Of a stretch of 61,727 bases of DNA, positions 1-61,727 are shown in pieces. Every line of letters starts with the position of its first letter. Position 1 is the stretch's first letter. Position numbers and translations under genes: made by a program. The notes below the pieces were generated by a model. That model made no database searches. It was not told the origin of the DNA and worked only from the letters and a program-made list of their open reading frames with translations. The stretch comes from a virus, in the IMG/VR virus record IMGVR_UViG_3300050821_006229, positions 1 to 61,727 of that record. The stretch is one strand, 5' to 3'.

Positions 1-98
1 GCTGGTGATCGCGCCGCCGGTGCGCCAGGCCATCCTGGCGGCCATCTATCCGCGCTACATCGCCCTCGCGCAGGCGGGGCTGATCGGGGCGGACGGGA
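1..98. repeat. Terminal direct repeat (circular assembly overlap), left copy
   Basis: Bases 1-98 are identical to bases 61630-61727, so the window is a circular molecule (about 61629 bp) or one with a short terminal redundancy. An exact overlap near 100 bp is what short-read assemblers leave on circular or circularly permuted phage genomes, so I read it as an assembly overlap. A true 98-bp terminal repeat cannot be excluded. It lies inside a protein-coding gene. Confidence 0.95.
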
Positions 99-112
99 AG
101 CTGGTGAGGTAG
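1..112 (+). CDS. C-terminal end of the junction-spanning hypothetical protein
   Basis: The frame starting at base 2 (LVIAPPVRQAILAAIYP) is the continuation of the gene that starts at 60836. It closes with TAG at 110-112. A small hairpin (GCGAGC, loop, GCTCGC at 114-130) follows the stop but has no U-run, so I do not call it a terminator. Confidence 0.8.
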   Translation, partial: LVIAPPVRQAILAAIYPRYIALAQAGLIGADGKLVR

Positions 113-174
113 GGCGAGCATCCCGCTCGCAGCGGTTCCGCGGCGACCGTGACGCCGCGTACAAGGAGACGAGC

Positions 175-438
175 ATGAACGCACGATTCGATCTGACCGC
201 AGGGCACGCCGTCGGCGAGGGAGCAGTGCTGGACATTCACCGCTGCTCAATCCCGATCGGCGCCGAGTTCGACGCCGGCGACTACGTGGTGATGCACGTG
301 ATCACCGGAGACGCCGGCGAGGAAGGCAAGCCCGAGACCAACAAGCAGCTCTCCACGCCGGTGATGATGCGCAAGGGCGAGGCGCGCGCGGTCGCCAGCT
401 GCCTTATGGGAGTAGCGGCGGAGATCGGCGGGCGGTAG
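175..438 (+). CDS. Small hypothetical protein (87 aa)
   Basis: The ATG at 175 is preceded by AAGGAG at good spacing. The protein begins MNARFDLTAGHAVGEGAVLD and contains an internal Met-Met-Arg-Lys segment. There is no signal peptide, membrane segment or cysteine pattern. It is the last intact rightward gene before the ends of the two operons meet near 0.8 kb. I do not recognise it. Codon use matches the rest of the genome. Confidence 0.7.
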   Translation: MNARFDLTAGHAVGEGAVLDIHRCSIPIGAEFDAGDYVVMHVITGDAGEEGKPETNKQLSTPVMMRKGEARAVASCLMGVAAEIGGR

Positions 439-505
439 AATGGAGCCTGGCGAGCCGGGGCGCCGATCCCCGGTAGGTCGACCAACCGAGAAGGAGGACG
501 AGACG

Positions 506-687
506 ATGCGCAGACTAGGAGTCGCGATGCTGGTCGCGGCGCGCTCGGGCTCACCGCCGCGGCGTGCGGCGGGAACCCGTTAAAGATCCGCGGCAGGCGT
601 CCACGCACGGGCAGCGCCCGGAATGATGGTCGTACAGCACCAGCCGGCGGAGCCGATCGCCATGTACGCGGTCCTGCCGGTGGCTGA
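506..687 (+). pseudogene. Possible frameshifted lipoprotein gene
   Basis: AAGGAGG sits just upstream of an ATG at 506 (MRRLGVAMLVAA). That frame runs out after 25 codons. Moving one base near 539-541 reveals ALGLTAAACGGN, a perfect continuation of a lipoprotein signal peptide with a lipobox ending in Cys (TGC at 565). One missing base would therefore create a normal lipoprotein start. Beyond the lipobox no single frame stays convincing: the shifted frame stops at 685-687, and other frames show plausible pieces near 580-700. I read it as a decayed or mis-sequenced lipoprotein gene. The rest of 439-828 holds nothing else I can support except a short GC hairpin at 804-821 near the converging operon ends. 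Confidence 0.4.
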
Positions 688-828
688 CAATTCGCTGATG
701 AGATCAACGAGCACGCGAGCGACCCGGGAGCTTCGGGGCCGGCCCTCTTTTGCGTCTATAGCGGGAGTGGAGCGGGGAGGGGGTGCTGCGGGTTATGGAC
801 GCACCGCGCTGCAAGGCGCGGAGGAAGG

Positions 829-1014
829 CTAGTTGAGCGCGGCTCGCTGCTCTGGCGTTTGGAAGGTAATCTCCTTGTCGCGGCACAGGGCGATCAGCAC
901 TTCCTTGACGGTGCGGAGCGGCCTGTTGTCCTTGTCGTAGTGCAGGACGCCCCGCTTGATCGCGGCGTCGATCTCAGCGATCAGGATCCTCGCCAGCTCC
1001 TCCGGATTGCTCAC
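829..1014 (-). CDS. Small hypothetical protein, end of leftward operon (61 aa)
   Basis: The start ATG at 1014 overlaps the stop of the ParB-like gene by four bases, so translation is probably coupled. The protein (MSNPEELARILIAEIDAAIK) looks alpha-helical and charged, with a middle Arg-Pro-Leu-Arg-Thr-Val segment. There is no known motif. It is the last gene of the leftward early operon and may assist the ParB-like protein, but that is only position-based. Confidence 0.7.
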   Translation of the reverse strand: MSNPEELARILIAEIDAAIKRGVLHYDKDNRPLRTVKEVLIALCRDKEITFQTPEQRAALN

Positions 1015-2504
1015 TCTGCACCCCCAACCATCTCCCGCAGCCGCTCGAGGAACGCCACCCTGGCGTCAACGGCGCGGATCGCCGCGGCCCGGGGCTCGAG
1101 CCGGCCGAGCGCCACGTCCCAGAGCGCCCGGCGCAGACCGTCTGCCGACGGGTCGACCGAGCTGAGCAGCCGCCACGTCAGGTCGTAGGACTCCCAGAGC
1201 TCCGCCGGCCCCTCGGTCCCCGCCGCCGCGCTGACCAGCGCCACGAGGTCCAGGAGATCGGGGAGCGCCTGGGGGGCTGCGGAGGCCAGGGCCGCCAGGA
1301 TCTCAGCGCAGCGGGCCTCCTGGGCGCGCCTGCGGGCCGCCTCGGCCTTGGTGGGGCGACCGATCTTGGGGAGGGCAGCGGCGGCGGCCAGCGGGGGGCG
1401 CTCGCTCGGCAGCGGCGCGAAGCGGCGCACCGTCACGACCTCGCCGCGTCTCGGCCCATCGACGTAGATGGCTCGCTGGTCATCCGACCGTGCCTCGTTG
1501 ACCGGTCCCAGCACTTCCCACGCCCCGGCGTCTTGCGCCTGGTCGGCGAGTCCCGGGGCGTCCGGAGCGTCCTTCGGGTAGTGCCTGGTGCGCAGCAGGA
1601 AGGCGTTGCCGGTCAACGCCAGCTGCGTGCGATACCAGACCTCCACGTGCGCGTCCAGCTTGCGGTCCCAGCACGCTGGGTCCAGGCAGCGCTGACCCTC
1701 GGTGACCTCCTCGAACAGGTTCTTGTCCGACCGCTTGGGGCAGGTGGTGCACGGCCCCGCGAGCGGGATCAGCTGCGGGTCACCGAGGTCGAACGGTGCG
1801 TCAGTGACCACGCGTAGCCCCGCCACGGTCAGCCGCTCCACGTCCTCGACGGTGGGCCGGGCCGGCAGGCCGTCCAGCGCGAGCCGCCGGTAGAGAGCCT
1901 CCTGCGACTCCTCCGGCAGGCGCGCCACGGCCTCGAGGTGCGCAGCGCCCCAGCCGGCCACGACGGACGCCGGGTCCGCCGCGGCGGCGCGCCAGGCCGG
2001 CGAGAGCTGCGCGAGCCGCGCCCGCCGCAGGACCGCCTGGCGGGACAGGCCGAGCGCCCGGGCCGCGCGGGAGACGTTGCCGCCGTGGGCAGCGAGCGCG
2101 GAGGCGACGATCGCGGCGGACTCGATCGGCGAGAGGTCCAGACGGTAGGCGTTCTCGGCGTGGACGATCGCGGCGGCCTCCGCGTCCGTCGCCTCGCGGA
2201 CGACGCAGGGGACGGCAGCGAGCTTGGCGCGGCGCGCGGCGTCCAGGCGGCGGTGGCCGGCCATGACTTCCGGGATCAGCGTGCCGAGCTCTGGCGGTGG
2301 CTCATCCGAGCGGAGCATGACCATACGCACTACGAGCGGCTGGATCACCCCCTGCGCCCTGACGCTCGCGACCAGCGCCGGGTCGGCCCGGCCGCTTTCA
2401 CGCCCACGCGGCTGGAACGGGGACGGCCGGAGGTCGGCGACGGGGATCAGCTGGACGTCGGGGGGCTGCTGGGGCTGCGTGGCCTGCGCGGTGGGGTCGG
2501 TCAC
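1011..2504 (-). CDS. ParB/KorB-like DNA-binding protein
   Basis: About 497 residues. The N-terminal part is a ParB/Srx-type domain (IPVADLRPSPFQPR, then a GHRRLDAAR motif). A helix-turn-helix segment follows (GGNVSRAARALGLSRQAVLRRARLA, quoted in part). A Cys cluster (CTTCPKR ... CLDPACW, roughly residues 250-280) resembles the zinc-binding tail of many phage ParB-like proteins. I prefer the GTG at 2504, which overlaps the upstream stop as GTGA; an in-frame ATG at 2525 would add seven residues. No ParA ATPase is visible, so a role in regulation or DNA organisation is as likely as partition. It probably acts as a DNA-bound dimer. Confidence 0.85.
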   Translation of the reverse strand: MTDPTAQATQPQQPPDVQLIPVADLRPSPFQPRGRESGRADPALVASVRAQGVIQPLVVRMVMLRSDEPPPELGTLIPEVMAGHRRLDAARRAKLAAVPCVVREATDAEAAAIVHAENAYRLDLSPIESAAIVASALAAHGGNVSRAARALGLSRQAVLRRARLAQLSPAWRAAAADPASVVAGWGAAHLEAVARLPEESQEALYRRLALDGLPARPTVEDVERLTVAGLRVVTDAPFDLGDPQLIPLAGPCTTCPKRSDKNLFEEVTEGQRCLDPACWDRKLDAHVEVWYRTQLALTGNAFLLRTRHYPKDAPDAPGLADQAQDAGAWEVLGPVNEARSDDQRAIYVDGPRRGEVVTVRRFAPLPSERPPLAAAAALPKIGRPTKAEAARRRAQEARCAEILAALASAAPQALPDLLDLVALVSAAAGTEGPAELWESYDLTWRLLSSVDPSADGLRRALWDVALGRLEPRAAAIRAVDARVAFLERLREMVGGAE

Positions 2505-2692
2505 GGCGTCACCACCGCGCCCCACTGCATCGCCACCGCCGAGAGCGTCATGTGCTCCTGGCCGGCCTTGTCACGGACGGACTGGCGCTCAGCTTCTGTC
2601 AGGGCGCCCCAATACGCATGCCATTCGGACAGACCGAAGCCGCCGTCATTGCTCTTCGGTTGGAAGATCTTGCGCTGTGTGATCGTCTTCAT
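2501..2692 (-). CDS. Small hypothetical protein (63 aa)
   Basis: The ATG at 2692 is preceded by AGGAG on the leftward strand and overlaps the upstream resolvase gene by four bases. The protein begins MKTITQRKIFQPKSNDGGFG and has a Trp/Tyr-containing helix (LSEWHAYWGALTEAERQ). I see no motif of known function. The stop codon overlaps the GTG start of the ParB-like gene, which suggests coupled translation. Confidence 0.75.
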   Translation of the reverse strand: MKTITQRKIFQPKSNDGGFGLSEWHAYWGALTEAERQSVRDKAGQEHMTLSAVAMQWGAVVTP

Positions 2693-3174
2693 GTCGCTCC
2701 TCTCGTCTCTGCATAGGTGACGGCCACCGCGAGCGCTGCCCACAGGTGGCCGTGGACGCCGTAGGTGGGGCCGGGGGCCTTCTTGGTGCCGGCGGGGCCG
2801 AGCTTGTCGAGTAGGGCCTGCCGGACGTTGGGGTCCTTTGCGCGCGCCGAGCCGCACAGGTGCAGCTTGACCTCGCGGCGGGTGATGAGCGCCGCGCCGT
2901 TGCCGAGACGTTCGCCGGTCACGGTGTACCAGCGCTCGAGGAAGCGCCCGACCCACAGGCAGGTATCGAAGACTTCCTTCCCGACCGGCATGCCCATGCT
3001 CTCGATCCATTCGATCGCGCAGGCCGGGAACTGCCCAAGCGGTAGCAGCTCGATGCTGCTGAGCCGATCGCGCAGGCGCTCGTTGCCGAGGACGCCGGCA
3101 CGTTTCACGCGACCATTCTCGAACAGCACGACGCCGCTCTCGGTTGGTCCCGGGTCGATCGCCAGTACTCTCAC
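2689..3174 (-). CDS. RuvC-like Holliday-junction resolvase fold protein
   Basis: The GTG at 3174 sits eight bases after GGGAGG and overlaps the upstream stop as GTGA. It yields 161 residues that start VRVLAIDPGPTESGVVLF. The DPGPTESG strand-turn with its first acidic residue, the later Glu in AIEWIESMGMPVG, and a C-terminal Ala-rich helix match the RNase H-like fold of RuvC resolvases used by phages to resolve branched DNA before packaging. Family length is about 150-180 residues. Activity would be cytoplasmic. A longer frame upstream is only overlap with the neighbouring gene. Confidence 0.75.
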   Translation of the reverse strand: MRVLAIDPGPTESGVVLFENGRVKRAGVLGNERLRDRLSSIELLPLGQFPACAIEWIESMGMPVGKEVFDTCLWVGRFLERWYTVTGERLGNGAALITRREVKLHLCGSARAKDPNVRQALLDKLGPAGTKKAPGPTYGVHGHLWAALAVAVTYAETRGAT

Positions 3175-3608
3175 GCGAGCCTCCCGATGCACTCGGGGCC
3201 GTACCCGGCCGCGATGCTCTCCGGCACCGTGAGCGCCCGGCCGCACCTGGCGCAGCGGCCCTCGTGGTGCAGGGTGACAGATGGCGGGAGCGGCCATCCC
3301 CAACGCAGACGCTTCCACAGCCAGGCGAACGCCACCGCCGATGGCGCGTCACGCCGCACGTGGCTCTTTGCGCCGTGGTTGTAGTACCAGCCCTTCCGGC
3401 ACTGCCGGAGCGTCCCGAGGTAGCTGTAGTCACCTTCGTTGTCGGGGCCGGTCAGGACCGTGACGAATGCTACCCCCTCGCGGTGCCGTGACACCCGGTA
3501 CGTGAACCTCCCGCCGGTCGCGGCGTTCTGGACCGTGAACACGGCGCGGCCGGCGAGCACGAAGGCGCGCTGCGCGGCCGGGTCGGCGGGGAGCGTGGCG
3601 GAGGTCAT
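3171..3608 (-). CDS. DUF6011-like zinc-ribbon protein (145 aa)
   Basis: The ATG at 3608 overlaps the upstream stop as ATGA. The N-terminal two thirds looks beta-rich (GRAVFTVQNAATGGRFTYRV). The C-terminus has CARCGRALTVPESIAAGYG followed by PECIGR. This Cys-x-x-Cys-Gly-Arg ... Gly-Tyr-Gly-Pro-x-Cys pattern is typical of the short DUF6011 module seen in many phage proteins, and it presumably binds zinc. Function is unknown; it may bind nucleic acid. It lies between a tiny cysteine protein and the resolvase in the leftward operon. Confidence 0.75.
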   Translation of the reverse strand: MTSATLPADPAAQRAFVLAGRAVFTVQNAATGGRFTYRVSRHREGVAFVTVLTGPDNEGDYSYLGTLRQCRKGWYYNHGAKSHVRRDAPSAVAFAWLWKRLRWGWPLPPSVTLHHEGRCARCGRALTVPESIAAGYGPECIGRLA

Positions 3609-3763
3609 CGGGGTTCCGTGCTGCGGATTTGCAGCTTGGGGCAGTTGCGGCACTCGCGCACCCAGAAGGAGCGCGGCGCGCCGCTGTACTGGTTGGGCAG
3701 CAGGTACAGGCGCCACGGGCGCCAGTTGTGGCAGTAGCCAGGGTGTCGGCGGTTGTCGGTCAT
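3605..3763 (-). CDS. Small Cys/His protein (52 aa)
   Basis: The ATG at 3763 is preceded by GGAGG and overlaps the helicase stop by four bases. The peptide (MTDNRRHPGYCHNWRPW ... CRNCPK) has one Cys-His pair and a later Cys-x-x-Cys pair, so it could bind one zinc ion. No family is recognised. Its stop overlaps the next ATG, so it is translationally linked to the DUF6011-like gene. Confidence 0.65.
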   Translation of the reverse strand: MTDNRRHPGYCHNWRPWRLYLLPNQYSGAPRSFWVRECRNCPKLQIRSTEPR

Positions 3764-6054
3764 GCTCCCTCCGTGATTGGTTCCCGCAGCCGCCCCGCCA
3801 GTCCGGTCCACCGTTGCCGCGACTCGACGCGCGACGCCGCGATCTCAACGGCCCGGCGCGTCCCGCACAGCACCAGCAGCCGTTGTGCCCTGGTCATCCC
3901 GGTGTACAGCAGGGTCCGCTGCAGCATGATGTAGTGCGAGTCGTGGCAGGCCAGGAGCACCACCGGGTACTCGCTGCCCTGCGCCTTGTGGACGGTGCAG
4001 GCGTAGGCCAGCTTCAAGGCGCCGGCCTTCTCCACCGTGTACTCGACGGCGCGGTCGTCGATCCTGACCGTGACCGTGGGCTTGCCGTCGGCGTCGCGAC
4101 CGACCGCCTCGACCGTCCCGCTGTCGCCGTTGTACACGTCCAAGTCGTAGTCGTTCTTCTGCTGCATCACGCGGTCGCCGACGCGCAGGCCCCGCTTGGG
4201 GCTCCCGAACGGCTGACCGGCGGGGTTGACCGCGGCTTGCAGCGCGGCGTTCAGCGCCTCGACGCCGAGCGGCCCCTTGTGCATCGGCGACAGCACCCAC
4301 ACGTCGCGCAGGAAGTCCACGCCGAGCCGTCGCGGGATCGCCTCCGCGGCCATGCGCACGACCGCGGCCGCCAGCGCCGCCGGGTCCTCGACGAAGCAGG
4401 CGTAGAAGTCGCTGGGCTCCCTGGCGGCCGGGATCTCCATCGGCTCGCCGCGGTTCAGGCGGTGCGCGTTGACCGCGAGCCGCGACGCCGCGCCCTGGCG
4501 GAACACGCGGTCCAGCCGCGCGACCGGCACGGCGCCGCTCTCGATCGCGTCGCGCAGCACCCGGCCTGGGCCGACGGAGGGCAGCTGGTCCGCGTCGCCG
4601 ACCAGGGCCAGCCGGCAGCCGGGGCGCAGGGCGGCCAGCAGGCGCGCCGCGAGGCCGACGTCGACCATGCTGGCCTCGTCGCAGATCACCAGGTCCGCCG
4701 GCAGCGGGTTCAGCTCGTTGTGCCGCCACCCCTGCTCCGGGTGGTACATCAGGAGGCGGTGGATCGTCTGGGCGCCGGCGCTGGACAGCTCGCTGAGGCG
4801 CTTGGCGGCCCGGCCGGTCGGGGCGCACAGGCGGACGACCGTGTCGCCTTCGCGGGCCAGCTCGACCACCAGGCGGACGATGGAGCTCTTTCCCACGCCG
4901 GGGCCTCCGGTAACGATGCAGACCGGCGCCGCGCACATCAGGCGCACGGCCGCGGCCTGGTCGTCGGTCAGCTCGAAGCCGGCGCGGCGCGACAGGTCGG
5001 CGCGTCCTACCGCGGCGGCGTCACCCACCTCCCGCGCGAGAGCGAGGCCACCGGCGCTGTCGCAGGCTGGGCAGACGGCGCCGATGCTTCCCGGTCGGTC
5101 ATCCGGCCCCGTGTCTTCCGGCATGCCGGTCCAGCCGCAGGCGCAGGTCCACGCTCGCGGCTTCGGCGTGGACGGCGCCGCCAGCGCCAGCAGCCGCCGC
5201 GCCACGTCGCACTCGCAGTCGAACCACCATTTGAGGTACACGCTGTCGCCGTCCATGACGACGCGGTTGAGCGTCTCGAGCTGCGCCAGCTCCGGCGCGA
5301 TCGTCGCCGCCTTCAGCTCGAGCAGCTTGGCCGACTCCCAGGCCAGCCGGTCCCGCGGCACGAAGCAGTGGCCGTCCCCGGCAGCCTCCGCGAGCACGTG
5401 CATGACGCCGGCCCCGATCCTGGCGGCGCTCGCGTGCGGCACGCCGGAGGCCCTGGCGATCGCGTCGGCCGTGGCGAACCCGACGCCCTCGAAGTCGTCG
5501 ATCAGGCGGTACGGGTTCTCCTGGATGAGCGCCACAGCCCCGCCGCCGTAGCGCTTGAGGATGCGCGGCACGAAGCGCTCCGGGACCGCCCACTCGCGGA
5601 GCCGCGCCATCGTCCTGGCTTCTGTCCCGCGCTCGGCGATCTGGCGGCTGATGCTCAGGGCCATGGCGAAGGACAGCCGCGGGATGGCGCCGGCTGCCTC
5701 GGCGGCAAATCGGCTGGCGTCGCCGAGCGCCATGTCGATCACCTTGTCGCCGAATCGCTCGCTTAGCGCCTTGGCGGTGGCCGGTCCTACGCCATCGATG
5801 GAGCGCAGGAATCGCTCGACGCCGACTTGCCCCGATGGCAGGATGACTTCGCTGCCCTGTGCAGCGAAGCGTTTGCCGTGGCGCGGATGGTTTGTCCAGT
5901 CGCCGGAGAGGCGCACCGTCTCACCGGGGCGAAGGTGGCCGAGCGGTCCCACGGCAGTCTCGCGGGCGCCGGCGATGTCCAGCGCGAGCACGGCGAACCC
6001 GCCGTCCTCCGCGGCGAAGATGCGCCGCTCGACCGTGGCTTCCAGGGTGGCCAT
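3760..6054 (-). CDS. RecD2-like ATP-dependent DNA helicase with a zinc-finger insert
   Basis: 764 residues from the ATG at 6054 (MATLEATVERRIFAAEDGGF). The N-terminal OB-like region, a helix-hairpin-helix (DGVGPATAKALSERFG, about residues 85-105), Walker A GGPGVGKSS (about residue 381), a DEASMVD Walker B (about 454) and the C-terminal UvrD-like motifs (VHKAQGSEYP, GMTRAQ) define the RecD2/TraA 5'-3' helicase family. An unusual Cys-x-Cys ... Cys-x-x-Cys module (CACGW ... CPACD, about residues 300-335) is inserted before the motor domain. The predicted promoter puts the transcript start next to this ATG, so the mRNA may be leaderless. It is probably used in phage replication or recombination. 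Confidence 0.9.
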   Translation of the reverse strand: MATLEATVERRIFAAEDGGFAVLALDIAGARETAVGPLGHLRPGETVRLSGDWTNHPRHGKRFAAQGSEVILPSGQVGVERFLRSIDGVGPATAKALSERFGDKVIDMALGDASRFAAEAAGAIPRLSFAMALSISRQIAERGTEARTMARLREWAVPERFVPRILKRYGGGAVALIQENPYRLIDDFEGVGFATADAIARASGVPHASAARIGAGVMHVLAEAAGDGHCFVPRDRLAWESAKLLELKAATIAPELAQLETLNRVVMDGDSVYLKWWFDCECDVARRLLALAAPSTPKPRAWTCACGWTGMPEDTGPDDRPGSIGAVCPACDSAGGLALAREVGDAAAVGRADLSRRAGFELTDDQAAAVRLMCAAPVCIVTGGPGVGKSSIVRLVVELAREGDTVVRLCAPTGRAAKRLSELSSAGAQTIHRLLMYHPEQGWRHNELNPLPADLVICDEASMVDVGLAARLLAALRPGCRLALVGDADQLPSVGPGRVLRDAIESGAVPVARLDRVFRQGAASRLAVNAHRLNRGEPMEIPAAREPSDFYACFVEDPAALAAAVVRMAAEAIPRRLGVDFLRDVWVLSPMHKGPLGVEALNAALQAAVNPAGQPFGSPKRGLRVGDRVMQQKNDYDLDVYNGDSGTVEAVGRDADGKPTVTVRIDDRAVEYTVEKAGALKLAYACTVHKAQGSEYPVVLLACHDSHYIMLQRTLLYTGMTRAQRLLVLCGTRRAVEIAASRVESRQRWTGLAGRLREPITEGA

Positions 6055-6061
6055 GGGAAAC

Positions 6062-6090
6062 AGGGTAGCGGTTCTGACTTTCCGCGTCAA
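6062..6090 (-). promoter_or_regulatory. Leftward early promoter
   Basis: On the leftward strand TTGACG (6090-6085) and TACCCT (6067-6062) are separated by 17 bases, a sigma70-like layout. The expected transcript start is about 6055, immediately before the helicase ATG at 6054, which has no Shine-Dalgarno sequence. The -35 box is the outer arm of the operator palindrome. Confidence 0.6.
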
Positions 6091-6119
6091 GCCCATACCG
6101 CCCAATTATTGGGCTTGAC
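6086..6119. promoter_or_regulatory. Nested palindromic operator between divergent promoters
   Basis: A 10-bp perfect inverted repeat, GTCAAGCCCA (6086-6095) and TGGGCTTGAC (6110-6119), contains the -35 boxes of both promoters. Nested within it is a perfect 15-bp palindrome, GCCCAATTATTGGGC (6100-6114, centred on 6107). Three GCCCA half-sites therefore lie between the two promoters. A protein bound here would cover both -35 elements. The nearest candidate regulator is the ribbon-helix-helix-like protein at 6185. Confidence 0.65.
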
Positions 6120-6144
6120 AGGGCGAAATGGGCCGGAGTACCAT
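6115..6144 (+). promoter_or_regulatory. Rightward early promoter
   Basis: TTGACA (6115-6120), an 18-base spacer and TACCAT (6139-6144) form a sigma70-like promoter upstream of the first rightward gene (ATG 6185, SD AAAGGAG). The sequence GGGCTTGAC around the -35 box is shared with the leftward promoter and with the late promoter at 31560. Confidence 0.6.
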
Positions 6145-6184
6145 TCCGCCAGTCGCTCCCCAGCGGAGCCGAAAGGAGACGGGG

Positions 6185-6445
6185 ATGAGGAATGCCAAGA
6201 GGCAGCGGGAGGAGCAGCGGGCCAACGCTCGCGGGGAGCGCGTCGGGCCGCGGAGTGAGGACGCCAATCCGCGCCGCGAGGTCAAGGTGGCGCTCGGCCC
6301 GCTCTACGAGGTCGCCGTCGCGAGGCAGAAGCAGCTCGGCTATGCGCGGCTCAGCGAGTACATGCGGCGCATCATCGTCGATCACTTCGCGGCCGAGCGG
6401 GTCGCGGTGCCACAGGAACAGGAAGCGGCTGGCGGGGCGGTCTGA
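6185..6445 (+). CDS. Possible ribbon-helix-helix regulator (86 aa)
   Basis: AAAGGAG precedes the ATG at 6185. The first 30 residues are Arg/Asn-rich and probably disordered. The C-terminal half (EVKVALGPLYEVAVARQKQL ... RLSEYMRRIIVDHFAAE) has the strand-helix-helix spacing of Arc/CopG proteins. It is the first gene behind the palindromic operator, the usual place for a small autoregulator, so I infer that it may repress both early promoters. Neither the fold nor the regulation is certain. The stop overlaps the next start by one base (TGATG). Confidence 0.6.
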   Translation: MRNAKRQREEQRANARGERVGPRSEDANPRREVKVALGPLYEVAVARQKQLGYARLSEYMRRIIVDHFAAERVAVPQEQEAAGGAV

Positions 6446-6618
6446 TGCTCCCCGCCGAGAAGATCGCCGTGCGCAAGGCGCTGATGGACCTCGCGTCATA
6501 CCTGCGCCGCGTGCCCGCGAATCACGGGAGCGAGGAGTACAAGAAGGGATACGCCGCCGGGCTCGACTCGGCCGCGCGGATGGCATCGAACGAAGCGGAG
6601 GCGATGAAACCATTCTAA
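6445..6618 (+). CDS. Small helical protein (57 aa)
   Basis: The ATG at 6445 overlaps the previous stop (TGATG). The protein MLPAEKIAVRKALMDLASYL ... EEYKKGYAAGLDSAARMASN resembles the short phage helical proteins with a YxxGxxxGLxxA signature; function is unknown. The stop TAA is at 6616-6618. Confidence 0.65.
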   Translation: MLPAEKIAVRKALMDLASYLRRVPANHGSEEYKKGYAAGLDSAARMASNEAEAMKPF

Positions 6619-6686
6619 AGTATCGCAACCCCCAAGCGCCCAAGGTGCCGATCACGGCCAGGACGGGCAGACAGGAGACGAGGCGA

Positions 6687-7049
6687 ATGAACACAGTGTT
6701 TCTGGTGGTGCATGTAGAAGACGACAGCGATTCGATATTGAGCGGTTGGTTCACCAAGGAGGCGGCAACGGCTGAGGCTCGCCGGCTCGGCGTCGTTTAC
6801 GAGGACCCGGCTTATGCCTGCCTAGCGCAGCTTGCGCTTGGCGAGCGGAGCGAGGCGCCGATCAGTTACGAGGACCTCCCCGAGGTGCGCGAGGCGCAGG
6901 AGGCGAGGAATCGTCCCTGGACGCAGCACGCATTCGGCTGGCGCATCGCGGTCGAGCTTGGGGGGAGAACGCTTCACCGCGCCTTCCACCATTGGGCGCG
7001 CGAAAACGGCCTGGAGCCTTGGCCGCTGGCCGCGTTGGAGGTGCTGTGA
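6687..7049 (+). CDS. Hypothetical protein (120 aa)
   Basis: An ATG at 6687 follows a GGAG element about ten bases upstream. The sequence (MNTVFLVVHVEDDSDSILSG) begins with a beta strand, and later parts contain acidic helices and a Trp-rich C-terminus (FHHWARENGLEPWPL). No recognised domain. The stop overlaps the SSB-like gene start by one base. Confidence 0.7.
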   Translation: MNTVFLVVHVEDDSDSILSGWFTKEAATAEARRLGVVYEDPAYACLAQLALGERSEAPISYEDLPEVREAQEARNRPWTQHAFGWRIAVELGGRTLHRAFHHWARENGLEPWPLAALEVL

Positions 7050-7708
7050 TGGCGAAGCACCAGACGCAGACCAGGGTAGGGATGTCAGAGTTCGAGGGCA
7101 GCGAGCCGGCGTCGGACGGCTGGCACAGGTTTGTCGTCGCGGAGGTCGTGGACCTCGGCGAGGAAGCGTCGAAGTTCAAGGCCGGCGAGATGCAGCACCG
7201 CGGCTTCCTGCTGTGCCAGATCGACGAGGTGTACGAGGGTGAGGGTGACCTCGCCGGCACGCGCAAGGAGGTCCGGCAGTACTTCGACTACAACATCGGG
7301 TTCGGCGGCAGCAAGAAGGGGAGCAAGCTGCGCACCATGGTCGAGCAGTGGCGGGGCCGGCCGTTCACCGAGGCCGAGCTGGACAAGATCCGCGCCAAGG
7401 GCTTCGACCTCGCCAAGTTCGTCGGGTTCGGCGGCCTGGTGATGACGGTCAGCGAGAAGGCCAAGACTTCGGAGAACATGTTCGCCAAGCCGGTCAAGTG
7501 GGCGCCGACGGACGACAAGGCGGCGGTCAAGGCTGGCGCGGAAGAGGGCGCCATCGAGGTCGAGGGCTTCAAGCCCTATTGGGACCGCGAGGCGAAGGTC
7601 GAGACGGCCGCCGGTGCGCCGCGCGGCGGGGGCGGGACGCCCTTCGACGACCCGGCCGACGGCGACGGCAGCGGCGACACCGGCGGCACTCCCTTCGACG
7701 ACTTCTAA
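7049..7708 (+). CDS. Probable single-stranded DNA-binding protein
   Basis: 219 residues. The N-terminal 130 residues look OB-fold-like and beta-rich (DGWHRFVVAEVVDLGEEASK, FLLCQIDEVY, FGGLVMTVSEKAK). The tail is Gly/Asp-rich with GGGTPFDDP and ends GGTPFDDF. An acidic tail ending in Pro-Phe plus acidic residues is the signature of bacterial and phage SSBs that recruit partner enzymes. It sits directly before a PD-(D/E)XK nuclease and upstream of helicases, which fits a replication/recombination module. The SSB call is inference; an alternative is another phage OB-fold protein. Confidence 0.6.
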   Translation: MAKHQTQTRVGMSEFEGSEPASDGWHRFVVAEVVDLGEEASKFKAGEMQHRGFLLCQIDEVYEGEGDLAGTRKEVRQYFDYNIGFGGSKKGSKLRTMVEQWRGRPFTEAELDKIRAKGFDLAKFVGFGGLVMTVSEKAKTSENMFAKPVKWAPTDDKAAVKAGAEEGAIEVEGFKPYWDREAKVETAAGAPRGGGGTPFDDPADGDGSGDTGGTPFDDF

Positions 7709-7720
7709 GGCGCGTCCACC

Positions 7721-8515
7721 ATGCCCCTCGTCTACGCCGGCCCCGCCCCCGACGCCGCGCGCCTGTCGCGCATCGCCAGGGCGCCCTCGCAGCCCGGCCG
7801 CTACCGGACGCCGGACGGCCGCCCCTGCCCCGGCGTCACGGGCCTGCTGGCCGACCTGGGGCTCGGGGTGGAGTACCCGGCATGGCTGTCGCGGGAGCGG
7901 CTGGACCACCTGGCGGCGCGGGGCCAGCGGGTGCACCAGCTGACCGCGATGGCGCTCGCGTTCAGCAAGGGCCTGACGGCGCTGCCGAGCCACGACGACA
8001 TGAGAGCAGCTGGCGCCGGTGACACGGAGGTCAATCCCTTCCTGGCGGCGGCGGCAACGTGGGCCGCGCACCGCATCGACCTCCTTGACTCTTGCAGCCC
8101 TACTCGCTTCCGGCTCGAGCATGCCTTCGTCGCGGAGGACGCCCGGGGCCGCGCGGCGGGTGGCCGGGTGGACCTGGCGCTCGGGCCGGTCGCGGCCGTG
8201 CGCGGCACCAAGCTCTACCTCTTCGACTTCAAGCTGTACGATCTGCCGGCGCGCCAGGGCAACCCACACGCCCTGCAACTCGCCGGCTACGCCTGGGGGC
8301 TGCGCAAGGCCCTGCAACTGCCGCCGGACTGCGAGGTGCGCCGGCGGATCGTGTCCCTGCGCGACGACGGCTCCTACCGGGAGCTGCGCTACGAGCAGTG
8401 GGCAAACCAGGATGACTTGACCTGGCGGGGCGCGCTGGCCGGCTGGTACCGGCGCTACCGCCCAGACGGCACGGGAGGCAACGACCATGGCAGGTACAAC
8501 GTCGGTGGCGAGTGA
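7721..8515 (+). CDS. PD-(D/E)XK nuclease (RecB/Cas4-like exonuclease)
   Basis: 264 residues. The core motifs are seen in order: an early His/Glu region (RLEHAFVAED), GGRVDLAL with the catalytic Asp, LYLFDFKLYDLP with the D-x-K pair, and HALQLAGYAWGL with the Gln-x-x-x-Tyr motif. These match the PD-(D/E)XK superfamily that includes phage recombination exonucleases. Placed next to an SSB-like protein, it probably processes DNA ends during phage recombination. The ATG at 7721 has no strong SD. The C-terminal 28 bases overlap the next gene. Confidence 0.8.
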   Translation: MPLVYAGPAPDAARLSRIARAPSQPGRYRTPDGRPCPGVTGLLADLGLGVEYPAWLSRERLDHLAARGQRVHQLTAMALAFSKGLTALPSHDDMRAAGAGDTEVNPFLAAAATWAAHRIDLLDSCSPTRFRLEHAFVAEDARGRAAGGRVDLALGPVAAVRGTKLYLFDFKLYDLPARQGNPHALQLAGYAWGLRKALQLPPDCEVRRRIVSLRDDGSYRELRYEQWANQDDLTWRGALAGWYRRYRPDGTGGNDHGRYNVGGE

Positions 8516-8672
8516 GGCGATGGATGCGAAGAAGCTGCAAGAGATCCTGGGGTTGCATGCTCCCTACCTCGAAAGGGTTCCGGATTTTTACTGCTCCAAC
8601 GAGGCGGCGCTGGCTGACATCCAGCGCTGCGCCGAGATCGAGGCGGCGCAGGCGCCGCAGGTGTCCGCGTGA
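8487..8672 (+). CDS. Small hypothetical protein (61 aa)
   Basis: The ATG at 8487 lies 28 bases inside the end of the nuclease gene but has its own GGGAGG. The protein is MAGTTSVASEAMDAKKLQEI followed by an acidic helical part with two cysteines. Unknown function. Its stop overlaps the next GTG start by four bases. Confidence 0.65.
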   Translation: MAGTTSVASEAMDAKKLQEILGLHAPYLERVPDFYCSNEAALADIQRCAEIEAAQAPQVSA

Positions 8673-9301
8673 CCGCCCCCGCCGCGCAGCCGCAGCAGGA
8701 CGCGCGCCCCCTGCCCGAGCAGTTCGAGGCGCCCCGCACGGCGCTCGAGCAGCGGGCGCAGGAGTTGGCCACCATTCGCACCCCGCAGGACCTGGAAGCC
8801 GCCGGCAAGGTGCTGGTGGACGGCGTGCGGGCGCTCGAGCGCCGGATCACCGAGAGCTATGGGCGCATCCTCGCCCCGCAGTTGGCGGCCGTCGCTGCAA
8901 CGCGCGCTGAGCAGGCCGAGCAGCTGCGCCCGGTCCTGGCGGCCAAGGCGACGCTGGACGCCGCGATCAAGGACTACAGCCGGCGCCAGCGGGAGGCCCG
9001 GGAGCGCCTGGCCGCTCGGGAGCTCGCTGCGGCGGACAAGCGGGGCGAGGAGCCGCCGCCCCCGCCGGCGCCGGTCGCGAAGGTGGCCGGCGTGAGCACG
9101 CGGGAGCGGTACCTGTTTCAGGTGACCGAGGCCGGCGCGCTCAAGCCGGAGTACCTGATGCCGGAGCTGGCGAAGATCGGTAAGCTGGTGCGGGCGCTCG
9201 GGCCGGAGGCCGTGGTCACGGTGTCGCTCCCCGGCAAGTCGGCCATCCGGGTGTGGCGCGACGACGTGGTGGCGAGCAGCCGGCGGGGAGGCGGGGAGTG
9301 A
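8669..9301 (+). CDS. Phage coiled-coil protein of the recombination module (210 aa)
   Basis: The GTG at 8669 overlaps the previous stop (GTGA). Residues 20-125 are a long charged helix (ALEQRAQELATIRTPQDLEA and onward). A Pro run (PPPPPAPV) follows, then a compact end: RERYLFQVTEAGALKPEYLM ... VSLPGKSAIRVWRDD. Proteins with this layout, a coiled coil plus a YL(M/V)P ... GV(R)(I/V) end, are common beside SSB and recombinase genes in phages but have no assigned biochemical role. It may be a recombination or nuclease-control partner. Confidence 0.7.
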   Translation: MTAPAAQPQQDARPLPEQFEAPRTALEQRAQELATIRTPQDLEAAGKVLVDGVRALERRITESYGRILAPQLAAVAATRAEQAEQLRPVLAAKATLDAAIKDYSRRQREARERLAARELAAADKRGEEPPPPPAPVAKVAGVSTRERYLFQVTEAGALKPEYLMPELAKIGKLVRALGPEAVVTVSLPGKSAIRVWRDDVVASSRRGGGE

Positions 9302-9750
9302 CGCGCAAGCCGGACATGGTGATCGGTGATCCGGCGCGACCCTACCTGCTGCGCTGGTACATATGGCGCAGCAAGCGCTTCGGAAGCTGCTACCTGCACA
9401 AGTTTCTGCGCGACGACGACGACCGCGCCCTGCACGATCACCCCTGGTGGTTCGTTTCGCTCATCCTCATCGGGCAGGGGGTGCGAATGACCGACGAGGA
9501 AGTGCTCGCCGAGATGAGGTCTGGCAGCTCCTACGAGCGCGCCCGTGCGCAGTTCAGCGCGGCTTGGGGACGGCGGCTTGCGTTGCGCGTACGCCTGCTC
9601 GATGCGCCCGCACCGATCGAGGTCCGCCGCATGGAGTACGAGGCGGTCGCGCGGATCGTTGCCGCCGCGGCTGTCGGCCGGCCGTCCGACTTCGGTCCTG
9701 CCGGTGAGGTGCTGCGCGGCATCCTCGCACCGCGGGAGTCGAAAGCGTGA
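9298..9750 (+). CDS. Cupin-like phage protein, possibly chimeric (150 aa)
   Basis: GTG start at 9298 with GTGA overlap. The first 55 residues, with HKFLRDDDDRALHDHPWWF and VSLILIGQG, match the start of a widespread small phage cupin-like family. The remainder (MTDEEVLAEMRSGSSYERAR ...) does not look like the expected second half of a cupin, which usually carries further His residues. I infer either a recombined C-terminus or a shortened fold. Metal binding would rest on the His-Asp-His residues. No biochemical role is known. Confidence 0.6.
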   Translation: MTRKPDMVIGDPARPYLLRWYIWRSKRFGSCYLHKFLRDDDDRALHDHPWWFVSLILIGQGVRMTDEEVLAEMRSGSSYERARAQFSAAWGRRLALRVRLLDAPAPIEVRRMEYEAVARIVAAAAVGRPSDFGPAGEVLRGILAPRESKA

Positions 9751-9926
9751 AAGCCATCCTGAAAACCATTGCAATCCTTGCGTTGCTTGCCGTTCTCTGT
9801 GCATGGCTCTTGACTGCCTGTATATTTGCTTCTCGCTCTGACAACGAATGGCACCAGATAGCATTTTTGATCGTTGGCCTCCTGTTGCCGGTCGGTGTCT
9901 ACATTTTTGTAATGGAGCGTCCGTGA
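9747..9926 (+). CDS. Small two-helix membrane protein (59 aa)
   Basis: The GTG at 9747 overlaps the previous stop. The protein reads MKAILKTIAILALLAVLCAW, LLTACIFASR, a short polar loop, then IAFLIVGLLLPVGVYIFVME. These are two hydrophobic segments, the first ending in a lipobox-like LTAC. Base composition is clearly more AT-rich than its neighbours (many ATT, TTG and TTT codons), which suggests recent acquisition. It may be a small inner-membrane or lipid-modified protein inserted in the early operon. Confidence 0.65.
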   Translation: MKAILKTIAILALLAVLCAWLLTACIFASRSDNEWHQIAFLIVGLLLPVGVYIFVMERP

Positions 9927-10342
9927 CCGACCCCGCCTTCGGCCACGGCAGCAACGTCGACCTGGGCGCCGAGGCCGAGGAGATCAAGGCCGAGCTGCGC
10001 CGGCTGTCCGCGCTGATGGAGGACGCCCGGGCCACCCTGGCCGCCGCGAGCCGCGAGATCCCCGGCATCCGGCGCGACCTCGCCGAGCAGCGCGACGCCG
10101 CCTGGCGCGGGCTGGACGCCATGGGGACCGTGCTGGCCCGGCACGGCGTCACGGTGGCGCGCGAGCGGGTCGCGGCGGACACCCGGGAGCTGCGGGCGCA
10201 GCTCGACACGGCGGAGGAGCAGCGGGCGCGGGGGCTCGCGGCGGTGGACTCGATCAAGAGTCAGATCAGCGCCACGCAGACGCTCGCTAACATGTGGCTG
10301 CGGCAGTGGGACGAGGAGACTGGCGGGAGGGGGCGGCGGTGA
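9923..10342 (+). CDS. Coiled-coil hypothetical protein (139 aa)
   Basis: GTG start at 9923 with GTGA overlap. After a short polar start, about 110 residues form a continuous amphipathic helix (EIKAELRRLSALMEDARATL and onward), ending in Trp/Arg-rich residues. No catalytic motif. It lies between a membrane peptide and a zinc-like protein in the early operon. Confidence 0.7.
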   Translation: MTDPAFGHGSNVDLGAEAEEIKAELRRLSALMEDARATLAAASREIPGIRRDLAEQRDAAWRGLDAMGTVLARHGVTVARERVAADTRELRAQLDTAEEQRARGLAAVDSIKSQISATQTLANMWLRQWDEETGGRGRR

Positions 10343-10530
10343 GCGATTGGCACACGTGGCCATGCATCCTGGCAGAATGCGAGGCTTGCGGCAAGCGGTG
10401 GGAGGCTGCCGGTAAGGACTCGAGGAGTGCGCGCGAGAGGGCGGTGCGGCACGCTCGCAGGATGAACCACAAGGTCCGCGTTGAAGTTGAGCAGGTTTAT
10501 ATCTACAACGATTCGGAGCCGCCGAAGTGA
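10339..10530 (+). CDS. Small zinc-finger-like protein (63 aa)
   Basis: The GTG at 10339 overlaps the previous stop. Cys residues in CILAECEACGKRW and His residues in RHARRMNHKVRV give a C-C ... H-H pattern like a single zinc finger. The C-terminus is beta-like (VRVEVEQVYIYN). Likely nucleic-acid binding. Function unknown. The stop overlaps the SNF2-like helicase start. Confidence 0.65.
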   Translation: MSDWHTWPCILAECEACGKRWEAAGKDSRSARERAVRHARRMNHKVRVEVEQVYIYNDSEPPK

Positions 10531-11933
10531 CCACCGACTACGCCACCTTCCTGCGCGCCAAGGAGCAGCTCGGCGAGGACGCCGGGTTCGAGCCGATCTG
10601 GTTGCACCCCGACCTGTTTCCGTTCCAGGCGGCGCTGACGGAGTGGGCGATCCGCAAGGGGCGCGGCGGGATCTTCGCGGACTGCGGGTTGGGCAAGACG
10701 CCAATGCAACTGGTGTGGGCGCAGAACGTCCTCGAGCACACTAACCGGCCGGTGCTGATCCTGACGCCGCTGGCGGTCGCGCAGCAGACGGTGCGCGAGG
10801 CGGAGAAGTTTGGGATCAAGGCCATCCGCGCCAGCCGTTCAGAGCCGGTGCGCGAGGTGTTCCCGGTGATCCTGGTCACCAACTACGAGAAGCTGCACCA
10901 CTACAATCCGCGCGACTTCGCTGGCGTGGTCTGCGACGAGTCGAGCGCGATCAAGGGCTTCGACGGCAAGCGCCGCGCGGCCGTGACCGAGTTCCTGCGC
11001 ACCATCCCCTACCGGCTGCTGTGCACCGCGACGGCCGCGCCGAACGACTACACTGAACTCGGGACGAGCAGCGAGGCGCTCGGGCAGCTCGGCCTGGTGG
11101 ACATGCTGACGCGGTTCTTCAAGAACGATCAGAACAACGTGGCGATGAAGCGGTCCTGGGCTGGTCGCATGGGCGGCGGTGTCGGTCCCCCAAAGTGGCG
11201 CTTCAAGGGTCACGCGCAGGAGCCGTTCTGGCGGTGGGTGTGCTCGTGGGCGCGGGCCTGCCGGCGACCGTCCGACCTCGGGTTCTCCGACGCCGGGTTC
11301 GCCCTGCCGCCGCTGATCGAGAATGAGCACATCGTCAAGGCGCGAACGCTGGCGCCCGGGATGCTGTTTCCGATGGCGGCGCAGGGCCTGCGGGAGGAGC
11401 GCGAGGAGCGACGCCGGACGCTGCGGGAGCGATGCGAGCGGGTCGCGGAGTTGGTGGACGACGGGCAGTCGGCGGTGGTCTGGTGCCACCTCAACCCGGA
11501 AGGTGACCTGCTCGCTGAGCTGATTCCCGACGCGCGCCAGATCGCCGGCCGCCACAGCGACGAGGAGAAGGAGGAAGCTTACGAGGCGTTCTCCGCCGGC
11601 CAGCTGCGGGTCCTGGTCATCAAGCCCAAGATCGGTGCGTTCGGATTGAACTGGCAGCACTGCGCGCACGTCGTCACGTTCGCCAGTCACAGCTACGAGC
11701 AGTACTACCAGGCCGTGCGGCGCTGCTGGCGCTTCGGCCAGACGCGGCCCGTGACGGTGGATCTGGTCGCGACCGAGGGCGAGGCCGGCATCCGGGAGAA
11801 CCTGCGGCGCAAGAGCGCGGCGGCCGACCGGATGTTCACCGAGTTGGTGGCGCACATGAACGACGCGCTGCGCATCGAGCGCGGGGTGGACTACCAGGTG
11901 GAGACGGAGGTGCCGGCGTGGCTCGCACAGTGA
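10527..11933 (+). CDS. SNF2-type superfamily 2 DNA helicase/translocase
   Basis: 468 residues, GTG start (GTGA overlap). The motifs are in order: Q-like FPFQAALTEWAI, Walker A ADCGLGKTPM (about residues 50-60), motif Ib LVTNYEKLH, Walker B CDESSAI (about 138), motif III CTATAAPND, and motif VI AVRRCWRFGQTRPV. They define an SNF2/helicase-C architecture of the short kind found in phage genomes. The family translocates along double-stranded DNA using ATP. Its place before a methyltransferase and primase-helicase suggests a role in replication or DNA remodelling. Strand separation is not proven for this family. Confidence 0.9.
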   Translation: MTTDYATFLRAKEQLGEDAGFEPIWLHPDLFPFQAALTEWAIRKGRGGIFADCGLGKTPMQLVWAQNVLEHTNRPVLILTPLAVAQQTVREAEKFGIKAIRASRSEPVREVFPVILVTNYEKLHHYNPRDFAGVVCDESSAIKGFDGKRRAAVTEFLRTIPYRLLCTATAAPNDYTELGTSSEALGQLGLVDMLTRFFKNDQNNVAMKRSWAGRMGGGVGPPKWRFKGHAQEPFWRWVCSWARACRRPSDLGFSDAGFALPPLIENEHIVKARTLAPGMLFPMAAQGLREEREERRRTLRERCERVAELVDDGQSAVVWCHLNPEGDLLAELIPDARQIAGRHSDEEKEEAYEAFSAGQLRVLVIKPKIGAFGLNWQHCAHVVTFASHSYEQYYQAVRRCWRFGQTRPVTVDLVATEGEAGIRENLRRKSAAADRMFTELVAHMNDALRIERGVDYQVETEVPAWLAQ

Positions 11934-12079
11934 AAGCGGTCTGTTGCGTTTGCGATGAATGGTGCGCCACTGAGATTCCTCGTGGCGGCGACGGTTCGCT
12001 GCGAAAGCCAAAGAAACACGACAGCATGTACGGCTCGCCGTGTCCGGGAATCTTCAAGCCAGCGAAGGGTTGGGAGTAA
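11930..12079 (+). CDS. Small cysteine-rich protein (49 aa)
   Basis: The GTG at 11930 overlaps the helicase stop (GTGA). The peptide begins MKAVCCVCDEWCATEIPRG and has a further Cys near the end (SPCPGIFKPAKGW). The dense Cys cluster suggests zinc binding. An in-frame GTG at 11918 would add four residues. It ends with TAA immediately before the methyltransferase ATG. Base composition is slightly AT-richer than its neighbours. Confidence 0.6.
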   Translation: MKAVCCVCDEWCATEIPRGGDGSLRKPKKHDSMYGSPCPGIFKPAKGWE

Positions 12080-13066
12080 ATGCCGATCGCCGACCAACTC
12101 CTGACCGATCGCTACGCCCTGTACTGCGGCGACGCGATGGAAGTCTTGCCGACGCTTCCCGCCGGCAGCATCCACCTGTCCATTTACTCCCCGCCGTTCG
12201 CCACCGAGGGCGGCGGTGCGCTGTACCACTACAGCAGCTCCCCGCGCGACCTCTCGAACGCCCGCACCTATCAGGAATTCTGGCGGCACTACGCCTTCAT
12301 CCTCCGCGAGCTGTTCCGCGTCACGATGCCGGGCCGAGAAACCTGCGTCCACTGCACCGACATTCCGAGCGGCAACACCGGTAATGACTGGCTGGTGGAC
12401 TTCCCGGGCCAGATCATCCGCGCCCACAACAAGGCTGGCTGGCGCCACGTCGCGCGGTACCACGCTTGGAAGGAGCCGCTTGCGGTCAGAAACCGCACGA
12501 TGACCAAGGCGCTCGCCCACCAGCAGATCGTCAATGACAGCAGCCGCTGCACCGTCGCCTCCGCCGACTACCTGTTGGTTTTCCGCCGCAAGGGCGTCAA
12601 TCCGGTGCCGATCACGCACCCGCAGGGGCTGATGGAGTACGCCGGCGAACGGGAGATCCCGAAGGAGCTGCTGAGCTATCGCGGCTGGAAGGGCAAGCAG
12701 ACCGAGAACCTGTACAGTCATTGGATTTGGCGGCAGTACGCGAGTTCGTTCTGGGACGACGTGCGCGTTGACCGCGTGCTGCCGTTCAAGCCGGCGCGGG
12801 ACGAGCAGGACGAGAAGCACGTCCACCCGTTGCAGCGCGACGTGATCGAGCGGCTCCTGCACCTGTGGAGCAACCCCGGCGAGGTGGTCGCTGACCCGTT
12901 TGCTGGCGTCGGCTCGACGGTCTACGAGGCGGTGCGGCTCGGCCGGCGCGGGATAGGTGTCGAGTTGAAGCCGTCTTACTTCCGCCAGATGGTCAAGAAC
13001 GTGGCGGCTGCGGAGAGTGAGGCGGCGCGCGGGACCGAGCAGCTGACCATCGAGGCCCTGGCGTGA
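12080..13066 (+). CDS. Site-specific DNA methyltransferase (N6-adenine or N4-cytosine class)
   Basis: 328 residues; GGGAG precedes the ATG. Motif IV appears early as YSPPF, and the AdoMet-binding motif I is C-terminal as DPFAGVGST, followed by GRRGIGVELKPSYF. This IV-before-I order is the beta class of amino-methyltransferases. SPPF rather than DPPY leans towards N4-cytosine but does not decide it. There is no restriction enzyme nearby, so it is probably an orphan enzyme protecting phage DNA from host restriction or marking it. Its reach is cytoplasmic DNA. Confidence 0.9.
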   Translation: MPIADQLLTDRYALYCGDAMEVLPTLPAGSIHLSIYSPPFATEGGGALYHYSSSPRDLSNARTYQEFWRHYAFILRELFRVTMPGRETCVHCTDIPSGNTGNDWLVDFPGQIIRAHNKAGWRHVARYHAWKEPLAVRNRTMTKALAHQQIVNDSSRCTVASADYLLVFRRKGVNPVPITHPQGLMEYAGEREIPKELLSYRGWKGKQTENLYSHWIWRQYASSFWDDVRVDRVLPFKPARDEQDEKHVHPLQRDVIERLLHLWSNPGEVVADPFAGVGSTVYEAVRLGRRGIGVELKPSYFRQMVKNVAAAESEAARGTEQLTIEALA

Positions 13067-13260
13067 CCCAGACCCGCGCGCGCCTGCGCCGCCATCTGGC
13101 CCCCGGCCAGCGCGTCAAGTATCGGGGCCGCGGGGCGGTCGTGCTGCACCTGCTCGCCGGCCGATCGAGCGTCTGTCGCGTGCGGTTCGGCGACGGCCGG
13201 GAGGCGACGGTGCGGCGGGTGCGGGACGTGATCGTCGCGGTGCGGAGGCGGGATGGCTGA
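13063..13260 (+). CDS. Small basic hypothetical protein (65 aa)
   Basis: GTG start at 13063 with GTGA overlap. The sequence MTQTRARLRRHLAPGQRVKY continues as a likely five-strand SH3-like barrel (GRGAVVLHLLAGRSSVCRVR). It is rich in Arg and may bind nucleic acid. The end overlaps the UDG-like gene by eight bases. Confidence 0.65.
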   Translation: MTQTRARLRRHLAPGQRVKYRGRGAVVLHLLAGRSSVCRVRFGDGREATVRRVRDVIVAVRRRDG

Positions 13261-13693
13261 GCGGTTGCCGCGCCCCCTGCTGGTCGGCGAGTCCAACCCC
13301 TACGGCGGGGACCCGCGGTTCGCGCTCTGGCCGGACCCGCCGCGCTGCGCCGGCTGGCGCCTGTGCCACCTGGTCATGCGCCTCACGGAGCGGCAGTACC
13401 TGCTGGCCTACGACCGCGTGAACCTGTGCGCCGGACCGTGGCGGATCGCGGAGGCCCGCTCGACCGCAACGCACCTGTGCGCCGGGGACGCGCAGCCGCC
13501 GGTCATCGTCCTCTGCGGGTCGAAGGTGTGCGGGGCGTTCGACGTCACCTTCGACCCGTTCACGTTCAACCTGGCGACGCGAGTGGTCATCCTGCCGCAC
13601 CCGAGCGGCCTGTCGCGCGCCTGGAACGAGCCGGGCGCCCTCCAGCGGGCGCGTGCCGTCCTCGCGTCGGCCGGCTGCGAGGTAGGCGCATGA
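13253..13693 (+). CDS. Uracil-DNA-glycosylase-superfamily-like protein (146 aa)
   Basis: The protein opens with LLVGESNPYGGDPRFAL, the position of UDG motif A, and contains ILPHPSGLSRAWNEPGA, the position of motif B (HPS). A central VIVLCGSKVCGAF strand-helix fits the fold. This compact family is common in phage genomes. Glycosylase activity is not established, and the usual catalytic Asp is not obvious here. It may recognise modified bases or be a nucleotide-binding relative. It lies between a methyltransferase and the primase-helicase. Confidence 0.65.
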   Translation: MAERLPRPLLVGESNPYGGDPRFALWPDPPRCAGWRLCHLVMRLTERQYLLAYDRVNLCAGPWRIAEARSTATHLCAGDAQPPVIVLCGSKVCGAFDVTFDPFTFNLATRVVILPHPSGLSRAWNEPGALQRARAVLASAGCEVGA

Positions 13694-15837
13694 GCCACGG
13701 CGACGGCCTGGCGCGCGTGCTCGCGGCCCACAAGGGCAAGCGCCGGGGGGGCAGCGGCGACTGGATGCTCGCCTGCCCGGCACACGAGGACGGCACGGCG
13801 TCGCTCCACGTCACGCAGGGCCGGGACGGAGCGCTGTGCTTCTGCCATGCCGGCTGCTCGACGGAGGCGGTCTGCGGGGCATTGGGGCTCGACTACCAGG
13901 ATCTCTTCGACGACCGCGAGGCCGGCCCCGGCGGCTGGCGCGGGGGCGCTGTCGCGGACGACCGGCCGGCGCCAGTGACCGGCGGGAGCGGGCGACCTCA
14001 CCAGCGGCCCCAGGAGGGCCGATCTCCTGCCGCCCCTGCCGGGAGTGCCGCCCACCAGGCGGTCGCGGGCCACGCGCAGGCTGGTGCAGCGGCAGGGCCG
14101 GAAGAGCGCCAGCCCGTGACCATCGCCGCCCTGGCCGGCCGCTTCGGGCTGTCCGCGTCCTGGCTGCGCGACGCTGCTCGCGGCCCCGGCCTGCGCGAGG
14201 AGCGCGGCACCGTCCTGGTGCCGTACCACGACGAGGCCGGCCGCGAGCTGTTCGCCAAGCGGCGCGTCGCGCTCGCCGGCCGCGACAAGTACCGGATGCC
14301 GCGCGGCCAAGCGCTCGCGCTCTACGGGCTGGACCGGCTGCCGGCGGTCCTCGCGATGCGCCGGCCGGTAGCGATTTATTGTGAAGGAGAGAGTGACTGC
14401 TGGTGCCTGTGGGCGAGCAAGCTCCCGGCGCTCGGCGTCCCCGGCGCCTCCGCGTGCGACGTGATCCTCGCGGCCCACGTCCGCGGGCTGCGCCGCGCCT
14501 ACGCCGTCCGCGAGCCGGACGAGGGGGGCGCCAAGTTCGTCGCGGCCCTGGCCGAGCGCCTGCGCCAGGTGGGCTACGACGGCGAGCCGTTGCTGGTGGT
14601 CGAGATGCCGGACGGGTTGAAGGACCCCGGCGAGCTCCACGCCGCGGACCCCGGCGCCTTCGCCGCGCGCGTCCGCGCCGCCTGCGCCGCGGCCAAGCCG
14701 CTGGACGCCTGCGCCGACGTGGACGAGGCGCTGCTGCGCATGGACACCGTGACGCGGCGGGACGTGTCGTTCCTGTGGCGGCCGTACGTCCCGGCCGGCA
14801 AGCTCACCATCCTGGCGGGCCTGCCCGGCGACGGCAAGAGCACGATCGCCGCGGCGCTCTCGGCGTCCATCACGGTCGGCGCGAAGCTGCCGAACTCGAA
14901 CGGCGGGCCGCCGGCCCCGCCGGCCGGGGTGCTCTACTTCCTGGCCGAGGACGACCCCGAGGAGACGTTCGGGCCGCGGCTCGAGGACAACGGCGCCGAC
15001 CGCTCGCGGGTGTGGGCGTACAACCTGGCGCGGCGCACCTTCACGCTCGAGGAGGCGGGCTACGACTTCCTGCGCCGGGCAATTGTGAAGCACCGGCCGG
15101 CGCTGGTCGTGTTCGACCCGCTGTCCAGCTTCTTCGGCAGGAAGTACGACCCGAACAAGGCCGGCGACGTGCGGGCCGCCCTGCACCCGCTGGTCGCGCT
15201 GGTCCAGGAGACGGGGTGCTCGTGCCTAGCGATCGCGCACCCACCCAAGGGCGGCAGCCTCGAGCTGGTCTACCGCGTGGCGGGCAGCGGCGCCTTCGCG
15301 CAGATCGTGCGCAGCGTGCTGTCCACGTACCGCGACCCGGCGGCTCGGCCCGGCGAGCAGGCCGGCGTGGTCGCGCACGCCAAGCACAACCTGTCGGCGC
15401 CGGGGCCGAGCCTGCGCTACGTGATCGAGGGGACGCGGCTCTACTGGCGCGGGGAGTCGCCGCACACGGCGCAGGACCTGGCGCACGCGGCGGCGCAGCG
15501 GCCGCTCGCCGGGGGCGCCAGGGCGCGCGAGGAGGCCGTCGCGTTCCTGCGCGAGGAGCTGCGCACCGGGGCGCGGTACGCGGCGCACGTGCTGGCGGGG
15601 GCCAAGGGGGCCATGGTGAGCAAGGCGGCGCTCGACCTGGCCCGGGCGGACCTCGGGGTGCGGACGTTCAAGGCGACGGCGGCCGGGGGCGGGTGGATGT
15701 GGCGGCTGCCGTCGGCGGTCGCGGCGGACGCCGGGGAGCGGGAGGAGCGGGACGGGCAGCCGGCGCGGGAGCGGCGGCGGGACGTGACGGGCGAGCGCGA
15801 GGAGCGGGACGACGACGGGGAGGCGGTGCCGATATGA
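13690..15837 (+). CDS. DNA primase-helicase (zinc finger, TOPRIM-like and RecA-like domains)
   Basis: 715 residues from the ATG at 13690 (ATGA overlap). Residues 25-60 hold a CHC2-type zinc site (ACPAHEDGTASL and CFCHAGCS). A TOPRIM-like region follows (IYCEGESDCWCLWA, about 228-240). The C-terminal RecA-like domain starts near residue 370 with Walker A GLPGDGKST, then FLAEDDPEET and a Walker B-like LVVFDPLSSFF. This matches phage bifunctional primase-helicases (RepA/AAA_25 type). It would make primers and unwind DNA at the fork. The last 80 residues are Arg/Glu/Asp-rich and probably disordered. Confidence 0.9.
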   Translation: MSHGDGLARVLAAHKGKRRGGSGDWMLACPAHEDGTASLHVTQGRDGALCFCHAGCSTEAVCGALGLDYQDLFDDREAGPGGWRGGAVADDRPAPVTGGSGRPHQRPQEGRSPAAPAGSAAHQAVAGHAQAGAAAGPEERQPVTIAALAGRFGLSASWLRDAARGPGLREERGTVLVPYHDEAGRELFAKRRVALAGRDKYRMPRGQALALYGLDRLPAVLAMRRPVAIYCEGESDCWCLWASKLPALGVPGASACDVILAAHVRGLRRAYAVREPDEGGAKFVAALAERLRQVGYDGEPLLVVEMPDGLKDPGELHAADPGAFAARVRAACAAAKPLDACADVDEALLRMDTVTRRDVSFLWRPYVPAGKLTILAGLPGDGKSTIAAALSASITVGAKLPNSNGGPPAPPAGVLYFLAEDDPEETFGPRLEDNGADRSRVWAYNLARRTFTLEEAGYDFLRRAIVKHRPALVVFDPLSSFFGRKYDPNKAGDVRAALHPLVALVQETGCSCLAIAHPPKGGSLELVYRVAGSGAFAQIVRSVLSTYRDPAARPGEQAGVVAHAKHNLSAPGPSLRYVIEGTRLYWRGESPHTAQDLAHAAAQRPLAGGARAREEAVAFLREELRTGARYAAHVLAGAKGAMVSKAALDLARADLGVRTFKATAAGGGWMWRLPSAVAADAGEREERDGQPARERRRDVTGEREERDDDGEAVPI

Positions 15838-16109
15838 GCTGGCCATACGTGCTGCAATGGCGCTGCTGGCGCTGCGGCAGGTACAACGAAGGCTGAGCGG
15901 TTGACCGTGAGTGCCCGTGCGGCGCTTGCAACGCAGACGTAGAGCACGAACCGCATGAGTGCGGTGCGCGCTACCACCAAGAAAGGCGGTCCAGCGATGG
16001 CGACCAAGGGCAAGCGGGGCGGCGCGAAGGCGCCGGGAGTGAAGAAGGCAGCGGCAGAGCGGCGGGGGCGGAAGGCGAAGGACAAGGTGGTCAAGGAGGA
16101 CATCGGTGA
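15834..16109 (+). pseudogene. Zinc-ribbon gene interrupted by an in-frame TGA
   Basis: The ATG at 15834 overlaps the primase stop (ATGA). The first 20 codons, MSWPYVLQWRCWRCGRYNEG, end at a TGA (15894-15896). The same frame then continues AVDRECPCGACNADVEHEPH and ECGARYHQERR. Together the two parts would give a complete multi-Cys zinc ribbon (CWRC ... ECPCGAC ... EC). A Trp codon (TGG) in place of TGA would restore it, so it is a nonsense mutation, a sequence error or a readthrough product. Past about 16000 the frame overlaps the next gene and is probably not informative; its next stop is 16107-16109. Confidence 0.5.
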
Positions 16110-17169
16110 TGGCGTGACGGTCACCTATACGGTTCCGGCTGATGCATCAGCCCCGGATAGCGTCCAGCCTCCGGCGGCCGGTCGCGTCGTGCCGCACGAG
16201 GAGGTCAAGAAGCGCCGGGGTGCCAAGGCCGCGGAGGCCGCCGCGGCCGAGCCCGCCGCCCAGCGCGCCGAGCACTACCGCGAGCTGGTCTGCGCCTTGA
16301 CCGACGAGGAGGTGGCCCGTAAGTCCAACGAGATGGCCGCCGCGGTCGGCCGCCGCCACGAGATCGAGGCCGAGCGCCGGGAGTACGCCGCGCGCACCAG
16401 GGCGGACCTCAAGGGCCTGACCGGCCAGGTCGAGCAGCTGGCCGAGCAGGTGCGCTCCCGCGCCGAGCAGCGCCCGGTGCGCTGCAAGACGGTCAGCGAC
16501 ACCGACCGAAAGAAAGTCGCGGTGTTCAGGCTGGACACCGAGGAATGCCTCGACGTGCGGGACATGACCGAGCAGGAGGCAGCGCGCGCCCGGGAGGAGC
16601 CGCCGCGCCAGCTGGGCGCCGACGCCGTGGCGGCCATCCGCGCCTGGGAGCGCGACCGTGGCAAGTTCGCCAGGGCAGCCGCCGCGGCCAAGGCGGAGAA
16701 GGACCCGCCGGCCCCGCCGGCCGCGGCGCCGGGGTTCTCCCTGGCGGAGGTGCCGGGCCTGCCGGCCGCGGCGCGCAAGGCGCTCGAGCTGGCCGAGTAC
16801 GGGACGCTCGCGGCGCTGCGGGTCGCGACCTCGCGGGACCTGTGCGCCGTTGCGGGCGTCGGGGAGGCGACGGCGCAGCGGGTGCTCCTGTACGTCGAGG
16901 AGAACTACCCGCCGGCCGCCGGGGAGCCTGCGGTGGTGACGGAGGAGGAGCGGCGGCTGGCGACGGCCGGCGAGATCGACGAGCCCGCCGACGAGGAGCA
17001 GCTGCGCAAGACGGCCGCCGAACTGACGGAGATCCTGGACGGCGAGGGGGAGGAACGGGAGGAGCGCCGCGTGGTGCCTGTCGAGCAGGAGGACCGCGAG
17101 GACGGCGCGGCGCCCGTCGCGGCCAGCGGCAAGGGCGCCGACTTCGACGCGATCTTCGGGGGTGACTAA
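15997..17169 (+). CDS. Coiled-coil and helix-hairpin-helix DNA-associated protein (390 aa)
   Basis: The ATG at 15997 follows AAAGGCGG. The N-terminus is Lys/Arg/Ala-rich (MATKGKRGGAKAPGVKKAAA). The middle is a long coiled coil (RADLKGLTGQVEQLAEQVRS) followed by VRCKTVSDTDRKKVAVFRLD and TEECLDVRDMT, a module typical of short phage proteins. Near residues 250-300 the pattern EVPGLPAAARKALELAEYG then AVAGVGEATAQRVL is a helix-hairpin-helix pair. The C-terminus is acidic and ends DFDAIFGGD, resembling an SSB-type tail. It probably binds DNA or replication partners. A fusion origin is likely. Confidence 0.7.
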   Translation: MATKGKRGGAKAPGVKKAAAERRGRKAKDKVVKEDIGDGVTVTYTVPADASAPDSVQPPAAGRVVPHEEVKKRRGAKAAEAAAAEPAAQRAEHYRELVCALTDEEVARKSNEMAAAVGRRHEIEAERREYAARTRADLKGLTGQVEQLAEQVRSRAEQRPVRCKTVSDTDRKKVAVFRLDTEECLDVRDMTEQEAARAREEPPRQLGADAVAAIRAWERDRGKFARAAAAAKAEKDPPAPPAAAPGFSLAEVPGLPAAARKALELAEYGTLAALRVATSRDLCAVAGVGEATAQRVLLYVEENYPPAAGEPAVVTEEERRLATAGEIDEPADEEQLRKTAAELTEILDGEGEEREERRVVPVEQEDREDGAAPVAASGKGADFDAIFGGD

Positions 17170-18149
17170 TGGACCATGACATGTTCCACGAGCAACGTGA
17201 CGGTGAAACAGCCGCTGGTCGGCCCGCGCCGTCGCTCACCGGCGGCTGCCGCGATGCCTGCGGCGCCAGGGACCTCCTGACGGTCATCAAGGGCGAGCCG
17301 CCCCACCCGGTCGGTCCCTGCCTCTTCCAGCGCGGCCACGGCGGCCGGTGCCGCGACGAGGCCGGCAACTGGTGGCACGGGGTCAACCCGCCGCACGGCT
17401 CGCCGCTTGGTGAGGACTGGCCGAGCATCAGGATACCGGCCCCGCCGCCGCCACCGCCAAGCTGCCCCACCTGCGATCTGCTGAATGGGTGTCCGGTCCA
17501 GGTCGCCGGGGACCTACGGGAGCCTCCTGCCGCCCCGCTTGGCGATCCGGCTTTCATGCGCGCAGCGGTCACGGCGACCGATGAGCAATTACGTGACGCG
17601 GTGTGGCCGCGCGGCCCCGTCCAGGTCGCCGATGACCTGCGGGTGCCGCCGCCGCCAGATGTCATGCTGTACAGGGCGGCCGTCAAGGAGTTGGCCGAGA
17701 TCGGCAAGCTCCTTGACCTGGAAGGTGAGCCCGGCCCTTTCACGGTCCTCGCCGCCGCCCGCGAGCACATCCCCACCTGGCATGACTGCGCCGGGGCCAT
17801 CGGCGCGCTCGCGGCGCTCCTGGGGCTCGAGCCGCCCCTGCCGTCGCCGGACGAGGTGTGCGCGGTCGTGGCCGACCAGTGCCGCGTCTACGGCGAGGCG
17901 TGCGCGGAGATCGCGGCGCTGCGGGAGGAGAACGGCGCCCTGGCGCTGCAACTCAGCCGGCACCTGAAGCGAGATGCCGGGGCCGCATCGACGGCTACCA
18001 CTTTCAGGGTGCCAGACCACCAGCGATGCAACATGCCAGCCCCCTGTGGCAACGGCAATCATTGCAGCCGCACTCGCGGCCATCCCGGCAAGCACCGCGC
18101 CCATATCTGCGACGACCTGGCGGCGGAGGCTTTCAGGGAGTGGTATTGA
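17169..18149 (+). CDS. Hypothetical protein with Cys/His modules (326 aa)
   Basis: The ATG at 17169 shares a base with the preceding TAA. Two related Cys/His segments are visible: VGPCLFQRGHGGRC near residue 50, and HCSRTRGHPGKHRAHICDD near the C-terminus. Both contain Gly-His-x-Gly and are likely metal sites. A direct internal repeat, PVQVAGDLREPP and PVQVADDLRVPP, lies near residues 110-160. A helical segment (CAEIAALREENGALALQL) precedes the C-terminal module. I do not recognise the whole. It looks like a mosaic of short phage modules. Confidence 0.65.
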   Translation: MDHDMFHEQRDGETAAGRPAPSLTGGCRDACGARDLLTVIKGEPPHPVGPCLFQRGHGGRCRDEAGNWWHGVNPPHGSPLGEDWPSIRIPAPPPPPPSCPTCDLLNGCPVQVAGDLREPPAAPLGDPAFMRAAVTATDEQLRDAVWPRGPVQVADDLRVPPPPDVMLYRAAVKELAEIGKLLDLEGEPGPFTVLAAAREHIPTWHDCAGAIGALAALLGLEPPLPSPDEVCAVVADQCRVYGEACAEIAALREENGALALQLSRHLKRDAGAASTATTFRVPDHQRCNMPAPCGNGNHCSRTRGHPGKHRAHICDDLAAEAFREWY

Positions 18150-18715
18150 CCCCGGCAGCCGCCGCCGCTCTCCCCCTGGCCGACCTCGTGGACTCGGCGC
18201 TCGTCCTGCGCGTCGCGGCCCCGGGGTTCGGCCGCATGCTCTGGGCCGGCCGGCTGGCCGCGCCCTCCCGCGTCGCCGGCCTGCTCAACCGGCAAACGAC
18301 GCTCTGGTGGGCCGACGAGCTCGCCGAGGCCCTGGTCGCCTGCGGCCCCGGGAGCGCCAGCGCCGCGGCCGGCCTGTTCGACGAGGCCCCGGCGCCGCTC
18401 CTGGCGATCGACCGCGCCAAGCGCATGTTCGCGGAGGGGACGACCGGCGGCGTTGTCGACCTGTCGCCGGCGGCGCGGGTGGTACTCTTTGGGGAGGGGC
18501 CGAGCATGGCGCGCGAGGAGATCGAGAGGCTATGGGCCGGCTGGGGCGCCGGGGAGCGCCGCGGGTACAAGGCGCGGCGGGCCTGGGCGCTCGGCCGCGT
18601 ACCAGACACCGAGCGGGACCGCCTGGTCGTCGCGGCGTACGCGGCGGCGCGGACGGAGATCGCCAGGAGGCGGACGCTTCAGCGAGGGGGAGAAGCTGAG
18701 CGGGGCGGGTGGTGA
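18146..18715 (+). CDS. Hypothetical protein with rare TTG start (189 aa)
   Basis: TTG at 18146 overlaps the previous stop as TTGA and is preceded by AGGGAG. An in-frame GTG at 18140 is an alternative. The protein (LTPAAAAALPLADLVDSALV) is helical, and its second half is Arg-rich (EIERLWAGWGAGERRGYKAR). No known motif. It is the last undamaged gene before the decayed stretch at 18.7-20.4 kb. Confidence 0.65.
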   Translation: MTPAAAAALPLADLVDSALVLRVAAPGFGRMLWAGRLAAPSRVAGLLNRQTTLWWADELAEALVACGPGSASAAAGLFDEAPAPLLAIDRAKRMFAEGTTGGVVDLSPAARVVLFGEGPSMAREEIERLWAGWGAGERRGYKARRAWALGRVPDTERDRLVVAAYAAARTEIARRRTLQRGGEAERGGW

Positions 18716-18751
18716 AGCCATTGGCGAAATGGTCTACTGCCGGGTGCACCA

Positions 18752-19428
18752 ATGACCGCCCCCACCAAAGCGAGAGGCCCTGGACTGGTACTCTGCCAGG
18801 ATCTCGCGGCGGCGGGCGCTGTGCACCTCGGTGCCTGGTGCACGCGTTGCGAGCGGCTGGTTGAGGGAGGGAAAGGCATGAAAATCCTCAAGCGAGCGCT
18901 TTGCTGGCTTTTTCTGTCCGATCTGCACGCCCCGCTGCCGCGTCGTGGGCTTGCGGCGTCGGCCACGTCGGGCTGCCGTTGTCCGTCGCGGTCGGTGTCG
19001 GCCAGTCCCTCAGCGGGGAGAGTCGGGCCGGTGAGGCCGAGCCTGGAAGCGGCGGTGATCGGGAGACACGGGACGAAGCACGGCGGCAGGGATCTGGCGG
19101 ACGAGGTGGCAGCGGCGAAGACAGGACTGCTGAACCCGCGATGGGTCGAGGCGCTGCAAGGCTGGCCGCTGGGCTTCCTTGGCCTGCCCCCGGAGGTCGC
19201 TGGCCCGCTCCTCGCGGCGCTGCGCAAGAAGCCTGGGAGCCGCCGCGCACCTGCGGACGCATCCCCGGCCGCGCCCACCAGCTGAGGGCGCTGGGGAACG
19301 GCTGGTGCCTGCCGCAGGCGCTGATGGCGTGGCGGATGTTGACGGGTTTGCCATCGCAAGCTGTAGCGGTCGCCGCGACGGACGTGTCTACTGCTCGTGT
19401 CTTGCGCGACGGTGCGGCTAGTGGGTAG
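18752..19428 (+). pseudogene. Remnant of a C5-cytosine DNA methyltransferase C-terminus
   Basis: Typical C-terminal blocks of phage cytosine-5 methylases are present but disordered. In the frame from 18752 one finds LLNPRWVEALQGWPLGF. In the next frame from about 19225 one finds HQLRALGNGWCLPQALMAWR. On the opposite strand at about 18938-19010 one finds DWPTPTATDNGS and TWPTPQAHDAA. Reversing bases 18938-19010 restores one continuous frame through the WPTP repeats into GRVGPVRPSLEAA and the LNPRWVE block. A further one-base shift near 19220-19228 separates the RALGN end. No N-terminal catalytic part (Pro-Cys, Glu-Asn-Val) is visible. Small frames at 18712-18864 and inside this stretch are not convincing genes. 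Confidence 0.65.
18930..19018. repeat. 8-bp inverted repeat bounding an inverted 73-bp segment
   Basis: CCCCGCTG at 18930-18937 and CAGCGGGG at 19011-19018 are exact reverse complements. The 73 bases between them read as methylase-like protein only on the reverse strand. Flipping them keeps the flanking frame open on both sides. The repeat is short, so template switching during replication or amplification is more likely than a dedicated recombinase. Confidence 0.7.
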
Positions 19429-19439
19429 GATCGCGACCA

Positions 19440-19663
19440 GTGCCGCGCGTCTACGCTCCTCCGCTCAAGGTCGTTGCCGGGAAGGCTCGCTGCCCGCAGT
19501 GCGGCCACCGGCGGCCATACCGCCTCTTCGATCCCCAACGCGCAGCAGTGCCACGTCTGCGCCGAGAGGCAACGCGCTTGGGACGTGCAGACCGTGACAC
19601 TCCCCAAAGCTGTCGCCGGCAGAAGCCGAAGCCGAGTTCGAGGCAATCTGCTGGGACCGCTGA
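19440..19663 (+). pseudogene. Zinc-ribbon protein gene with two C4-run frameshifts
   Basis: A GTG at 19440 opens MPRVYAPPLKVVAGKARCPQ followed by CGHRRPYRLFDP. The frame then breaks at a CCCC run (19533-19536). Reading it as CCC gives NAQQCHVCAERQRAWDVQTV. A second CCCC run (19602-19605) read as CCC gives LSPAEAEAEFEAICWDR and a TGA at 19661-19663. The combined product, about 73 residues, is a sensible CxxC ... CxxC zinc ribbon with an acidic C-terminal helix. Two +1 errors in identical homopolymers suggest sequencing error or recent decay. Confidence 0.55.
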
Positions 19664-19774
19664 AAATCTCCTACCGGGTGAAACTCTCTCTGAGGGTTGC
19701 CCCGATATGACAGGGGCCTGCGTGGAGGCCCGCCGGAAGTACAGAAATCCCCCGCAGTGTGCGGCTGCGGGGGG

Positions 19775-19799
19775 AACAGGGATTTGGCGATCCTGTTTT
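19775..19799 (+). terminator. Possible attenuator-type terminator hairpin
   Basis: AACAGG(G)AT pairs with ATCCTGTT (19790-19797) around a six-base loop and is followed by a short T-run (19796-19799). Its left arm overlaps GGATTT (19780-19785), which can instead pair with AAATCC at 19745-19750. This gives two mutually exclusive folds. Confidence 0.35.
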
Positions 19800-20288
19800 C
19801 GGGCAACGGCGACGATATCAGCATTCGCCGCGACACGCAAGGCCCTGCCCGTGGCCGCAGAGGAATCCGTAAATTCATGGATGACCGAGGTTGACAGGCG
19901 ACGGCCAGGTGGCGATCCTGGAGCGTGTCGGGGCCAGCTTTCAAACCGTGTCGAGCAACCCCCGGAAACAAACCTTGCCGACGTGCACGGCGGGGCCGGG
20001 ACTTGTGCACGACGCCGCTGGATATCCGGCCGCTTTGACCCCATTTCCGCCCTGGAATGCAAACCGCGTCGGCATGGCGCGGATACTAAGACCTCGGTAC
20101 GGACCTCGAAAGCGGTTCCATTTCTCACGGTAGCAGCGTGCGGCGCCACCCGGCAGGTTCGGCTGGCGCAGCTCCTGGGTGGGTGGGCTGTGCTCACGGG
20201 AACCGCCGAAGGCGGTCAAGGGCGTCCATTCTCCAGGAGCTTGTCAGGGTCAACCGCCTTCGCTGGCTGACGCCAGCTCGGCGGCAGG

Positions 20289-20317
20289 CTACGCGCTTCG
20301 CGCGTGGTGTTTTCTTT
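20289..20317 (+). terminator. Rho-independent terminator
   Basis: CTACGCG (20289-20295), loop CTTCG, and CGCGTGG (20301-20307) form a seven-pair stem with one G-T pair. TGTTTTCTTT follows at 20308-20317. It is the best terminator-like signal in the rightward half of the early region. Confidence 0.6.
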
Positions 20318-20443
20318 GGCCTTGGGCCGGCGTAGCGCGCTGCAAGCGTAGAAGAAAGGGAAAATGGGAAAGCTGCACCCAGACGCCGCGGCACCAAACC
20401 CCATTGACACCGCCGCGACGATTGAGCGATGATCGGAGGCACG

Positions 20444-20581
20444 ATGGGGAGCATCAGGCAGACGGCGTGGTGGCGCAGGGTGCGGTTGCTCAAGGGCTAC
20501 CGCACCGGCGCATTCGTTTACCGCCCCGCTGACAGCACCCTGCTGACGCTCTGTCGCTTGGCGGTCAGGCGGATTCTCTAA
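20444..20581 (+). CDS. Small basic protein (45 aa)
   Basis: A strong CGGAGG lies just before the ATG at 20444. The peptide begins MGSIRQTAWWRRVRLLKGYR and continues with TGAFVYRPADSTLLTLCRL. It is strongly basic, with Trp-Trp near the start. The stop TAA overlaps the next ATG (TAATG). Upstream, 20318-20443 contains no gene; TTGACA at 20404 lacks a well-placed -10 box. Confidence 0.55.
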   Translation: MGSIRQTAWWRRVRLLKGYRTGAFVYRPADSTLLTLCRLAVRRIL

Positions 20582-21045
20582 TGCGCCGCCACGTCCCCGA
20601 AGGCGAGAAGCATTTCGATTCTTACGAGCGCGACCACGATCTCGACAGCGTCGTGATCTGGCTCGAACTCGTCAACCTACGCAAGGAGATCAGGCAAATG
20701 GCAGACGCACTCGACGGCATCCGCTCCGCGCTGGCAGCCGAGGACACGCTCCTCGGCCAGGTCGCAACCTTCCTCGCCGGCGTCCCCGCCGCCACGGCCG
20801 CCGCCGTCGCCGCGAGCGAGGCCGGCGACACCGCCGGCGCCGCGGCCATCCAGGCCGATATCCAGGCCCACACGGCCACGCTGTCCGCCGCCCTCGCGGC
20901 CGCAGGCCCGCAGGCACCGGCAGGCACGACCACGCCGACGCCGGCCGTCCCGCCTGTCATGGCACCCGCACCCGCGAGCACGCCCGCGGCACCCGCCGCG
21001 CCGGCCAGCGGCTCACCGGCCAACCCGCCGACCTCGACGCCGTAG
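20581..21045 (+). CDS. Hypothetical protein with Ala/Pro-rich tail (154 aa)
   Basis: Two starts are possible. The ATG at 20581 overlaps the previous stop (MRRHVPEGEKHFDSYERDHD). An internal ATG at 20698 has AAGGAG upstream and begins MADALDGIRSALAAEDTLLG. The middle is an Ala-rich helix. The last 55 residues are Ala/Pro/Thr-rich (TTTPTPAVPPVMAPAPASTP) and surely disordered. No function recognised. The shorter product alone resembles small phage helical proteins, so both could be made. Confidence 0.6.
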   Translation: MRRHVPEGEKHFDSYERDHDLDSVVIWLELVNLRKEIRQMADALDGIRSALAAEDTLLGQVATFLAGVPAATAAAVAASEAGDTAGAAAIQADIQAHTATLSAALAAAGPQAPAGTTTPTPAVPPVMAPAPASTPAAPAAPASGSPANPPTSTP

Positions 21046-21055
21046 GCAGAACCTT

Positions 21056-21250
21056 ATGGCGCTCGAGGTCGGAAACGTCGTGCGGCTCAACAGCGGCGGG
21101 CCGCCCATGACGGTCGAGAAGGTAGACGGTCCGCTCATCACTTGCCGGTGGTTCTGGCCGCAGCCCGCAGGCGATTGGGTGGCGGAGGCACCGGTAGCCT
21201 CTGACGACTTCCCCGCCGAGTGCCTCGCGCTGGTGACGCCGGCAGCATGA
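21056..21250 (+). CDS. YodC-like (DUF2158) small protein (64 aa)
   Basis: MALEVGNVVRLNSGGPPMTV, then EKVDGPLITCRWFW and a final FPAECLALV, reproduce the DUF2158/YodC pattern (GD/GN-VV-x-L-x-SGGP-x-MTV, Cys-x-Trp-Phe). This small beta-barrel family occurs in bacteria and phages and has no known biochemical role. The SD is weak. Confidence 0.75.
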   Translation: MALEVGNVVRLNSGGPPMTVEKVDGPLITCRWFWPQPAGDWVAEAPVASDDFPAECLALVTPAA

Positions 21251-21570
21251 GACTCGCCCCCCTCGCCGACTGGCTGGCCACGCAGCTCGCGAACCGCGAG
21301 GCCAGCCAGTTCGTGTGCGCCTGCGCCTGGGCCGAGGTCGCCCCCGGCATCCGAGAAGCCGCGCGCTGGCGTCGGGGAGAAGTCCCGGCACTCCTGGCCG
21401 CGTGGCGGCGCTGGCCCCGCAGCAGAACCTTGCCGCGGCAAGCCGAAACCTTGGCGGAGACTCCGAAGTTTCCGCTGGACCATCCTGGAAACCGGGACCG
21501 GATTCGCACCCACCTGGAATCAGGGGACGTTGCAGCCGCCCAGGCTGTCATCCTCGAATCATTGGCGTGA
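21247..21570 (+). CDS. Hypothetical protein (107 aa)
   Basis: The ATG at 21247 overlaps the previous stop (ATGA). The protein MRLAPLADWLATQLANREAS is helical, with a Trp/Arg-rich middle (WRRGEVPALLAAWRRWPR) and a short acidic end. No recognised domain. The stop overlaps the GTG of the HNH gene. Confidence 0.6.
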   Translation: MRLAPLADWLATQLANREASQFVCACAWAEVAPGIREAARWRRGEVPALLAAWRRWPRSRTLPRQAETLAETPKFPLDHPGNRDRIRTHLESGDVAAAQAVILESLA

Positions 21571-21950
21571 GCCCCCATGCGCCGCTACGTCCATGCAGGC
21601 AGCCGGGGTGCGCCGCGCTCGTCGCGGGCGGCTACTGCGATGAGCACCGCGGCGCCGCCGTCCAAGTGTACGACCAGCAGCGCGGGTCCTCCGCCGTTCG
21701 TGGCTACGGCGCCCGCCACCGCTGGTGGCGACGCGTCGTCCTCGCGCTCCACCCGGTCTGCACGCGGTGCAGGCGCGCGACGTCCACCGTCGCGCACCAC
21801 GTCGTCGCGCTCGAGGACGGCGGCGGCTGGGAGATCGAGAACGGGACGGGCGTTTGCCACGGCTGCCACAACCAGCTCACCGCCCAGGAGGGCGCCCTCC
21901 GACGGGATGGGAGCGCCGGGGTGGTACCACCGGGACCCAGGGGGGAGTAA
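21567..21950 (+). CDS. HNH endonuclease 1 (127 aa)
   Basis: GTG start at 21567 with GTGA overlap. The protein opens with a CRQPGCAALVAGGYCDEH zinc motif, then DQQRGSSAVRGYGARHRWWR, the signature lead-in of phage HNH nucleases. The catalytic part is VCTRCRRATSTVAHHVVALE and then NGTGVCHGCHNQLT. It lies upstream of the terminases. Such HNH proteins often assist DNA packaging in HK97-like phages. A second HNH gene follows, so which one acts in packaging is unclear. Confidence 0.85.
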   Translation: MSPHAPLRPCRQPGCAALVAGGYCDEHRGAAVQVYDQQRGSSAVRGYGARHRWWRRVVLALHPVCTRCRRATSTVAHHVVALEDGGGWEIENGTGVCHGCHNQLTAQEGALRRDGSAGVVPPGPRGE

Positions 21951-21970
21951 GATCCCCCAGCAGGCGAGCC

Positions 21971-21998
21971 GCGCGACCGGCGTGCGGTCGCGCTTGTT
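21971..21998 (+). terminator. Hairpin after HNH endonuclease 1, terminator-like
   Basis: GCGCGACC (21971-21978), a seven-base loop and GGTCGCGC (21986-21993) form a perfect eight-pair stem followed by TTGTT. The T-run is weak, so it may slow rather than end transcription. It separates the two HNH genes. Confidence 0.4.
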
Positions 21999-22029
21999 CG
22001 GCCGCAAGATGGATTGGAGGTGATTTTAG

Positions 22030-22533
22030 GTGCTCGCTCCTGTTGCCGTTGGCAAGCCTTGCGCCATGTGCCGTGTGGCTCCGCGTCTTAAGGGGAGGTG
22101 CTATTGCCGCTCATGCCGCGCACTTGCGCGAACGATCCGACCGGACATGTCGGCCCGGCCGTGTCGGCGCTGCGGGACGGTTTTCACCCCCGCTGCCGGC
22201 CCTGGCCGCCCGCGGCTTTTTTGCTCGGATAATTGCTGCTACGTCTACGCCAAGAAGATCGCCAGATCAACCCGTCGCGTCCGCGAGCGCGGTATTTCAC
22301 ATGAGAATTTTCACCCTCGCGAGATCTACGAGCGCGATGGCTGGACTTGCCAACTCTGCCATTTACCTGTTCGGCGCGCCACCGGCAATCGGTACCATCC
22401 CGAGGCGCCGTCGATCGACCACGTAATCCCGCTGTCGCGTGGCGGCCTGCATACTCGGGCTAACGTCCAGTGTGCGCACCATCGCTGTAATTCGCGCAAG
22501 GCTGCGACGCTGCCACAGGAGGTCGCCGCGTGA
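22030..22533 (+). CDS. HNH endonuclease 2 with N-terminal zinc fingers (167 aa)
   Basis: GTG at 22030, preceded by GGAGGTGA, the strongest Shine-Dalgarno sequence in this area. N-terminal Cys pairs (CAMCRVAPRLKGRCYCRSC and CRRCG ... LFCSDNC) form zinc-binding modules. The nuclease core is EIYERDGWTCQLCHLPV, PSIDHVIPLSRGG and NVQCAHHRCNSRKA, a canonical His-Asn-His arrangement. Base composition is noticeably AT-richer than its neighbours, which suggests a mobile (homing-like) gene. It is distinct in sequence from HNH endonuclease 1. Confidence 0.9.
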   Translation: MLAPVAVGKPCAMCRVAPRLKGRCYCRSCRALARTIRPDMSARPCRRCGTVFTPAAGPGRPRLFCSDNCCYVYAKKIARSTRRVRERGISHENFHPREIYERDGWTCQLCHLPVRRATGNRYHPEAPSIDHVIPLSRGGLHTRANVQCAHHRCNSRKAATLPQEVAA

Positions 22534-22823
22534 GCCACCGCCCCGACCCCCTCCCCTTCCGCAGCGCCCGCCGCGCCCAGGCGGAGTCTATTCGCGCCTC
22601 CCGGCTGGCCCTGGCGGTCGAGGAGGCCGCGGCGCGCCTGGCGCAGGTGAACGTCCCGACGCCTCCGGCCAGCAGCCACCTGTTGCTCGCCACGGTTGAG
22701 CTGCAGCAGGCCGTCGCGGCCCGGTGGGCGCGGCACCTGCGGTCGCGGCTGGGGCTGCCGGAGGCGGCTGGGAGTGCGGGGCCGTGCGGGGCCGGCGGGG
22801 GGGGGCGGGGGGGCGGGACGTGA
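22530..22823 (+). CDS. Hypothetical protein (97 aa)
   Basis: GTG start with GTGA overlap. A helical protein (FRSARRAQAESIRASRLALA) ending in a low-complexity Gly stretch encoded by long G-runs (about 22795-22815). Those runs are risky for sequencing, and the true C-terminus may differ. Function unknown. Confidence 0.55.
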   Translation: MSHRPDPLPFRSARRAQAESIRASRLALAVEEAAARLAQVNVPTPPASSHLLLATVELQQAVAARWARHLRSRLGLPEAAGSAGPCGAGGGGRGGGT

Positions 22824-22956
22824 GGCGAATGATCGACCTTTCGCACCTGCCGCTTTTTCGGCGCCGGCCGGTGTTTTACGCGCTGTTGCCGCTCCTTTCC
22901 AGCGTGATGGTCAGAGCTTCTGGCGCGGGTTGCCGGCCGGGAGGTTGCCGGCGTGA
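22820..22956 (+). other. Probable small gene with uncertain frame
   Basis: A GTG at 22820 overlaps the previous stop and reads MRRMIDLSHLPLFRRRPVFY, but that frame runs deep into the next gene. A second frame ends exactly at 22956 with the usual GTGA junction and reads DGQSFWRGLPAGRLPA. A coding gene with a frame error, possibly caused by the upstream G-runs, is the best explanation. Confidence 0.3.
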
Positions 22957-23189
22957 GCGCCACGTTGACCCAGAAGGGACGCCGCGGCCGCAGGCTCAAG
23001 CGTCGGCGCTCGACGCTGACCGAGGTGCTGCTTGGAGCATGGGCGCTCCGGGAGCGACCGCCGCTCTCTCCGATCACCGCTCGCTATTTGCCGCGCGTCG
23101 TGCTTGCCCGCATCGCCGATCTCGAGTGCTGGCCGGCGGAGGTCCGCGCCAGCTACGGGCTTGCGACAGGCGGTGAGGGGCGCGCCTGA
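22953..23189 (+). CDS. Small basic hypothetical protein (78 aa)
   Basis: GTG at 22953. The first 20 residues are highly basic (MSATLTQKGRRGRRLKRRRS), followed by TEVLLGAWALRERPPL and a helical C-terminus. It could bind DNA. It sits directly before the small terminase with a one-base TGATG overlap. Confidence 0.6.
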   Translation: MSATLTQKGRRGRRLKRRRSTLTEVLLGAWALRERPPLSPITARYLPRVVLARIADLECWPAEVRASYGLATGGEGRA

Positions 23190-23680
23190 TGCCGCCCGGC
23201 CCCATCCCGCAACCCACGGCCCTCCGCGTCCTGCGCGGCAACGCGGCCAAGCGCCCGCTGCCCCGCCGGGAGCCGAAGCCGGCGCGCGGGATGCCGCCCT
23301 GCCCGCGCCGGCTGTCGCGGGTGGAGCGGGCCGCCTGGCGCCGGTTCGGCAAGCTCCTGTGCGGCATGCAGGTCCTGACGGTCGCGGACGGCCCGCAGTT
23401 GGAGCTGCTGTGCAGCACGTATGCTGAGTGGCGGGAGTGGGACCTGGCGTGCAAGGCGCGGGGGCGGGAGCGGACGTACAAGCCGGCGCCGTCGCAGCGG
23501 GGGCGCGAGGTGACGGTGGCGTACCCGGAGTACGCGCTGCGGGCGGAGGCGGCCAAGCGGCTGCGGGCGCTGCTCGCGGATTTCGGCATGAACCCGAGCG
23601 CCCGGGCGCGCGTCACGACGGCGCCGGGGGGCGACGGGGATGGGGAGGGGGCGGGATGGCAACCAGGGAGGAAGGGATGA
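23189..23680 (+). CDS. Terminase small subunit, P27 family
   Basis: 163 residues. The opening PPGPIPQPTALRVLRGNAAK and RPLPRREPKP, the Leu-Thr-x-Ala-Asp motif (VLTVADGPQLELLC), and the terminal FGMNPSARARV are diagnostic of P27-like small terminases. These bind phage DNA and hand it to the large subunit. One gene cluster of tiny proteins separates it from the large subunit, which is unusual but seen in related genomes. The C-terminal Gly/Glu tail is disordered. Confidence 0.9.
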   Translation: MPPGPIPQPTALRVLRGNAAKRPLPRREPKPARGMPPCPRRLSRVERAAWRRFGKLLCGMQVLTVADGPQLELLCSTYAEWREWDLACKARGRERTYKPAPSQRGREVTVAYPEYALRAEAAKRLRALLADFGMNPSARARVTTAPGGDGDGEGAGWQPGRKG

Positions 23681-23847
23681 CCGAGCGCGACAAGGCGTAC
23701 CGGGCGATGCGGATGGCGTGGCTGCGGCGGGAGTGCCCGGCGCTGTTCCGCCCCGGCGTGGTGTTCACGGAGGATCAGAAGGCCGCCATCCGAGCGATGC
23801 CGCAGGGCCAGGCGGTCGCGGCCATCCTGGCGAAGGTGGCGCCGTGA
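23677..23847 (+). CDS. Small hypothetical protein (56 aa)
   Basis: The ATG at 23677 overlaps the terminase stop and is preceded by GGGAGGAA. The peptide is MTERDKAYRAMRMAWLRREC then PALFRPGVVFTEDQKAAIRA. Helical; no motif beyond one Cys. Confidence 0.65.
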   Translation: MTERDKAYRAMRMAWLRRECPALFRPGVVFTEDQKAAIRAMPQGQAVAAILAKVAP

Positions 23848-24242
23848 CCGCCAAGCCCCTGCCACCCGCCGCCAAGCCGGCCCCGCTCCCCCTCACGGAC
23901 GCGCAGCGCACCGTCCTGCGCGAGGTCGCGGAGGAGTGGGTGCGGCGGGACGCGGAGGAGCCGATCCGACCGCCGGCGGGTCTGCGCGGCGCGAGAGGCG
24001 AGGCCCCCGTCGCGGCGTTCTTCTACGAGCTGTACGCCGAGTACGGGGAGTGGGGAGTGCTGGCGCGGTTCCGGGTGCCGGCCGGTGGCGCTTACCGCAC
24101 CTTCACGGGGACGCTAGAGGCCACAGCGCAGCGGCGCCTCGCCTGCGTGCGGGCTGTCGGGCTGCTGTGCCAGGAGGTCGCGCGGCTGGACGGGGAGGCG
24201 CGGACGGCCGGGGCGCTGGCCGGCGGGGAGGTGCCGCGGTGA
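23844..24242 (+). CDS. Hypothetical protein (132 aa)
   Basis: GTG with GTGA overlap. After a Pro/Ala-rich start, a helical domain contains FFYELYAEYGEWGVLARFRV and YRTFTGTLEATAQRRLACVR. No known family. It lies between terminase genes, perhaps a packaging accessory. Confidence 0.6.
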   Translation: MTAKPLPPAAKPAPLPLTDAQRTVLREVAEEWVRRDAEEPIRPPAGLRGARGEAPVAAFFYELYAEYGEWGVLARFRVPAGGAYRTFTGTLEATAQRRLACVRAVGLLCQEVARLDGEARTAGALAGGEVPR

Positions 24243-24412
24243 GGCAGGCGGCGGTGAACCTGGTTGAGGGTGGGACGCGCCAGGAGGCTGCGGAGAAGGC
24301 TGTCGCCGCGGCCGTGCGGCCAACTCTCGGCAAGGTCAAGGCGATGCTCGCCGGCCGCGATGTGACGCTGCGGATGCAGCGCGGCGCCGACGGCGTGTGG
24401 GAGTGGCGGTGA
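24239..24412 (+). CDS. Small helical protein (57 aa)
   Basis: GTG with GTGA overlap. MRQAAVNLVEGGTRQEAAEK and a short beta-like end (DVTLRMQRGADGVWEWR). Unknown. The run of tiny coupled genes here is typical of this genome. Confidence 0.6.
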   Translation: MRQAAVNLVEGGTRQEAAEKAVAAAVRPTLGKVKAMLAGRDVTLRMQRGADGVWEWR

Positions 24413-24780
24413 GCAGGGTGTCGCAGCCGATGCCGCCGGGGACCGTGCGGCCGGCCCCGCCGCCACCATTGCTCGAATCCCCGTTTGCTGCTGCGCGCCG
24501 CCGGGTCAACGAGGCGTTCCACGAGGCGATGGACGCTGCGGTCGCCATGGCCACGGCCGCGCAGTTCGGCGGCTACGCCCGCGCTGCGCACGACGAGGCC
24601 GACCGGCTGTTCGCGCTGTTCCCGCCGGCGCGGTACACGGTTTACCGCGGCACCCTGCGGCGGCAGCACTGGTGCGGCGGCACCGAGGCCGAGAAGATCG
24701 TGCGCGAGTCGCCGCCGCTCGGTCCCCGCGAGGAGCGGCCGGCCTGGCACTGTGCGACCTGCGGCGACCTGCTGGCCTGA
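24409..24780 (+). CDS. Hypothetical protein with C-terminal CxxC (123 aa)
   Basis: GTG at 24409 overlaps the previous stop. Pro-rich start, then a helical region (VNEAFHEAMDAAVAMATAAQ), Tyr/Arg-rich strands and a terminal WHCATCGDLLA zinc-knuckle-like motif. It immediately precedes the large terminase gene. Confidence 0.6.
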   Translation: MSRVSQPMPPGTVRPAPPPPLLESPFAAARRRVNEAFHEAMDAAVAMATAAQFGGYARAAHDEADRLFALFPPARYTVYRGTLRRQHWCGGTEAEKIVRESPPLGPREERPAWHCATCGDLLA

Positions 24781-24786
24781 GCCGCG

Positions 24787-26505
24787 ATGCCGCCGCAGGC
24801 CGACCTCGCCCCGTACCACGTCTACGCCCGCGACGTCGTCGCCGGCAGGATCCACGCCTCCCGCTGGGTCGTCCTCGCGGCCGAGCGTCACTTGCGCGAC
24901 CTCCGGGACGGTGCCGAGCGCGGCCTGCGCTTCGACCCCGCCGCCGCGCAGCACGCCCTTGACTTCTTCGGCCTGCTGCGGCACAGCAAGGGGCAGTGGG
25001 CCGGCAAGCCGTTCGTCCTGCAACCCTGGCAGGCGTTTATCGTCGCGTCGCTCTTCGGCTGGCAGATCCAGGTCGACGGCGAGTGGGTGCGCCGCTTCCG
25101 CAAGGCGTACGTCCAGATCGGCCGCAAGAACGGCAAGTCGACCTTCGCTGCCGGGATCGTCCTGTACCTGTTTTACGGCGACGGCGAGCCCGGCGCCGAC
25201 GTCTACTGCGCTGCCACCAAGAACGCCCAGGCGAAGATCGTCTGGGGCGAGGCGATGCGCATGGTCAAGGCGTCCCCGCGCCTGGCGCGCGCGATCGGCA
25301 TCACGGGCGGCGAGCGCCCCGGTCAGATGGCGAACATGCACGTCATCGAGACGGCCAGCAAGCTCGAGCCGCTGGGCGCGGACCGCGACACGACGGACGG
25401 GCTGAACCCGCACGGCGCCGTGGTCGACGAGCTCCACGCCCACAAGACGCGCGGCATGTGGGACATCCTCGAGACGGCGATCGGTGCCCGCCGGCAGCCG
25501 CTGCTCCTGGCGATCACGACTGCCGGCTACGATCGGCACTCGATCTGCTGGGAGGTGCGCGACTACAGCGCCAAGGTGCTCGAGGGCGTGCTCGCGGACG
25601 ACAGCTGGTTCGCCTTCGTGGCCGAGGTCGCGGAGGACGCGGACTGGACCGACGAGGCGGTCTGGCCGCACGGTAACCCCAACCTCGGTATCTCGGTCAA
25701 GCTCGACGACCTGCGGGCGCTCGCGGCCAAGGCGGAGGCCACGCCGGCCGCCCAGAACGCCTTCCGGCGCCTGCGGCTCGACCAGTGGACCGACCAGGCG
25801 TCGCGGTGGATGCCGATCGGGACCTGGGACGCCTGCCGCGGCGAGGTGGACCCGGCGGCCCTGCGCGGCCGGGTGTGCTACGCCGGGCTCGACCTGTCCA
25901 GCACGCGGGACCTGACGGCGCTGGTGCTCTACTTCCCGCCGGTGCCGGCCGGTGACCCGCTGGGGCGGTTGCTCGCCTACTTCTGGGTGCCGGAGGAGAA
26001 CGTGGAGAAGCGGGAGCGGGACGACCGGGTGCCGTACCGGGCGTGGATCGCGGCGAAGCTCATCACGCCGACGCCGGGGAACGTGGTGGACTACGACAGG
26101 ATCAGGGAGTTTGTCAAGGGGCTCGCGGTGCGGTACTCTATAGCCGAAATCGCGTACGACCCGTGGAGGGCGACCCAGCTTGCGGTACAGCTCCAGGAGG
26201 ACGGTGCGACGTGCGTCGAGTTCCGGCAGGGCATGGCGAGCATGGCCGGGCCGATGGCGGAGGCCGAGAAGCTCATCCTCGGAAAGAAAATCGTCCACGA
26301 CGGACACCCGGTGTTGCGCTGGAATCTATCGAACGTGGCGGTCAAATCGGACGAAGCTGAAAATGTCAAGCCCGACAAGGCGCGATCGAGGGAGCGCATC
26401 GACGGCCTGGTGGCGTGGGTGATGGCGGTCGGGCGGGCCATGGTCCACGCGCCGCCGCGCAGGTCGCGCTACGAGGAGGAGGGGGCTACGGTGCTGGTCC
26501 TGTGA
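24787..26505 (+). CDS. Terminase large subunit (HK97 / Terminase_1 type)
   Basis: 572 residues. The ATPase half has Walker A GRKNGKST (about residue 113), Walker B AVVDELHAH (about 211) and a coupling LLAITTAGYDRHS. The nuclease half has GLDLSSTRDLTALVLYF (about 367), YDPWRATQLA (about 457) and a terminal RIDGLVAWVMAVGRA, giving the RNase H-like acidic positions. This is the motor that pumps DNA into proheads and cuts the concatemer. The ATG at 24787 lies six bases after the previous stop. Confidence 0.95.
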   Translation: MPPQADLAPYHVYARDVVAGRIHASRWVVLAAERHLRDLRDGAERGLRFDPAAAQHALDFFGLLRHSKGQWAGKPFVLQPWQAFIVASLFGWQIQVDGEWVRRFRKAYVQIGRKNGKSTFAAGIVLYLFYGDGEPGADVYCAATKNAQAKIVWGEAMRMVKASPRLARAIGITGGERPGQMANMHVIETASKLEPLGADRDTTDGLNPHGAVVDELHAHKTRGMWDILETAIGARRQPLLLAITTAGYDRHSICWEVRDYSAKVLEGVLADDSWFAFVAEVAEDADWTDEAVWPHGNPNLGISVKLDDLRALAAKAEATPAAQNAFRRLRLDQWTDQASRWMPIGTWDACRGEVDPAALRGRVCYAGLDLSSTRDLTALVLYFPPVPAGDPLGRLLAYFWVPEENVEKRERDDRVPYRAWIAAKLITPTPGNVVDYDRIREFVKGLAVRYSIAEIAYDPWRATQLAVQLQEDGATCVEFRQGMASMAGPMAEAEKLILGKKIVHDGHPVLRWNLSNVAVKSDEAENVKPDKARSRERIDGLVAWVMAVGRAMVHAPPRRSRYEEEGATVLVL

Positions 26506-26735
26506 CCTCCCTCCGCACCCTCCCGCGCCGCGCCTGGGGCGCCCTGCGGCGCTACGCGGCCGCCCCGGTGCGGGCGCTGGCGTGGCTCAAGCCGGCCGAG
26601 CCGCGGGAGGCGCTGTTCCTGATTGGGCTCGCGATGCTGTTCGCGGGGGGGCGGCAGGTCTACCCTCCCGCCGGGTGGCTGCTCGCGGGCGCGGTGCTGG
26701 TGTGGGCTGTGTTCCCGCGGAGGGGCGGGGCGTGA
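26502..26735 (+). CDS. Small membrane protein between terminase and portal (77 aa)
   Basis: GTG with GTGA overlap. A basic N-terminus is followed by two hydrophobic stretches (REALFLIGLAMLFAGG and GWLLAGAVLVWAVF). Short two-helix membrane proteins are often found at this position in environmental phages, but their role is unknown. Holin function is not indicated by context. Confidence 0.65.
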   Translation: MTSLRTLPRRAWGALRRYAAAPVRALAWLKPAEPREALFLIGLAMLFAGGRQVYPPAGWLLAGAVLVWAVFPRRGGA

Positions 26736-26908
26736 GCGGGGAGCGGGAGGCGCGGCAGGACTACCGCCGGCGCGCCGTTCGCGGACCGCTGGTGCGGGGG
26801 ACCGCAGAAGCCGCCGTCGCGCCGTCGCCGCGACCGCCGCGAGTCGAAGTTTTGGGGCCTGACGGCCGCCCGGCGCGTCCCCGCTTCCCGATCGGATTCG
26901 GCTCGTGA
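26732..26908 (+). CDS. Small basic protein (58 aa)
   Basis: GTG with GTGA overlap at both ends. MSGEREARQDYRRRAVRGPL, then a Pro/Arg-rich end (VEVLGPDGRPARPRFPIGFG). Probably disordered. Unknown function. Confidence 0.55.
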   Translation: MSGEREARQDYRRRAVRGPLVRGTAEAAVAPSPRPPRVEVLGPDGRPARPRFPIGFGS

Positions 26909-29283
26909 CCGGCTGGCTCGCCCAGGTCGAGCGACGCACCTCGCTCGAGTCGCCGACGACCAGCCTGTCGAACCCCGCCGGCTGGCTGCTGGACACCATG
27001 GGCGCCCTGCCCACCAACGCCGGCGTCCGCGTCTCCGAGCACTCCGCGATGAAGTTCGAGATCTGGTGGGCCTGCGTGCGCGCCATCGCGGACACGCTCG
27101 CGACGCCGCCGCTGATCCTCTACGAGCGCCTGCCAGGCGGCGGCAAGCGCCACGCGACGGGGTTGCCGCAGTTCGGCCTGATGCACGACGCGCCGAACGG
27201 CGAGACGACCAGCCAGTACTTCCGCCAGACGCTCATGGCGCACGTCTGCAACTGGGGGAACTGCTACGCCGAGATCGAGCGCAACGGTTACGGGGACCCG
27301 ATCGCGCTCCACCCGCTGCTCCCCGACCGGACGCGGGCCGCCCGGGTGCTGGTCAAGGACCAGGTGACCAAGGAGATTGCGCCTCAGCGGGTTGTGATCT
27401 GCCAGGTGGCGCCGGGGACCGGGTTCCAGGGGAGCAATCAGGTCACCCTGCCGGCGGAGAAGGTTCTGCACATCCCGGGGCTCGGCTACAACGGCGTCAG
27501 CGGCTACCCGGTCGTCCGGATGGCCCGCCAGTCGATCGGTCACGCGATCGCGATCGACGAGTTCGGGGCGCGCTTCTTCGGGAGCGGCGCGCGGCTGTCG
27601 GGCATCATCACGCACCCGATGTCCCTGGACCAGCCGGCGAAGGACCGCATCCGCACGTCGCTCGAGGTCCAGCACCAGGGGCTCTCGCAGGCGCACCGGC
27701 TGGCCGTGCTCGACGAGGGCATGAAGTGGGAGCAGACCTCGGTGCCGCCGGACGACGCGCAGTTCTTGCAGTCGTCGCTCGCCTCGGTGGCGCGGATCTG
27801 CCGGTGGTTCCGGGTGCCGCCGCACATGGCGATGGACCTCTCGCGCGGGACGTTCTCGAACATCGAGGTCCAGTCGATCGAGTTCATCCGTTTCGCCATG
27901 CTGCACTGGTACGTGGCATGGGAGCAGTGGCTGAACAAGTCGCTGCTCACGCCGGAGCAGCGGCAGAAATACTTCTTCGAGTTCCTGGTCGAGGGGTTCC
28001 TGCGCGGCTCGCTCACGGAGCGGTACGCCGCCTACGCGATCGGCCGCCAGTGGGGCTGGCTGTGCGCCGACGACGTGCGCGAGTTGGAGAATATGAACCC
28101 GATCCCGGACGGTTCCGGCAAGATTTACATGAACCCCATGAACATGGTGCCGTCCGGTCAGTTCGCGAACATCGGGCAGCCGCCAGTCAAGCCGAAGCCA
28201 GGCGGCGGGACACCGGACGATGTGGGCGGCGGGGGCTCGCCGGCGGAGGCGTCGCTGCCGGCGTGGACCTCGCCGGTCGCGGGGCAGGCCGAGGCGCGCG
28301 CGGCGCTGGAAGCGCGGGAGCCGCGGCTGCTCGCGCTGGCCGGTCAATTGCCGTCGGGCGTTCTCACCGCGGGGAGAATCGCGGAGGCGATCACAGCGAC
28401 GGACAAGGCCCTGGGTGCCGATAGGGCTGCGCGCGCCGCGAAGAAGCAGCGGCAGCTCCGCTCGGCCGAGCTGCGCAACCGGCACCGGAAGGCCATGCTG
28501 CCGATGTTCCACAGGGCCGCGCAGGAGATCGTGCGCCAGGAGGTCCAGGCGCTGCGCTCCGTCATCAAGCGGGCCAAGCGCAAGCGGCGGGAGCGCGCGG
28601 ACGGCTCGGACGGCCAGGACGACACTGCGATGCCGATGCGCCTGGCTGAATTCGACAGCGGTATGGCGGAGTTCTATGACGGCTTCGGCGAGACGATCCG
28701 GCGCGCCTTCCAGCCGGTCGTCGCGACACTGGCGGGCGTGGTGCAGCCGGTGATCTACGGCGACGAGTTGGGCCTGGCGGACGGCGACGAGCCGGACGGT
28801 GCCGACGCGGTCGAGTTAGCCGGTGCCTTCGCGGTCGACTTCGCCGAGCGGCACGCCGGGTCGGCGCAGGGCCAGCTGCGCGCTATCGTCAGGAACACCG
28901 AGGAGGAGGGCGGCGACACCGAGGACGCGCTCGACGAGCGCCTGGGGCAGTGGCTGGACGGCGGGGACGGCAAGGCTGTGCCGTGGGCTGACAAGATCTC
29001 GCGCGTTGAAAGCGTCCGGGCGCTGTCTAGCATGAGCAAGTCGAGCTATGCGGCGGCGGGCGTCGCGACGCTGGTGTGGATGCAGGGTGGCGGCGAGTCG
29101 TGCGACTTATGTTCCGCCCTGGTCGGCGAGACGTGCGAGATCGGGAGTAGCTTCCGTGACGAGGGCGACACCGTGGACCCGGGCGAAGACTCAGACGCGG
29201 TGCCGCTCACGGTGCGTAGCGGCGGCTTGCCGTTCCCGCCGCTCCACGGCGGCAACTGCGACTGCACGGTGAGTGCGGCGTGA
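26905..29283 (+). CDS. Portal protein fused to a Mu-F-like minor head domain
   Basis: 792 residues, about twice the usual HK97 portal length. Residues 1-440 are a phage portal (YERLPGGG, NCYAEIERNGYGDPIALHPL, DEFGARFFGSGARLSG, FRVPPHMAMDLSRGTFSNIE, EGFLRGSLTERYAAY). After a Pro/Gly linker and a helical, Lys/Arg-rich stretch, the final 230 residues carry a Mu gpF/SPP1 gp7-like module: RVESVRALSSMSKSS, GESCDLCSALVGETCEIGSS and LPFPPLHGGNCDCTVSAA. Fusion puts the head-vertex ring and the DNA-ejection-associated head protein in one polypeptide. GTG start with GTGA overlap. Confidence 0.9.
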   Translation: MTGWLAQVERRTSLESPTTSLSNPAGWLLDTMGALPTNAGVRVSEHSAMKFEIWWACVRAIADTLATPPLILYERLPGGGKRHATGLPQFGLMHDAPNGETTSQYFRQTLMAHVCNWGNCYAEIERNGYGDPIALHPLLPDRTRAARVLVKDQVTKEIAPQRVVICQVAPGTGFQGSNQVTLPAEKVLHIPGLGYNGVSGYPVVRMARQSIGHAIAIDEFGARFFGSGARLSGIITHPMSLDQPAKDRIRTSLEVQHQGLSQAHRLAVLDEGMKWEQTSVPPDDAQFLQSSLASVARICRWFRVPPHMAMDLSRGTFSNIEVQSIEFIRFAMLHWYVAWEQWLNKSLLTPEQRQKYFFEFLVEGFLRGSLTERYAAYAIGRQWGWLCADDVRELENMNPIPDGSGKIYMNPMNMVPSGQFANIGQPPVKPKPGGGTPDDVGGGGSPAEASLPAWTSPVAGQAEARAALEAREPRLLALAGQLPSGVLTAGRIAEAITATDKALGADRAARAAKKQRQLRSAELRNRHRKAMLPMFHRAAQEIVRQEVQALRSVIKRAKRKRRERADGSDGQDDTAMPMRLAEFDSGMAEFYDGFGETIRRAFQPVVATLAGVVQPVIYGDELGLADGDEPDGADAVELAGAFAVDFAERHAGSAQGQLRAIVRNTEEEGGDTEDALDERLGQWLDGGDGKAVPWADKISRVESVRALSSMSKSSYAAAGVATLVWMQGGGESCDLCSALVGETCEIGSSFRDEGDTVDPGEDSDAVPLTVRSGGLPFPPLHGGNCDCTVSAA

Positions 29284-29552
29284 GCGGTTATCCTCCGTTG
29301 CCGTTTCGCATTCCGCCTCCGCCGCCGTTCGGCAAGGGCGGTTTCGGCTGCGGGTGCGGCTTCGACCAGGCGATGATTCGCGCGCACGAGGAGTGCGGGT
29401 TTGCGATGTGTCAGTGGTGTGGCGGATGGATGCCGAAGAGCGATAAGCTGGTCGTCGCCGAGCGCGAGGCGGCGGAAGCGGCGCACCGCCTAGCCAGTTA
29501 TCACGCCGTTGACGCAGCGATTCTGCGTAGCGCAATGGGAGGTGTCACATGA
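29280..29552 (+). CDS. Small Gly/Pro- and Cys-rich protein (90 aa)
   Basis: GTG with GTGA overlap. Opens MSGYPPLPFRIPPPPPFGKG then GFGCGCGFD, then HEECGFAMCQWCGGWMPKSD (CxxC zinc-like) and an Ala/Glu helix. Composition is less GC-biased than its neighbours. Unknown role between portal and protease. Confidence 0.6.
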   Translation: MSGYPPLPFRIPPPPPFGKGGFGCGCGFDQAMIRAHEECGFAMCQWCGGWMPKSDKLVVAEREAAEAAHRLASYHAVDAAILRSAMGGVT

Positions 29553-30562
29553 TCGAACGCCGTTTCCGCACCGTCCGCCCCGAGCTCCGCGCCGCCGACG
29601 GCGCCAAGCCGCCCATGATTGCGTCCACGGTGGCCGTCTTCGACTCGGTGTCGCCGTCATACTGGGGGCTGACCGAGGACATCGACCCCGGCTTCTTCGA
29701 CGGCGTGGTCGTGCCGGGGCTCGACTGCCCGAGCCTCCTGAACCACGACGCAAATTACACCCTCGGGCGCACCACGGCGAGCCCCCCGACGCTGCGTCTT
29801 CAGATCGATAAGCTCGGCGCCAAGAGCGGCGGCGTACCGGGGTTGTACACGGAGACGGACCTCAACCAGAACTCGGCCGTCCACCGCGACATGGTGATGG
29901 AGCCGATGCGCCGCGGTGACATCCAGGGGGCGAGCTTCGCGTTTGCGCTGCCTGACCGCGGCGAACCGGGGTACCCCGGGGACATCGTGACGGAGAAGCC
30001 GGACGGCTCGCTGCATCGCCGGCTGATGCACTGCGCGGCGCTGTACGACGTTTCGCCGGCTGTATGCCAGCCATACTACCCCCAGGCCCCGACCGCGCTC
30101 CGCGCCCTCGCCGCCGCCCGTGAGGCCCTGGGGCGCCAGGGGGCCGAGCGCGGCGACCTCGCGGTGCTGGCCCGCCCGCGGCTCGTGGCGATCCTGGCGG
30201 ACCTCAAGGAGCGGCAGTTGAGCGCGTCTGACATGACCTACCTGGTGAAGGCGATCGCGCTGCTCGAGCTGCTGCTGCCGGACGACGAGGAGCCGGACGA
30301 CGCGGCCCCGGCGCCGAGCGGGGGCGTCGTCGCGGGCCAGCAGCCGACCGGCGGGGTGGGCCTGGCGAGCGCGCCGACGTCGCTGTACGACCTGCTGGCG
30401 CGCCGGGTGTCGCGGCTGGCGGGCAAGGAGGCGGCGCCGGCGCCTGTCGTGGCTGAGGCCGCCCTGCCGCCCCTGGCGCTCGACCCTGCGCTGCCGGTCA
30501 TCCTGCCGGCGCTGGCGTCCTTGCGCATTCGGCTCGCGGCGGCGGAGCGGGGTGTGATGTGA
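29549..30562 (+). CDS. HK97-family prohead protease
   Basis: 337 residues. The N-terminal 180 form the S78-type serine protease: GLTEDIDPGFFDGVV, a catalytic His in CPSLLNHDANYTLGRT (about residue 67) and the nucleophile Ser in GDIQGASFAFALP (about 130). CAALYDVSPAVCQPYYPQAP is the usual end of the protease domain. The C-terminal 150 residues are Ala/Pro-rich and may act as a scaffold or linker. The protease matures proheads by trimming the capsid delta domain. ATGA overlap with the preceding gene. Confidence 0.9.
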   Translation: MIERRFRTVRPELRAADGAKPPMIASTVAVFDSVSPSYWGLTEDIDPGFFDGVVVPGLDCPSLLNHDANYTLGRTTASPPTLRLQIDKLGAKSGGVPGLYTETDLNQNSAVHRDMVMEPMRRGDIQGASFAFALPDRGEPGYPGDIVTEKPDGSLHRRLMHCAALYDVSPAVCQPYYPQAPTALRALAAAREALGRQGAERGDLAVLARPRLVAILADLKERQLSASDMTYLVKAIALLELLLPDDEEPDDAAPAPSGGVVAGQQPTGGVGLASAPTSLYDLLARRVSRLAGKEAAPAPVVAEAALPPLALDPALPVILPALASLRIRLAAAERGVM

Positions 30563-30804
30563 GCCGGCCTGCCGATCTGGCGCTCGGGGAGTTCGACGCG
30601 AGCTCCCTGCGCACGGTTATCGTGGACGGCGTGAGGATCTCGGTTGACCTACTGCGCAGCCTCACGACCGCGGCGCCGGCTGCGCACGCCGGGTGGAAGC
30701 TGCTCAAGATCTCGCGCGAGTCGGGTAGCTATGACGTGGTCATCACGGTCAAGCTCGACTGCCCGCATTGCGGTGTCGCGGTGGCGGCGAAGGTGGCGAC
30801 ATGA
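30559..30804 (+). CDS. Small protein with C-terminal CxxC (81 aa)
   Basis: GTG with GTGA overlap. MSRPADLALGEFDASSLRTV and a beta-rich end (YDVVITVKLDCPHCGVAVAA) carrying one CxxC. No recognised function. Coupled to the protease gene. Confidence 0.6.
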   Translation: MSRPADLALGEFDASSLRTVIVDGVRISVDLLRSLTTAAPAAHAGWKLLKISRESGSYDVVITVKLDCPHCGVAVAAKVAT

Positions 30805-31052
30805 ACGGCGACCTCCGCCTCTCTGTGGTAACGACATACCGGGATCTGCTCCACCAGATGCAGCAGAACATGTCCGAGGGGTATGTGCCGCTGTGCCAGC
30901 CGTTCACGGCCCCGGAGTCGTTCTGGGTGCCGATGCCCGGGGCGGCAGCGCCGGAGCCGCAGGTGGCGTGGGTGTCCTTCAAGCCGCAGGGGGCGGGGCT
31001 GGTGCAGCCGGTGCTGGTGCCCGGCGGCTTGACGCCGCGGAGGAACGGGTGA
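30801..31052 (+). CDS. Hypothetical protein (83 aa)
   Basis: The ATG at 30801 overlaps the previous stop. MNGDLRLSVVTTYRDLLHQM then SFWVPMPGAAAPEPQVAWVS. No motif. It may be a small virion or assembly protein by position. Confidence 0.6.
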   Translation: MNGDLRLSVVTTYRDLLHQMQQNMSEGYVPLCQPFTAPESFWVPMPGAAAPEPQVAWVSFKPQGAGLVQPVLVPGGLTPRRNG

Positions 31053-31267
31053 GCGCTCCCGCTGTGCCGTCGTCTGGTTGCGGCTGCGGCCCGCACGCCG
31101 GCCCCGGCCGCCGGGTGGCCTGCGGCTACTCGCGGGTCGCGATGCACGTGGACGACGGCGTGCCGGTCACGGTCAGGGACGGTGATCTGGCGTGCGGGTG
31201 CCACGCGGCGCCGCTGGCCGGCGAGCGCGAGGTGTCGCGGCCGGCAGATTCGCGGGAGTCGGCGTGA
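31049..31267 (+). CDS. Small Cys-rich protein A (72 aa)
   Basis: GTG with GTGA overlap. MSAPAVPSSGCGCGPHAGPG, then CGYSRVAMHVDDGVPVTVRD and GDLACGCHAAPL. A CGCG start and a CGCH end suggest metal or disulfide binding. It resembles the next gene in its Ser-Ala-(Pro/Ala) ... Cys-Gly-Cys opening, so the pair may be paralogues. Confidence 0.55.
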   Translation: MSAPAVPSSGCGCGPHAGPGRRVACGYSRVAMHVDDGVPVTVRDGDLACGCHAAPLAGEREVSRPADSRESA

Positions 31268-31464
31268 GCGCCGCCGCGCCGGCGTGTGGGTGCGCCGCTC
31301 CTGGCCGTGGCCGGGCGACGGAGTGCGGCGCTCGCGCCGCTGACCACGTGGGCGCCGTGAGCTTTGTGCCGGTGCGCTGTTACTGCGTCTGCCACGTCGG
31401 CCAGGGCGATGCGCGCGACCGCGACCGGCACCCCGACGAGCGCGAGGGGCGGCGGCGGGTGTAA
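31264..31464 (+). CDS. Small Cys-rich protein B (66 aa)
   Basis: GTG with GTGA overlap. MSAAAPACGCAAPGRGRATE then CGARAADHVGAVSFVPVRCY and CVCHVGQGDARD. Cysteine spacing is like protein A and like the start of the protein at 58057. It ends the protease-side operon just before the late promoter. Confidence 0.55.
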   Translation: MSAAAPACGCAAPGRGRATECGARAADHVGAVSFVPVRCYCVCHVGQGDARDRDRHPDEREGRRRV

Positions 31465-31563
31465 GATGGGTGCTGGCCCTTGGTCGGTGCGCAGGAGGAG
31501 CGGCGGGATGGCGTAGTGCCGACGTCGCGGCGGGTCTCGAATCCCGCAAGGCTGATCAAGGGC

Positions 31564-31593
31564 TTGACATCCGCCGCGGCCCCGCCGTAATCT
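31564..31593 (+). promoter_or_regulatory. Late promoter upstream of the capsid gene
   Basis: TTGACA (31564-31569), an 18-base spacer and TAATCT (31588-31593). The -35 region lies within GGGCTTGAC (31560-31568), which also occurs at both early promoters. The expected transcript start is near 31601, giving a leader of about 240 bases before the capsid ATG. The stretch 31465-31563 before it holds one 16-codon frame (31467-31517) that I do not call a gene. Confidence 0.6.
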
Positions 31594-31842
31594 TTGCGGC
31601 GATGCAGGACGGTTGAGACGGACAGACGGGCGGCAGGAGCGCCGTGGGCTCGAACCCCGGCGGCGCACACCGAGCGGCCCAGCAGCGAGGCGCCGGGGCG
31701 GCGATTGGGCGGCCCGGCAGCGACGTAGGCGACGCGACGGCTCGAACCCGGCGCGGAGGCTACCCAGAGTGACCTGACAAAGGTCCGGGGTGTCTCCGCG
31801 CCGCTCGCGTTTCAGGCGCTCCCCGGCCGGGAGAGCGCCACG
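31594..31842 (+). promoter_or_regulatory. Structured, repeat-rich leader of the capsid mRNA
   Basis: About 250 non-coding bases. GCGGCCC-R-GCAGCGA occurs twice (about 31674-31688 and 31710-31724). GGCTCGAACCC occurs twice (about 31647 and 31738), and a related GTCTCGAATCCCG lies upstream at about 31533. These resemble tRNA T-arms (GG-TTCGAAT-CC), but no complete tRNA can be drawn. It ends in a hairpin that covers the capsid ribosome-binding site. A regulatory leader is inferred. Confidence 0.45.
31815..31839 (+). promoter_or_regulatory. Hairpin sequestering the capsid Shine-Dalgarno sequence
   Basis: GGCGCTC (31815-31821) pairs with GAGCGCC (31833-31839), and the inner CCCGG/CCGGG can extend the stem. 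The only SD candidate, GGGAG (31829-31833), lies inside it, nine bases before the ATG at 31843. Translation of the capsid would therefore require opening of this stem. Confidence 0.5.
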
Positions 31843-33291
31843 ATGACTCTCGAGGAACTGCGGCAGAAGCACGGCAACGCGATCAAGCTCGGCCGCGAGA
31901 TCGCGGAGAAGGCGACGGCCGAGAAGCGCGACATCACCCCGGAAGAGCTGAAGAACGCCGAGCAATACCTGGCCGACGCGGACAAGTACGGCAACGAGGT
32001 CCGCGTCCGCGAGGGGCTCGAGCGCCACGCCACGCAGCTCGCGACCTCGACCGGCGTCTCGGCCGCGGCCCGCGTCGCGACCGACCCGGCGACCGACCCC
32101 GACGGCGACACCATCACGGTGCGGAGCCTGCGCAGCCGCCGCCTGACCCGCCAGCGCGAGGAGCTGGCGGAGATCTCGCGGCGCCTCCCCAAGGACCCCG
32201 AGGAGCGCAAGGCGCTCGCCAACCACTCCTTCGCGCAGTGGATTCGCTGCGAGGGGCAGATGACCGAGCTGGAACCCGAGGAGCGGGCGTGCCTGGCCCT
32301 CCGCGAGTTCAAAAACGGCGAGGCCGAGCACTGGGGCGACGAGAAGGAGCAGTACTTCGGTCGCGGCCTCTCGCGCTCCGAGATGCGCGCCCTTGGCCTG
32401 TCGGTCGGCTCGGACATCGCCGGCGGTCTGATCGTCCCTGACATGCCGCAGGCGCAGATCGTCACCGCCATGAAGGCGTTCGGCGGGCTCATGCAGGCGG
32501 TTCACCTCGAGGAGACCTCGACCGGCGCGCCGCTCCCGATCCCGACCAACAACGACACCGCCAACAAGGGCTACCGGATCGCCGAGGGCGCCGCGCGCGT
32601 CACGGCCGCGAACCCGACCTTCGGCGTGGTCATGCTGAACGCTTACCTGTACACGACCGGCTTCATCATGGCGTCGCTCGAGTTCTTGCAGGACGCCAAG
32701 GACGTGGTCGGCTGGCTGACCGGCCTGATCGGCGTGCGGCTGGCCCGCGGCCTGAACTCCGAGCTGACGCTCTACAACGGCCAGGCGCTCCCCGGCATGA
32801 CCGGTGGCAGCGGCCCGACCGGCATCGTCCCGGCCGCGGTGGCCGCCGGCGCCGGCATCACGACCGCCAGCAACGCGAAGATCACCTTCGACGAGGCGAT
32901 CGGCGTCAAGTACGCGCTCGACCCCGCCTACTGGCCGGGCGCGAGGTACATGTTCAACAACACCACCCTGCTCCAGTTCAAGCTCATCAAGGACAACCAG
33001 GGCCGGCCGCTGTGGATGAGCGGCGTCGCCACCCGCGAGCCGGACATGATCGACGGCGACCCCTACATCATCAACCTCGACATGCCGGCGATCGCGCCGT
33101 CCTCGGTGCCGGTCATCTACGGCAATTTGCAGAACTACTGGCACCGGCAGGTCAGCGGCACGAGCATCCTGGTGCTCCGCGAGCGCTTCGCGGACCAGGG
33201 CCAGGTGGCGTTCCTTGGCTTCGAGCGCCACGACGGCAACCTGATCGACGCCGGCACCCACCCGGTCAAGTGCATCACGATGCACTCGTAA
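31843..33291 (+). CDS. Major capsid protein, HK97 fold
   Basis: 482 residues. The N-terminal 150 (MTLEELRQKHGNAIKLGREI and a long charged helix) form a delta-domain-like scaffold to be removed by the prohead protease. The shell part shows LSVGSDIAGGLIVPDMPQAQ, GAPLPIPTNNDTANKGYRIA, FGVVMLNAYLYTTGFIMAS, a FNNTTLLQFKLIKDNQGRPL strand and a C-terminal FLGFERHDGNLIDAG. These match HK97 gp5-like capsids. The ATG at 31843 is the first after the structured leader. The capsid is the main product of the late operon. Confidence 0.95.
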   Translation: MTLEELRQKHGNAIKLGREIAEKATAEKRDITPEELKNAEQYLADADKYGNEVRVREGLERHATQLATSTGVSAAARVATDPATDPDGDTITVRSLRSRRLTRQREELAEISRRLPKDPEERKALANHSFAQWIRCEGQMTELEPEERACLALREFKNGEAEHWGDEKEQYFGRGLSRSEMRALGLSVGSDIAGGLIVPDMPQAQIVTAMKAFGGLMQAVHLEETSTGAPLPIPTNNDTANKGYRIAEGAARVTAANPTFGVVMLNAYLYTTGFIMASLEFLQDAKDVVGWLTGLIGVRLARGLNSELTLYNGQALPGMTGGSGPTGIVPAAVAAGAGITTASNAKITFDEAIGVKYALDPAYWPGARYMFNNTTLLQFKLIKDNQGRPLWMSGVATREPDMIDGDPYIINLDMPAIAPSSVPVIYGNLQNYWHRQVSGTSILVLRERFADQGQVAFLGFERHDGNLIDAGTHPVKCITMHS

Positions 33292-33313
33292 GGGTGCGGA
33301 AGGAGAAAAGGCC

Positions 33314-33781
33314 ATGGGCGGCTCCATGCACAACCTCTACACCGCGGTCAAGGCTCAGCGGGTGTCGAACGCGGTCGCGGCCGGCACCACGCTGATCACC
33401 CCAGGGGCCGGCGTCAATGTCACCGGCTTCCAGGGCGTCATGTTCCTCTTCTCGTTCGGCACCCTGACCGCTGGCGCCGTGACCTCGGTCAAGGTCCAGG
33501 AGTCGAACGACGGCGGGGTGCTCGACGCCTACACCGACATCCTCGGCTCGCACTTCACGGTGCCGCAGGCGACCGGGTCGAACCAGGTTTTCTGGATCGA
33601 CGTGTTCCGGCCGAACCGCTCATGGGTGCTGCCGCTGGTGTCGCGCGGCACGGCGAACGCGGTCCTCGACAGCATCCTCGCGCTCCTCTACGGTCCGAAC
33701 AACGTCCCGACCGTCCACGACGTGACCACGGTCGGCGGCGGCACCTTCGTGCCGGACGGCGTCGGCCCGGGGACGGCGTAA
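33314..33781 (+). CDS. Probable head decoration or minor structural protein (155 aa)
   Basis: AAGGAG precedes the ATG at 33314 (alternative ATG 33326, MHNLYTAVK). The protein is beta-rich (FQGVMFLFSFGTLTAGAVTS, VKVQESNDGGVLDAYTDILG). Sequences of the pattern GFQGV-x-F-L-F-x-FGTLT-AG follow capsid genes in many siphoviruses and are thought to be virion proteins. Exact role unknown. Confidence 0.65.
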   Translation: MGGSMHNLYTAVKAQRVSNAVAAGTTLITPGAGVNVTGFQGVMFLFSFGTLTAGAVTSVKVQESNDGGVLDAYTDILGSHFTVPQATGSNQVFWIDVFRPNRSWVLPLVSRGTANAVLDSILALLYGPNNVPTVHDVTTVGGGTFVPDGVGPGTA

Positions 33782-33785
33782 GGCC

Positions 33786-34223
33786 ATGGGCGCCACCTCG
33801 GCGGACCCCACCTACGTCGGCAAGGTCCACGGCGCTAACGGCGGGGACGACCTCGTCGTCGAGTCGGGCGGCAGCGTCAACGTCCTGGCCGGCGGTGCGC
33901 TCAAGCTCGCCGGCGTGGACGCCGCCCCGGCGCTGGCGTCCCTGGCCGGCCTCGCCGGCAAGCTCGCGACCGGCACGGTCGTACTCGGCGGCGCCAACCC
34001 GACGACCGTCGCGACGGGGCTCGCCACCGTGCTCGGCGGCGTCGTGACCTCGCAGCTGGCCGTGGCGCCGGGGCTCGACCCGACGGAGTTCACCTGTCAC
34101 CCGAGCGCCACGCCGGGGAGTCTGGACATCTACGCCTGGAAGCCGACCGACTCCACCCACCCGGCGCTGATCGCGTCGACCAACAACGCCGTCACGGTCG
34201 CCTGGCTGGCCTTCGGGAGCTGA
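33786..34223 (+). CDS. Probable virion decoration protein (145 aa)
   Basis: ATG at 33786, four bases after the previous stop. MGATSADPTYVGKVHGANGG, then SGGSVNVLAGGALKLAG, an Ala/Gly helix (LASLAGLAGKLATG), and a beta-rich C-terminal half ending TVAWLAFGS. The Gly-Gly-x-Leu strand repeats suggest a trimeric spike or fibre fold. Located directly after the capsid genes. Confidence 0.55.
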   Translation: MGATSADPTYVGKVHGANGGDDLVVESGGSVNVLAGGALKLAGVDAAPALASLAGLAGKLATGTVVLGGANPTTVATGLATVLGGVVTSQLAVAPGLDPTEFTCHPSATPGSLDIYAWKPTDSTHPALIASTNNAVTVAWLAFGS

Positions 34224-34232
34224 TAGCGCGCC

Positions 34233-35126
34233 GTGGGCTCCTCCGTCCTCATCCCGTCCGCCGCGCCCCTCGCGCTCGTCGACCTGGCGAGCGTGAAGGC
34301 GCGGCTGTCGGACATCGCCCCGGGTGACACGTCGCAGGACGCCCTGCTGACCAGCCTGATCGGCGGCGTGTCGCGGTCCATGGAGAGCTACCTGGGGCGG
34401 CACTTCGCTCGCCAGACCTACTACGAACAGATCGCCGGGCGCGGCAAGCCGTACGTGCTGCTCAGCGAGTACCCGGTAGACCGCGACTCGCTCTCCGTCG
34501 TCTCGATCTACCAGTTCGACGTGCGGCCCTATGTGCGCATCCACGACCCGCGGATCGGCAAGCTCTTCATCTGGGGGAGCTGGGGCAACGCCGGCTCGTG
34601 GGCGCAGGGCGGCGGCTTCAACCTCCCCGGCAACGTCACCTACGGCGAGGACCTGACGGTCGACGTCCAGTACACGGCCGGCTGGCTCCTGCCGGGCCAG
34701 GTGACCACCTGGAAGGCGGCGCAGGCGTACGCCAAGGGCGCCTGGGTGCGCCCGCTCACGCCGGGCGTCACGCCGCTGCTCTTCCAGTGCACGGCGGCGG
34801 GGACCTCGGGCGCGACGGAGCCGGCGTGGCCGCTGCCGGTGCCGGTCGTCTCGCAGAGCCTGTGGAACACGCTGACGAGCTCCTTCCCGGTCGCGGACGG
34901 CACGGCGACCTGGCAGTCGGCGGACGCGGCGGAGCTGCCGCTCGAGCTGACCGAGTGGGCCTGCTGGGCGGTGACCGACCGCTACATGAGGCTCGATCTG
35001 CCGGCGGGCGCGACCTCGGTGGACACGGACGGCACGCGTCACGGTTTCGACCAGGAGTCGGTGCGCGTCGAGCTGCCGGTCGGGATCCTGCGCGGGCTGG
35101 ACCGCCTGGCCGGGGGGCGGGTGTGA
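34233..35126 (+). CDS. Head-tail connector (gp6-like) with an inserted W/CTxAGTSG domain
   Basis: 297 residues from GTG at 34233. Residues 15-150 and the last 60 give the adaptor core (LVDLASVKARLSDIAPGDTS, SLIGGVSRSMESYLGRHFA, LELTEWACWAVTDRYMRLDL). In between (about 150-230) lies an inserted domain: WKAAQAYAKGAWVRPLTPG, LLFQCTAAGTSGATEPAWPL and VADGTATWQ. That pattern occurs in surface-exposed phage domains. The protein likely sits under the portal and seals packaged DNA, with the insert facing outwards. Confidence 0.75.
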   Translation: MGSSVLIPSAAPLALVDLASVKARLSDIAPGDTSQDALLTSLIGGVSRSMESYLGRHFARQTYYEQIAGRGKPYVLLSEYPVDRDSLSVVSIYQFDVRPYVRIHDPRIGKLFIWGSWGNAGSWAQGGGFNLPGNVTYGEDLTVDVQYTAGWLLPGQVTTWKAAQAYAKGAWVRPLTPGVTPLLFQCTAAGTSGATEPAWPLPVPVVSQSLWNTLTSSFPVADGTATWQSADAAELPLELTEWACWAVTDRYMRLDLPAGATSVDTDGTRHGFDQESVRVELPVGILRGLDRLAGGRV

Positions 35127-35689
35127 CTTCGCGGCTGACGCACTCGGCGCTCGCCTACCTGGGGCGCCGGCGCAAGGTCTCGTTGCGCAAGCTCAACCGA
35201 TTGAAGGGCGCGAACGGCAAGGCGACGACGGCCGCGCTGGTCAACGGCGCCGCCCTGGCCGGCGCGGCCACGGTCAACCTGGACGGCGCGGCCGGCGTGC
35301 TCCTGCGCGGCCTACCGTTCCTGATCGCGGGGGACGCCACGGTCTACGCGGCCGCGGCGGACGCGACGCTGCCGGGCGCGGTCGCGCTGGCCCCGGCGCT
35401 GGCGCACCCGGTCGCGGACGACGCCGCGGTCACGCTGCAAGCCCCGCACGTCGACTACCCGTTCACGGCGCTCGGCGGGGGCGTGCTCAAGGCGGACGAC
35501 GTGCACGGCGGCCTGGTCGAGTCGGTGGACCGGCGGCTGCACCTGTCGCCGCGCGGCCAGCCGGCGATCCCGGAGATTGGGGACTCGGTGGTCGAGAAGT
35601 CGGGACGCGTGTCGTCCGTGCGCGACGTGGACGAGGCGTCGCCGACCGACGTTGTCGAGCGGTGGACCTTGCAGGTGGGGGACGTTTGA
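35123..35689 (+). CDS. Hypothetical head-tail region protein (188 aa)
   Basis: GTG with GTGA overlap. MTSRLTHSALAYLGRRRKVS, LKGANGKATTAALVNGAALA, then Ala-rich strands and a C-terminal half with HVDYPFTALGGGVLKADDVH and DSVVEKSGRVSSVRDVDEAS. Position between connectors suggests a head-completion or tail-attachment protein. The sequence alone does not identify it. Confidence 0.6.
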   Translation: MTSRLTHSALAYLGRRRKVSLRKLNRLKGANGKATTAALVNGAALAGAATVNLDGAAGVLLRGLPFLIAGDATVYAAAADATLPGAVALAPALAHPVADDAAVTLQAPHVDYPFTALGGGVLKADDVHGGLVESVDRRLHLSPRGQPAIPEIGDSVVEKSGRVSSVRDVDEASPTDVVERWTLQVGDV

Positions 35690-35690
35690 C

Positions 35691-36059
35691 ATGGGCTCCG
35701 GTCCCGTCTACGCGGCGCAGGCGGTCATCCCGGCCGGGCAGTCCACGTCCGGCATCATCGACCTCGGCAGCGCGCACTTCCTGGCGCTCTACCTGGGTGA
35801 CATGACAGGGACGGCGTTCACGGTTCTGGCCGCGGCCGGCACCGGCGTCGGTGACAGCCAGGCGGACGCGGAGGCGGCCACCTTCCACGAGGTCTACGAC
35901 GAGACGGGCGCGGCGCTCGCGATCACCTTCGCGCCCAATACGGTTGTCGGCGTCGGCTCGGCGGTCATGTCCCGCCTGAGCGGCCTCCAGTACATCAAGC
36001 TCGTGAGCAATGGCACCGAGGCCGCGCAGCGCACGATTGGCCTGGGGCTCAAGGTCTGA
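35691..36059 (+). CDS. Hypothetical structural protein (122 aa)
   Basis: ATG at 35691, one base after the previous stop. Beta-rich (AVIPAGQSTSGIIDLGSAHF, LALYLGDMTGTAFTVLAAAG), with a C-terminal GLQYIKLVSNGTEAAQRTIG. This resembles small head-surface or joining proteins found beside connectors. No decisive motif. Confidence 0.6.
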   Translation: MGSGPVYAAQAVIPAGQSTSGIIDLGSAHFLALYLGDMTGTAFTVLAAAGTGVGDSQADAEAATFHEVYDETGAALAITFAPNTVVGVGSAVMSRLSGLQYIKLVSNGTEAAQRTIGLGLKV

Positions 36060-36199
36060 TGGCCGGCTGGCTCTTGCACCACCTGTGGGGCGGCGCTGCC
36101 GGCCCGCCGCCGCCGCAGCACGAGCTGGTGGACGATGACGGCGTGGACAAGGAGCTGATCGACGACAACGGTGTGGACGCCATGAAGGTCAACGACTGA
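36059..36199 (+). CDS. Tiny acidic repeat protein (46 aa)
   Basis: The ATG at 36059 overlaps the previous stop (TGATG). MAGWLLHHLWGGAAGPPPPQ is followed by two near-identical acidic repeats, ELVDDDGVDK and ELIDDNGVDA. It ends at 36199, four bases before the fibre-like gene. Unknown function. The repeat may bind a metal or a partner. Confidence 0.55.
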   Translation: MAGWLLHHLWGGAAGPPPPQHELVDDDGVDKELIDDNGVDAMKVND

Positions 36200-36203
36200 G
36201 GCC

Positions 36204-37421
36204 ATGGCCGACTCCACCAAGCCCAACCTGACGCTCTGCCCGGCGCTCCTCGCGACGACGCTGTTCTCGGTGCGCCGGATCGGGCAGGCGCGCGACGAGC
36301 GGGCGCCGGTGTCGCTGCTCGCGACCGCCTTCCAGGCCGGCGGCGCCGCGGCGCTGTCGGTCGCCGGGCTCTCGGGGCTGCTCGCGACGGCGCAGACCCC
36401 GGCGAGCCACGCCTCGACGCACAACGCCGGCGGCGCGGACGCCATGGCGATCGACGCTGCGGCTGCTACGGGCTCCCTCCGGACGCTCGGGGCTGGCGCG
36501 GCCCAGGCGTGCGCTGGCAACGACTCGCGGCTGTCGAACGCGCGGACGCCGACTGCGCACGCTGCGAGCCACCAGTCGGCCGGCTCGGACGTGCTGGCGC
36601 TGGACACCCTGGCGGCACCGACGGATATCACGATTCTGAACGTCTCGACGACCGCGCACGGGCTCGCGCCCAAGCTCCCGAACGACGCCACGAAGTACCT
36701 GGACGGGACGGGGGCGTGGTCGAAGCCGCCGCTCGCCAACCCGCTCGGCGCGGGATCGCTCGCCGCCGCGGCGTTGCAGGTGGTGGACGCCGGGACCGGC
36801 CTCTCGCAGGTCGCGGCCCACACCCTGTCGCTCGGTGCCAACGCCGCCGAGTTCCTGCGCGGCATCGGCGTCGCGTCGCCGGTCAACTACCTGACCGTGA
36901 CCGCCGCCGCCGCCGGCAATCCGGTCCTGATCGGCGCGGCTGGCACCGACACCAACATCGGCATCAGCCTCGTCCCCAAGGGCAACCTCGGCGTCACCGC
37001 GCCGGCGGGGAGTGGCTACAGCGCGCCTGGGTTGAGTGTCGGCGGCAGCGACGGCTTCTGGGCGAGGGCTGGCGGATACCTGGCCTTCACCTCGAACAAT
37101 CACGAGGGGTTCGAGATGAACCCCCTCGGTTTCCTGAGCGTGCCGCACAACGGGGTTTGGACCGGCTTTGGGTTCTCTGCGGTCGGCAACCCTGGCGGCC
37201 TTGACTCGCTCATCTCCCGCGCTGCGCAGGGCGTCTTCTCGCTCGACACCTCGACTCAGGGCGACCACCTCGGTCAGCTCCGTTCGAAGTCGGGGACGGG
37301 CGCCAACACTCCAGCCGGCCTCGGCACACAGAGTCCAGCATCCGGTCTGACCCCTTACGCCTGGGCCTTTCAGCAAGCGCAGGACGGCACTCCCTGCGCT
37401 TACCCGCTTTTCGCGATCTAG
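36204..37421 (+). CDS. Fibre-like structural protein (405 aa)
   Basis: Repeated H-A-x-x-H-x-x-x-G-x-D segments (TPASHASTHNAGGADAMAID, TAHAASHQSAGSDVLALD) and an NDSRLSNARTPT motif are typical of tail-fibre and head-fibre stalks. The middle has DGTGAWSKPPLANPLGAGSL and an NIGISLVPKGNLGVT strand set; the end looks like a globular tip. It lies among head-tail genes rather than after the hub, so it may be a head or neck fibre. Base composition dips in the C-terminal third. Confidence 0.7.
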   Translation: MADSTKPNLTLCPALLATTLFSVRRIGQARDERAPVSLLATAFQAGGAAALSVAGLSGLLATAQTPASHASTHNAGGADAMAIDAAAATGSLRTLGAGAAQACAGNDSRLSNARTPTAHAASHQSAGSDVLALDTLAAPTDITILNVSTTAHGLAPKLPNDATKYLDGTGAWSKPPLANPLGAGSLAAAALQVVDAGTGLSQVAAHTLSLGANAAEFLRGIGVASPVNYLTVTAAAAGNPVLIGAAGTDTNIGISLVPKGNLGVTAPAGSGYSAPGLSVGGSDGFWARAGGYLAFTSNNHEGFEMNPLGFLSVPHNGVWTGFGFSAVGNPGGLDSLISRAAQGVFSLDTSTQGDHLGQLRSKSGTGANTPAGLGTQSPASGLTPYAWAFQQAQDGTPCAYPLFAI

Positions 37422-37430
37422 GAGGATTCC

Positions 37431-37709
37431 ATGGTCAAGGACAACGGCGACGGTACCTTCACGGTCACCAAGGGCGACAGCGGCACCCCGGTCGTCTTCA
37501 AGCTGCAACCCGACCCGAACGGCAGCGACCGGCTTCAGCTGCTGAGCGCCGGCAACACCACCAGCGAGAGCGCCCTGGCGGAGCTCGAGGCCACGGTCGA
37601 CGGCCGCGCCGCCCTGCGCCTGATCAACTGCGGCGGCAGCGCCGACGTGGTGACCGAGCCGGTAACGATTGCCAACCCGGATGCGGGCCTCCCGGCCTGG
37701 GCTGGCTGA
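37431..37709 (+). CDS. Small beta-rich protein (92 aa)
   Basis: A clear AGGAGG precedes the ATG at 37431. MVKDNGDGTFTVTKGDSGTP and VVFKLQPDPNGSDRLQLLSA suggest a small beta-sandwich, perhaps a virion or fibre accessory. No known family. Confidence 0.6.
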   Translation: MVKDNGDGTFTVTKGDSGTPVVFKLQPDPNGSDRLQLLSAGNTTSESALAELEATVDGRAALRLINCGGSADVVTEPVTIANPDAGLPAWAG

Positions 37710-37715
37710 GCCGAG

Positions 37716-37976
37716 ATGCCCGATCTCCTCATCGCCACCGAGCTCCGGGACGCCGTGCGGGACCTGATCCTGCGCGGCTACTACCCGGACGACCCGGCGT
37801 CGGACGTGCTCGGTGCGGTCGTGCAGCTGAACGGGCTCGCGGCGCCGGCGCCCGTCGCGGCCCCGCAGCCCGCGAAGCCGCGCCGGCAGCGGGGGCGTCC
37901 GCGACGCGGGCTCGCGGTTGCGCCGGACGCTGCCACGCCTTCATCCGTGGGCGCCGACGCGAGTGGGACCGGCTGA
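37716..37976 (+). CDS. Small protein with basic tail (86 aa)
   Basis: ATG at 37716. MPDLLIATELRDAVRDLILR gives a short helix, YYPDDPASDVLGAVVQLNG follows, then a Pro/Arg-rich tail (QPAKPRRQRGRPRRG), probably disordered. The stop and the next ATG overlap at 37976. Confidence 0.55.
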   Translation: MPDLLIATELRDAVRDLILRGYYPDDPASDVLGAVVQLNGLAAPAPVAAPQPAKPRRQRGRPRRGLAVAPDAATPSSVGADASGTG

Positions 37977-38443
37977 TGCCCGACTACGCCTCGCTCGAGG
38001 ACTTCGCTGCCGGCTTCGCGGCCGACGCCGGGGCCGCGATCAAGGGGCTCGGCGGGGCCGTGGTCGGGGCGTTCGCGGACCGGGTGGACCCGGCCGTCCG
38101 CGCCCACACGCCGGTCGGCGGCCAGTCGGACGACCCGGGGTACCTGTTGCAGTCCTGGCAGCGGGTGCCGGGCTCGCAGGCGGCGGGCGACGCGCCGTCG
38201 ATCGAGATCGTCAACGACGCCTCGGCCCAGGGCGCCGGCGGCAGCGATGTGCCGGGCCTGCTCGCGACCATCGAGGACCGCGGCCGGCGGCGCGTCTTGA
38301 CCGGCCCCGCCGCGGGCAAGCGGATGATCGGCTCGACCGGCGAGGCGGCCCGCGGCATCGCCTGGCCGGCGCTCAAGGAGGTCTTCGGGGACGCGGAGGG
38401 GCTAGTGCAGGGGATCTGCGACCAGTACGGGGGCAGCGAGTAG
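37976..38443 (+). CDS. Probable head-tail joining / tail completion protein (155 aa)
   Basis: The N-terminal helix (LEDFAAGFAADAGAAIKGLG) and ADRVDPAVRAHTPVGGQSD then GYLLQSWQRVPG resemble the gp10/neck-type family, where an HTPV-GG-x-L-x-x-SW pattern is common. It precedes the tail terminator, as expected for a neck protein. Confidence 0.65.
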   Translation: MPDYASLEDFAAGFAADAGAAIKGLGGAVVGAFADRVDPAVRAHTPVGGQSDDPGYLLQSWQRVPGSQAAGDAPSIEIVNDASAQGAGGSDVPGLLATIEDRGRRRVLTGPAAGKRMIGSTGEAARGIAWPALKEVFGDAEGLVQGICDQYGGSE

Positions 38444-38446
38444 GCC

Positions 38447-38896
38447 ATGCCATCCCCGACCACCTACGTCAGCGAGCAGGCCGTGGTCGCGGCCGTCCTG
38501 GCCGGCTGGACGCTCTGCCCGATCCAGTGGCCGGGGATGCAGTACAAGCGGCCGCCCAGCAGCGGCGACCCGGCGAACCCGGCGAAGTACATCGCCTACG
38601 AGACGGACTACCAGTCAGCGCAGCAGATCACCTTCGACGGCGACGAGCAGGTGGACGGCAGGTTGCGCTTCGGCATCTGGGTCGAGTCGGAGACGGGCGA
38701 GGAGGCCGACCCGGCGTCGCGGGCGGTCTGGGACGCCCTGCGCGACCTCTTCATCGGCCCGTACGGCGCGCCGGTCGCGCAGCCGATCGCCGGGGTGCTC
38801 AACGTCCGCTCGGCGGTCCCCGGGGCCGTCGCGGTTGAGGGTACCTGGTACGGCCGGGCGATGGAGTTCCCCTTCATCCGGTTCACGGCCCCGTGA
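38447..38896 (+). CDS. Probable tail terminator protein (149 aa)
   Basis: The alpha/beta layout (YVSEQAVVAAVLAGWTLCPI ... GRLRFGIWVESETGEEADPA, AVWDALRDLFIG, GRAMEFPFIRFTAP) fits lambda gpU-like tail terminators, which stop tube growth and join head to tail. Support comes mainly from size and order, upstream of the tail tube. No unique motif. Confidence 0.65.
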   Translation: MPSPTTYVSEQAVVAAVLAGWTLCPIQWPGMQYKRPPSSGDPANPAKYIAYETDYQSAQQITFDGDEQVDGRLRFGIWVESETGEEADPASRAVWDALRDLFIGPYGAPVAQPIAGVLNVRSAVPGAVAVEGTWYGRAMEFPFIRFTAP

Positions 38897-38909
38897 GGTG
38901 GTGACGACG

Positions 38910-39338
38910 ATGCGGACGCTCAAGATGCTGAAGGAGTGGGGCGGCCACGAGGCCGGCATGGAGGTGGCGGTCATGGCTCCCGGCGAGCCGCCGCCGGTCG
39001 GGTGGGCCTACGTGGACGCCGGCCGCGGCGCGCAGCTGGTCGTGGACGGGCTCGCGGAGTGGATGCAAGGGGGCGCGCCGCTGCCCGAGCACGAGGCGCA
39101 GCTGCTCGGCCACTGGCAGGCCGAGCCAGGGGCCGCGGCGCCCACCTGGACGGCCGACAGCGCGAAGGAGGCGCCGGGGGTGGCCGCGAGTGCCGGCGAG
39201 CCGTCCGCGCAGCCACAGGCCCCGCCGGACGCGCCCCAGGGGGTGCCTGGCGCCCAGGAGCCGCCTGCCGGTGAGACGGAGGAGCCGGAGGGAGCGCCGG
39301 CGCCGCTGACGGCCGGTAGGAAGGGCGGGAAGGGGTAA
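38910..39338 (+). CDS. Hypothetical protein with disordered acidic tail (142 aa)
   Basis: ATG at 38910 behind GAGGTGGTGA. MRTLKMLKEWGGHEAGMEVA and GWAYVDAGRGAQLVVDGLAE form a short folded start. The last 75 residues are Ala/Pro/Glu-rich and end in basic RKGGKG. Unknown. It could be a tail-tube chaperone or linker. Confidence 0.55.
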   Translation: MRTLKMLKEWGGHEAGMEVAVMAPGEPPPVGWAYVDAGRGAQLVVDGLAEWMQGGAPLPEHEAQLLGHWQAEPGAAAPTWTADSAKEAPGVAASAGEPSAQPQAPPDAPQGVPGAQEPPAGETEEPEGAPAPLTAGRKGGKG

Positions 39339-39341
39339 CCC

Positions 39342-40088
39342 ATGGGCAAGCTCGTCCTCACGAACGTGACCGCGCAGTACGGCGGCGTCGACGTTTCCGG
39401 CCAGTCGAACTCGATCGAGGTCAACGCGACCGTCGCGTCCGAGGTGTCGACCAACTTCGCCTCCCAGGGATGGGAGGAGTTGCAGGGCGGCATCCTCGCG
39501 TTCAAGAAGTTCATGCTCAAGGGCTTCTGGGACGCCAACGCCGTCGTCGGCCCCGGCGAGCCCGACCAGGGGTTCTTCAACGACCTCGGGCAACTCGTCC
39601 TCGTCTCCGCGTCGGTGACGCGCCCGCAGGCCCAGGGCGACCTCGCCTACTTCGGGCAGACGATGGAGATGACGTACCAGATGACCAACCAGGTCGGGAA
39701 GCTCGCCGGCTTCCAGATCGACGGCTCCGGCAGCGGCAAGCTGGTCCGCGGCCAGGTGCTCGACCCGTCTACGCAGACCGTGACGGGGACCGGCACCGGC
39801 GTCACGCTGCCGGCCGTTACGGCCGGCCAGACCGTCTACGCCGGCATCCACGTGACGGCGGAGTCCGGTACCGCCTCGCCGTCGCTCGTGATGCTCGTCC
39901 AGAGCGACGCGACGGGGGACGCCTGGGCGTCGCCCACGACCCGCTTCACCTTCCCAACCTTCAACGCTTACGGGTGGGCGTTCATGAGCCTGGCCGGCCC
40001 GATCACGGACACCGGCTGGCGCACCAAGTACACCATCACCGGCAACATGCCAAGCTTCACCTACGCCGTCCTGCTCGGCGTCGCTTGA
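39342..40088 (+). CDS. Major tail tube protein 1 (248 aa)
   Basis: MGKLVLTNVTAQYGGVDVSG, then STNFASQGWEELQGGILAF, and a strand-rich C-terminal half (VYAGIHVTAESGTASPSLVM). The order (after the terminator, before chaperones and tape measure) and the beta-rich sequence fit the lambda gpV-like tail tube. It shares a block with the next protein (x-TN-x-x-S-x-GWEEL-x-GGI), so the two are paralogous. Confidence 0.75.
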   Translation: MGKLVLTNVTAQYGGVDVSGQSNSIEVNATVASEVSTNFASQGWEELQGGILAFKKFMLKGFWDANAVVGPGEPDQGFFNDLGQLVLVSASVTRPQAQGDLAYFGQTMEMTYQMTNQVGKLAGFQIDGSGSGKLVRGQVLDPSTQTVTGTGTGVTLPAVTAGQTVYAGIHVTAESGTASPSLVMLVQSDATGDAWASPTTRFTFPTFNAYGWAFMSLAGPITDTGWRTKYTITGNMPSFTYAVLLGVA

Positions 40089-40106
40089 CCAAGGAGAGAG
40101 GCCGCC

Positions 40107-40517
40107 ATGGCAAAGCTCGTCATCACCGCAACGCAGGTCACGATCAACACCGTGGCCTACCAGGCGAACATCGGCGAGGCCACTTTCAAGGCCGACGTGC
40201 CGAGCCTGGTCACTACCAACATGACATCCGCCGGGTGGGAGGAGCTGCTGGGCGGGATCAAGAAGGGCACCCTGACGCTCAAGTTCCTCAAGGACTCCGA
40301 CTTCTCGACGCTCGACGCGGCGCTCTGGGCGCTCCTGGGCACCGTCACGACTTGGACGATAAAGTCGACAGCCGCCGCGAACAGCGCGACCAACCCGCAG
40401 TACTCCGGCTCGATGCTCGTCAACACCTGGTCCCCGATCAAGGGTGCCGTCGGCGCGCTGCTCGAGGACTCCGTCACCTTCCCGACCAGCGGGCCCGTCA
40501 CCCGCGCGACCGTCTAG
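40107..40517 (+). CDS. Major tail tube-like protein 2 (136 aa)
   Basis: GGAGAG precedes the ATG at 40107. MAKLVITATQVTINTVAYQA, then TTNMTSAGWEELLGGIKKGT, align with protein 1 but it is half as long. It could be a second tube subunit, a short tube variant or the true tube protein, with protein 1 carrying an extra domain. Ends EDSVTFPTSGPVTRATV. Confidence 0.7.
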   Translation: MAKLVITATQVTINTVAYQANIGEATFKADVPSLVTTNMTSAGWEELLGGIKKGTLTLKFLKDSDFSTLDAALWALLGTVTTWTIKSTAAANSATNPQYSGSMLVNTWSPIKGAVGALLEDSVTFPTSGPVTRATV

Positions 40518-40520
40518 GCC

Positions 40521-41183
40521 ATGGCGCGCGTCAGCCTGCTGTCCCGCTTCGCGTCGGTCAAGGACTCGCGGCCTGTGCCGGACCCGTGGGGGTACGGGAT
40601 CATTTTCGAGATCGGCCGGGCCGGTCGCGAGGCCCACACTGCCAACGTCCGCAAGCGCCTGCTCGCCAACCCGCTGCAGGTCGCGAAGTTCGAGGCCGGC
40701 GCCAAGGCCGGCGCGATGGCCATGGCCGGCGCGGACGAGGGCGCGGCCTACAAGGACATGATGTCCAAGGCCATCGAGAGCATGGCATTCCCGGCGGCCG
40801 AGCTGATGGCGGACGGGACCGCGAACGTGGTCGCCGCCATCCTCGACGACTTCCTGCTCGGCTGGTCGGGGATGACCGACGCTGAGACGGGAGAGGCGGT
40901 GCCGTTCTCGCGAGAGGCCGCGACGGAGCTCCTGACCGCCCAGGAGTGGGTGCCGGCCGGGATGCCCTACAGCGGCGCCGGGCCGCCGCCGACGCCGAAG
41001 GGCGAGGACGCCGTCGCGGCCCGCAAGGCGTGGCAGGACGGTGGCCAGAAGGGCGACGGCCAGCCGCTCGGGCAGGCCCTCCGGCAGTTCATCGCCTACG
41101 AGGCCGGCCAGGGGGAGCGGTACCGCAGCACCTACGTCGCGGCGGCAGCGTCAAGTTTAGAGCCTTCGTCCGCTGGCGCGTAG
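40521..41183 (+). CDS. Tail assembly chaperone, upstream frame (220 aa)
   Basis: Starts MARVSLLSRFASVKDSRPVP. The helical protein lies between tail tube and tape measure, where lambda gpG-like chaperones occur. The frame ends at 41183. An overlapping -1 frame stays open to 41662 with no good start codon, so a longer frameshift product is expected. Both forms would coat the tape measure during tail assembly. Confidence 0.7.
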   Translation: MARVSLLSRFASVKDSRPVPDPWGYGIIFEIGRAGREAHTANVRKRLLANPLQVAKFEAGAKAGAMAMAGADEGAAYKDMMSKAIESMAFPAAELMADGTANVVAAILDDFLLGWSGMTDAETGEAVPFSREAATELLTAQEWVPAGMPYSGAGPPPTPKGEDAVAARKAWQDGGQKGDGQPLGQALRQFIAYEAGQGERYRSTYVAAAASSLEPSSAGA

Positions 41184-41662
41184 CCGTCTGGTCCGAGGCG
41201 GACGAGGATGACAGGGCCGCGATCGACGCGCAGGTCGAGGCGGAGGTCGCGGTCGACCGTGCGGCCGGGCGCTGGCGCACCCGCGAGGTTGTCATCGCCG
41301 CCCTGGTCGAGAGCGTCGCACCGGAGCGCCGGCCGGCCTGGAACGCCGTCACGGTCCCCGTCCCCGAGATCCCGCCGGAGCTCGTCCCGCTCTTCAACGC
41401 GCACACCCGGCTCGGCCGCGACGCCGAGGGCCGGCGGTCCCTGGTCGCCGAGCAGCTGGCGTGGCTCGCGGCGTCGCGCGTCGAGGACGATGGCGAGCGG
41501 GACGCCTACCTCGAGCTGTTCGCGGCGATCGACGACGAACAGTGCGCCATGGCCGGCGAGCGGCAGGAGAAGTGCCCGGGCTGCGAGAAGGCGTGCTGGC
41601 GGCCATGGCGGCCGGACGGCACCCGCAAGTGCAAGCTGTGCGGCAAGGCGATGAGCAGGTAG
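41111..41662 (+). CDS. Tail assembly chaperone, frameshift extension
   Basis: The -1 frame relative to the upstream chaperone encodes GSVKFRAFVRWRVAVWSEAD and onward, ending with a zinc-like CPGCEKACWRPWR ... CKLCGK. No ATG, GTG or TTG lies at a sensible place near its start. The best slip site is G-GGG-GAG at 41111-41117, where the GGG codon re-pairs exactly and GAG shifts to GGA. The site is imperfect, so the exact position is uncertain. Equivalent to lambda gpGT. Confidence 0.6.
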   Translation, partial: GGAVPQHLRRGGSVKFRAFVRWRVAVWSEADEDDRAAIDAQVEAEVAVDRAAGRWRTREVVIAALVESVAPERRPAWNAVTVPVPEIPPELVPLFNAHTRLGRDAEGRRSLVAEQLAWLAASRVEDDGERDAYLELFAAIDDEQCAMAGERQEKCPGCEKACWRPWRPDGTRKCKLCGKAMSR

Positions 41663-41665
41663 CCA

Positions 41666-44600
41666 GTGGCGAAATTTGGCATCCAGATCCAGATCGTCTT
41701 CGCCGGCGCCGCCGACGCGCAGGCCGGCCTGCGGGGCGTGGGCGGCGCGGCCGGGGCGTCCGCGCAGGAGGTGGCCGACCTTAAGGAAAAGGTTTCCGAA
41801 CTCTCGACGGAACTGGCCGATCTCAAGGAGAAGTCGGACGCCAGCGGCGAGAGCATCGGCTCGATGAAGGATGTCCTCGGCGAACTCGGCGTCGTCACGA
41901 CGGCGATCGCGGCGTTCGCGCTGATGGCGGACACCATGAAGGGGTGGGTGGCCGACGCGGCCGAGGTCGAGCGGATCTCGACGCAGCTTGACGTCAAGGT
42001 GCGCGCGACCGGCGAGGGGGCCGGCTGGACGGCCGGGCAGCTGGACACCATGGCGCAGCAGCTCGAGGCCGGCTCGCGGTTCACGGAGCCGATGATCAAG
42101 GGCGCCGAGAACTTGTTGCTGTCGTTCACGAACATCAAGGGCGAGAATTTCCCGGCGGCGCTGCAAGCCATCGCGAACGTCGCGGCGAACACCGGCGGCG
42201 ACATGCAGGGGATGGCGCTCAAGATCGGGATTGCGCTCGACAACCCGGCGCAGGCGCTGGGCCGGCTGCGAAAGGCCGGGATCGACTTCGATGCGCAGCA
42301 GCAGGAGCAGATCAAGACGATGGCCCAGTCGGGCGACATCGCCGGTGCGCAGGCGATGATTCTGGCGGGGTTGTCGCGGTACCAGGGCGCCGCCGCCGCC
42401 GACGCTCAGACGCTCTCTGGTCAGTGGGCGATGCTGGGCCGCGACTTCACGGAGACGGGCGGCAAGATCCTGGTCGGCATGGGCGTCTTCGACGCGGTCA
42501 AGGCGGCCGTGCACGCCATGGCGAGCGGCGGCAAGGCGGACATGCTTGAACTCGCTGCCGGCGCTGAGCAGATGGTCGGGTACTTCCTGACCGGCCTGGC
42601 GAGCATGGTCACGGGGATCGGTGACTTCATCGCCGGCGCGATGCGGACCATGACCCAGGCGTTCGCGATGCAGGTGGCGGCGATCGTTTCGGCCGCGAGC
42701 GAGCACCCGAACATCGCCAAGCTGCTCGGCTTCACGCCCGATGTCATCGCCGAGATGCTGTCGTGGGCCGGCGGCCTCGTGGCAGCAAGTAGCGCCGCTC
42801 AGACTTTCGTGACTGGTGCCACCGGCTCGGTGGCTGGGTTACTCAAGAATGCCGGTGATTCGGCGCTGGTGCACGCCGATGCGCTAGATAGGGCTGCCAC
42901 GGAAACCGCCAAGCTCGGCGAGTCGAGCAAGACCGCCGCCGACGCGAACCACCTGGGGGCGCTTTCCAAGGCTCAGAAGGCGTTCAACGACCAGGAGGAG
43001 AAGGCCGTCGAGTTGATGCAGGCCAAGCTCGCCAAGGCCACGCAGGAGGCCGACGACGCCGTTGCCGGGGCCGGGGCCGTAAAGCTCCACACCGCGGCGC
43101 TCGCGGCCGACGCCGAGGTCGCGAAGCTCCGTGACGAGGCGCGGCTCAAGAGCGTCGGCGTGAACGAGACCGAGCTGAAACAGATCCACGACCTCGGCGT
43201 TGCGATTGACAGCGAGACGACCCGCAAGCAGCTGAACATCCTGGTCAGCAAGCAGCGCGAGGAGGACGAGAAGATTGCGGCCGCCACGCTCGCCAAGGTG
43301 ACCGACGCGGAGAACCAGAACACCACGGCGAGCGTGATCGCGGCGGCCGTGTCGAAGGAGCGGGCGGCGATCCTCGCTACCACCGTCCCGATCGAGAGCG
43401 CCGCCGCGGTGGCGCTGCTGTCGCACGCGGAGGCCGAGGGGCGCGCGAGCGCCATGGCGCTGGGCTACGTCGCCGCGATCAAGGAGGAGCAGGCGCAGGT
43501 TGTCGCCATGCGCGCGGCCCAGGCGGCGCTCATGGACGAGGTGACGCGGAGCAACACTGCCTCGATCGCCGCGGCGCAGCTCACGAAGGCCGAGGCCGAG
43601 GCGCGCAAGGAAGGCTACACCGAAGACAACGCCTTCGAGGCGCTGGCCTTCCAGGCGCGGGTCAGGGACCTGGTCCAGCATGAGCAGGTGCTCCAGGGCG
43701 TCAAGGACGAGGGGGTGGCGCGCAAGGAGCTGAACGCGATCTACGACTCCGGCGTGCAGTCGGCGATCGACACGACCGCGCAGCTCCTGGCGCAGCTCGG
43801 CGTCTACTCGCAGATCAACCCGCAGGTCGGGGCGCTCGCGTCGCGCTACCAGTCACTTTTCAGCGCCGAGGGGTACGTCGCCTACCAGGAGCTGCTGCTC
43901 CAGGCGATCCGCAAGCAGGGGATCGACCTCGCGACTCAGGAAGGACAGCTCAAGGCGCAGCTGCTCGCGGCGGACCTCGCGGGCGTGTCCCAGCAGATCC
44001 AGGCGTACAAGCAGCTCGACGCCGTGTTGCAGCAGCGCGCGACTGACGAGAAGGCGATCGCGGACGGGATCAGCAAGGATTGGGAAGGATTTTTCCAGGG
44101 GTTCGCGGAGCAGACCGCAGGCATGGCGGTAAACTGGACGACGACGCTCCAGGGGATGGAAAAGAGCCTGGTCGATTCGCTCGCCAACATGTTGGCGCAC
44201 GCGGCCGAGACGAACCTGGTGCAGGCGATCTTCGGGCAGGGCGCGACGTTGCAGACGGCGCTGTTCGGGGGTGGCCCGGGTGCCGGTGCGAACGTGCAGT
44301 TTCAGTCTGCCGTGACGCAGTTCGGTGCGTTTGTTGCGCAGCTCAGCGGGAGCAGCCTGCTAGGAGCCGGCGGCGCTCTCGGTACCGCTGGTGGTCAGTT
44401 GAGCGATTCCGTGGTGTTCCTCAAGGACGCCGGGACCAATCTGACCGGGGCGGCTGATGCGCAGCAAGAGTTCGCCAAGTTTGCGAGCGGGGCGTTCGGG
44501 GCTAACAGTCAATATTTCACAGCCAACTCGCAGAATTTCGATGCGTCGGCGTTTCAACTGGATGCGGCCGCAACGAATCTTTCTGCAAGTGGTGCTGGCG

Positions 44601-47197
44601 GCAGCGGCGGCAGCGGCTTACTCGGATCGGCGGTAAGCGCCTTCGGCGGCGGTCTTACCGGGCTCGTTTACGTTGCCGCTGCTGCCTTTGCTGGCTGGGT
44701 GCTTTATAACGTCATTGCCGGGTGGGCGAGTCAGGCTGGACCAGATCCAAACAAGACCTTCGGGCCGGCGATGGGTTACGGTGGCGCGTCACCAGTATCC
44801 TACACCGGGACCGGACAGGTGAATGTTGGGCTCGGCGCTGCCGGTGGCGGCATCAGTTCGTTCGATGCGCAAAGCCAGCAGGTTGTTCAGGCGTTGCAAG
44901 CTTTCTTCGTGGGGTTTGAAAAGGCCACTGGTCAGATCATCCAGAGCCTGCCGGCGATCGCGATCCAGGTATCGGCGAACGGCTTGATGTTCCAGGCCAC
45001 CGTCGGGCATACGATCATTGGCACTTTCACCTCCATGCAGCAGGCGATCGACCACGCGATCGCGGTGGCGTTCAGCGTTGCCAATCTCGGTGACCTGCCG
45101 CAGGTTATCCAGGACTACGTAAAGAATCTGACTGGCACCGTTGACCCGAACGTGATCCTTTCTAACGTTCAGGTCCTGGAGCAGGTGATCGACGGGGCGC
45201 ACGGTGCCATCTCCAAGATCACCACGGACATGAAGAGCTATGTTGCGACGGCGATGTCCGAGGATACCGCCCTGGTCAATATGGGGTTGTCGCTGGCGGA
45301 CCTCAAGACCATGCTCGGCGACGTGAACTCCGGGCTCGTGGCGCTCGACACCCAGGAGCGCGATTCGATCATCGGTAAGAAGTTGACGGCGAAGCAGCAG
45401 CAGGAACTTGACCGCGAGACGTTTAACAATGCCTTGGCTTTACAAGAGGCGCAGATCCAACAGCAGATCATCCAGCTGCAAGTCGAGGCGCTGGGCATCG
45501 CCGGGCAAGGCGCTTATATCAACGGCCTGGGGCTCGTCGCGCGGGCCACGGTTGACAGCGCAGGTATCCAGGCTAAGTCTGCCGGCGTGATCGATCAGTC
45601 TAACAAGCTGCTCCTCGATTCGATCAATCAGGCCATCCAGAGTGACCAGGATTTGCTTAAGCAACTCGCCGGCCTGACGATCAAGCCCGGCGACCTCAGG
45701 GCGCCAGGTGGGAGTGGGACCGCGAGCACGCTGACGACGGTCGCCTCGGCGCTCCAAACTCTGCAAGCCGCAGCCCTCGCCCTGGCGCAGTACGGGCTCT
45801 CGCCGTGGGACGCGGGGATGCTCAAGATCGAGGAGGACACCAAGCGCCAGGAGAAGGGTCTCAAGGCCAGCTCTCAAGCCTACAAGGATCTAGAGCAGGC
45901 CGAGGCGGACCAGATCGCCTTGCTGCGGAAACAGACGCAGGCGACGATCGACGGGTTGGTGACGCCGCTCATCCAGCAGGCGCACGGCATGTCCGCCTTC
46001 GCCGTCGCGCTGGCGGCGAGCAGCAAGCAGTTCGACGACGCCTACGCCGAGGCCAAGAAGATGGGCGACGGCGAGGCGGAGCTCGGGCGCATCCGCCGCG
46101 CGCAGCTCCAGGCCGAAGCCAACCTCGTCATGCAATACGTCGGCGCCCTGTCGCTGCCGCTCGACGCGACGCGCGCCAACGCTGACAAGTTCAGCCTGGC
46201 GGTCCAGGCGCTCAACCAGGGGCTCAAGGACGGCGCGGTCAGCTCGGCCCAGTTCGCCAGCGAGATGGCGCAGATCCGGACGCAGGGGACCTCGGACATC
46301 TTGACGATGATCGAGGGGATCTACAACGCGGTCGGCGACACCGCCGACGCCGAGAAGGTCAAGCAGGAGCTGCAACAGATCACGTTCGAGATCCAACTTG
46401 CGCAGCTCCAGGAGGAGACGGACATCCTCCTCGCGAACGGCGTCATCTCGCAGGCGCTGGCTGACCGTGTGGCCGGGATCGAGGCGTACTTCGCCGGTCA
46501 TCCGGTAGACTGGGCCGCGGTCAACGCGCCGCACACTGCGGCGACCTCCTCTGCCGCTTCCGCCGCGAACAGCCTGGCGTCGGCGCTGCAATCGGCGGTC
46601 GACGCGCTCAAGAAGTTTGACCAGTCGCTCGACCTCAACGCCCAGCTCTCGCCGCTCACTGCGCAGCAGAAAGAGGACGCGGCGATGCTGGCCTACCAGC
46701 AGGACCTCGCGCGGGCGCAGCGCGGCGACGTCCAGGCGATCACCGACCTGCCCAACATCGAGCAGGCGCTGCTCACGCAGGCGCGGGCCTTCTACGGCAG
46801 CGAGAGCCCGTACACGGACATTTACAACGAGATCCGCCGGGACAACGCCGGGATCATCGGTGGGGGCGGCTACGTCAACTCGCCGGGGCAGGCTCAGAGC
46901 CTCGGCTATACCAGCACCTACGCGCTGCCGCCCCCGCCGGTCGTGGCCGCGAACGCCGCGCCCGTCGTCGGCGCGGTCCAGGCGCAGGCGGCCTCCGCGG
47001 CCAAGGACGCGGCGGACATCTCGCGGAAGCTCGACCAGATCGGCACCGTCGTGACCGCGGTCGACAACCACCGCAGGCAGGCCGTGACCGACACGGCGCA
47101 GCTGAGCCGCAAGCTCGACGCGCTGATCGCGGTTGACCAGACCGACCAGGGGCAGATGGCGCGTCTGCTGGGGCTGCTCGAGCGGAGGGCCAGCTAG
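41666..47197 (+). CDS. Tail tape measure protein (1843 aa)
   Basis: GTG at 41666. The longest gene. Long helical stretches (EVADLKEKVSELSTELADLK, AALMDEVTRSNTASIAAAQL) with hydrophobic segments near residues 75-95 and near 990-1010 (YVAAAAFAGWVLYNVIAGWA) are typical of siphovirus tape measures, which set tail length and help DNA enter the cell. A Gly/Ser-rich low-complexity region lies around residues 850-1000. At about 3 bases of gene per 0.15 nm of tail, 1843 residues would predict a long tail, but I give no number. Base composition drops around 44.5-45.6 kb. Confidence 0.9.
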   Translation: MAKFGIQIQIVFAGAADAQAGLRGVGGAAGASAQEVADLKEKVSELSTELADLKEKSDASGESIGSMKDVLGELGVVTTAIAAFALMADTMKGWVADAAEVERISTQLDVKVRATGEGAGWTAGQLDTMAQQLEAGSRFTEPMIKGAENLLLSFTNIKGENFPAALQAIANVAANTGGDMQGMALKIGIALDNPAQALGRLRKAGIDFDAQQQEQIKTMAQSGDIAGAQAMILAGLSRYQGAAAADAQTLSGQWAMLGRDFTETGGKILVGMGVFDAVKAAVHAMASGGKADMLELAAGAEQMVGYFLTGLASMVTGIGDFIAGAMRTMTQAFAMQVAAIVSAASEHPNIAKLLGFTPDVIAEMLSWAGGLVAASSAAQTFVTGATGSVAGLLKNAGDSALVHADALDRAATETAKLGESSKTAADANHLGALSKAQKAFNDQEEKAVELMQAKLAKATQEADDAVAGAGAVKLHTAALAADAEVAKLRDEARLKSVGVNETELKQIHDLGVAIDSETTRKQLNILVSKQREEDEKIAAATLAKVTDAENQNTTASVIAAAVSKERAAILATTVPIESAAAVALLSHAEAEGRASAMALGYVAAIKEEQAQVVAMRAAQAALMDEVTRSNTASIAAAQLTKAEAEARKEGYTEDNAFEALAFQARVRDLVQHEQVLQGVKDEGVARKELNAIYDSGVQSAIDTTAQLLAQLGVYSQINPQVGALASRYQSLFSAEGYVAYQELLLQAIRKQGIDLATQEGQLKAQLLAADLAGVSQQIQAYKQLDAVLQQRATDEKAIADGISKDWEGFFQGFAEQTAGMAVNWTTTLQGMEKSLVDSLANMLAHAAETNLVQAIFGQGATLQTALFGGGPGAGANVQFQSAVTQFGAFVAQLSGSSLLGAGGALGTAGGQLSDSVVFLKDAGTNLTGAADAQQEFAKFASGAFGANSQYFTANSQNFDASAFQLDAAATNLSASGAGGSGGSGLLGSAVSAFGGGLTGLVYVAAAAFAGWVLYNVIAGWASQAGPDPNKTFGPAMGYGGASPVSYTGTGQVNVGLGAAGGGISSFDAQSQQVVQALQAFFVGFEKATGQIIQSLPAIAIQVSANGLMFQATVGHTIIGTFTSMQQAIDHAIAVAFSVANLGDLPQVIQDYVKNLTGTVDPNVILSNVQVLEQVIDGAHGAISKITTDMKSYVATAMSEDTALVNMGLSLADLKTMLGDVNSGLVALDTQERDSIIGKKLTAKQQQELDRETFNNALALQEAQIQQQIIQLQVEALGIAGQGAYINGLGLVARATVDSAGIQAKSAGVIDQSNKLLLDSINQAIQSDQDLLKQLAGLTIKPGDLRAPGGSGTASTLTTVASALQTLQAAALALAQYGLSPWDAGMLKIEEDTKRQEKGLKASSQAYKDLEQAEADQIALLRKQTQATIDGLVTPLIQQAHGMSAFAVALAASSKQFDDAYAEAKKMGDGEAELGRIRRAQLQAEANLVMQYVGALSLPLDATRANADKFSLAVQALNQGLKDGAVSSAQFASEMAQIRTQGTSDILTMIEGIYNAVGDTADAEKVKQELQQITFEIQLAQLQEETDILLANGVISQALADRVAGIEAYFAGHPVDWAAVNAPHTAATSSAASAANSLASALQSAVDALKKFDQSLDLNAQLSPLTAQQKEDAAMLAYQQDLARAQRGDVQAITDLPNIEQALLTQARAFYGSESPYTDIYNEIRRDNAGIIGGGGYVNSPGQAQSLGYTSTYALPPPPVVAANAAPVVGAVQAQAASAAKDAADISRKLDQIGTVVTAVDNHRRQAVTDTAQLSRKLDALIAVDQTDQGQMARLLGLLERRAS

Positions 47198-49510
47198 GTG
47201 GCGTACCCCGGCCTCGCGATCCACGATCCGACGATCTCCGGGATCTCGGACCTCCCGTCGGCCTACGACCTCAGCGTCCCGTCGCCGCTCGGCGGCATCC
47301 TGTCGGACCTGTCGGTTGAGCGCGTCTACGCGGTCGTGGCGACGCCGTGGGACCCGGCGGCGGGCGCGGTCGCCACCTGGCCGCCCGGGGGCGCGCAGGG
47401 CGTCTGGCTGGCCAGCAACGAGTACCACACCGGCCCCGGCGACACGCCGGCCCACCAGCACTTCACGGCGAGGCTCCAGAGCCCCTACAACTTCCAGGTC
47501 AACCTCTTCTCCAGCGGTAAGCTCGCCGCGCACTCGATCCCTGGGTACGGCACGATCGGCGTGTTCATCCCGGACGGCGTGCCGGACTACCTGACCGGCC
47601 TGTCCTGGGGCGGCTGCTCGATCGCGGTCTACCTGGGGGCCAAGGGCGCGCCGTGGTCGCAGTTCACGCAGATCTTCCAGGGGACCGTCGCTAGCGGCGG
47701 CGCGACCTGGACGACGGAGGTCCTGTCGCTCCCGCTGCGCGACATGCAGGGGCTCTTCTCGGTGCCGATGCAGAAGCAGCTCTACACGGCGCCCTGTCCG
47801 CAGGTGGTGAACGCCGGCGACAAGGTGCAGATGGCGACGTTCCCGAACGTGACCGGCAGCTTCACGGTCGAGGGTTGGTGGTACCTGACGACGCTCAGCC
47901 AGCAGTACCTCATCGGGCAGGACGACTTCAGCAACGGGTGGGACCTGCTTACCGGCTACATCAACTCCGGCTCCGTCGCACTCACCCTCCGCGGGCTCGG
48001 CACCGGCCCCGAGTTCGAGAGCGCGTCGGGCAAGGTGGTGCTCGGCTGGAACCAGATCGCGGCGGCGTACGACCACGCGGCGCAGACGATCACGCTCTAC
48101 GTCGGCGCGGTGAGCGTCGCCTCGTGGAGCGGGCTGACGGGGAACCTGGCCGCCACGACCGGTAAGCTCCAGGCGTTCATCACCACCGGCCTGGGGATCG
48201 CCGCTGCCGCTGGTTCGCGCTACTCCGAGCTCCGCATCTGGAACGTCGCGCGCACCCAGGCGCAGATCCAGGCTAACATGCGTCTCCGGATGCTCGGCAC
48301 CGAGACGGGGCTCGTCGGCTACTGGCCCGGCTGGGTCGCCGGCGACGGCGTCGGGACGGTGCTCCACGACCAGACCTCCGGCGGCCACGACGGCGCGTTC
48401 ACCGGCTGCACCTGGGGGCAGGGCGATTGGGTGGACCCGTCGATCGCAGGCAAGCCGATCCCGGTCTGCCTGGGCGTCGTGCGCCACGCGGAGGCCATCC
48501 TGGTCGACGCGAACACGCCGGGCGGCTCGACCTACCAGTTTGCCCACCGCAGCTCGCAGTCGCTCGACGACGTGCAGGTCAACAGCGGCTCGCTGACGCC
48601 GGGCAGCCAGTACACGGCGGACCTCGCCCGCGGCTACTTCACGCTCTCCGTCTCGACCGCCGGCGGCCTGGTGACCTTCGACGCGCACGGCGACAACGTG
48701 GGCGGCTTCGTCTCCTCCGCGGCCGACGTGTCGCGCCGCATCGTGACCGCGTTCGCCGGCTTTGCCGACCCGGCGCAGGTCAACGTCCCCTCGATCGTCG
48801 CCGCCAACGCCGCCAGCACCGCGCCCGTCGGCCTCGCGACCGGCGTCGCGCCCGTCAACATCGACGCCGCCCTGGACCTCGTCATGTCCAGCCCGGGCGG
48901 CTGGTGGGCCACGAACCGCCTGGGGCTCTTCACCGTGGGGATCCTGGTGGCCCCGGGGCCGGCGTCGCTCTACCTGACCGAGAAGGACGTCATCATCGAC
49001 GCCAAGCCGCTACAGCGGCTCGCCACGCCGGACCCGCCGTGGCGCCTGCGGCTCGGCTACCACCGGATCTGGAAGACGGCCAGCGCCGGGACGTTCGTCA
49101 CGTCGCTCGCGGCCAACCTCCAGGCGCTCTACGCCCAGGACTATTCGACGCTCACCGCCAACGGGAGCCTGCCGGCGCCGAGCGCCGCCTTCCCGCTCGC
49201 CGAGGACGCGTCCGAGACGACGCTCCTGGACGTCCAGGCCGACGCGCAGAAGGAGGCGGACCGGCGCTACGCCCTGCGCCAGCCGGTCGCCAACGTGCCG
49301 CGCGGGCTCTACCAGCTGGCGCTCGCGCCGACCAAGCTGTTCGCCTATGACCTCGGGAGCGTGGTGTCCCTGACGCTCACGCTTCAGAACCAGAGCGGTC
49401 CCGTGGTACGCTTGCTCAAGGGGGCTAGCTACGTGGTCGTCGGGATCGTCGAGAACGTGCTGCCAGCCGTGGACCAGCCGGACGACATTGAGCTAGTGCT
49501 GTGGGGGTGA
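47198..49510 (+). CDS. Tail hub/baseplate protein with inserted LamG-like lectin domain
   Basis: 770 residues from GTG. The ends form the tail protein (MAYPGLAIHDPTISGISDLP, and a C-terminal SLTLTLQNQSGPVVRLLKGA, VVVGIVENVLPAVDQPDDIE). Residues about 220-407 form a concanavalin/LamG-like jelly roll: FTVEGWWYLTT, WNQIAAAYDHAAQTITLYVG, YSELRIWNVARTQAQIQANM and GLVGYWPGW. Such domains bind glycans, so the protein probably both builds the tail tip and touches the cell surface. Its position after the tape measure suits a distal tail or hub protein. Confidence 0.8.
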   Translation: MAYPGLAIHDPTISGISDLPSAYDLSVPSPLGGILSDLSVERVYAVVATPWDPAAGAVATWPPGGAQGVWLASNEYHTGPGDTPAHQHFTARLQSPYNFQVNLFSSGKLAAHSIPGYGTIGVFIPDGVPDYLTGLSWGGCSIAVYLGAKGAPWSQFTQIFQGTVASGGATWTTEVLSLPLRDMQGLFSVPMQKQLYTAPCPQVVNAGDKVQMATFPNVTGSFTVEGWWYLTTLSQQYLIGQDDFSNGWDLLTGYINSGSVALTLRGLGTGPEFESASGKVVLGWNQIAAAYDHAAQTITLYVGAVSVASWSGLTGNLAATTGKLQAFITTGLGIAAAAGSRYSELRIWNVARTQAQIQANMRLRMLGTETGLVGYWPGWVAGDGVGTVLHDQTSGGHDGAFTGCTWGQGDWVDPSIAGKPIPVCLGVVRHAEAILVDANTPGGSTYQFAHRSSQSLDDVQVNSGSLTPGSQYTADLARGYFTLSVSTAGGLVTFDAHGDNVGGFVSSAADVSRRIVTAFAGFADPAQVNVPSIVAANAASTAPVGLATGVAPVNIDAALDLVMSSPGGWWATNRLGLFTVGILVAPGPASLYLTEKDVIIDAKPLQRLATPDPPWRLRLGYHRIWKTASAGTFVTSLAANLQALYAQDYSTLTANGSLPAPSAAFPLAEDASETTLLDVQADAQKEADRRYALRQPVANVPRGLYQLALAPTKLFAYDLGSVVSLTLTLQNQSGPVVRLLKGASYVVVGIVENVLPAVDQPDDIELVLWG

Positions 49511-49512
49511 CG

Positions 49513-49602
49513 ATGGTAGAGACGGAGCGATGGTTGCCAGTGGTTGGGTGGGAGGGATTGTATGAGAGCGCGTGCGTAAGGGCGCTACCTGGCGAGGTGT
49601 AA
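49513..49602 (+). pseudogene. Remnant of a NUMOD4-type homing endonuclease
   Basis: The 29-codon frame reads MVETERWLPVVGWEGLYESA then CVRALPGEV and a TAA. ERWLPVVGWEGLYE is the start of the NUMOD4 DNA-binding motif found before HNH domains in homing endonucleases; the expected Ser-x-x-Gly-x-Val-Arg continuation is degraded. Composition is lower in GC than its surroundings. I infer a deleted homing endonuclease between tail genes. Confidence 0.6.
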
Positions 49603-49615
49603 CATCGGTAATGTA

Positions 49616-50443
49616 GTGATTGCCGTGCCGACCTCGGACGCCTGGGCGCTCTCCGGCGGTCCCACCGCCGGGAGCATGCCGATCTCTGCGTTGCAGTCGC
49701 AGCAGCCCTCGGACGTGGCGCGTTGGACGGACCTCTCGCAAATCTACCTGGTCGCCGACGCCGGTGCGGCCGCGACGGTCAACCTGATCGAGCTGCTCTA
49801 CACCAATGCGACGAGCGCGGCCACGCTCCGCGTGCGCGGTGCGACCTCCGTCGCCAACCTGACCAACGGCTCGGCGGGGTACGACTCGACCGCGACGACG
49901 CTGATGCCGGATGCAAATGATGCATGGTGGGATCGCGTGCACGGCTATGTCTGGCTCGGCGCGTCGCCTCAAACGTTCCGGTATTGGCGTGCCGATGTCG
50001 CGGACGCGGCGAACCCGGCGGGTTACTTCCAGGCTGGCCGCTTCTACGGGTGCAACGCTTACCAGGCGAGCCGCGGCGCAAAGCTCGGTGGGAGCGTGAT
50101 GGTGGTCGAGCCGGTGCCGACGAGCAGCTCGAGCAGCGCCCACCAGCAGACCGGCGGCGGCCAGAAGTATCCCGCCGTGCGCGTCAAGACTGGCGGGATG
50201 ACGTTCGGCATGGAGTACCTGCCGAAGAGCGAGTCGTTCCGGTCGCTTTACAAGATTGTGCGCCAGCGCGGCGGGACGAAGGACGTGCACTGCATTCTCG
50301 ATCCCGATGATCGCGCGTTTTACATGGAGCAGCAGATCTACGGGACGCTCAAGACTGGTGTCAAGTTTACCTGGACGACGTTGAGCGCGGTGACGGGTTT
50401 GCCGCTGATCTCGCAGGAATTTGAGGCAGAGGAATGCCCTTAG
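49616..50443 (+). CDS. Tail tip protein (275 aa)
   Basis: GTG at 49616 (alternative GTG 49625, VPTSDAWALSGG). Beta-rich: VARWTDLSQIYLVADAGAAA, WDRVHGYVWLGASPQTFRYW, FGMEYLPKSESFRSLYKIVR. The pattern of aromatic strands and its place between hub and fibre suggest a distal tail or receptor-proximal component. Its start lies directly behind the endonuclease remnant, so the original upstream region may be lost. Confidence 0.65.
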   Translation: MIAVPTSDAWALSGGPTAGSMPISALQSQQPSDVARWTDLSQIYLVADAGAAATVNLIELLYTNATSAATLRVRGATSVANLTNGSAGYDSTATTLMPDANDAWWDRVHGYVWLGASPQTFRYWRADVADAANPAGYFQAGRFYGCNAYQASRGAKLGGSVMVVEPVPTSSSSSAHQQTGGGQKYPAVRVKTGGMTFGMEYLPKSESFRSLYKIVRQRGGTKDVHCILDPDDRAFYMEQQIYGTLKTGVKFTWTTLSAVTGLPLISQEFEAEECP

Positions 50444-50457
50444 CGAGGGAACGATAA

Positions 50458-51324
50458 ATGGCCGGCCTGTACGCCCTCATGGGCAACACGACTACTACCA
50501 CCGGGACGGGCGCGTACTCGCTCGGCGGGGCGCTCCCGGCCCCGTTCCGCGGCATCGGCAGCGTCTTGACCAACGGGCAGCAGTTTTACGGTTGCTGCCG
50601 CGACAACGTGAATTTCGAGTCAGCGATCTATCAGTACAACTCGGCCGGCCCTACGGTGTCACGCATCACGATACTCGACAGCAGCGCTGGCGGTCCAGGG
50701 AATCCGGTGAGCTGGGGCGTAGGTACTCGGAATCTTTTCTGTGACGTGCCGGGTAGGTCTGGCGTGATGTTCGGTGCTAACAATCTGAGCGAAATCACCT
50801 CGCAAGCGACGGCGCAGGCGTCGCTCGGCCTGGGCACCGCCGCGACCGCCACCCTCGGCACTGCGAACGGCAACGTTCCGCAGCTCGGGGCCTCCGGCCT
50901 GCCGGCGGTCGGTGGCTCGCTGCTCACGTCGCTGCCGGCGATCCTGCCGGCGCCTGCCACGACGGCGGTGCTGTTCTACCAGGCGGCGGCTCCTGCGGGA
51001 TGGACCAGGGTGACCACGATCGATGACACGCTGGTATCCATCACGAACAACAGCGGCACCGGCGGGGGCGGTCCGCACGCGGGCGGGACGGTGGACACCG
51101 GGAGCGGCGGGACGCCGTGGGACCAGAGCAGCGGGTTGGTGATTGCCAATCACACGCTGCTGTTTTCCGAGGTGCCGTATGGGCAAGGGGGCGGCGCATT
51201 TGCCGGCCTGAGTTTCGCCAGCACGTTTGCGAACACCAACCCTGGCGTTCATGCGCACAGTGTCAGCAGCCCAGCGACTTATCGCCCACCGCGCGCCTAC
51301 GTTTCTCTCTGCACGAAGAATTGA
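50458..51324 (+). CDS. Tail fibre/collar protein (288 aa)
   Basis: GAGGGA precedes the ATG at 50458. A QATAQASLGLGTAATATLGT segment is a classic fibre stalk repeat. The end has TTAVLFYQAAAPAGWTRVTT, with Ala-Pro-x-Gly-Trp as in tail-collar domains, then GVHAHSVSSPATYRPPRAYV ending SLCTKN. It is the likely receptor-contacting fibre. Composition is moderately lower in GC at the C-terminus. Confidence 0.75.
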   Translation: MAGLYALMGNTTTTTGTGAYSLGGALPAPFRGIGSVLTNGQQFYGCCRDNVNFESAIYQYNSAGPTVSRITILDSSAGGPGNPVSWGVGTRNLFCDVPGRSGVMFGANNLSEITSQATAQASLGLGTAATATLGTANGNVPQLGASGLPAVGGSLLTSLPAILPAPATTAVLFYQAAAPAGWTRVTTIDDTLVSITNNSGTGGGGPHAGGTVDTGSGGTPWDQSSGLVIANHTLLFSEVPYGQGGGAFAGLSFASTFANTNPGVHAHSVSSPATYRPPRAYVSLCTKN

Positions 51325-51328
51325 TTTT

Positions 51329-52159
51329 ATGGTGACGAAGCGCAGGGCGGGAGCGAAGCGCAAGGCGGCAACGCCGCAGGCTACGCCGCATCCCTACAGG
51401 AAAGCGTGGCAGTGTACACAGTGGCGCCCCGGTGACGACTTTGCCGGTTGTCTCTGCCCGGCGTGGGAGAATCAGATCATTGATAAGCAGCCAGGGCAGC
51501 CCGTGCGCATCTTGCGTGGCTGCATGGTCAAGTACTTCCAGTTTATGTGCCGGACGATGGCGGTCGCGTCGTTGCAGACGCTTGAAGCGATCGACGGCGC
51601 GGAGGAGGGGAAGGCGAGCCTGCGCGGCGATGTGCAGGCTCTCGCGGTGGCTACGGCCGGAGTGGAGCGTGCGGTGGTGGGTGGCTTTAACCGGATCGGC
51701 GCGGCCGTGGTCGGGGGGCTGTCTCGACTCACGGCCGGCGCGGAGCGCGGGCTACTGGCAGTTGGCGCAGGGGGTGCTCTCGCAATCGAGAGTGACGGTA
51801 GCGCCGCTGCCGGTGTAGACCGGGGAGACGGTCGCGGAGATGGTTTTGCCGCCCAACTCGGCACAGGCACCGGTATTGGTCTTGGCGGGAGTGCAGACGA
51901 TGGGGACGGTGTTCCCGTCCTGGACGTAGAGCACGACCGAGCAGGCGCCACCGCCCTGCGGGCAGGAGATCAGGACCTCGCTCACGAAGCCGTTGACTGG
52001 CATGGTCGGCCCGGCGTTCTGGGAGGCGGGGCGCGGCACGGAGCGAGCTTGGTTGACGATGAAGCTTTCGGCACCGACGCTCCCCGCGACCAGCAGCAAT
52101 CCGACCACCAGGACGACGACCTTCACGGTGCTACGCATGGACGTGACTCGCATGTCTGA
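51329..52159 (+). CDS. Hypothetical protein with uncertain C-terminus
   Basis: ATG at 51329. The N-terminal 140 residues look real (basic MVTKRRAGAKRKAATPQATP, then CTQWRPGDDFAGCLCPAW and CMVKYFQFMCRTMAVASLQT). From 51752 on the frame is antisense to a good leftward gene and becomes Gly/Asp-rich. A one-base change in the G6 run at 51713-51718 would instead end it at 51818. The true product is probably 130-165 residues. No family recognised. Confidence 0.45.
   Translation: MVTKRRAGAKRKAATPQATPHPYRKAWQCTQWRPGDDFAGCLCPAWENQIIDKQPGQPVRILRGCMVKYFQFMCRTMAVASLQTLEAIDGAEEGKASLRGDVQALAVATAGVERAVVGGFNRIGAAVVGGLSRLTAGAERGLLAVGAGGALAIESDGSAAAGVDRGDGRGDGFAAQLGTGTGIGLGGSADDGDGVPVLDVEHDRAGATALRAGDQDLAHEAVDWHGRPGVLGGGARHGASLVDDEAFGTDAPRDQQQSDHQDDDLHGATHGRDSHV
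51752..52153 (-). CDS. Secreted cysteine-containing protein, leftward (133 aa)
   Basis: On the reverse strand GGAAGGAG precedes an ATG at 52153. The protein starts MRVTSMRSTVKVVVLVVGLL then LVAGSVGAES, a clear Sec signal peptide. The mature part (about 105 residues) is beta-rich with six Cys (ISCPQGGGACSVVLYVQDG, VCTPAKTNTGACAELGGK, LDCESTPCANCQ), suggesting disulfides outside the cytoplasm. It is the only leftward gene in the late half, so it probably has its own promoter and may be expressed in isolation (a moron). Confidence 0.65.
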   Translation of the reverse strand: MRVTSMRSTVKVVVLVVGLLLVAGSVGAESFIVNQARSVPRPASQNAGPTMPVNGFVSEVLISCPQGGGACSVVLYVQDGNTVPIVCTPAKTNTGACAELGGKTISATVSPVYTGSGATVTLDCESTPCANCQ

Positions 52160-52204
52160 CTCCTTCCCTCTCGGGAAACCCCCGGGGCGCCCTGGCCTGC
52201 CGGC

Positions 52205-52289
52205 GGACGCCTGGACGGGAGCGCCGGCGGGGTCGGGCTGCCACGGGGAGGAAACTGGTAAGCTGCTCGTGGGTGCTGTCCAGGCGTCC
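52205..52289. repeat. 12-bp inverted repeat upstream of the leftward secreted gene
   Basis: GGACGCCTGGAC (52205-52216) and GTCCAGGCGTCC (52278-52289) are perfect reverse complements separated by 61 bases. It lies between the leftward secreted-protein gene and the next rightward genes. A regulatory or boundary role is possible. No clear promoter box could be fixed. Confidence 0.6.
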
Positions 52290-52305
52290 ACGGAGAGGAG
52301 TGTAC

Positions 52306-52392
52306 GATGATCGCGCGACGATTGCAAGGGGGGGCCGGGTCGGAGTGGGGCAGCGCCACCGCCACGGCCCGCAGCCGGGGGGGCGCGTGGTA
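52306..52392 (+). CDS. Tiny basic peptide (28 aa)
   Basis: GAGAGGAG precedes an ATG at 52306. MIARRLQGGAGSEWGSATAT ends in RSRGGAW. It overlaps the GTG start of the next gene and may serve as a leader for coupled translation. Confidence 0.35.
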
Positions 52393-52827
52393 ACCGATGC
52401 CATCCCCGACCGCACCCTGCCCCTGGCGCCCGCTCGCCGCTCGTGGTGGGCTAGGATTCGCGAAGACTTGCGGTCAAGGATTCGCGTGATGCCGGAGCAT
52501 CTTCAGCGCCACATCGGGATGAGCGTCGGGGCGTGGATCGCCTTCGGCGCGCTCGCGGTCGGGCTGATCGGGAGCTATGGCGGGTGGCAGCACAGCGATG
52601 GACTGCGGGAAGGCTCGGTCGCAGTGCTCCAGGAGCAGGTGAGGGACCTCCAGCGCGAGAAGGAGGCGAAGGCGCAGCAGGTAGCCGTTTTGACCTCCCA
52701 ACTCGGGGATGTAAGGGCGGCGCTCTCGGCCACAAATGATCGCCTCGAGACGCAGCGGCTTTTGATGGAAAACCTGCGGGAGAAGTTGGCCGAGAACGGC
52801 TGGCGCCCTCTCGCGACAAGGAGGTAG
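52387..52827 (+). CDS. Membrane-anchored coiled-coil protein (146 aa)
   Basis: GTG at 52387 (an internal ATG gives a shorter form). A polar start is followed by one hydrophobic helix (GAWIAFGALAVGLIGSYGGW) and about 70 residues of heptad-like helix (VAVLQEQVRDLQREKEAKAQ). One N-terminal membrane span plus a long coiled coil resembles i-spanin topology or other lysis-region membrane proteins. No outer lipoprotein is encoded directly after it, so I leave the role open. Confidence 0.6.
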   Translation: MVTDAIPDRTLPLAPARRSWWARIREDLRSRIRVMPEHLQRHIGMSVGAWIAFGALAVGLIGSYGGWQHSDGLREGSVAVLQEQVRDLQREKEAKAQQVAVLTSQLGDVRAALSATNDRLETQRLLMENLREKLAENGWRPLATRR

Positions 52828-52829
52828 CG

Positions 52830-53180
52830 ATGCCACGCTCACCCGATGCAAAGGCCATCCTCAACGCCCTGGGCAACGTTTCGGCCGAAGGTGCCGCGCT
52901 CCAGGTCTTCGGTGAGGCCGGCTGCCAGGCGCTCGAAGCCATGGCCGAGCCGTCGCCGTGGGACCCGTCGCCAGACACCCTGCACTGCACGCAGGAAGAA
53001 TTGATCGCCTGGGCGCAGGAGTTCTGTGCGTTGGGCAAGATGGTGCGTGAGGCGCGCGTCGCCCTCAACGAAAAGCTCAGCGCGTGGCTGGTCCAGCGTG
53101 CGGCGGACGTGAAGTCGGGGGAGTGGAAGCACCCACCGATGGGCAGCGGCCCGATTCTGGATCGCGGCGGGGCAACCTGA
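52830..53180 (+). CDS. Hypothetical protein (116 aa)
   Basis: A strong AAGGAGG precedes the ATG at 52830. MPRSPDAKAILNALGNVSAE, CTQEELIAWAQEFCALGKMV, then a basic C-terminus. Helical, with three Cys. Coupled to the PAS gene by TGATG. Confidence 0.6.
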   Translation: MPRSPDAKAILNALGNVSAEGAALQVFGEAGCQALEAMAEPSPWDPSPDTLHCTQEELIAWAQEFCALGKMVREARVALNEKLSAWLVQRAADVKSGEWKHPPMGSGPILDRGGAT

Positions 53181-53554
53181 TGGCCACGCGCGCCCTCCCC
53201 GACCCGGAGCTGCTCGCGGAGATCGTCGAGTCGCTGCCCGACGCCGTGGTCATCGCCGACCGCAGCGGCACCATCGTCCTCGCCAACCGGCAGCTCGAGC
53301 TGCTCTTCGGGCACCCGCGCGCCCACATGATCGGCAAGCCGGTCGAGTCCCTCCTGCCCGAGTCGCTCCACGAGCGCCACCGCGCGCACTTCGCCGGCTT
53401 CGTCAAGGAGCCGCGGGTGCGCCCCATGGGCGTCGGGCTGACGCTGACGGCGGTAAACAGGAGCGGCGACGAGTTTCCGGTCGAGATCAACCTGGCGCCG
53501 CTGGTGGTGACGGAGGGCATCTACTACTGCGCTGTCATCAGGAAGAAGTCGTGA
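53180..53554 (+). CDS. Stand-alone PAS-domain protein (124 aa)
   Basis: ATG at 53180. The whole protein is one PAS fold: ELLAEIVESLPDAVVIADRS, GTIVLANRQLELLFGHPRAH, MIGKPVESLLPESLHERH, GVGLTLTAVNRSGDEFPVEI and IYYCAVIRKK (PAC end). PAS domains normally sense ligands, light or redox in sensor proteins. Here no kinase, cyclase or output domain is attached. It is likely cytoplasmic and works by pairing with host PAS proteins or with its neighbours. Such proteins are rarely noted in phages. The host origin of the gene is inference. Confidence 0.85.
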   Translation: MATRALPDPELLAEIVESLPDAVVIADRSGTIVLANRQLELLFGHPRAHMIGKPVESLLPESLHERHRAHFAGFVKEPRVRPMGVGLTLTAVNRSGDEFPVEINLAPLVVTEGIYYCAVIRKKS

Positions 53555-53555
53555 C

Positions 53556-53954
53556 GTGGCAGAAGGCTTTGAACTGTCCGGTTGGGGCGAGTTCAAGGAG
53601 CGGATCACCCGCGACATCGGCCGGATCGAGTCCGCCCAGGACCGGGTTGCGCAATCGATCCAGGACGTCCGCGAGCTGATCGGCAAGAGGATCGATGCCT
53701 TCCGGACGGACGAGCTGGAAAGATTGCGGCGCGAGCAGCAGGAGGTCCGCGAGGAAGCGCGCCGCCTGGCGCAGGGAGTCAGCGATGAGGCACGCCGCGT
53801 GGCCGAGGAACTCGCCGACAAGCTCTCCGCGCTTCAGGCCGCGACGAGTGCAGACATCTCGGCGCTGAAGGTCAAGTCGGGCGTTTGGGGTCTGCTCGGC
53901 GGCCTGCTGGTCGCCCTCCCGGCGCTGCTCTGGTGGTTTATGTCCAAACATTAG
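53556..53954 (+). CDS. Coiled-coil protein with C-terminal membrane helix (132 aa)
   Basis: GTG at 53556, one base after the PAS stop. About 100 residues of charged coiled coil (LERLRREQQEVREEARRLAQ, SDEARRVAEELADKLSALQA) end in SGVWGLLGGLLVALPALLWW, a single C-terminal membrane span, then FMSKH. The layout resembles XhlA-type haemolysin/holin partners. Its link to the PAS protein is unknown. Confidence 0.65.
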   Translation: MAEGFELSGWGEFKERITRDIGRIESAQDRVAQSIQDVRELIGKRIDAFRTDELERLRREQQEVREEARRLAQGVSDEARRVAEELADKLSALQAATSADISALKVKSGVWGLLGGLLVALPALLWWFMSKH

Positions 53955-53964
53955 GCAAGGCGGG

Positions 53965-53999
53965 AGGGGCGCCTGCCGTTCTGATCGACCGGCGCCCCT
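53965..53999 (+). terminator. Hairpin with nine-pair stem
   Basis: AGGGGCGCC (53965-53973) pairs with GGCGCCCCT (53991-53999) around a 17-base loop, followed by GGTTGGTTA. A weak rho-independent terminator or a processing stem. It lies in the 232-bp gap before the next gene, which otherwise holds no supported feature. Confidence 0.45.
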
Positions 54000-54186
54000 G
54001 GTTGGTTAGGCGGGCATGAGCTGTGGTGGGAAGCTGCGAGGGGTGGCGAATGGCGGGCGGCGTCGTGCGCGCCTGGGTGGCGGGCTCTCTCCCTTGGGTC
54101 AAGCTGTCCGTTGCTGCGTTGCCTGGAATGATACCACGCTTCGGTGGTCGTCGGGACGGCCCTTGCTTTTTTGCGACGATCGCGCG

Positions 54187-54435
54187 ATGATTCCCTCCAT
54201 GGCGATCTCCGAGGCGGCCCTCTCCCTCCTGCGCGAGCTGTCCTCCTCGCGGGGGAAGGCCCGCATCGGCCGGCGGTCGCGGGCGCTGGCGTGGCTCGCT
54301 GACGCCGGGCTGGTGCGGCGCGTCGGACGATGGGACGCGGAACTCAGCCGCGATGGTTCGCCGGACCCGCGCCGGCCCTGGTGGCCGCTGACGGCTGCGG
54401 GGCGCCGCGAGGTTGAGCGCCGGAGGAAGCGGTGA
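54187..54435 (+). CDS. Possible winged-helix protein (82 aa)
   Basis: Probable ATG at 54187 (MIPSMAISEAALSLLREL), alternative 54199. The helix-helix-strand pattern LAWLADAGLVRRVGRWDAE and a terminal PWWPLTAAGRREVERR resemble small winged-helix proteins whose wing ends L-T-x-x-G. It could bind DNA. Upstream sequence is lower in GC, with a T6 run at 54169-54174. Confidence 0.55.
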   Translation: MIPSMAISEAALSLLRELSSSRGKARIGRRSRALAWLADAGLVRRVGRWDAELSRDGSPDPRRPWWPLTAAGRREVERRRKR

Positions 54436-54737
54436 GCATGGCGCGCGCGAGGAAGCAACGCCCGGAGAGGCTCATGTTCAACGGCCTGCCGGGCACCGTC
54501 TGTCGCTGCGGGGCACTTCCGGGCGCTCTCTGCTCCTGCACGGAGGAGGAGCGCCGACTTCCTCCGCAGCGAGTGGCGGAGCGTCCGAAGGTGGCGACGG
54601 TGGAGAGCCTTGCGGAGGAGGTGGCGCTCCTGAAGAAGCGTCTCGTCGCTCTTGAGCGAGAGAGTGTGCGCCGCCTCGACACCTTCTCGCCGACGAGTTC
54701 CTGCATCGGGCCATCTACGAGGGGGGCGGATTGGTGA
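54432..54737 (+). CDS. Hypothetical protein (101 aa)
   Basis: GTG (GTGA overlap; alternative ATG 54438). RPERLMFNGLPGTVCRCGAL and LCSCTEEERR hold four Cys. A coiled-coil segment (SLAEEVALLKKRLVALERES) follows. Unknown. Confidence 0.55.
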   Translation: MSMARARKQRPERLMFNGLPGTVCRCGALPGALCSCTEEERRLPPQRVAERPKVATVESLAEEVALLKKRLVALERESVRRLDTFSPTSSCIGPSTRGADW

Positions 54738-54970
54738 CCGACCGCCGCCCCTGGCAGGAGCAGCCGCTCCGGCGCCCGCAGATGCACCAGGTCGCACGCC
54801 GCGAGGATGAGCGGCTGAACCGCGAGCGCCGCCGGCTGGCGCGGCCCTGGCGCCACCGGCTGTTCACTGCGGCCATCTGGGCCATGGGGCTGCTGGCCGC
54901 CGGCATCGCCGCTTACTTCCTGGTGGGCTGGCTGACGGCCGGGGCGGTCCCGGCGGGAGGGGTACCGTGA
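54734..54970 (+). CDS. Small membrane protein (78 aa)
   Basis: GTG with GTGA overlap. A basic cytoplasmic N-terminus (REDERLNRERRRLARPWRHR) is followed by one span, LFTAAIWAMGLLAAGIAAYF, and a short Gly/Pro tail. Perhaps a holin-type or accessory membrane peptide. Confidence 0.6.
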   Translation: MTDRRPWQEQPLRRPQMHQVARREDERLNRERRRLARPWRHRLFTAAIWAMGLLAAGIAAYFLVGWLTAGAVPAGGVP

Positions 54971-56142
54971 CGACCGACGGAACCGGGAGCGTCCAGAACA
55001 ACCAGTCCTCTCTCGCGGCCTGGCTGGGCGTACGGCCGCCGCGCCGCATCCCGCACCCCTTCCTCGCCGGCCAGTGGATCGAGGCCGGCCAGCTGTGGCC
55101 CGCTGGCACTCCTGCGGCCTACAGCAACGCGGCGATCCAGGAGGACATGGACGGCGCCCTGCGCGGTGGGTCGTGGAACTACGCCATGGTCGCTGGTGCC
55201 AACGCGGTGGCGCGCGGGCAGGTCGGCGCCGACGCCCTCATGCTGGCCTGGATCGGCAGGATGAAGGCGGAACTCGGCTGGATGGGCAAGGAGGTGGGCT
55301 CGAGGGACGGGGGGTACTGGTATTTCTTCTTGGTCAGCGCGGCCGTCTTCGCGCGCAAGGGCAGCCCCGCTCTCGCCGCTCTCGCCTGGGAGTGGCTGGA
55401 CCTCTGGCGGTTCTGCTCGTGGACGGGGGCGCCCATCACCGGCCAGCGGAGCGCGCTGCCGGGGCTGGACAAGTGGACGATATGCGACGAGACCAGCGAC
55501 TTCGTAGCGGGACGCGGGCCGGCGCCGGCTGCCAACCCGCCGACGCTCGATCGGCTGCTGGTCGCGGCGATCATGCCCGAGTTGATCGCGCTGAAGGCGC
55601 GCCCGCTGGCTAACCCGAAGTGGGTGATGGCAACCCCGGTGACGTTCTACGTGGGCAGCGACTCCGCGATGGTCGTCCTGGATCGCGGCGTAGACGCGAA
55701 CACCTTGCCGGTGCTCATCGGCAAGCGCGCCCTTGGCTCGGCACCGAACCGGGCCACCACCTGGGCGCCTACGCCGCCGTGGGGAGCCGCCGACAAGAGC
55801 GGCCAGGTGCACCGGATCCGCGAGATTGACGACCATGCCGTCGAGGTCACCAAGGATGGCGTCGCGCACTATAGCTCTGCGGTCTTCAAGGCGGTTGACG
55901 TGCCGCTGCCGGCCACCCCGCTCAAGGTCTACCACCTCGGCAGCGGGAGCATCCAGCCGGACGGTGCGGTCGCCGCGGCCGTGCAGGTCCCGCCAGCGCC
56001 GGGCCCGCAGCCCCCGGGAGCGCCGCACTCCCCGCTCACAGCGCCGGCGAAGCATACCGGCTGCCTGGTCACCGCCCTGGTCGAGCTGGGCGCCATCGCC
56101 GCGGCGATCTGGTGCCTGGTCGGCTGGCTGGGTGGGCCATGA
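54967..56142 (+). CDS. Hypothetical protein with C-terminal membrane helix (391 aa)
   Basis: GTG with GTGA overlap. A Trp/Ala-rich helical domain (GSWNYAMVAGANAVARGQVG, YWYFFLVSAAVFARKGSPAL), a beta-rich middle (KWVMATPVTFYVGSDSAMVV, GQVHRIREIDDHAVEVTKDG), a Pro-rich linker, then GCLVTALVELGAIAAAIWCL as a membrane span at the end. No known family. It lies just upstream of the endolysin. Confidence 0.6.
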   Translation: MTTDGTGSVQNNQSSLAAWLGVRPPRRIPHPFLAGQWIEAGQLWPAGTPAAYSNAAIQEDMDGALRGGSWNYAMVAGANAVARGQVGADALMLAWIGRMKAELGWMGKEVGSRDGGYWYFFLVSAAVFARKGSPALAALAWEWLDLWRFCSWTGAPITGQRSALPGLDKWTICDETSDFVAGRGPAPAANPPTLDRLLVAAIMPELIALKARPLANPKWVMATPVTFYVGSDSAMVVLDRGVDANTLPVLIGKRALGSAPNRATTWAPTPPWGAADKSGQVHRIREIDDHAVEVTKDGVAHYSSAVFKAVDVPLPATPLKVYHLGSGSIQPDGAVAAAVQVPPAPGPQPPGAPHSPLTAPAKHTGCLVTALVELGAIAAAIWCLVGWLGGP

Positions 56143-56255
56143 GCTGCGAGGTCTACCTCGTGTTGGCGGCGCTGACTGACGCAGCGGTCATTTTGGCCCT
56201 CACCGGCTGGACTGTTGCGGCGGCGGTTACGGTGGCGAGGCGCCTGCACCCATGA
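56139..56255 (+). CDS. Tiny membrane peptide (38 aa), holin candidate
   Basis: The ATG at 56139 overlaps the previous stop, and its own stop overlaps the endolysin ATG. MSCEVYLVLAALTDAAVILA and LTGWTVAAAVTVARRLHP form one or two short hydrophobic helices with a basic end. Coupling to the endolysin gene makes a holin-like role possible. Confidence 0.5.
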   Translation: MSCEVYLVLAALTDAAVILALTGWTVAAAVTVARRLHP

Positions 56256-57004
56256 GCTTCTTCGACGATCTCGTCAGCGCCGCGGCGGGGCTCCTTCAGC
56301 GGGTCTTCGGTGGCCAGCAGCCCCCCCCTGACACCGCAAGCGCGAGCAGCACCCCGCCGCCCTCCGGGGATGTGGTGCAGGCCGGCAGCGTAGCGCCTGC
56401 CGTCCCGGAGGCTCCGGCGGGGGTAGGGCCGGCGGTCGTGGTCAGCCAGGAGTTCTGGGACTTCGCCTTCGCGGAGACTGTTCTGCGCCGCGTGATGCCG
56501 AGCCTGCCGCAGGAGCGCATGGACCTGTACACCCCATTTCTGACCGCGGCGATGGCTGAATTCCAGGTGAACAGCAAGCTCCGCGCCGCCGCCTTCCTGG
56601 CGCAGCTCGCGCACGAGAGCGGCGAGCTTCGCTATATGGAGGAGATCGCCAGCGGGGCCGCCTACGAGGGGCGTGCGGACCTCGGGAACACCGAGCCCGG
56701 CGACGGCGTGCGGTACAAGGGCCGCGGGCCGATCCAGCTCACCGGGCGGGCGAACTACCGGGCGTGCGGCGAGGCGCTCCACGTGGACCTCGAAGGCGAC
56801 CCGGCGCAGGCCGCGACGCCCCAGGTGGGCTTCCGCATCGCCGGGTGGTACTGGACGACGCACAAGTGCAACGAGATCATCGATCAGGGTGCCGGCGACG
56901 ACTGGGCGTTTCGCGAAGTGACCCGCGCCATCAACGGCGGCCTGAACGGCCTGGCGAGCCGCGAGGCGTACTACGCCCGCGCGCGGGAGGTGCTCGGTGC
57001 GTGA
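56252..57004 (+). CDS. Endolysin, glycoside hydrolase family 19 (chitinase-like)
   Basis: 250 residues. After a Pro/Ser-rich N-terminal 60 residues, the catalytic domain shows FLAQLAHESGELRYMEEIAS with the first catalytic Glu, then YKGRGPIQLTGRANYRACGE, ATPQVGFRIAGWYWTTHKC and VTRAINGGLNGLASREAYYA, all GH19 signatures. It cleaves the sugar backbone of peptidoglycan. No Sec signal is seen, so it needs a holin for export. The disordered N-terminus may be a linker. Confidence 0.9.
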   Translation: MSFFDDLVSAAAGLLQRVFGGQQPPPDTASASSTPPPSGDVVQAGSVAPAVPEAPAGVGPAVVVSQEFWDFAFAETVLRRVMPSLPQERMDLYTPFLTAAMAEFQVNSKLRAAAFLAQLAHESGELRYMEEIASGAAYEGRADLGNTEPGDGVRYKGRGPIQLTGRANYRACGEALHVDLEGDPAQAATPQVGFRIAGWYWTTHKCNEIIDQGAGDDWAFREVTRAINGGLNGLASREAYYARAREVLGA

Positions 57005-57203
57005 CTCCGTGATCCACTACCGCGGCGCGCCGCTCCCCGCCGGCTACTCTGGCCGCGTCGCCTGCGGCTTGATGGTCTGGCGCAAGAGCGTCCGGCGCGA
57101 GCCGGCGCGTGTGACCTGCAAGAACTGCCGGCGCTCCGTCGCCTATGCTCAGGCGCTTGACCGTGCCGTTGCTCGAGCAGTCAGAGGGGCGCGCCGCCCA
57201 TGA
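56997..57203 (+). CDS. Small basic protein with CxxC (68 aa)
   Basis: GTG at 56997 overlaps the endolysin end by eight bases. MRDSVIHYRGAPLPAGYSGR, then VTCKNCRRSVAYAQALDRAV. A single zinc-knuckle-like CxxC. The stop overlaps the next ATG. Confidence 0.55.
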   Translation: MRDSVIHYRGAPLPAGYSGRVACGLMVWRKSVRREPARVTCKNCRRSVAYAQALDRAVARAVRGARRP

Positions 57204-57613
57204 ACCTCGGCTGGCTTTCCACCAGCACTAGCGCCGTGCGCGCCCTGCTCCCCGGCGCCCCGGTAACTCCCGGGAGTTTGCCGGCAAGTCCCGGCGCCTT
57301 CCAGGCCAGCGAGCCCGGCGGGGCCAGCGCGCCGCTGATCTGGCTGGTGGTCCTCTTTTGCGCCGAGCTCCTGGCGATCTGGGCGTCCGCGGCGCTCTTC
57401 GGCGTGGAGAGCGCGCAGCGGTTCTGCGAGAAGTCCTGGGGCGGCGTCACTGGGGTGCTCGGCGTGCTGGTGCCGGCGCTGCTGGCGTACCGGAGCTTCA
57501 ACAAGCACGTGGCGGCCAAGGTGGCGATCGCCGTCGCGCAGGGGCCGCAGCAGGCCCCGGCGTCGGCGGTGGGCGTGGCACAGACGGTGAACGTGGAGGG
57601 CAGCAAGCCATGA
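57200..57613 (+). CDS. Membrane protein, holin candidate (137 aa)
   Basis: The ATG at 57200 overlaps the previous stop. Two hydrophobic segments: APLIWLVVLFCAELLAIWAS and GGVTGVLGVLVPALLAYRSF, with an amphipathic link and a polar C-terminus. Placed just after the endolysin. Two spans of this length fit a class II/III holin, but sequence proof is lacking. Confidence 0.55.
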   Translation: MNLGWLSTSTSAVRALLPGAPVTPGSLPASPGAFQASEPGGASAPLIWLVVLFCAELLAIWASAALFGVESAQRFCEKSWGGVTGVLGVLVPALLAYRSFNKHVAAKVAIAVAQGPQQAPASAVGVAQTVNVEGSKP

Positions 57614-58060
57614 GCTGGGAGGCTTGGAGCGACGATGACGCCGGGGCCTACGACCATCTCCTCGAAGCGGGATGGCTGGCTGCTGATGACGTCGAAGAGA
57701 TCAGGGGCGCGGTCAGGGATCTGGCGGCCGAGCCGGTCTACGAAGGCGGCGCGAAGGAGCACGGCATCAGCGTTCGCTTCCTGATGCGGCTGACCGTCTT
57801 GCAGGATCTCGTCGGGCTGGACGTGCCGCCGACTCTTCTTGCGGAAGCCAAGCTGTGCCTCGCCGCCCAGCAGGCGCAGGGGCGCGCCGGAGGCGGGGCG
57901 GTGAACGTCAAGCGGCTGGCGAACCTCAGCCGGCTGATGCGCACCGCGATCTGGCTGAAGCGGCATGGCGACCCCGGTGCCGGAGCTGGGCGCCTTCCTG
58001 CGCGCGCACTGGCCCGCGGCTGTCACCGAAGCGCTAGATGCGCCGGAGGGCAGGGGGTGA
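57610..58060 (+). pseudogene. Hypothetical gene with a C4-run frameshift
   Basis: The ATG at 57610 (ATGA overlap) gives MSWEAWSDDDAGAYDHLLEA and a helical protein up to AIWLKRHGDP. At CCCC (57972-57975) the frame continues as Arg/Ala-rich nonsense. Reading it as CCC gives PVPELGAFLRAHWPAAVTEA and LDAPEGRG, ending at a TGA (58058-58060) that forms the usual GTGA junction with the next gene. A short independent frame from the ATG at 57965 is an alternative reading of the end. The corrected protein has about 149 residues and no known function. Confidence 0.6.
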
Positions 58061-58503
58061 GCGCCTGCGGCTGCGACTTCCCGGGAACTGCGATGGCGAT
58101 GCGTTGTGCCAGCGCGAGGGTGTCGCGCGAGGGTGTCGCGCCAGGCGCCGAAGGAATGAGCCGGATCTGTCTATGTGCTTGCCATTCATGCGGCAGGTCT
58201 CTCCCCCCGAGCGGGCGCGCCGGATGGCTCAAGAGGATAGGGAAAGCGCTGCTCGATGGGACGCCCCTGCTCGCCCTCGCCGCGCTGCTCGCCGGCTGCA
58301 TGCCCATGCCGTACTACATCGTGGGGTACCGCACCGGCATCCCCGTGGCCTGCTGGGTCACCGAGCGGACCGACACGGGCTTTGTCTGCGTCGACCGCTA
58401 CAAGCAGACCTGGTCCTGCCGCTGGACGCCGGCCAGCAAGGAACTGGACGGCGAGTGCTCGCCGTTGGGGAAAGTAGCCGGTCCGGAAGGAGGAATGCCA
58501 TGA
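58057..58503 (+). CDS. Cys-rich lipoprotein (148 aa, or 115 aa from ATG 58156)
   Basis: GTG at 58057 starts MSACGCDFPGTAMAMRCASA, then MSRICLCACHSCGRS. Further on, LLALAALLAGCMPMPYY is a clear lipobox. The lipobox is far from GTG 58057; ATG 58156 would bring it within 42 residues. The mature part (VGYRTGIPVACWVTERTDTG, WSCRWTPASKELDGECS) has four Cys and looks like a periplasmic domain. The N-terminal Cys-rich part resembles the small proteins at 31049-31464. A fusion is possible. Confidence 0.55.
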   Translation: MSACGCDFPGTAMAMRCASARVSREGVAPGAEGMSRICLCACHSCGRSLPPSGRAGWLKRIGKALLDGTPLLALAALLAGCMPMPYYIVGYRTGIPVACWVTERTDTGFVCVDRYKQTWSCRWTPASKELDGECSPLGKVAGPEGGMP

Positions 58504-58961
58504 AGAGTGCAGTTCTACGCGGCCCAGACGGTCGCCCTCTCCGAGGATCTGACGGCCGAGCGCTGGTCGGCCCAGACGGTCGGGTCCTGCGCAACTGGCG
58601 AGGCGAGGCGCTGACCGCCCTCGCCTGCGTGCTGGCGTTCGCCCTCTCCGGCTGCTCGCTGACCAAGGCGCTCTACCGCGACACGCCGGACCGGAAGGTC
58701 AGCCGGGAGTGCGAGCTGCTGGCCTGCGAGGCCGATACGTCACCGGCGATGGACGCCAGGGCGCACCGGACCTCGGACGCGGACGCCGCGGCGGCTTGGC
58801 TGAGAGAAGAAACCGACCCGGCGGCCAGGCCGTGCGCCCGGGAGTGCCACGGTCCACGGCCGATCCCGCCTGGGTGCTGGGCTACCTGCACCCTGCTCGC
58901 CGGGCATCCCCTGGTGACGCCGGAAGAGCGCACCGACTTCGCCCCGGGAGGACCCCCGTGA
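58500..58961 (+). CDS. Lipoprotein with GPDGR repeats (153 aa)
   Basis: ATGA overlap. The N-terminus has three repeats (LRGPDGRPL, RGSDGRAL, VGPDGRVL) before a signal peptide, ALTALACVLAFALSGCSL, with lipobox Cys near residue 52. The mature part is polar with Cys pairs (CELLACEAD, CARECHGPRPIPPGCWATC). A repeat-rich n-region before a signal peptide is unusual. Possible o-spanin or surface lipoprotein. Confidence 0.6.
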   Translation: MKSAVLRGPDGRPLRGSDGRALVGPDGRVLRNWRGEALTALACVLAFALSGCSLTKALYRDTPDRKVSRECELLACEADTSPAMDARAHRTSDADAAAAWLREETDPAARPCARECHGPRPIPPGCWATCTLLAGHPLVTPEERTDFAPGGPP

Positions 58962-59371
58962 CCCGCCGCCTGCTTACCGTCGCCGCGTGGCTGCTGGCTT
59001 ACGCCATCGTCGCTCTCGCTGTCGCCATCGTCTTGCTGGTAGGCGGCTGCTCTTGGCCGCAGCACAAGCCGGCAGCAGCCGTGCCGGGCGTTTCCGTGCC
59101 GCCATGCGACGCGCCAGTGGCTCCCGATCCCTACGGCCTCACGCCGGCCGACTGCCGAGCCTATGCGAACGCCAGCGGCCAGGACTGGTACTGGCCTGAG
59201 GTCTACCGATATTGCTTGGGGGCGCCGAGCCCCGGCCCCGGCAGCGACTCGGCGCCGTGTCTCGTCCTCAACGCCGCCGCCAAGCCCCGCAAGACGGGCG
59301 CCGAGCTGCTCCTTTGGCTGGTGAGCCGGCAGACCTACAGCGCCGTGGAGAAGTGGGACGGGGGTTGGTGA
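58958..59371 (+). CDS. Lipoprotein (137 aa)
   Basis: GTG with GTGA overlap. MTRRLLTVAAWLLAYAIVAL, then AVAIVLLVGGCSWPQHKP: signal peptide and lipobox. The mature domain has CDAPVAPDPYGLTPADCRAY and YCLGAPSPGPG, with paired Cys. The third consecutive lipoprotein gene. Lipoproteins in lysis regions may act as o-spanins in Gram-negative hosts. Confidence 0.65.
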   Translation: MTRRLLTVAAWLLAYAIVALAVAIVLLVGGCSWPQHKPAAAVPGVSVPPCDAPVAPDPYGLTPADCRAYANASGQDWYWPEVYRYCLGAPSPGPGSDSAPCLVLNAAAKPRKTGAELLLWLVSRQTYSAVEKWDGGW

Positions 59372-59553
59372 TGGGGGCCTTCCTCCGCAGGCACCGCTTC
59401 ACCCTCATCGTCGCTGCGGCGTGGCTGGCCGTCGCCTGGCTCGCGTGGCCGCGGGTCGGCCGCTGTCTCTGGACCTACGCCATAGCGGTCATCGTCGCAG
59501 GCATCTCCGAGCTGTGGAGGGCGACGATCGGCAAGCCGGGGTTCTTCCAGTGA
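59371..59553 (+). CDS. Small two-helix membrane protein (60 aa)
   Basis: ATG at 59371 (TGATG overlap). MGAFLRRHRFTLIVAAAWLA and CLWTYAIAVIVAGISELWRA: two spans with a basic start. Unknown. Confidence 0.6.
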   Translation: MGAFLRRHRFTLIVAAAWLAVAWLAWPRVGRCLWTYAIAVIVAGISELWRATIGKPGFFQ

Positions 59554-59666
59554 TCGCCGCCATCCTCATCGCCCCGTGGGCCTGGGGCTTCTGGCTGGAC
59601 TGGCAGCTGACGCGCTGCCGCGAGCTGCGCGGGCTCGGCGAGTTGCTGCTCTGGTGGCGCTCATGA
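59550..59666 (+). CDS. Tiny membrane peptide (38 aa)
   Basis: GTG with GTGA overlap. MIAAILIAPWAWGFWLDWQL then TRCRELRGLGELLLWWRS. One hydrophobic helix and a Trp-rich amphipathic end. Confidence 0.5.
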   Translation: MIAAILIAPWAWGFWLDWQLTRCRELRGLGELLLWWRS

Positions 59667-59791
59667 CCCTCTCCCTCTGGTGCCTGCCCCTGCTGGCGCC
59701 GCTGATCGCCATCGGCCTGCTCGCCTGGGGCGTGCTCGGCCTGGCGGGACTGGCCCGCGCGGCGTGGGAGACGGCGAGGGAGACGTGGTGA
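59663..59791 (+). CDS. Tiny membrane peptide (42 aa)
   Basis: ATGA overlap. MTLSLWCLPLLAPLIAIGLL, AWGVLGLAGLARAAW: one long or two short hydrophobic helices. Part of a run of membrane peptides after the lipoproteins. Confidence 0.5.
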   Translation: MTLSLWCLPLLAPLIAIGLLAWGVLGLAGLARAAWETARETW

Positions 59792-60021
59792 CGGTGATCG
59801 ACCCCGGCAGCCGCGCGGGCGGGAGGGAGCGGGTGAAGACCTGGCACTTCGGCATCTTCGACCAGTTCACGGACGAGAAGCCGCTTGCGTACGTCCTCGG
59901 CTACTGCTACTTTCCGCACGGGCGCCACTGCCGGCACTCAGCGACAGCGCCGACACGCGCCAGGGCAAGGACGCTCGCGATCCAAGAGCACCAACGAGGG
60001 GAGAACTGCTCGGAATGGTAG
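59788..60021 (+). CDS. Small hypothetical protein (77 aa)
   Basis: GTG with GTGA overlap. MTVIDPGSRAGGRERVKTWH, FGIFDQFTDEKPLAYVLGYC, then a basic His/Cys-rich end (FPHGRHCRHSATAPTRAR). Soluble, unknown. Confidence 0.55.
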   Translation: MTVIDPGSRAGGRERVKTWHFGIFDQFTDEKPLAYVLGYCYFPHGRHCRHSATAPTRARARTLAIQEHQRGENCSEW

Positions 60022-60824
60022 CCGACCCGACCCCCGAAACCATCCACGACCGCTTGGCGCGGCTGGAAGCCGGCGTCGCGGCGCCCGTCCGCAGCGTCTG
60101 GCGGCATGTCTGGCACACGGCCGGCATCAGCGCCTTGGTGGTCATCCTGGTGCTGCTGGCATGGCTGGTCAGCTCCGTGGTCAACCGCTACAACCGCGGC
60201 AAGGAGCTACTGCAGGCCGCGCAGCCGGTGGTGGTGGCGCAGTCCGTCACGCACCAGCTGAGCGAGCCCGAGCTGGTCGCCAAGTACCACCTGAGCACCG
60301 CGCCGGGCGCCGTGCGGCTGGCGCCGAAGCCTGGTACGAAGAAGAAGCGCCAGCCGGTGGAGGCGCACGGGACGCCGCGCGCTGGGGCCTCCGGGCAAGC
60401 CGGCAGCGCTTCTCCTTCGGACCAGCCCGAGCAGGCGCAGACGACGATCCTGGTGCCGGAGAAGAAGGTCCCCCGCCTGCCCTACGGCGGCACCGCCATC
60501 GGCTCGCTGGTGGGCAAGCCGAGCGAGGAGCCGAGCTTCGAGCTGGAGTTCAAGCCCGACCCGCGCCCCCGCTTCCAGCTCGGCGGCCTCTCGCGGGCCG
60601 GCGGAGAGTGGGACTTCGTCGGCAAGCGCGCCGGGCTGTTCCTCGAGCGCGACTTTCTATCCATCCACCTCGGCAGCAACGACAGCTGCGCCGCGAAAAG
60701 CTGGCGCTGCGGGCGGGCGCTGGTGCTCGGCGCGCGGCCCTACTTGAGCTACAGTTACCAGGCGGCGCCGGGCGCGAAGGCCAGCGACTACGGCGTGCCG
60801 ATCACTCTCGCAATCGATTGGTAA
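60015..60824 (+). CDS. Membrane-anchored protein with C-terminal beta domain (269 aa)
   Basis: The ATG at 60015 overlaps the previous gene by seven bases. One span near residues 36-56 (AGISALVVILVLLAWLVSSV), a Lys/Pro-rich linker, then a beta-rich domain (RFQLGGLSRAGGEWDFVGKR, AGLFLERDFLSIHLGSNDSC, RPYLSYSYQAAPG) likely on the outer face of the inner membrane. No known family. It precedes the junction gene. Confidence 0.6.
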   Translation: MVADPTPETIHDRLARLEAGVAAPVRSVWRHVWHTAGISALVVILVLLAWLVSSVVNRYNRGKELLQAAQPVVVAQSVTHQLSEPELVAKYHLSTAPGAVRLAPKPGTKKKRQPVEAHGTPRAGASGQAGSASPSDQPEQAQTTILVPEKKVPRLPYGGTAIGSLVGKPSEEPSFELEFKPDPRPRFQLGGLSRAGGEWDFVGKRAGLFLERDFLSIHLGSNDSCAAKSWRCGRALVLGARPYLSYSYQAAPGAKASDYGVPITLAIDW

Positions 60825-60835
60825 AGGAGATTCAC

Positions 60836-61727
60836 ATGGGACCCTACAAGACGTTGGGCCAAGCGGCATTCGACGCCGGACTGCTCGTGTTGACGCTGTG
60901 GGACCCAGACCCCAACAGTCCGAACAGGAGACCCGGAAAGAGGGTCGCCGCCCTCAAGCCGCCCACCTACCCGATGCCACCGCAGGACGCCTCAACATCC
61001 GCGAGCGGCGTCAGGAACGCAGACGGCACCCTCGTAGACCCGAGCAAGATCCCGCCGGCCTTCGAGGGTGAGAGAAAGCGATGGTGGGCGGACTTCATGG
61101 GGGTCGAGGTCGCCAACCTCCCGGAGAGCTTCGACTACCTGACGGCGGACCAGGCCCCGGGGTTCGAGCAAGAGTCGTTCGTTGTCCCGCCGGCCTGGCG
61201 CGCGGCGCACGGAATGGACCCCGCCTGGGTGCCGGACGCCGCTGGCACCGACGTAACCCTGGGCCGCTTCTTCGGTCCTCTCTACCGCGAGTTGCAGCCG
61301 GAACAGATCGCTGCCAGGGCCGGTGCCGCAGCCGCCGGCCTGAGCCAGGCCGATCAGGATCTCGTGGCCTGGCGGAAGCTCGGCGGCGTCGCCACCGGGT
61401 ATCCATCCCCGGAAGCGTGGGCCGCGGCCGGGAGGCCGACCGCGCCGCTGGCGCATGCAACAGAGGCCGCCGCCGACCACCAGGCCATCTCCACCGGCAC
61501 CGGGGCCGTCGTCCCGCTCCCGCCGGTTCCCCCGGCGCTGCACCCCGACGTCCATGCCGCGGCCGGCGCCGCGTGGGGTGTGGACTGGCCGCTCATCCGG
61601 CCGGCGCTGATCGCGGCCGGTCACGGGACGCTGGTGATCGCGCCGCCGGTGCGCCAGGCCATCCTGGCGGCCATCTATCCGCGCTACATCGCCCTCGCGC
61701 AGGCGGGGCTGATCGGGGCGGACGGGA
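60836..61727 (+). CDS. Junction-spanning hypothetical protein, N-terminal 297 of 301 codons
   Basis: An ATG at 60836 with AAGGAG about six bases upstream opens a frame that reaches the end of the window without a stop. It continues from base 2 and ends with TAG at 110-112, giving about 301 residues once the 98-bp overlap is merged. The start is MGPYKTLGQAAFDAG. The protein is rich in Pro, Ala and Trp and has no signal peptide or membrane segment. It follows the membrane-anchored protein at 60015-60824 and precedes the small gene at 175. I do not recognise the family. It may be a late or accessory virion-region protein. Confidence 0.8.
   Translation, partial: MGPYKTLGQAAFDAGLLVLTLWDPDPNSPNRRPGKRVAALKPPTYPMPPQDASTSASGVRNADGTLVDPSKIPPAFEGERKRWWADFMGVEVANLPESFDYLTADQAPGFEQESFVVPPAWRAAHGMDPAWVPDAAGTDVTLGRFFGPLYRELQPEQIAARAGAAAAGLSQADQDLVAWRKLGGVATGYPSPEAWAAAGRPTAPLAHATEAAADHQAISTGTGAVVPLPPVPPALHPDVHAAAGAAWGVDWPLIRPALIAAGHGTLVIAPPVRQAILAAIYPRYIALAQAGLIGADG
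61630..61727. repeat. Terminal direct repeat, right copy
   Basis: Exact copy of bases 1-98. Joining the two copies gives a continuous reading frame for the gene that starts at 60836, which supports circularity. Confidence 0.95.

Follow-up and report, generated by a model that had tools for sequence, protein, structure and literature searches.

The window is the whole stretch of viral DNA analyzed here (IMGVR_UViG_3300050821_006229, positions 1-61,727; 71% G+C), and the site of interest lies in the piece spanning 18,752-19,428. Comparison with related phage sequences revealed a remnant of a C5-cytosine methyltransferase (MTase) gene in which a block at 18918-19057, reading ...DWPTPTATDNGSPTWPTPQAHDAAAGRADR on the reverse strand, is inverted with respect to the relatives. 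The block is preceded by a left flank (18716-18917, plus strand) that is open in the frame continuing after a 140-bp flip, and is followed on the plus strand by the forward continuation of the WPTP frame (19058-19285), a +1-type, PHROG_1008-like frame that runs from IGRHGTKHGGRDLADEV to LNPRWVEALQGWPLGF and on to its stop; this assignment is based on tblastn matches to relatives and a profile match from model position 63 on. The C-terminal C5 MTase motif X (RLxALGN) is matched by HQLRALGNGWCLPQ (19276-19317, plus strand) in the MTase frame, which is open to 19428, as judged from the translation, from PHROG_1008 positions 294-328 and from tblastn matches to L113-L116. The relatives carry the WPTP-frame elements on one strand in the order WPTPQAHDAA-x-G-xxxx-VGRxGTxHGGxNLxD-...-LNPxWVEWLMGxP.

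The original prediction had described an inverted segment inside a methylase remnant at this site. Its sequence elements were present, namely the arms CCCCGCTG (18930-18937) and CAGCGGGG (19011-19018) with a 73-nt spacer, the reverse-strand peptides DWPTPTATDNGS and TWPTPQAHDAA, the plus-strand flanking blocks GRVGPVRPSLEAA and LLNPRWVEALQGWP, and a frame of 177 residues that stays open when 18938-19010 is flipped. Comparison of the flipped translation with methylases, which it had also proposed, revealed real similarity to methylase-associated proteins, with more viral loci and a higher score than for the unflipped translation. Seven viral contigs were matched in a search with the flipped protein, and tblastn analysis of 143 fetched loci gave matches in 104/143 for the flipped protein versus 48/143 for the unflipped protein, figures that serve as a comparison and not as a rate since the loci were chosen with this family. 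The PHROG_1008 profile also matched the 140-bp-flipped frame weakly (E = 0.0026).

The borders were located by scoring flips (~11,000 in total, of which 5250 came from a fine grid and about 5900 from a wider grid) against a profile built from 57 relatives, the window itself being left out. The best flip was 18919-19056, with a score of 71.3 bits that was equaled by the flip of 18918-19057. The segment 18938-19010, as bounded in the original prediction, scored ~51-52 bits, the unflipped sequence 38-39 bits, and the highest of the dinucleotide-preserving shuffles of the 140-bp block 49.9 bits (n = 2000). Scores from a second profile, built in the MTase frame from 44 relatives, were 24.6 with the 140-bp flip, 1.2 with the 73-bp flip, -6.6 with no flip and at most 3.1 among the shuffles; as both profiles cover one stretch of DNA in different frames, they are only partly independent. 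The inversion itself was thus backed in two overlapping frames, but its extent was closer to 18918-19057 than to the segment first drawn, and its ends carry no symmetric repeat.

The same borders emerged from the alignments. The reverse-strand match to the profile ends at position 62 (WPTPQAHDAAAGRADR) and that of the forward sequence IGRHGTKHGGRDLADEV (IGRHGTKHGG) begins at position 63, so that the two halves abut with no gap, and the junctions obtained from the profile-scored flips are 18918 and 19058. In the aligned relatives, HDAAxG and VGRxGTKHGG are always separated by four residues; flipping 18938-19010 leaves nine surplus residues (RVGPVRPSL) in this fixed spacing, an insertion absent from the aligned relatives. 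In the MTase frame, the 140-bp flip restores ASPRR-(11 residues)-RDEARR, and the relative L006 has ASPRC-(11)-RDEARR. By homology, the left end at 18918 and the forward restart at 19058 are fixed to a few bases, while the share of 19011-19057 that belongs to the inverted block is not, because this stretch does not align.

Two features that had drawn attention to the segment turned out to be poor guides to it. The first was that both orientations are open, which was correct, but among random 140-bp blocks, 2657/3000 have one or more open frames on each strand; such openness is expected by chance in DNA of this G+C content and carries little weight. The other was the 8-bp inverted repeat, taken as the boundary of the segment. 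An 8-bp inverted match with a spacer of 30-142 nt starts at 546 places in the window, and a repeat in positions like those seen here occurred in 123/3000 random 140-bp blocks (4%). The left arm lies inside the block, both arms lie off the homology axis and are judged to be coincidental, and the repeat was rejected as mediator of the inversion since it failed in both reading-frame profiles. No complementary run of at least 3 was found on the homology axis. The sole junction repeat is a 6-bp pair, CCGATC at the left junction (18918-18923) and GATCGG at the right junction (19057-19062), which is 5 nt off axis and may have served as a switch site. Inverted repeats and frame preservation in GC-rich DNA can therefore point to the wrong breakpoints, which were corrected here by homology in two frames.

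The catalytic half of the MTase gene is gone, and unrelated sequence adjoins the block. No match to the PF00145 catalytic domain (PCQ and ENV motifs) was detected in the window at E values up to 10, and the 202 bp to the left of the block gave no tblastn match in the 143 loci, including the MTase/WPTP relatives. The absent catalytic half and a left flank with no relatives identify the gene as a 3' remnant. A match to DUF3136 (PF11334) was seen at 18833-18946, spanning the left junction, with a score just above the cut-off (27.7 bits for the whole stretch). The flank alone scored 18.4 bits, below the cut-off, and this drop indicates that the match lies partly within the inverted block; a DUF3136 gene across the left border was rejected, and the match is treated as chance or at best as a gene of the flank. 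No Resolvase (PF00239), Phage_integrase (PF00589) or Transposase_20 (PF02371) was found in the window.

Several other observations were made in the surrounding sequence. The remnant lies in a 3.4-kb stretch (17169-20580) where, unlike in most of the rest of the window, no gene is called by a simple model based on codon usage. Downstream, at 19440-19710, a zinc-ribbon-like protein (CPQCGHRRPYRLFDP... and AQQCHVCAERQ) is seemingly split between two frames near 19540, as a change of one base within a C run would produce. At 12080-13066 lies another DNA methyltransferase gene, seemingly intact (PHROG_67, E = 1e-37) and next to a helicase gene, so the phage is not devoid of a methyltransferase. The region 16500-24400 had no DNA-level relative in the phage collection, one scan of a genome collection returned just three distant relatives, and searches with exact patterns taken from the block and the right flank turned up no further viral contig that covers the site. 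Among the listed relatives, the same phage is represented by L009 alone, which covers the terminase region and not the site. This contig shares 3390 bp of identical sequence with the window (L009:3390) and then changes abruptly, at window 26705, to an aquaporin-like gene; it is probably chimeric.

We favor, with somewhat better than even confidence, the interpretation that a phage C5-cytosine MTase gene survives here as a non-functional 3' remnant, together with an overlapping open frame, and that the block within it was inverted once, illegitimately, and with no reversible switch. The inversion would most likely have arisen in a single event, through illegitimate recombination or through two template switches involving little microhomology, possibly at GATCGG with a 5-nt slip. 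The same event perhaps deleted the MTase catalytic half, in which case the block would be an inversion at a deletion junction, or a deletion-inversion scar. The inverted block may have persisted because the gene was already dead, and reversible switching would play no part in such an explanation. Against a one-off scar stand the partial dependence of the two profiles and the distance of the relatives, none of which is near enough for an alignment of the left flank that would reveal the state before the event. The remaining coding parts are also well conserved, which suggests that the gene may not be long dead. An artefact, moreover, would give an identical picture in the contig sequence.

Such an artefact, a chimera of library amplification or assembly in which a 3' end switched strands and then returned while the real phage has the other orientation, is a serious contender that we regard as distinctly less probable. 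Of MDA chimeras, 85% are inversions, most of them joined at complementarity of at least 2 bp (Lasken and Stockwell 2007, PMC1855051), and the inverted joins, short microhomology and short distance seen here resemble them; the conservation of coding parts on both sides of the block and the abrupt departure of L009, which suggests that chimeras or variants exist for this phage, also fit. Unlike those chimeras, however, the site needs two joins that restore the original direction, and both jumps, 140 bp apart, must dominate the assembled reads. The comparison with MDA also presupposes that the sample was amplified, and rearrangement of the locus is in any case evident from the lost catalytic half. 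Whether scar or artefact, the inversion itself is minor.

Template switching inverts the spacers of inverted repeats in yeast coding genes (Abraham and Hazkani-Covo 2021, PMC8604942), in cases with perfect arms of >9 bp, 2-5 changed bp and spacers of at most 70 bp. The site resembles these cases in that a short coding segment is inverted in place, the likely route being passage of the polymerase to the other strand and back, and differs in that the segment is ~140 bp and has no symmetric arms. The event as first drawn, a template switch between the 8-bp arms that inverts just the 73-bp spacer, is very improbable: the arms are perfect, the frame is kept and the score exceeds that of the unflipped sequence, but against the 140-bp flip it loses ~16-20 bits in one frame and 23 bits in the other, it needs the surplus insertion, and the reverse strand still matches past the left arm (GRADR). 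The suggestion that the segment is phase-variable fared no better. Intragenic DNA inversions, in which the inverted segment lies within a gene, are a recognised class. The block shares this location inside a gene, and its frames are open in both orientations. This openness is expected by chance, however, and the true ends differ from those of intragenic invertons and of the invertons in the PhaseFinder literature (PMC11892184) in having no repeats, with none of the three recombinase families detected in the window. The remnant holds no complete MTase, and hence no catalytic domain to switch, and the block in its present orientation encodes no known protein. An inverton that swaps one peptide for another is the least likely of these explanations.

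The peptides on either side of the right junction had been read as the C-terminus of a methylase. They are methylase-associated, but the WPTP and LNPxWVEWLMG blocks sit in the MTase +1 frame in complete relatives (L002-L008, L054, L056, L057 and L060-L062; 42 to 66% G+C). In L208, for example, the MTase frame at 1998-2903 matches PHROG_363 (E = 1.6e-71) and the +1 frame of the same DNA, at 2005-2898, matches PHROG_1008 (E = 8.4e-29). For both frames of this pair, alignment to the remnant covers the C-terminal part; the remnant differs from the pair in lacking the catalytic half and in carrying the inverted block.

This overlap was examined in 80 viral contigs (L205-L284) fetched by the catalytic half of one MTase alone, and so with no selection for the +1 frame. 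These analyses revealed 0.34 +1 stops per MTase gene compared with 4.51 in within-gene synonymous codon shuffles (n = 80), and 67/80 genes had none; the 80 genes are mutually related and the statistics carry that kinship. In the control set of 156 other genes of the same loci, +1 stops were as frequent as in shuffles (10.21 versus 10.21), and no stop depletion was found in the +2 frame. The catalytic part was free of +1 stops in 74/74 genes (4.6 expected), and in the C-terminal part +1 stops occurred at 0.17 of expectation. When scored against a profile from 11 other +1 proteins, the real +1 frame exceeded all 50 shuffles in 77/77 cases. Fourfold sites in the catalytic half differed at 0.43-0.61 for pairs under 90% identity and are thus not fully saturated, which makes the +1 profile similarity alone weaker evidence than the absence of stops. 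In many loci the MTase start and a +1-frame ATG are 4 nt apart (RTGAATGAG).

At the level of sequence, there is good support for dual coding in the sense of a constraint that keeps the frame open, and a second functional protein from the +1 frame may be inferred. The data suggest that PHROG_1008 is a second gene, nested within PHROG_363 and conserved. We consider it moderately probable that a C5 MTase (PHROG_363) and a separately started PHROG_1008 form a widespread phage pair, encoded by the same DNA, with the +1 frame extending over almost the whole MTase and being selected and translated, and that the inversion scrambled both. If the +1 frame is a real gene, it would constitute a nested overlap some 300 codons long, concealed in annotation by the use of a single name, and would go some way towards accounting for the middle region of these MTases, which is odd and poorly conserved. 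As a by-product of the analysis, it could matter more than the inversion. No description of an overlapping C5 MTase gene pair was found in the literature searched, a scope outside which most subscription journals lay. Structure prediction for the L208 +1 protein gave a mean pLDDT of 54 and a pTM of 0.27 and was not interpretable.

The PHROG_1008 (WPTP) protein is usually also labelled 'DNA methyltransferase', and in Paenibacillus phage Bloom both frames are annotated as cytosine methyltransferases. A different arrangement was observed in Mycobacterium phages Bora and Priya and Streptomyces phage Vash (L286-L288), where the catalytic half ends after motif VIII, its +1 frame has stops, and the PHROG_1008 part forms a gene of its own in a different frame. 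Both genes are annotated as DNA methylase or methyltransferase in these phages, and the arrangement could represent a split enzyme or a frameshift product.
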